NCBI GenBank assembly: GCA_030618495.1
Contig: JAUXDE010000093.1
Coordinates: 1-6,417 of the forward strand
From: Clostridia bacterium
GTDB lineage: Bacteria > UBA6262 > WVXT01 > JAUXBS01
DNA length: 6,417 nucleotides
Direction of reading: 5' to 3'
Below the pieces are notes generated by a model. It had not been told where the DNA came from, ran no database searches, and saw nothing but the letters and a program-made list of their open reading frames with translations. This document shows, one piece after another, positions 1 through 6,417 of the stretch. A program made the translations under genes and the position numbers. The stretch's first letter is position 1. Each line of letters starts with the position of its first letter.

Positions 1-68
1 AAGATTTTAATTTAATGAATTGTAAAAAGAAGAGTTTTTGCTTAGAGCTATCCCCCATAATCACGAAA

Positions 69-127
69 GGTTTATATTTATACCATATTGTCAATTATTA
101 ATAGACATTTCTGCATAAATATAAACC
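69..127. repeat. Perfect 13-bp inverted repeat with 33-nt spacer
   Basis: The 13 bases at 69-81 (GGTTTATATTTAT) are exactly complementary to 115-127, with 33 bases between the arms. The pairing stops at mismatches on both the inner and outer ends. The arms are almost all A and T, so a hairpin would be weak, and no T-run follows on either strand, which argues against an intrinsic terminator. It could be a protein-binding palindrome, a remnant of a small repeat, or chance in AT-rich DNA. The stop codon of the doubtful 50-codon frame lies in the loop. Confidence 0.5.
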
Positions 128-243
128 CTGATGACTCTCAACTTCATGGTTTCTGAATACATTCCTTGTGGGTGTAAATTGTAATTGAATACTGGCACAC
201 GATTGTCATCGTATTTTGCTGCGTTCATATATGTATTTCTCAT
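91..243 (-). CDS. Doubtful 50-aa hypothetical protein, possibly a gene remnant
   Basis: An open frame of 50 codons runs from ATG at 243 to TGA at 91-93. It is preceded by AGGA (249-252) five bases before the ATG, which is a plausible ribosome binding site. An internal Met at codon 6 is an alternative start. The product contains NAAKYDDNRVPVFNYN near its N-terminus and has no signal peptide, membrane segment or recognised domain. The DxNRVP pattern is, from memory only, like the beginning of small proteins common in metagenomic genomes, but the rest of the frame does not continue that resemblance. It lies 71 bp downstream of the DUF4342 gene on the same strand. It may be a real small gene, a frameshifted remnant or noise; I favour remnant or noise. 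Confidence 0.22.
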   Translation of the reverse strand: MRNTYMNAAKYDDNRVPVFNYNLHPQGMYSETMKLRVIRVYIYAEMSINN

Positions 244-314
244 TTTATTCCTGATTTATACTGCAATCATGCCATTTATTGTTCCAGTTTTGGTTTGCAT
301 TTTACAGGTTAACT

Positions 315-587
315 TCACTTCTTTTTCTTCTTTGCTGGCTGAGTTTTCTCAATTGAAATAGTACACTTTCCTATAACAGCGGCAAGCGCTCCTACCGCAG
401 CCAATACCGGTGCATATACTGTTCCTATGATTCCCCATGTAAGGGGGATTATAAGTACTGCTTTGTCTTTTTCATTCTTAATGGTGATTTTTCTTACGTT
501 ACCTTCTTTTATTAATTGTTTTACTTTCGTTAAGAGTTTCTCCCCGGAAATCTTATATTCTTCTTTAGTTTTTTTTCGATTGGTCAT
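315..587 (-). CDS. DUF4342 domain-containing protein
   Basis: This 90-residue protein matches the DUF4342 family by eye. A charged N-terminus leads into a predicted helix, EKLLTKVKQLIKEGNVRK (residues 16-33). This is followed by a short beta segment, TIKNEKDKAVLIIPLT, a glycine- and alanine-rich hydrophobic stretch (about 51-73) containing APVLAAVGALAAVIG, and a final strand, CTISIE. The tail is a run of lysines. In some relatives this module is fused behind a UBA-like N-terminal domain; here it stands alone, which is a common length for the family. No biochemical role is established to my knowledge, and the hydrophobic stretch suggests membrane contact or oligomerisation. The start is well supported: AAGGAGG (593-599) sits five bases upstream of the ATG. 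It follows coaD by 22 bp and is probably the last gene of the recG-coaD transcript. Confidence 0.85.
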   Translation of the reverse strand: MTNRKKTKEEYKISGEKLLTKVKQLIKEGNVRKITIKNEKDKAVLIIPLTWGIIGTVYAPVLAAVGALAAVIGKCTISIEKTQPAKKKKK

Positions 588-609
588 GTTTTCCTCCTTT
601 CGTTTTATG

Positions 610-1089
610 TTATTTTTTCAGCTTAATAATGTATTTATTTATTTCCTTCGGCACTAGCCCCTTGATATTACCGCCCAGCCTTGCCACTTCCCTTACGACG
701 CTTGAACTCAAGTACGTGTACGATTCTGCGGGCATTAAAAATACCGTTTCAACCGTAGAAGAAAGTTTCCTGTTCATTAAAGCCATTTGGAACTCGTACT
801 CGAAGTCCGAAACTTCCCGAAGGCCTCTTATCAATATCTTTGCCTTCATCTCCTTCATGAAGTGAACGAGAAGTCCGTTGAAATGAGTTACCGATGTATT
901 TTTTATTTTCTTTGTAGATAGTTCCATCATCTCTACCCTGTCCTTTATTGAATAGAACGGTTTCTTGTTAGGATTATCCACTACCGCAATTAGTACTGAG
1001 TCGAAAAGCTTCACTGCCCTCCTGATAATATCAACATGACCGTTCGTTACCGGGTCAAAACTTCCCGGGTAAACCGCTATTCTATCCAT
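610..1089 (-). CDS. coaD: Phosphopantetheine adenylyltransferase (PPAT)
   Basis: CoaD transfers AMP from ATP to 4'-phosphopantetheine, giving dephospho-CoA and pyrophosphate, the penultimate step of coenzyme A synthesis in the cytoplasm. The 159-residue length is typical of the family. Visible motifs are PGSFDP (8-13), the nucleotidyltransferase T/HxGH signature as TNGH (15-18), Lys42 in the NKKP segment, RGLR (88-91) with the following DFEYEFQMALMN helix, and the C-terminal ATP-binding signature YTYLSSSVVRE (124-134). Nothing essential is missing. The start ATG has AGGAG (1098-1102) eight bases upstream. It lies 28 bp after recG and 22 bp before the DUF4342 gene on the same strand, so the three are probably co-transcribed. 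recG and coaD are neighbours in many bacteria, but the pairing has no known mechanistic basis. Confidence 0.97.
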   Translation of the reverse strand: MDRIAVYPGSFDPVTNGHVDIIRRAVKLFDSVLIAVVDNPNKKPFYSIKDRVEMMELSTKKIKNTSVTHFNGLLVHFMKEMKAKILIRGLREVSDFEYEFQMALMNRKLSSTVETVFLMPAESYTYLSSSVVREVARLGGNIKGLVPKEINKYIIKLKK

Positions 1090-1117
1090 AATGCTCTCTC
1101 CTTTTTTTATTGTATTT

Positions 1118-3199
1118 CTAACCTACATCGCCCAGCGCAAAACGGGATTTGTACTTTTTTGTAAACTTACTCCTGATATTACGGTTTTCCTCCAACTCCA
1201 TATCCGGGTCCTCTTCTATCAGGTCGAATGCCGCTTTCCTTGCGGTATTCAGAATCTTATGGTCTGTCACTATATTGGCGAGCTTCAGTTCAGGCAAGCC
1301 GTGCTGTTCAGTGCCGAAGAACTCGCCCGAGCCCCTGAGCCTCAGGTCCTCCTCCGCTATCCTGAAACCGTCATTGGTTGACAGCATGACTTTTTTCCTT
1401 TGCCTGGATTCAGCGGAATACGCCCTGCCAAGAAGAATACAGTAGGACTGTTCGGCGCCCCTGCCGACCCTGCCCCTTAACTGGTGCAATGTCGCCAGCC
1501 CGAACCTTTCGCTGTGTTCAATCACCATTACGCTTGCATTGGGAATGTCTATTCCGACTTCAATTATTATCGTTGTTATCAGTATGTCTATTTCCTTATC
1601 GAGAAACCTCTTCATTATTGATTCCTTTTCAGAGGACTTCATCTGGCCGTGCAGTATGCCTACCCGCGCTTTCTTGAATAAGGTGTTTTTCAGTTTTTCA
1701 GCCATCTCCACCACGGATTTCAACTCAAGTTTGTCAGATTCGTTCACCAGGGGATAGACGATGTATACCTGGCTGCCTTCCTTGACCTTTTTCATTACAA
1801 AGTCATAACATAGAGTGTCCTTCATTGAATTTGTTATTACGGGTTTCCTTCCCGGAGGCATTTCATCGATAACTGATACATCCAGGTCTCCGTAAACCGT
1901 CATGGCAAGAGTCCTGGGTATAGGCGTTGCGGTCATCACGAGCACGTCCAGGCTGCTCCCCTTTTCTCTGAGCCTCGCCCTCTGTATTACTCCAAACTTA
2001 TGTTGTTCGTCAATCACAACCAATCCCAGTTTACTGAACTTTACTTTCCCCTCTATCAATGCGTGGGTGCCTATTACAATATCGGCTTTCCCTTCTTCGA
2101 TTCTTTCAAGTATTGCCTTTCTTGTTTTCGGGGTCTGCCTGCCTGTTATCAGCTCTACCTTCAATCCGAGATTAGAGAGCAGTTTATCCAGCGTGTTCAT
2201 GTGCTGTTCAGCAAGTATTTCGGTTGGAGCCATAAGGGCTGCCTGGTAGCCGTTTTCAACGGCAAGAAGAAGGGCCGATATCGCAACCACCGTCTTGCCG
2301 CTGCCCACATCACCCTGAAGCAGCCTGTTCATGGGATTTGGCGAAAGCATGTCGTTAAATACTTCGTTAATGACCCTCTTCTGCGCTTTTGTAAACTCAA
2401 ATCCCAGGTTTTCCCTGAACCTGCTTAAGAGAACTTTTTTTACCTCGTATTTCCTTTCCTTTTCAACTTCCTTGACTTTTAGTTTTTTTAGCGCCATCCC
2501 GAGTTCCCAGTAAAAGAACTCTTCAAATATCAACCTTCCCCTTGCCTCTTCCATATATTCAAACGATTGCGGGAAATGAACATTCATTATTGCTTCGGAG
2601 TACGGCGCAAGGGAGTGATTCCTGATGATGTCGTCCGACAGGGTTTCACTGAAGGAACCGGCGTTTTCATCAAGAACTCTTTTAATAATAGTTCTCAGGA
2701 AGCGCTGGTTAAGTCCTTCAGTTGCGGGGTATATAGGCACTATTCTCTTGGTGCTGATTAAATCCTCATCCGTACCTGCAAGTTTTTCATACTCAAAGTT
2801 GGAAACCTGCAACGCAGTTCCCTTCTTCCTGAACTTCCCGTGAACAATCATTTGTGTCCCTACGGGGAGGGCTTCCGCAAGGTAAGGTTGGTTAAAGCAT
2901 ACCATTTCAGCTTTTCCCGTGCCGTCTTCCAACACGATTTTAAGAAGCGCCGTCCTGCGTCTTCTTAAAGGCACTATCCTGTGTTTTGTAACCATCGCGT
3001 AAATATTGGTTTCCTCGTTGTCCATAATACCCCGTATGGACTTCATCTTCCTCCTGTCCTCATACCTGAAAGGAAAATGATTCAGGAGGTCATTCACCGT
3101 CTCGACGCCAATCCTCTCGAGAACGGCAGCCCTTACCGGGCCAACTCCCTTTATATACTGCGCCGGCATATCCAAATTATTATTTTCTCTTGAAATCAT
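1118..3199 (-). CDS. recG: ATP-dependent DNA helicase RecG
   Basis: RecG is a superfamily 2 double-stranded DNA translocase that regresses stalled replication forks and branch-migrates Holliday junctions and D-loops. The 693 residues match the usual length. The N-terminal wedge (OB-fold) domain begins near YIKGVGPVRAAVLERIG (15-31), a helix-hairpin-helix-like segment, and continues to about 230. The helicase core shows Walker A GDVGSGKT (296-303), Walker B DEQH (397-400), motif III TATPIPRT (423-430), IIIEVGIDIPNA (544-555) and motif VI QLRGRVGRG (573-581). The C-terminal RecG-specific region carries EEDLRLRGSGEFFGTEQHG (616-634). The start is uncertain: neither ATG at 3199 nor the Met at codon 11 (3169) has a clear Shine-Dalgarno sequence. 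I keep the longer version because the candidate promoter would place both in the mRNA. It is the first gene of the leftward recG-coaD-DUF4342 group. Confidence 0.97.
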   Translation of the reverse strand: MISRENNNLDMPAQYIKGVGPVRAAVLERIGVETVNDLLNHFPFRYEDRRKMKSIRGIMDNEETNIYAMVTKHRIVPLRRRRTALLKIVLEDGTGKAEMVCFNQPYLAEALPVGTQMIVHGKFRKKGTALQVSNFEYEKLAGTDEDLISTKRIVPIYPATEGLNQRFLRTIIKRVLDENAGSFSETLSDDIIRNHSLAPYSEAIMNVHFPQSFEYMEEARGRLIFEEFFYWELGMALKKLKVKEVEKERKYEVKKVLLSRFRENLGFEFTKAQKRVINEVFNDMLSPNPMNRLLQGDVGSGKTVVAISALLLAVENGYQAALMAPTEILAEQHMNTLDKLLSNLGLKVELITGRQTPKTRKAILERIEEGKADIVIGTHALIEGKVKFSKLGLVVIDEQHKFGVIQRARLREKGSSLDVLVMTATPIPRTLAMTVYGDLDVSVIDEMPPGRKPVITNSMKDTLCYDFVMKKVKEGSQVYIVYPLVNESDKLELKSVVEMAEKLKNTLFKKARVGILHGQMKSSEKESIMKRFLDKEIDILITTIIIEVGIDIPNASVMVIEHSERFGLATLHQLRGRVGRGAEQSYCILLGRAYSAESRQRKKVMLSTNDGFRIAEEDLRLRGSGEFFGTEQHGLPELKLANIVTDHKILNTARKAAFDLIEEDPDMELEENRNIRSKFTKKYKSRFALGDVG

Positions 3200-3218
3200 T
3201 TAATAATTATGCTATAAA
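3190..3218 (+). promoter_or_regulatory. Candidate sigma70-type promoter for rpmB
   Basis: A -35 hexamer TTGAAA (3190-3195) and an extended -10 TGCTATAAA (3210-3218, hexamer TATAAA at 3213-3218) are separated by 17 bases. Transcription would start near 3225 and give a leader of about 38 nt before rpmB. The -35 lies inside the first codons of recG on the other strand. The call rests on hexamer matches in AT-rich DNA, but the spacing and the TG extension make it one of the better candidates in the window. Confidence 0.6.
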
Positions 3219-3239
3219 GTCAGGTCTTGATAGAAACCG

Positions 3240-3269
3240 ATAATATTTAAGGAGGAAATATAATGTCCA
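3240..3269 (-). promoter_or_regulatory. Candidate promoter for the recG-coaD-DUF4342 group
   Basis: On the minus strand, TGGACA (3269-3264) and TATTAT (3245-3240) are separated by 18 bases, which is acceptable for a housekeeping sigma factor. Transcription would begin near 3233, about 33 nt before the recG ATG at 3199. The -35 overlaps the first codons of rpmB. It is weaker than the rpmB promoter facing it. An alternative -10, CATAAT, closer to recG lacks a good -35. Confidence 0.4.
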
Positions 3270-3451
3270 GAATATGTTCAATATGCGGAAAAAATGCAAT
3301 GAGTGGAAACAATATCAGCCATTCCCATAGAAAAACCAGAAGAAAATTCAACCCTAACCTTCAGAAAATAAATATTCTGCTAAACGGAATAAAGAAAAAG
3401 GTTTATGTCTGCACATCCTGCATTAAGGGTGATAAAATCCGTAAAGCTTGA
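3263..3451 (+). CDS. rpmB: 50S ribosomal protein L28
   Basis: L28 is a component of the large ribosomal subunit. The 62-residue product is the short bacterial type: [20 protein letters not shown] at the N-terminus, then the basic segment [18 protein letters not shown], and a C-terminal [16 protein letters not shown]. Cysteines at 5, 8, 50 and 53 form two CxxC pairs, so this is the zinc-binding form of L28 and not the zinc-free paralogue seen in some bacteria under zinc limitation. The start is secure, with GGAGG (3251-3255) seven bases before the ATG. It is the only complete plus-strand gene in the window. It diverges from recG and converges on cysE with 21 bp between the stop codons, so it is probably a single-gene transcript. 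Confidence 0.97.
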
Positions 3452-3483
3452 AATGAACAACAGTAAGGTTCCTCATTTCTTTT
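3450..3483 (+). terminator. Weak candidate terminator at the rpmB-cysE junction
   Basis: GAAATGA (3450-3456) pairs with TCATTTC (3473-3479). After a two-by-two internal mismatch, AAC (3459-3461) pairs with GTT (3468-3470) around a six-base loop. Four T residues (3480-3483) follow on the plus strand. The stem is AT-rich and overlaps the stop codons of both genes. It could act as an inefficient intrinsic terminator for rpmB. There is no T-run in the minus direction, so it is unlikely to terminate cysE. Confidence 0.35.
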
Positions 3484-4213
3484 CATCAACGGAATCATCC
3501 GTGCTGTGCTTGAATTCTTTGTATATTTCCTCTTTCTTTTCTTCAAGGTAGTCGTCTATCCTGGTGTTTATCCCTTCCATCGACTCCAATTTCTTTATTC
3601 TTTCCGCAAGTTTCTCGTTTTCCTTAAGAACCAGGCGGATTGCGTCTGAAACAGGATCCGGGAGTTTGGCGTGTTCAAGAGCTTTCATGGATTCCCTGTC
3701 AAACCCGATACCAATCCTTCCGGGGATGCCTACAACTGTTGACCCCGGCGGAACATCGCCTACTACCACGGAACCTGCCCCTATACTGCTTCCTTCTCCT
3801 ATTTCAATAGCTCCAAGAAGAGTCGCCCCGGCGCCGACCACAACGTTGTTTCTAAGGGTTGGATGCCTTTTCTTTCTGTCTGCGGACGTTCCCCCAAGTA
3901 CAGCCCCCTGGTAAATAAGGCAGTTATCCCCTATCTCTGTTGTTTCGCCTATAACTACCCCCATGCCGTGGTCAATGAAGAATTTTCTGCCGATAACCGC
4001 TCCCGGATGTATTTCTATGCCGGTAATCAAACGGCTGATATGGGAAACAAGCCTTGCAAAGGTGTACTCCCTCTTTTCATAGAAATAGTGCGCAATCCTG
4101 TGAAACCACAGGGCATGCAACCCGGGATAGAAAAGCAGTACTTCAACTGAATTCCTTGCCGCAGGGTCTTTTTCAAAAACCGTTTTTATATCTTCTTTTA
4201 TTCTTTTAAACAT
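3473..4213 (-). CDS. cysE: Serine O-acetyltransferase
   Basis: CysE acetylates L-serine with acetyl-CoA to give O-acetylserine, the committed step of cysteine synthesis; a cysteine synthase partner is not in this window. The chosen ATG at 4213 gives 246 residues starting MFKRIKEDIKTVFEKDPAAR, the usual N-terminus of the short serine acetyltransferases. A longer in-frame start at 4351 would add 46 residues, run into the ligase gene and swallow the promoter, so I reject it. The left-handed beta-helix of hexapeptide repeats spans about 66-165. Catalytic-site segments are EIHPGA (67-72), the DH pair (81-82) followed by GMGVVIGET, and KRHPTL (115-120) with nearby GAGATLLG. Glu67 replaces the Asp of the E. 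coli enzyme, as in many homologues. The C-terminal tail (about 190-238) is charged and probably a coiled coil. No clear Shine-Dalgarno sequence precedes the start. Confidence 0.95.
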   Translation of the reverse strand: MFKRIKEDIKTVFEKDPAARNSVEVLLFYPGLHALWFHRIAHYFYEKREYTFARLVSHISRLITGIEIHPGAVIGRKFFIDHGMGVVIGETTEIGDNCLIYQGAVLGGTSADRKKRHPTLRNNVVVGAGATLLGAIEIGEGSSIGAGSVVVGDVPPGSTVVGIPGRIGIGFDRESMKALEHAKLPDPVSDAIRLVLKENEKLAERIKKLESMEGINTRIDDYLEEKKEEIYKEFKHSTDDSVDEKK

Positions 4214-4226
4214 AATATATTCTTTA

Positions 4227-4255
4227 ATAATATAATATAGAAATATTAGTGTCAA
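4227..4255 (-). promoter_or_regulatory. Near-consensus sigma70-type promoter for cysE
   Basis: On the minus strand, a perfect TTGACA (4255-4250) is followed after exactly 17 bases by TATTAT (4232-4227). Transcription would begin near 4220, only about six or seven bases before the cysE ATG at 4213. This is the best promoter match in the window. It also argues that the cysE start is 4213 and that cysE is not simply read through from the ligase gene upstream. No operator or leader structure is visible. Confidence 0.65.
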
Positions 4256-4280
4256 GTAAAAAACTAACGTATGGTAACTG

Positions 4281-6080
4281 TTAAAGCAGCGTCCCGGAAG
4301 AATTTGCGCGTTTATTGGTAATTTCACTCCCCATGGTAACCGCAATTCCAAGAATAATACCGAACAATACTCCTATACTGTGTGTAAACAGTATGTCAAC
4401 AAAACTGTGGACCAGGAATGCTGTTACACCGCACAGACAGCCAAGCCCTATCACAAACCTGTAATCATTGCCTTCTTCGCTGACAGTGTTATCAACTGAC
4501 AGCTTTTTGGCTTGCAGGAGGTTTTTAATTATAAACCCGTAGTGCGCTAAAAGCAGGTACAGCAGTGCGGCCAGCCCGATTATGCCTGTTTCCACAAACT
4601 GCTGAAGGTACAGGTTGTGAAGATGAAAATAATTATAGTCTACTTTCACCGGAAGCAGTTCACCCTCGCCGGTTTGGCGGAACAGTTTAACATTCCTGAA
4701 CTGCACTACGGCCTTCTCGTTATGCGCCCAGCGCAACTTGACGTCGGAAAGTGATTCCAGTGATGTACCCGTAAACAGCGTTCCCTCAAGTTTAGTCCAG
4801 TTTCTATTATGCTTGAAAATAATTACATTTGGATAATGAGTTTGGAACACTCTCTTGCTGGTGCCTTGAAACTGAATGAGCTCAAGAAAATCATTATCAC
4901 CCGTATCTCCCTGCTCCACGCGGTATTCCAAGGAAACCCGGTAATTGGTATTGGGATTTAACTCCTCAAGATTCACTATTGTTTCACCGAACCAGCCATT
5001 AGAAATTGATGTTAATGTAACCCCGTACTTCTTATGGACATATTGATAGTTCCCGGCGCCTATTCCGAATAACGGGTATTCTTTTATTGATTTTAAAGCA
5101 GCTTTCCAGTAGGTAAACCTGACCCTGACTGAATAATTTGATAAAGCGCTGAATATTCTTTCAGTCTTGCTTAATGAGGGCAGGCCCGGCTGTTTAAAGA
5201 ATGAAGGCATGGCTGCCATAACTAAAATATAGGCTGTCAGCATTGCTATTCCAATATAAACCAGTCGTTTTCTGATGTTCGGTTTAGTCAAAATAAGCAG
5301 AACGGAAAAAGCTATAATTAAGCCGCTCCATCCTCCCCGGGAAAAGGTTGCCACCTGAGTGAGAAACAGTACAGAAAAAATAATACCGAACCAGGGTTTC
5401 TTAAGCCTTGATTTTTCATGGACTAATAAGGTAAGCGTCATTACTACTATTAGCCCAAGGTATCCTGCATAAGGGTCATAACAGCCAAATAAACTTACCA
5501 CTTCGCGAAAATCAAAACCACTGGCAAAGAACTGATATATCCCGATAAATGCGGTTACCAAACCCGTTATTATGATGGAGTATACTACGAACTTTGTTTT
5601 GGTTTTTTCGTTCAGGAAATTAACGACAAAGATGTATACAAAAAACACTTCTCCCCAGCGTACCGTTTGTTTTACGCTTGCCGACAGGTCTTTTGTAAAC
5701 AACCACGAGAGTAACAACGTCCCGAAGAAGACGCATATGCTAACAGTTAGTTTCTTTCCGGGCAATTTTATTTTCCTGCCTGAAGGCAGGAGCGCGAGCC
5801 ACGCAAGGCAACTCATAAGAATAAGAGCCTCTGTCGTATATACCGTGAATTTACCAAGGATATCCAGGCTGACCTCAAAAGGCACAGACAGGATGATTAG
5901 AAGAAGTATCATTTCCGGGTTGAATTTAAAAATCATTATCAAGGTTCCAATAACCATGACAACGGCAGTAACCCAGCCCGGCATAAATGACATGGACAAC
6001 CGCAGTATTATTCCTGCTGTAAGGTAGACTATTGCATCAAGAATAGTGTTTTTCTTAATTGCCATTTTATTGAATTCCAT
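4281..6080 (-). CDS. O-antigen ligase/polymerase family membrane protein with inserted beta-rich domain
   Basis: This is a polytopic membrane protein of the Wzy/WaaL superfamily, which polymerises or transfers undecaprenyl-linked glycans on the outer face of the inner membrane. About 12 to 14 hydrophobic segments lie at roughly 12-291 and 499-584. Family signatures are TFSRGGWSG (245-253), RFTYWKAALKSIKEYPLFG (321-339) with GIGAGN following, and HLHNLYLQQFVETGIIGL (486-503). The last two normally flank the large periplasmic loop. Here that loop is expanded by about 125 residues (roughly 355-480) of alternating polar and hydrophobic strands, including LNPNTNYRVSLEYRVE, WTKLEGTLF and VVQFRNVKLFRQ, which resembles a carbohydrate-binding jelly-roll. 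The substrate, and ligase versus polymerase, cannot be told. The first ATG (6080) has no Shine-Dalgarno sequence; Met6 (6065) has a weak GGAA about ten bases upstream and may be the true start. A repeat element ends two bases upstream of the first ATG. Confidence 0.88.
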   Translation of the reverse strand: MEFNKMAIKKNTILDAIVYLTAGIILRLSMSFMPGWVTAVVMVIGTLIMIFKFNPEMILLLIILSVPFEVSLDILGKFTVYTTEALILMSCLAWLALLPSGRKIKLPGKKLTVSICVFFGTLLLSWLFTKDLSASVKQTVRWGEVFFVYIFVVNFLNEKTKTKFVVYSIIITGLVTAFIGIYQFFASGFDFREVVSLFGCYDPYAGYLGLIVVMTLTLLVHEKSRLKKPWFGIIFSVLFLTQVATFSRGGWSGLIIAFSVLLILTKPNIRKRLVYIGIAMLTAYILVMAAMPSFFKQPGLPSLSKTERIFSALSNYSVRVRFTYWKAALKSIKEYPLFGIGAGNYQYVHKKYGVTLTSISNGWFGETIVNLEELNPNTNYRVSLEYRVEQGDTGDNDFLELIQFQGTSKRVFQTHYPNVIIFKHNRNWTKLEGTLFTGTSLESLSDVKLRWAHNEKAVVQFRNVKLFRQTGEGELLPVKVDYNYFHLHNLYLQQFVETGIIGLAALLYLLLAHYGFIIKNLLQAKKLSVDNTVSEEGNDYRFVIGLGCLCGVTAFLVHSFVDILFTHSIGVLFGIILGIAVTMGSEITNKRANSSGTLL

Positions 6081-6082
6081 AG

Positions 6083-6270
6083 TGTAGTGTTACTAACATA
6101 TCTTTACATATGCTGGAAGTATTTTGCTTCAGTGTCAAGGAACGAAGAGTGAGAATACTGTACGTATGTGAACGATGAGTGACGCCGACGATGGATAAAA
6201 GACGACAGCCCTTCGGCTTCGCTCAGGATCTATGACCCTTCATATGTAAAGCTATGTTAATAACACTACA
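6083..6270. mobile_element. 188-bp MITE-like element with 30-bp terminal inverted repeats
   Basis: The 30 bases at 6083-6112 and the reverse complement of 6241-6270 match at 28 positions, beginning TGTAGTGTTA on the outer side and ending TACATATG on the inner side; one further outer base pair (6082 with 6271) also matches. The 128-bp interior has no meaningful open frame, so the element cannot encode its own transposase. The interior contains two copies of a GAACGAAGAGTGA-like 13-mer 30 bp apart and the segment CCCTTCGGCTTCGCTCAGG (6209-6227). I see no target-site duplication immediately outside the arms. It fits a non-autonomous miniature inverted-repeat element or a related palindromic intergenic repeat. 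Its left end lies two bases before the ligase ATG. An alternative is a regulatory RNA or DNA structure that is not mobile. Confidence 0.72.
6140..6182. repeat. Short direct repeat inside the MITE-like element
   Basis: GAACGAAGAGTGA (6140-6152) recurs as GAACGATGAGTGA (6170-6182), 12 of 13 bases identical, with a 30-bp period. Both copies lie in the interior of the inverted-repeat element. They may reflect an internal duplication or a repeated protein-binding or folding unit. Two copies are too few for a CRISPR array. Confidence 0.5.
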
Positions 6271-6276
6271 CCCGTT

Positions 6277-6305
6277 ATTATACATAAAATATAACAGGAA
6301 AACAA
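6277..6305 (-). promoter_or_regulatory. Candidate promoter for the O-antigen ligase gene, outside the repeat element
   Basis: On the minus strand, a perfect -10 TATAAT (6282-6277) is preceded after 17 bases by TTGTTT (6305-6300), a poor -35. Transcription would start near 6270, at the outer edge of the repeat element. The entire element would then form the first part of the ligase mRNA leader. The -35 match is only three of six bases, so this is tentative. A TTGACA (6138-6133) inside the element has no -10 at suitable spacing. Confidence 0.35.
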
Positions 6306-6325
6306 CCTCCGTTGTTGTGTTTTTC

Positions 6326-6353
6326 TTGATTTTTCACTATCAATAAGTATAAT
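6326..6353 (+). promoter_or_regulatory. Candidate sigma70-type promoter for the HAD hydrolase gene
   Basis: TTGATT (6326-6331) and a perfect TATAAT (6348-6353) are separated by 16 bases on the plus strand. Transcription would begin near 6360, about 14 bases before the ATG at 6374. AGGT (6360-6363) is the only ribosome-binding-site-like sequence and would lie at the extreme 5' end of the mRNA. Confidence 0.5.
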
Positions 6354-6373
6354 CGCTTCAGGTAATATAACTC

Positions 6374-6417
6374 ATGAAAACAATTAAACTCATTATCTTT
6401 GACCTTGACGGTACCCT
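6374..6417 (+). CDS. HAD-superfamily hydrolase, N-terminal fragment cut by the window edge
   Basis: Only 14 complete codons are present, reading MKTIKLIIFDLDGT, with the next codon cut after CT. This is HAD motif I, DxDGT, with Asp10 as the predicted nucleophile and Asp12 as the general acid/base. Family members with this opening are mostly phosphatases or phosphomutases such as phosphoglycolate phosphatase and beta-phosphoglucomutase; the substrate cannot be told from this fragment. The gene runs off the right edge. It is divergent from the O-antigen ligase gene, with the repeat element and two candidate promoters between them. Confidence 0.8.
   Translation, partial: MKTIKLIIFDLDGT

Follow-up and report, generated by a model that had tools for sequence, protein, structure and literature searches.

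A new MITE family with TA-adjoining ends, found so far in one uncultured bacterial genus

The window analyzed here is a 6,417-nt stretch of DNA from a Clostridia bacterium (contig C122 of a 1.69-Mb genome assembled in 179 contigs, referred to as G000), and positions 6082–6271 of it form a 190-bp element that is almost certainly a MITE. It represents a new sequence family of this well-known kind, which, as far as we have searched, is confined to one uncultured bacterial genus. The assignment follows from the combination of dispersed copies, conserved inverted ends of 31–36 nt, lack of coding capacity, insertion at TA, and occupancy that is specific to species. The explanation developed below, taken as a whole, is very probably correct.

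The element is bounded by the arms of an inverted repeat, the left one at 6082–6112 (+ strand, CTGGAAG side, GTGTAGTGTTACTAACATATCTTTACATATG) and the right one at 6241–6271 (- strand, AAGGG side), which are each 31 nt long, complementary at 29 of 31 positions, and separated by 128 nt. This is the strongest inverted repeat in the window; when 40 first-order Markov shuffles of the window were searched for 31-nt inverted repeats within 300 nt, the best of them reached only 19–23 of 31. The initial annotation had described a 188-bp element at 6083–6270 with ends matching at 28 of 30 positions, far beyond chance. The inverted repeat, its near-perfect match, and its excess over chance all stand, while the boundaries had to be moved one base further out on each side. 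Its description of the interior as non-coding also holds, as no ORF of at least 60 aa lies inside the element. The two arm mismatches, at position 12 (C/T) and position 20 (T/G), had been read as a possible sign of age; however, position 20 differs between the arms in 8 of 14 two-ended copies, and this mismatch alone therefore does not imply age. Elsewhere in the window, past the end of a DUF4342 gene, there is a non-coding, imperfect 29-nt inverted repeat with a 1-nt loop (positions 69–127, 79%).

Copy counts were obtained from sequence searches of G000. BLAST with the element gave 69 matches, and a 23-nt end pattern allowing up to 3 mismatches gave 56 matches in G000 and 8 in its congener G001, with none for the reversed-pattern control; the family end sequence is GTGTRGTGNNNCTAACATAKCTT. 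The left block (about 135–137 bp) is present in more than 12 copies in G000. The most frequent full-length unit measures 265 bp (L099, L100, L113, L114, and L115), of which the window copy is a short form: its left block (6082–6216, + strand) matches the 265-bp copy L115 at 97% identity across 135 bp, its right 36-nt end block (6236–6271, + strand), also common to other family copies, is 94% identical, and the rest is a 19-bp module (6217–6235, + strand) that replaces ~94 bp of the full unit. The identical short form is present in L002, so the window form is a subtype or a shared derivative and not a private accident; a related module is found in L101 and L119.

Among the 60 genomes searched, clear copies are present only in G000 and the same-genus G001, and when 84,980 named genomes were scanned for the exact pattern, the end turned up in the latter alone, the MAG Clostridia bacterium CSMAG_2805. 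Plasmid and phage collections and viral contigs gave no MITE match, and a 41-bp match in G057 (E 8e-4) is weak and was treated as chance. Two G001 contigs are 99.8–99.9% identical to G000 (L103 vs. L122, and L104 vs. L119), whereas other orthologues are ~75% identical, and the coverage of these two G001 contigs is ~38 vs. 20–28 for the other MITE contigs listed, which together suggest misbinning of these two contigs.

Besides the full and short forms, there are very short derivatives (L121:5445-5556, L121:1-107, L095:1327-1374, and L096:98-134), in which one end is reduced to a few bases (e.g., ACAC|TA) or fused to the end of another family. A second inverted-repeat element, with ends GTGYCTTATTAAAYAACYTATGTAAYCATAACATG, is nested in MITE copies at L083:1016-1295 (approximate) and L098:5-60, and in L083 its two flanks read TA and AA. 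The 533-bp L083 copy was considered as an autonomous element and rejected, since its extra length is this other inverted-repeat element nested inside. A third repeat family, with the end GTRCTCTGTCTCATAAATTNCCGT, is joined to or inserted in MITE copies at GGYTAGGAGG (L004:1-110, L085:1580-1850, L090:1-110, and L098:200-275).

The distribution of copies differs between the two species. For 13 two-ended copies, the two flanks were spliced together with the element left out and used to search the congener; conversely, G000 was searched with the flanks of G001 copies. The orthologous sites of L099, L101, L115, L120, and L114 are unoccupied in the congener, and L108 is the reverse case, unoccupied in G000, so that insertions differ between the species. 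Thus, the element is neither single-copy nor present at the same locus in all relatives, and the MITE reading offered in the initial annotation is supported by its many copies, its TA-adjoining ends, and sites filled in one species and empty in the other. That annotation had also called for filled and empty sites to be aligned for the target duplication. At L099 and L120, the alignment shows 2 missing bases, in line with a 2-bp duplication, and the other loci carry other indels. These comparisons are between species rather than strains, and the unoccupied sites are ~70–76% identical to the filled loci, too low to prove the duplication to the base.

The target is most visible at the outer boundaries. 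TA directly abuts 39 of 62 distinct ends in G000 and G001 combined, against a background of 6.5% (binomial p ~5e-31), and 20 of the 23 non-TA ends are one substitution away from TA (expected share 47%, p 7e-5). Of these 39 TA dinucleotides, 23 are preceded by C and none by G, and the junction often reads CTA|G (CTA|GTGT). IS630 reportedly prefers TA within CTAG (Tenzen and Ohtsubo 1991, as cited in PMC2170065). Among the 14 two-ended copies, TA is found on both sides in 4, on one side in 9, and on neither in 1, and the window copy itself is of the one-sided kind, with TA at 6080–6081 as the presumed target dinucleotide and CC at 6272–6273. Deviations are about fourfold more frequent in flank bases than in arm bases (12/56 vs. 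an estimated 24/434, p 2e-4), in a post hoc comparison where the 24 was taken as one half of 48 differences between arms and the end search favors well-conserved arms.

Both IS630 and ISY100 insert at TA with a 2-bp duplication, and ISY100 in vitro gave normal TA duplications in 34 of 39 insertions, AA/TT in two, and TA on one side with only A on the other in three (PMC2170065), so that some flank asymmetry has precedent. The plainest account of its high frequency here would be that flanks decay while gene conversion homogenizes the copies. It is very unlikely, by comparison, that the flanking dinucleotide travels with the element (a 2-nt donor flap kept on one side) or that a degenerate palindrome, YTA|TAR, serves as the target without duplication; either, if true, would account for unequal flanks despite much better conserved inner ends.

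As to the mobilizing enzyme, DDE_3 (PF13358) had no match in G000 or in five relatives (G000–G005 searched), DDE_Tnp_1 (PF01609) had none in G000 and G001, and the IS630 NCBIfam model NF033545 gave only sub-threshold matches. The comparison with ends of complete insertion sequences, suggested in the initial annotation, accordingly led to no match: no complete insertion sequence with the MITE ends was found, and the searched assemblies contain no IS630 or DDE_Tnp_1 transposase. A gene lying between two ends (L026/L116; ORF at 1774–2853 of L026) was considered as a full insertion sequence and set aside, as it is not transposase-like and encodes a putative ordinary oxidoreductase. With no such transposase found, we conclude that the enzyme is missing from the assemblies (through assembly or binning loss) or extinct; the assemblies are fragmented, which makes its absence weak evidence.

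The best sub-threshold match to the IS630 model is an IS481-like transposase ORF at a contig edge (L137:812-1866, 328 aa, end of contig C116; NF033577 E 6e-55, below the curated cut-off). One end of this element, GTGTAACAGTTCAGGACTTTCTGG, could be defined against G001 (L143), and the other lies beyond the contig; G001 has a C-terminal fragment of the ORF and a further copy of the end. This raises the alternative that the MITE was moved by an IS481-type (rve-fold) transposase, its ends being TGT...ACA placed in CTAG, with the outer G and C as part of the target. The presence of such an ORF in G000, an end that starts GTGTAAC, and the CTA|G context of the MITE would all agree with this, as IS481 uses the target NCTAGN (PMC3053399). 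However, the resemblance of the IS481-like end to the MITE end stops at GTGTA, apart from a 12-nt internal match whose meaning is uncertain, for which reason the L137 ORF was rejected as the partner, and the IS481-like element is single-copy. Further, a 4-bp CTAG duplication fits the paired flanks poorly and holds in just one two-ended copy (L100). We therefore regard an IS481-type origin as improbable.

Given that the element is a MITE, its helper was probably of the IS630/Tc1-mariner type, a preference that comes from the TA target and the CTAG context. A DDE transposase supplied in trans would bind the inverted ends and excise the element, which would then be pasted at TA with a 2-bp duplication in the IS630/Tc1-mariner manner. 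The variable interiors may be the product of deletions within the element and of other small repeats inserting into it or recombining with it. The source element would have been lost to assembly or binning, or have died out. As no autonomous IS630 element with the MITE ends was found in G000–G005, we do not file the family as IS630-derived, only as working like one.

The arms vary strongly between copies at positions 9–11, mostly agreeing within a copy, and the real pairs matched better than all 20,000 random re-pairings of the arms. Such agreement fits subfamilies whose two ends changed together. Arms more alike within than between copies are also what selection on pairing would give, and the element as single-stranded DNA folds more strongly than its shuffles (z -5.7), so that one might see in it a selected chromosomal hairpin or regulatory repeat (REP/BIME-like or an RNA hairpin) instead of a transposon relic. 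However, a strong fold is expected from any long inverted repeat, subfamilies that have ends of their own would give the co-variation just as well, and no Rfam family matched the element. A selected hairpin is also at odds with TA at the exact outer boundary, with insertion differences between species, with nested and truncated copies, and with absence from all other genera searched, and we find it highly improbable. A chance inverted repeat or an assembly artefact can be dismissed, since the former is refuted by the shuffles and the copy number, and since the latter, despite the many copies at contig ends, where assemblies break, is contradicted by many others inside contigs with distinct flanking genes and by the occurrence of the family in a separately deposited MAG.

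The MITE family resembles several known systems. Like the repeat unit of pneumococcus (RUP), it is small, non-coding, and intergenic, with inverted ends, TA insertion, and many copies, and RUP is likewise thought to be moved in trans (PMC2229807). However, RUP is 107 bp long with 9-bp inverted ends and has a known partner with matching ends, IS630-Spn1 (PMC2229807), whereas the MITE here is 190–265 bp long with inverted ends of 31–36 nt and no partner found in the searched assemblies. The Correia/NEMIS elements of Neisseria share TA at the ends, inverted ends (24 bp in their case), and two size classes differing by an internal block (theirs 107 and 155 bp), and they show a target duplication (PMC2229807), but no sequence relation to them was found, and any duplication here is imperfect. 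ISY100, of the IS630-Tc1-mariner group, is similar in its TA target and in a minority class of insertions flanked by TA at one end and by A alone at the other (PMC2170065), but it encodes its own transposase, and none was found for the MITE.

None of the 16 copies checked interrupts an ORF of at least 100 aa; they all lie between ORFs or reach only into the last bases of one. The window copy would have landed between two divergently oriented genes, one of which, encoding a Wzy_C (O-antigen ligase domain) protein (4281–6080, - strand), adjoins the element. The ATG of its longest ORF is one base from the element, so that its 5' leader now consists of element sequence; an alternative start five codons in would give a slightly longer leader. 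A promoter and terminator scan at the locus found sites no more numerous than in shuffles. In two copies, L114 and L100, the ORF upstream of the element takes its stop codon from the TA|G junction. These findings add a MITE family to a genus that is uncultured and little studied, and they leave the general understanding of how MITEs work as it was. The copies account for part of the assembly of G000 into 179 pieces, and some of them supply leader or stop-codon sequence to the adjoining genes.
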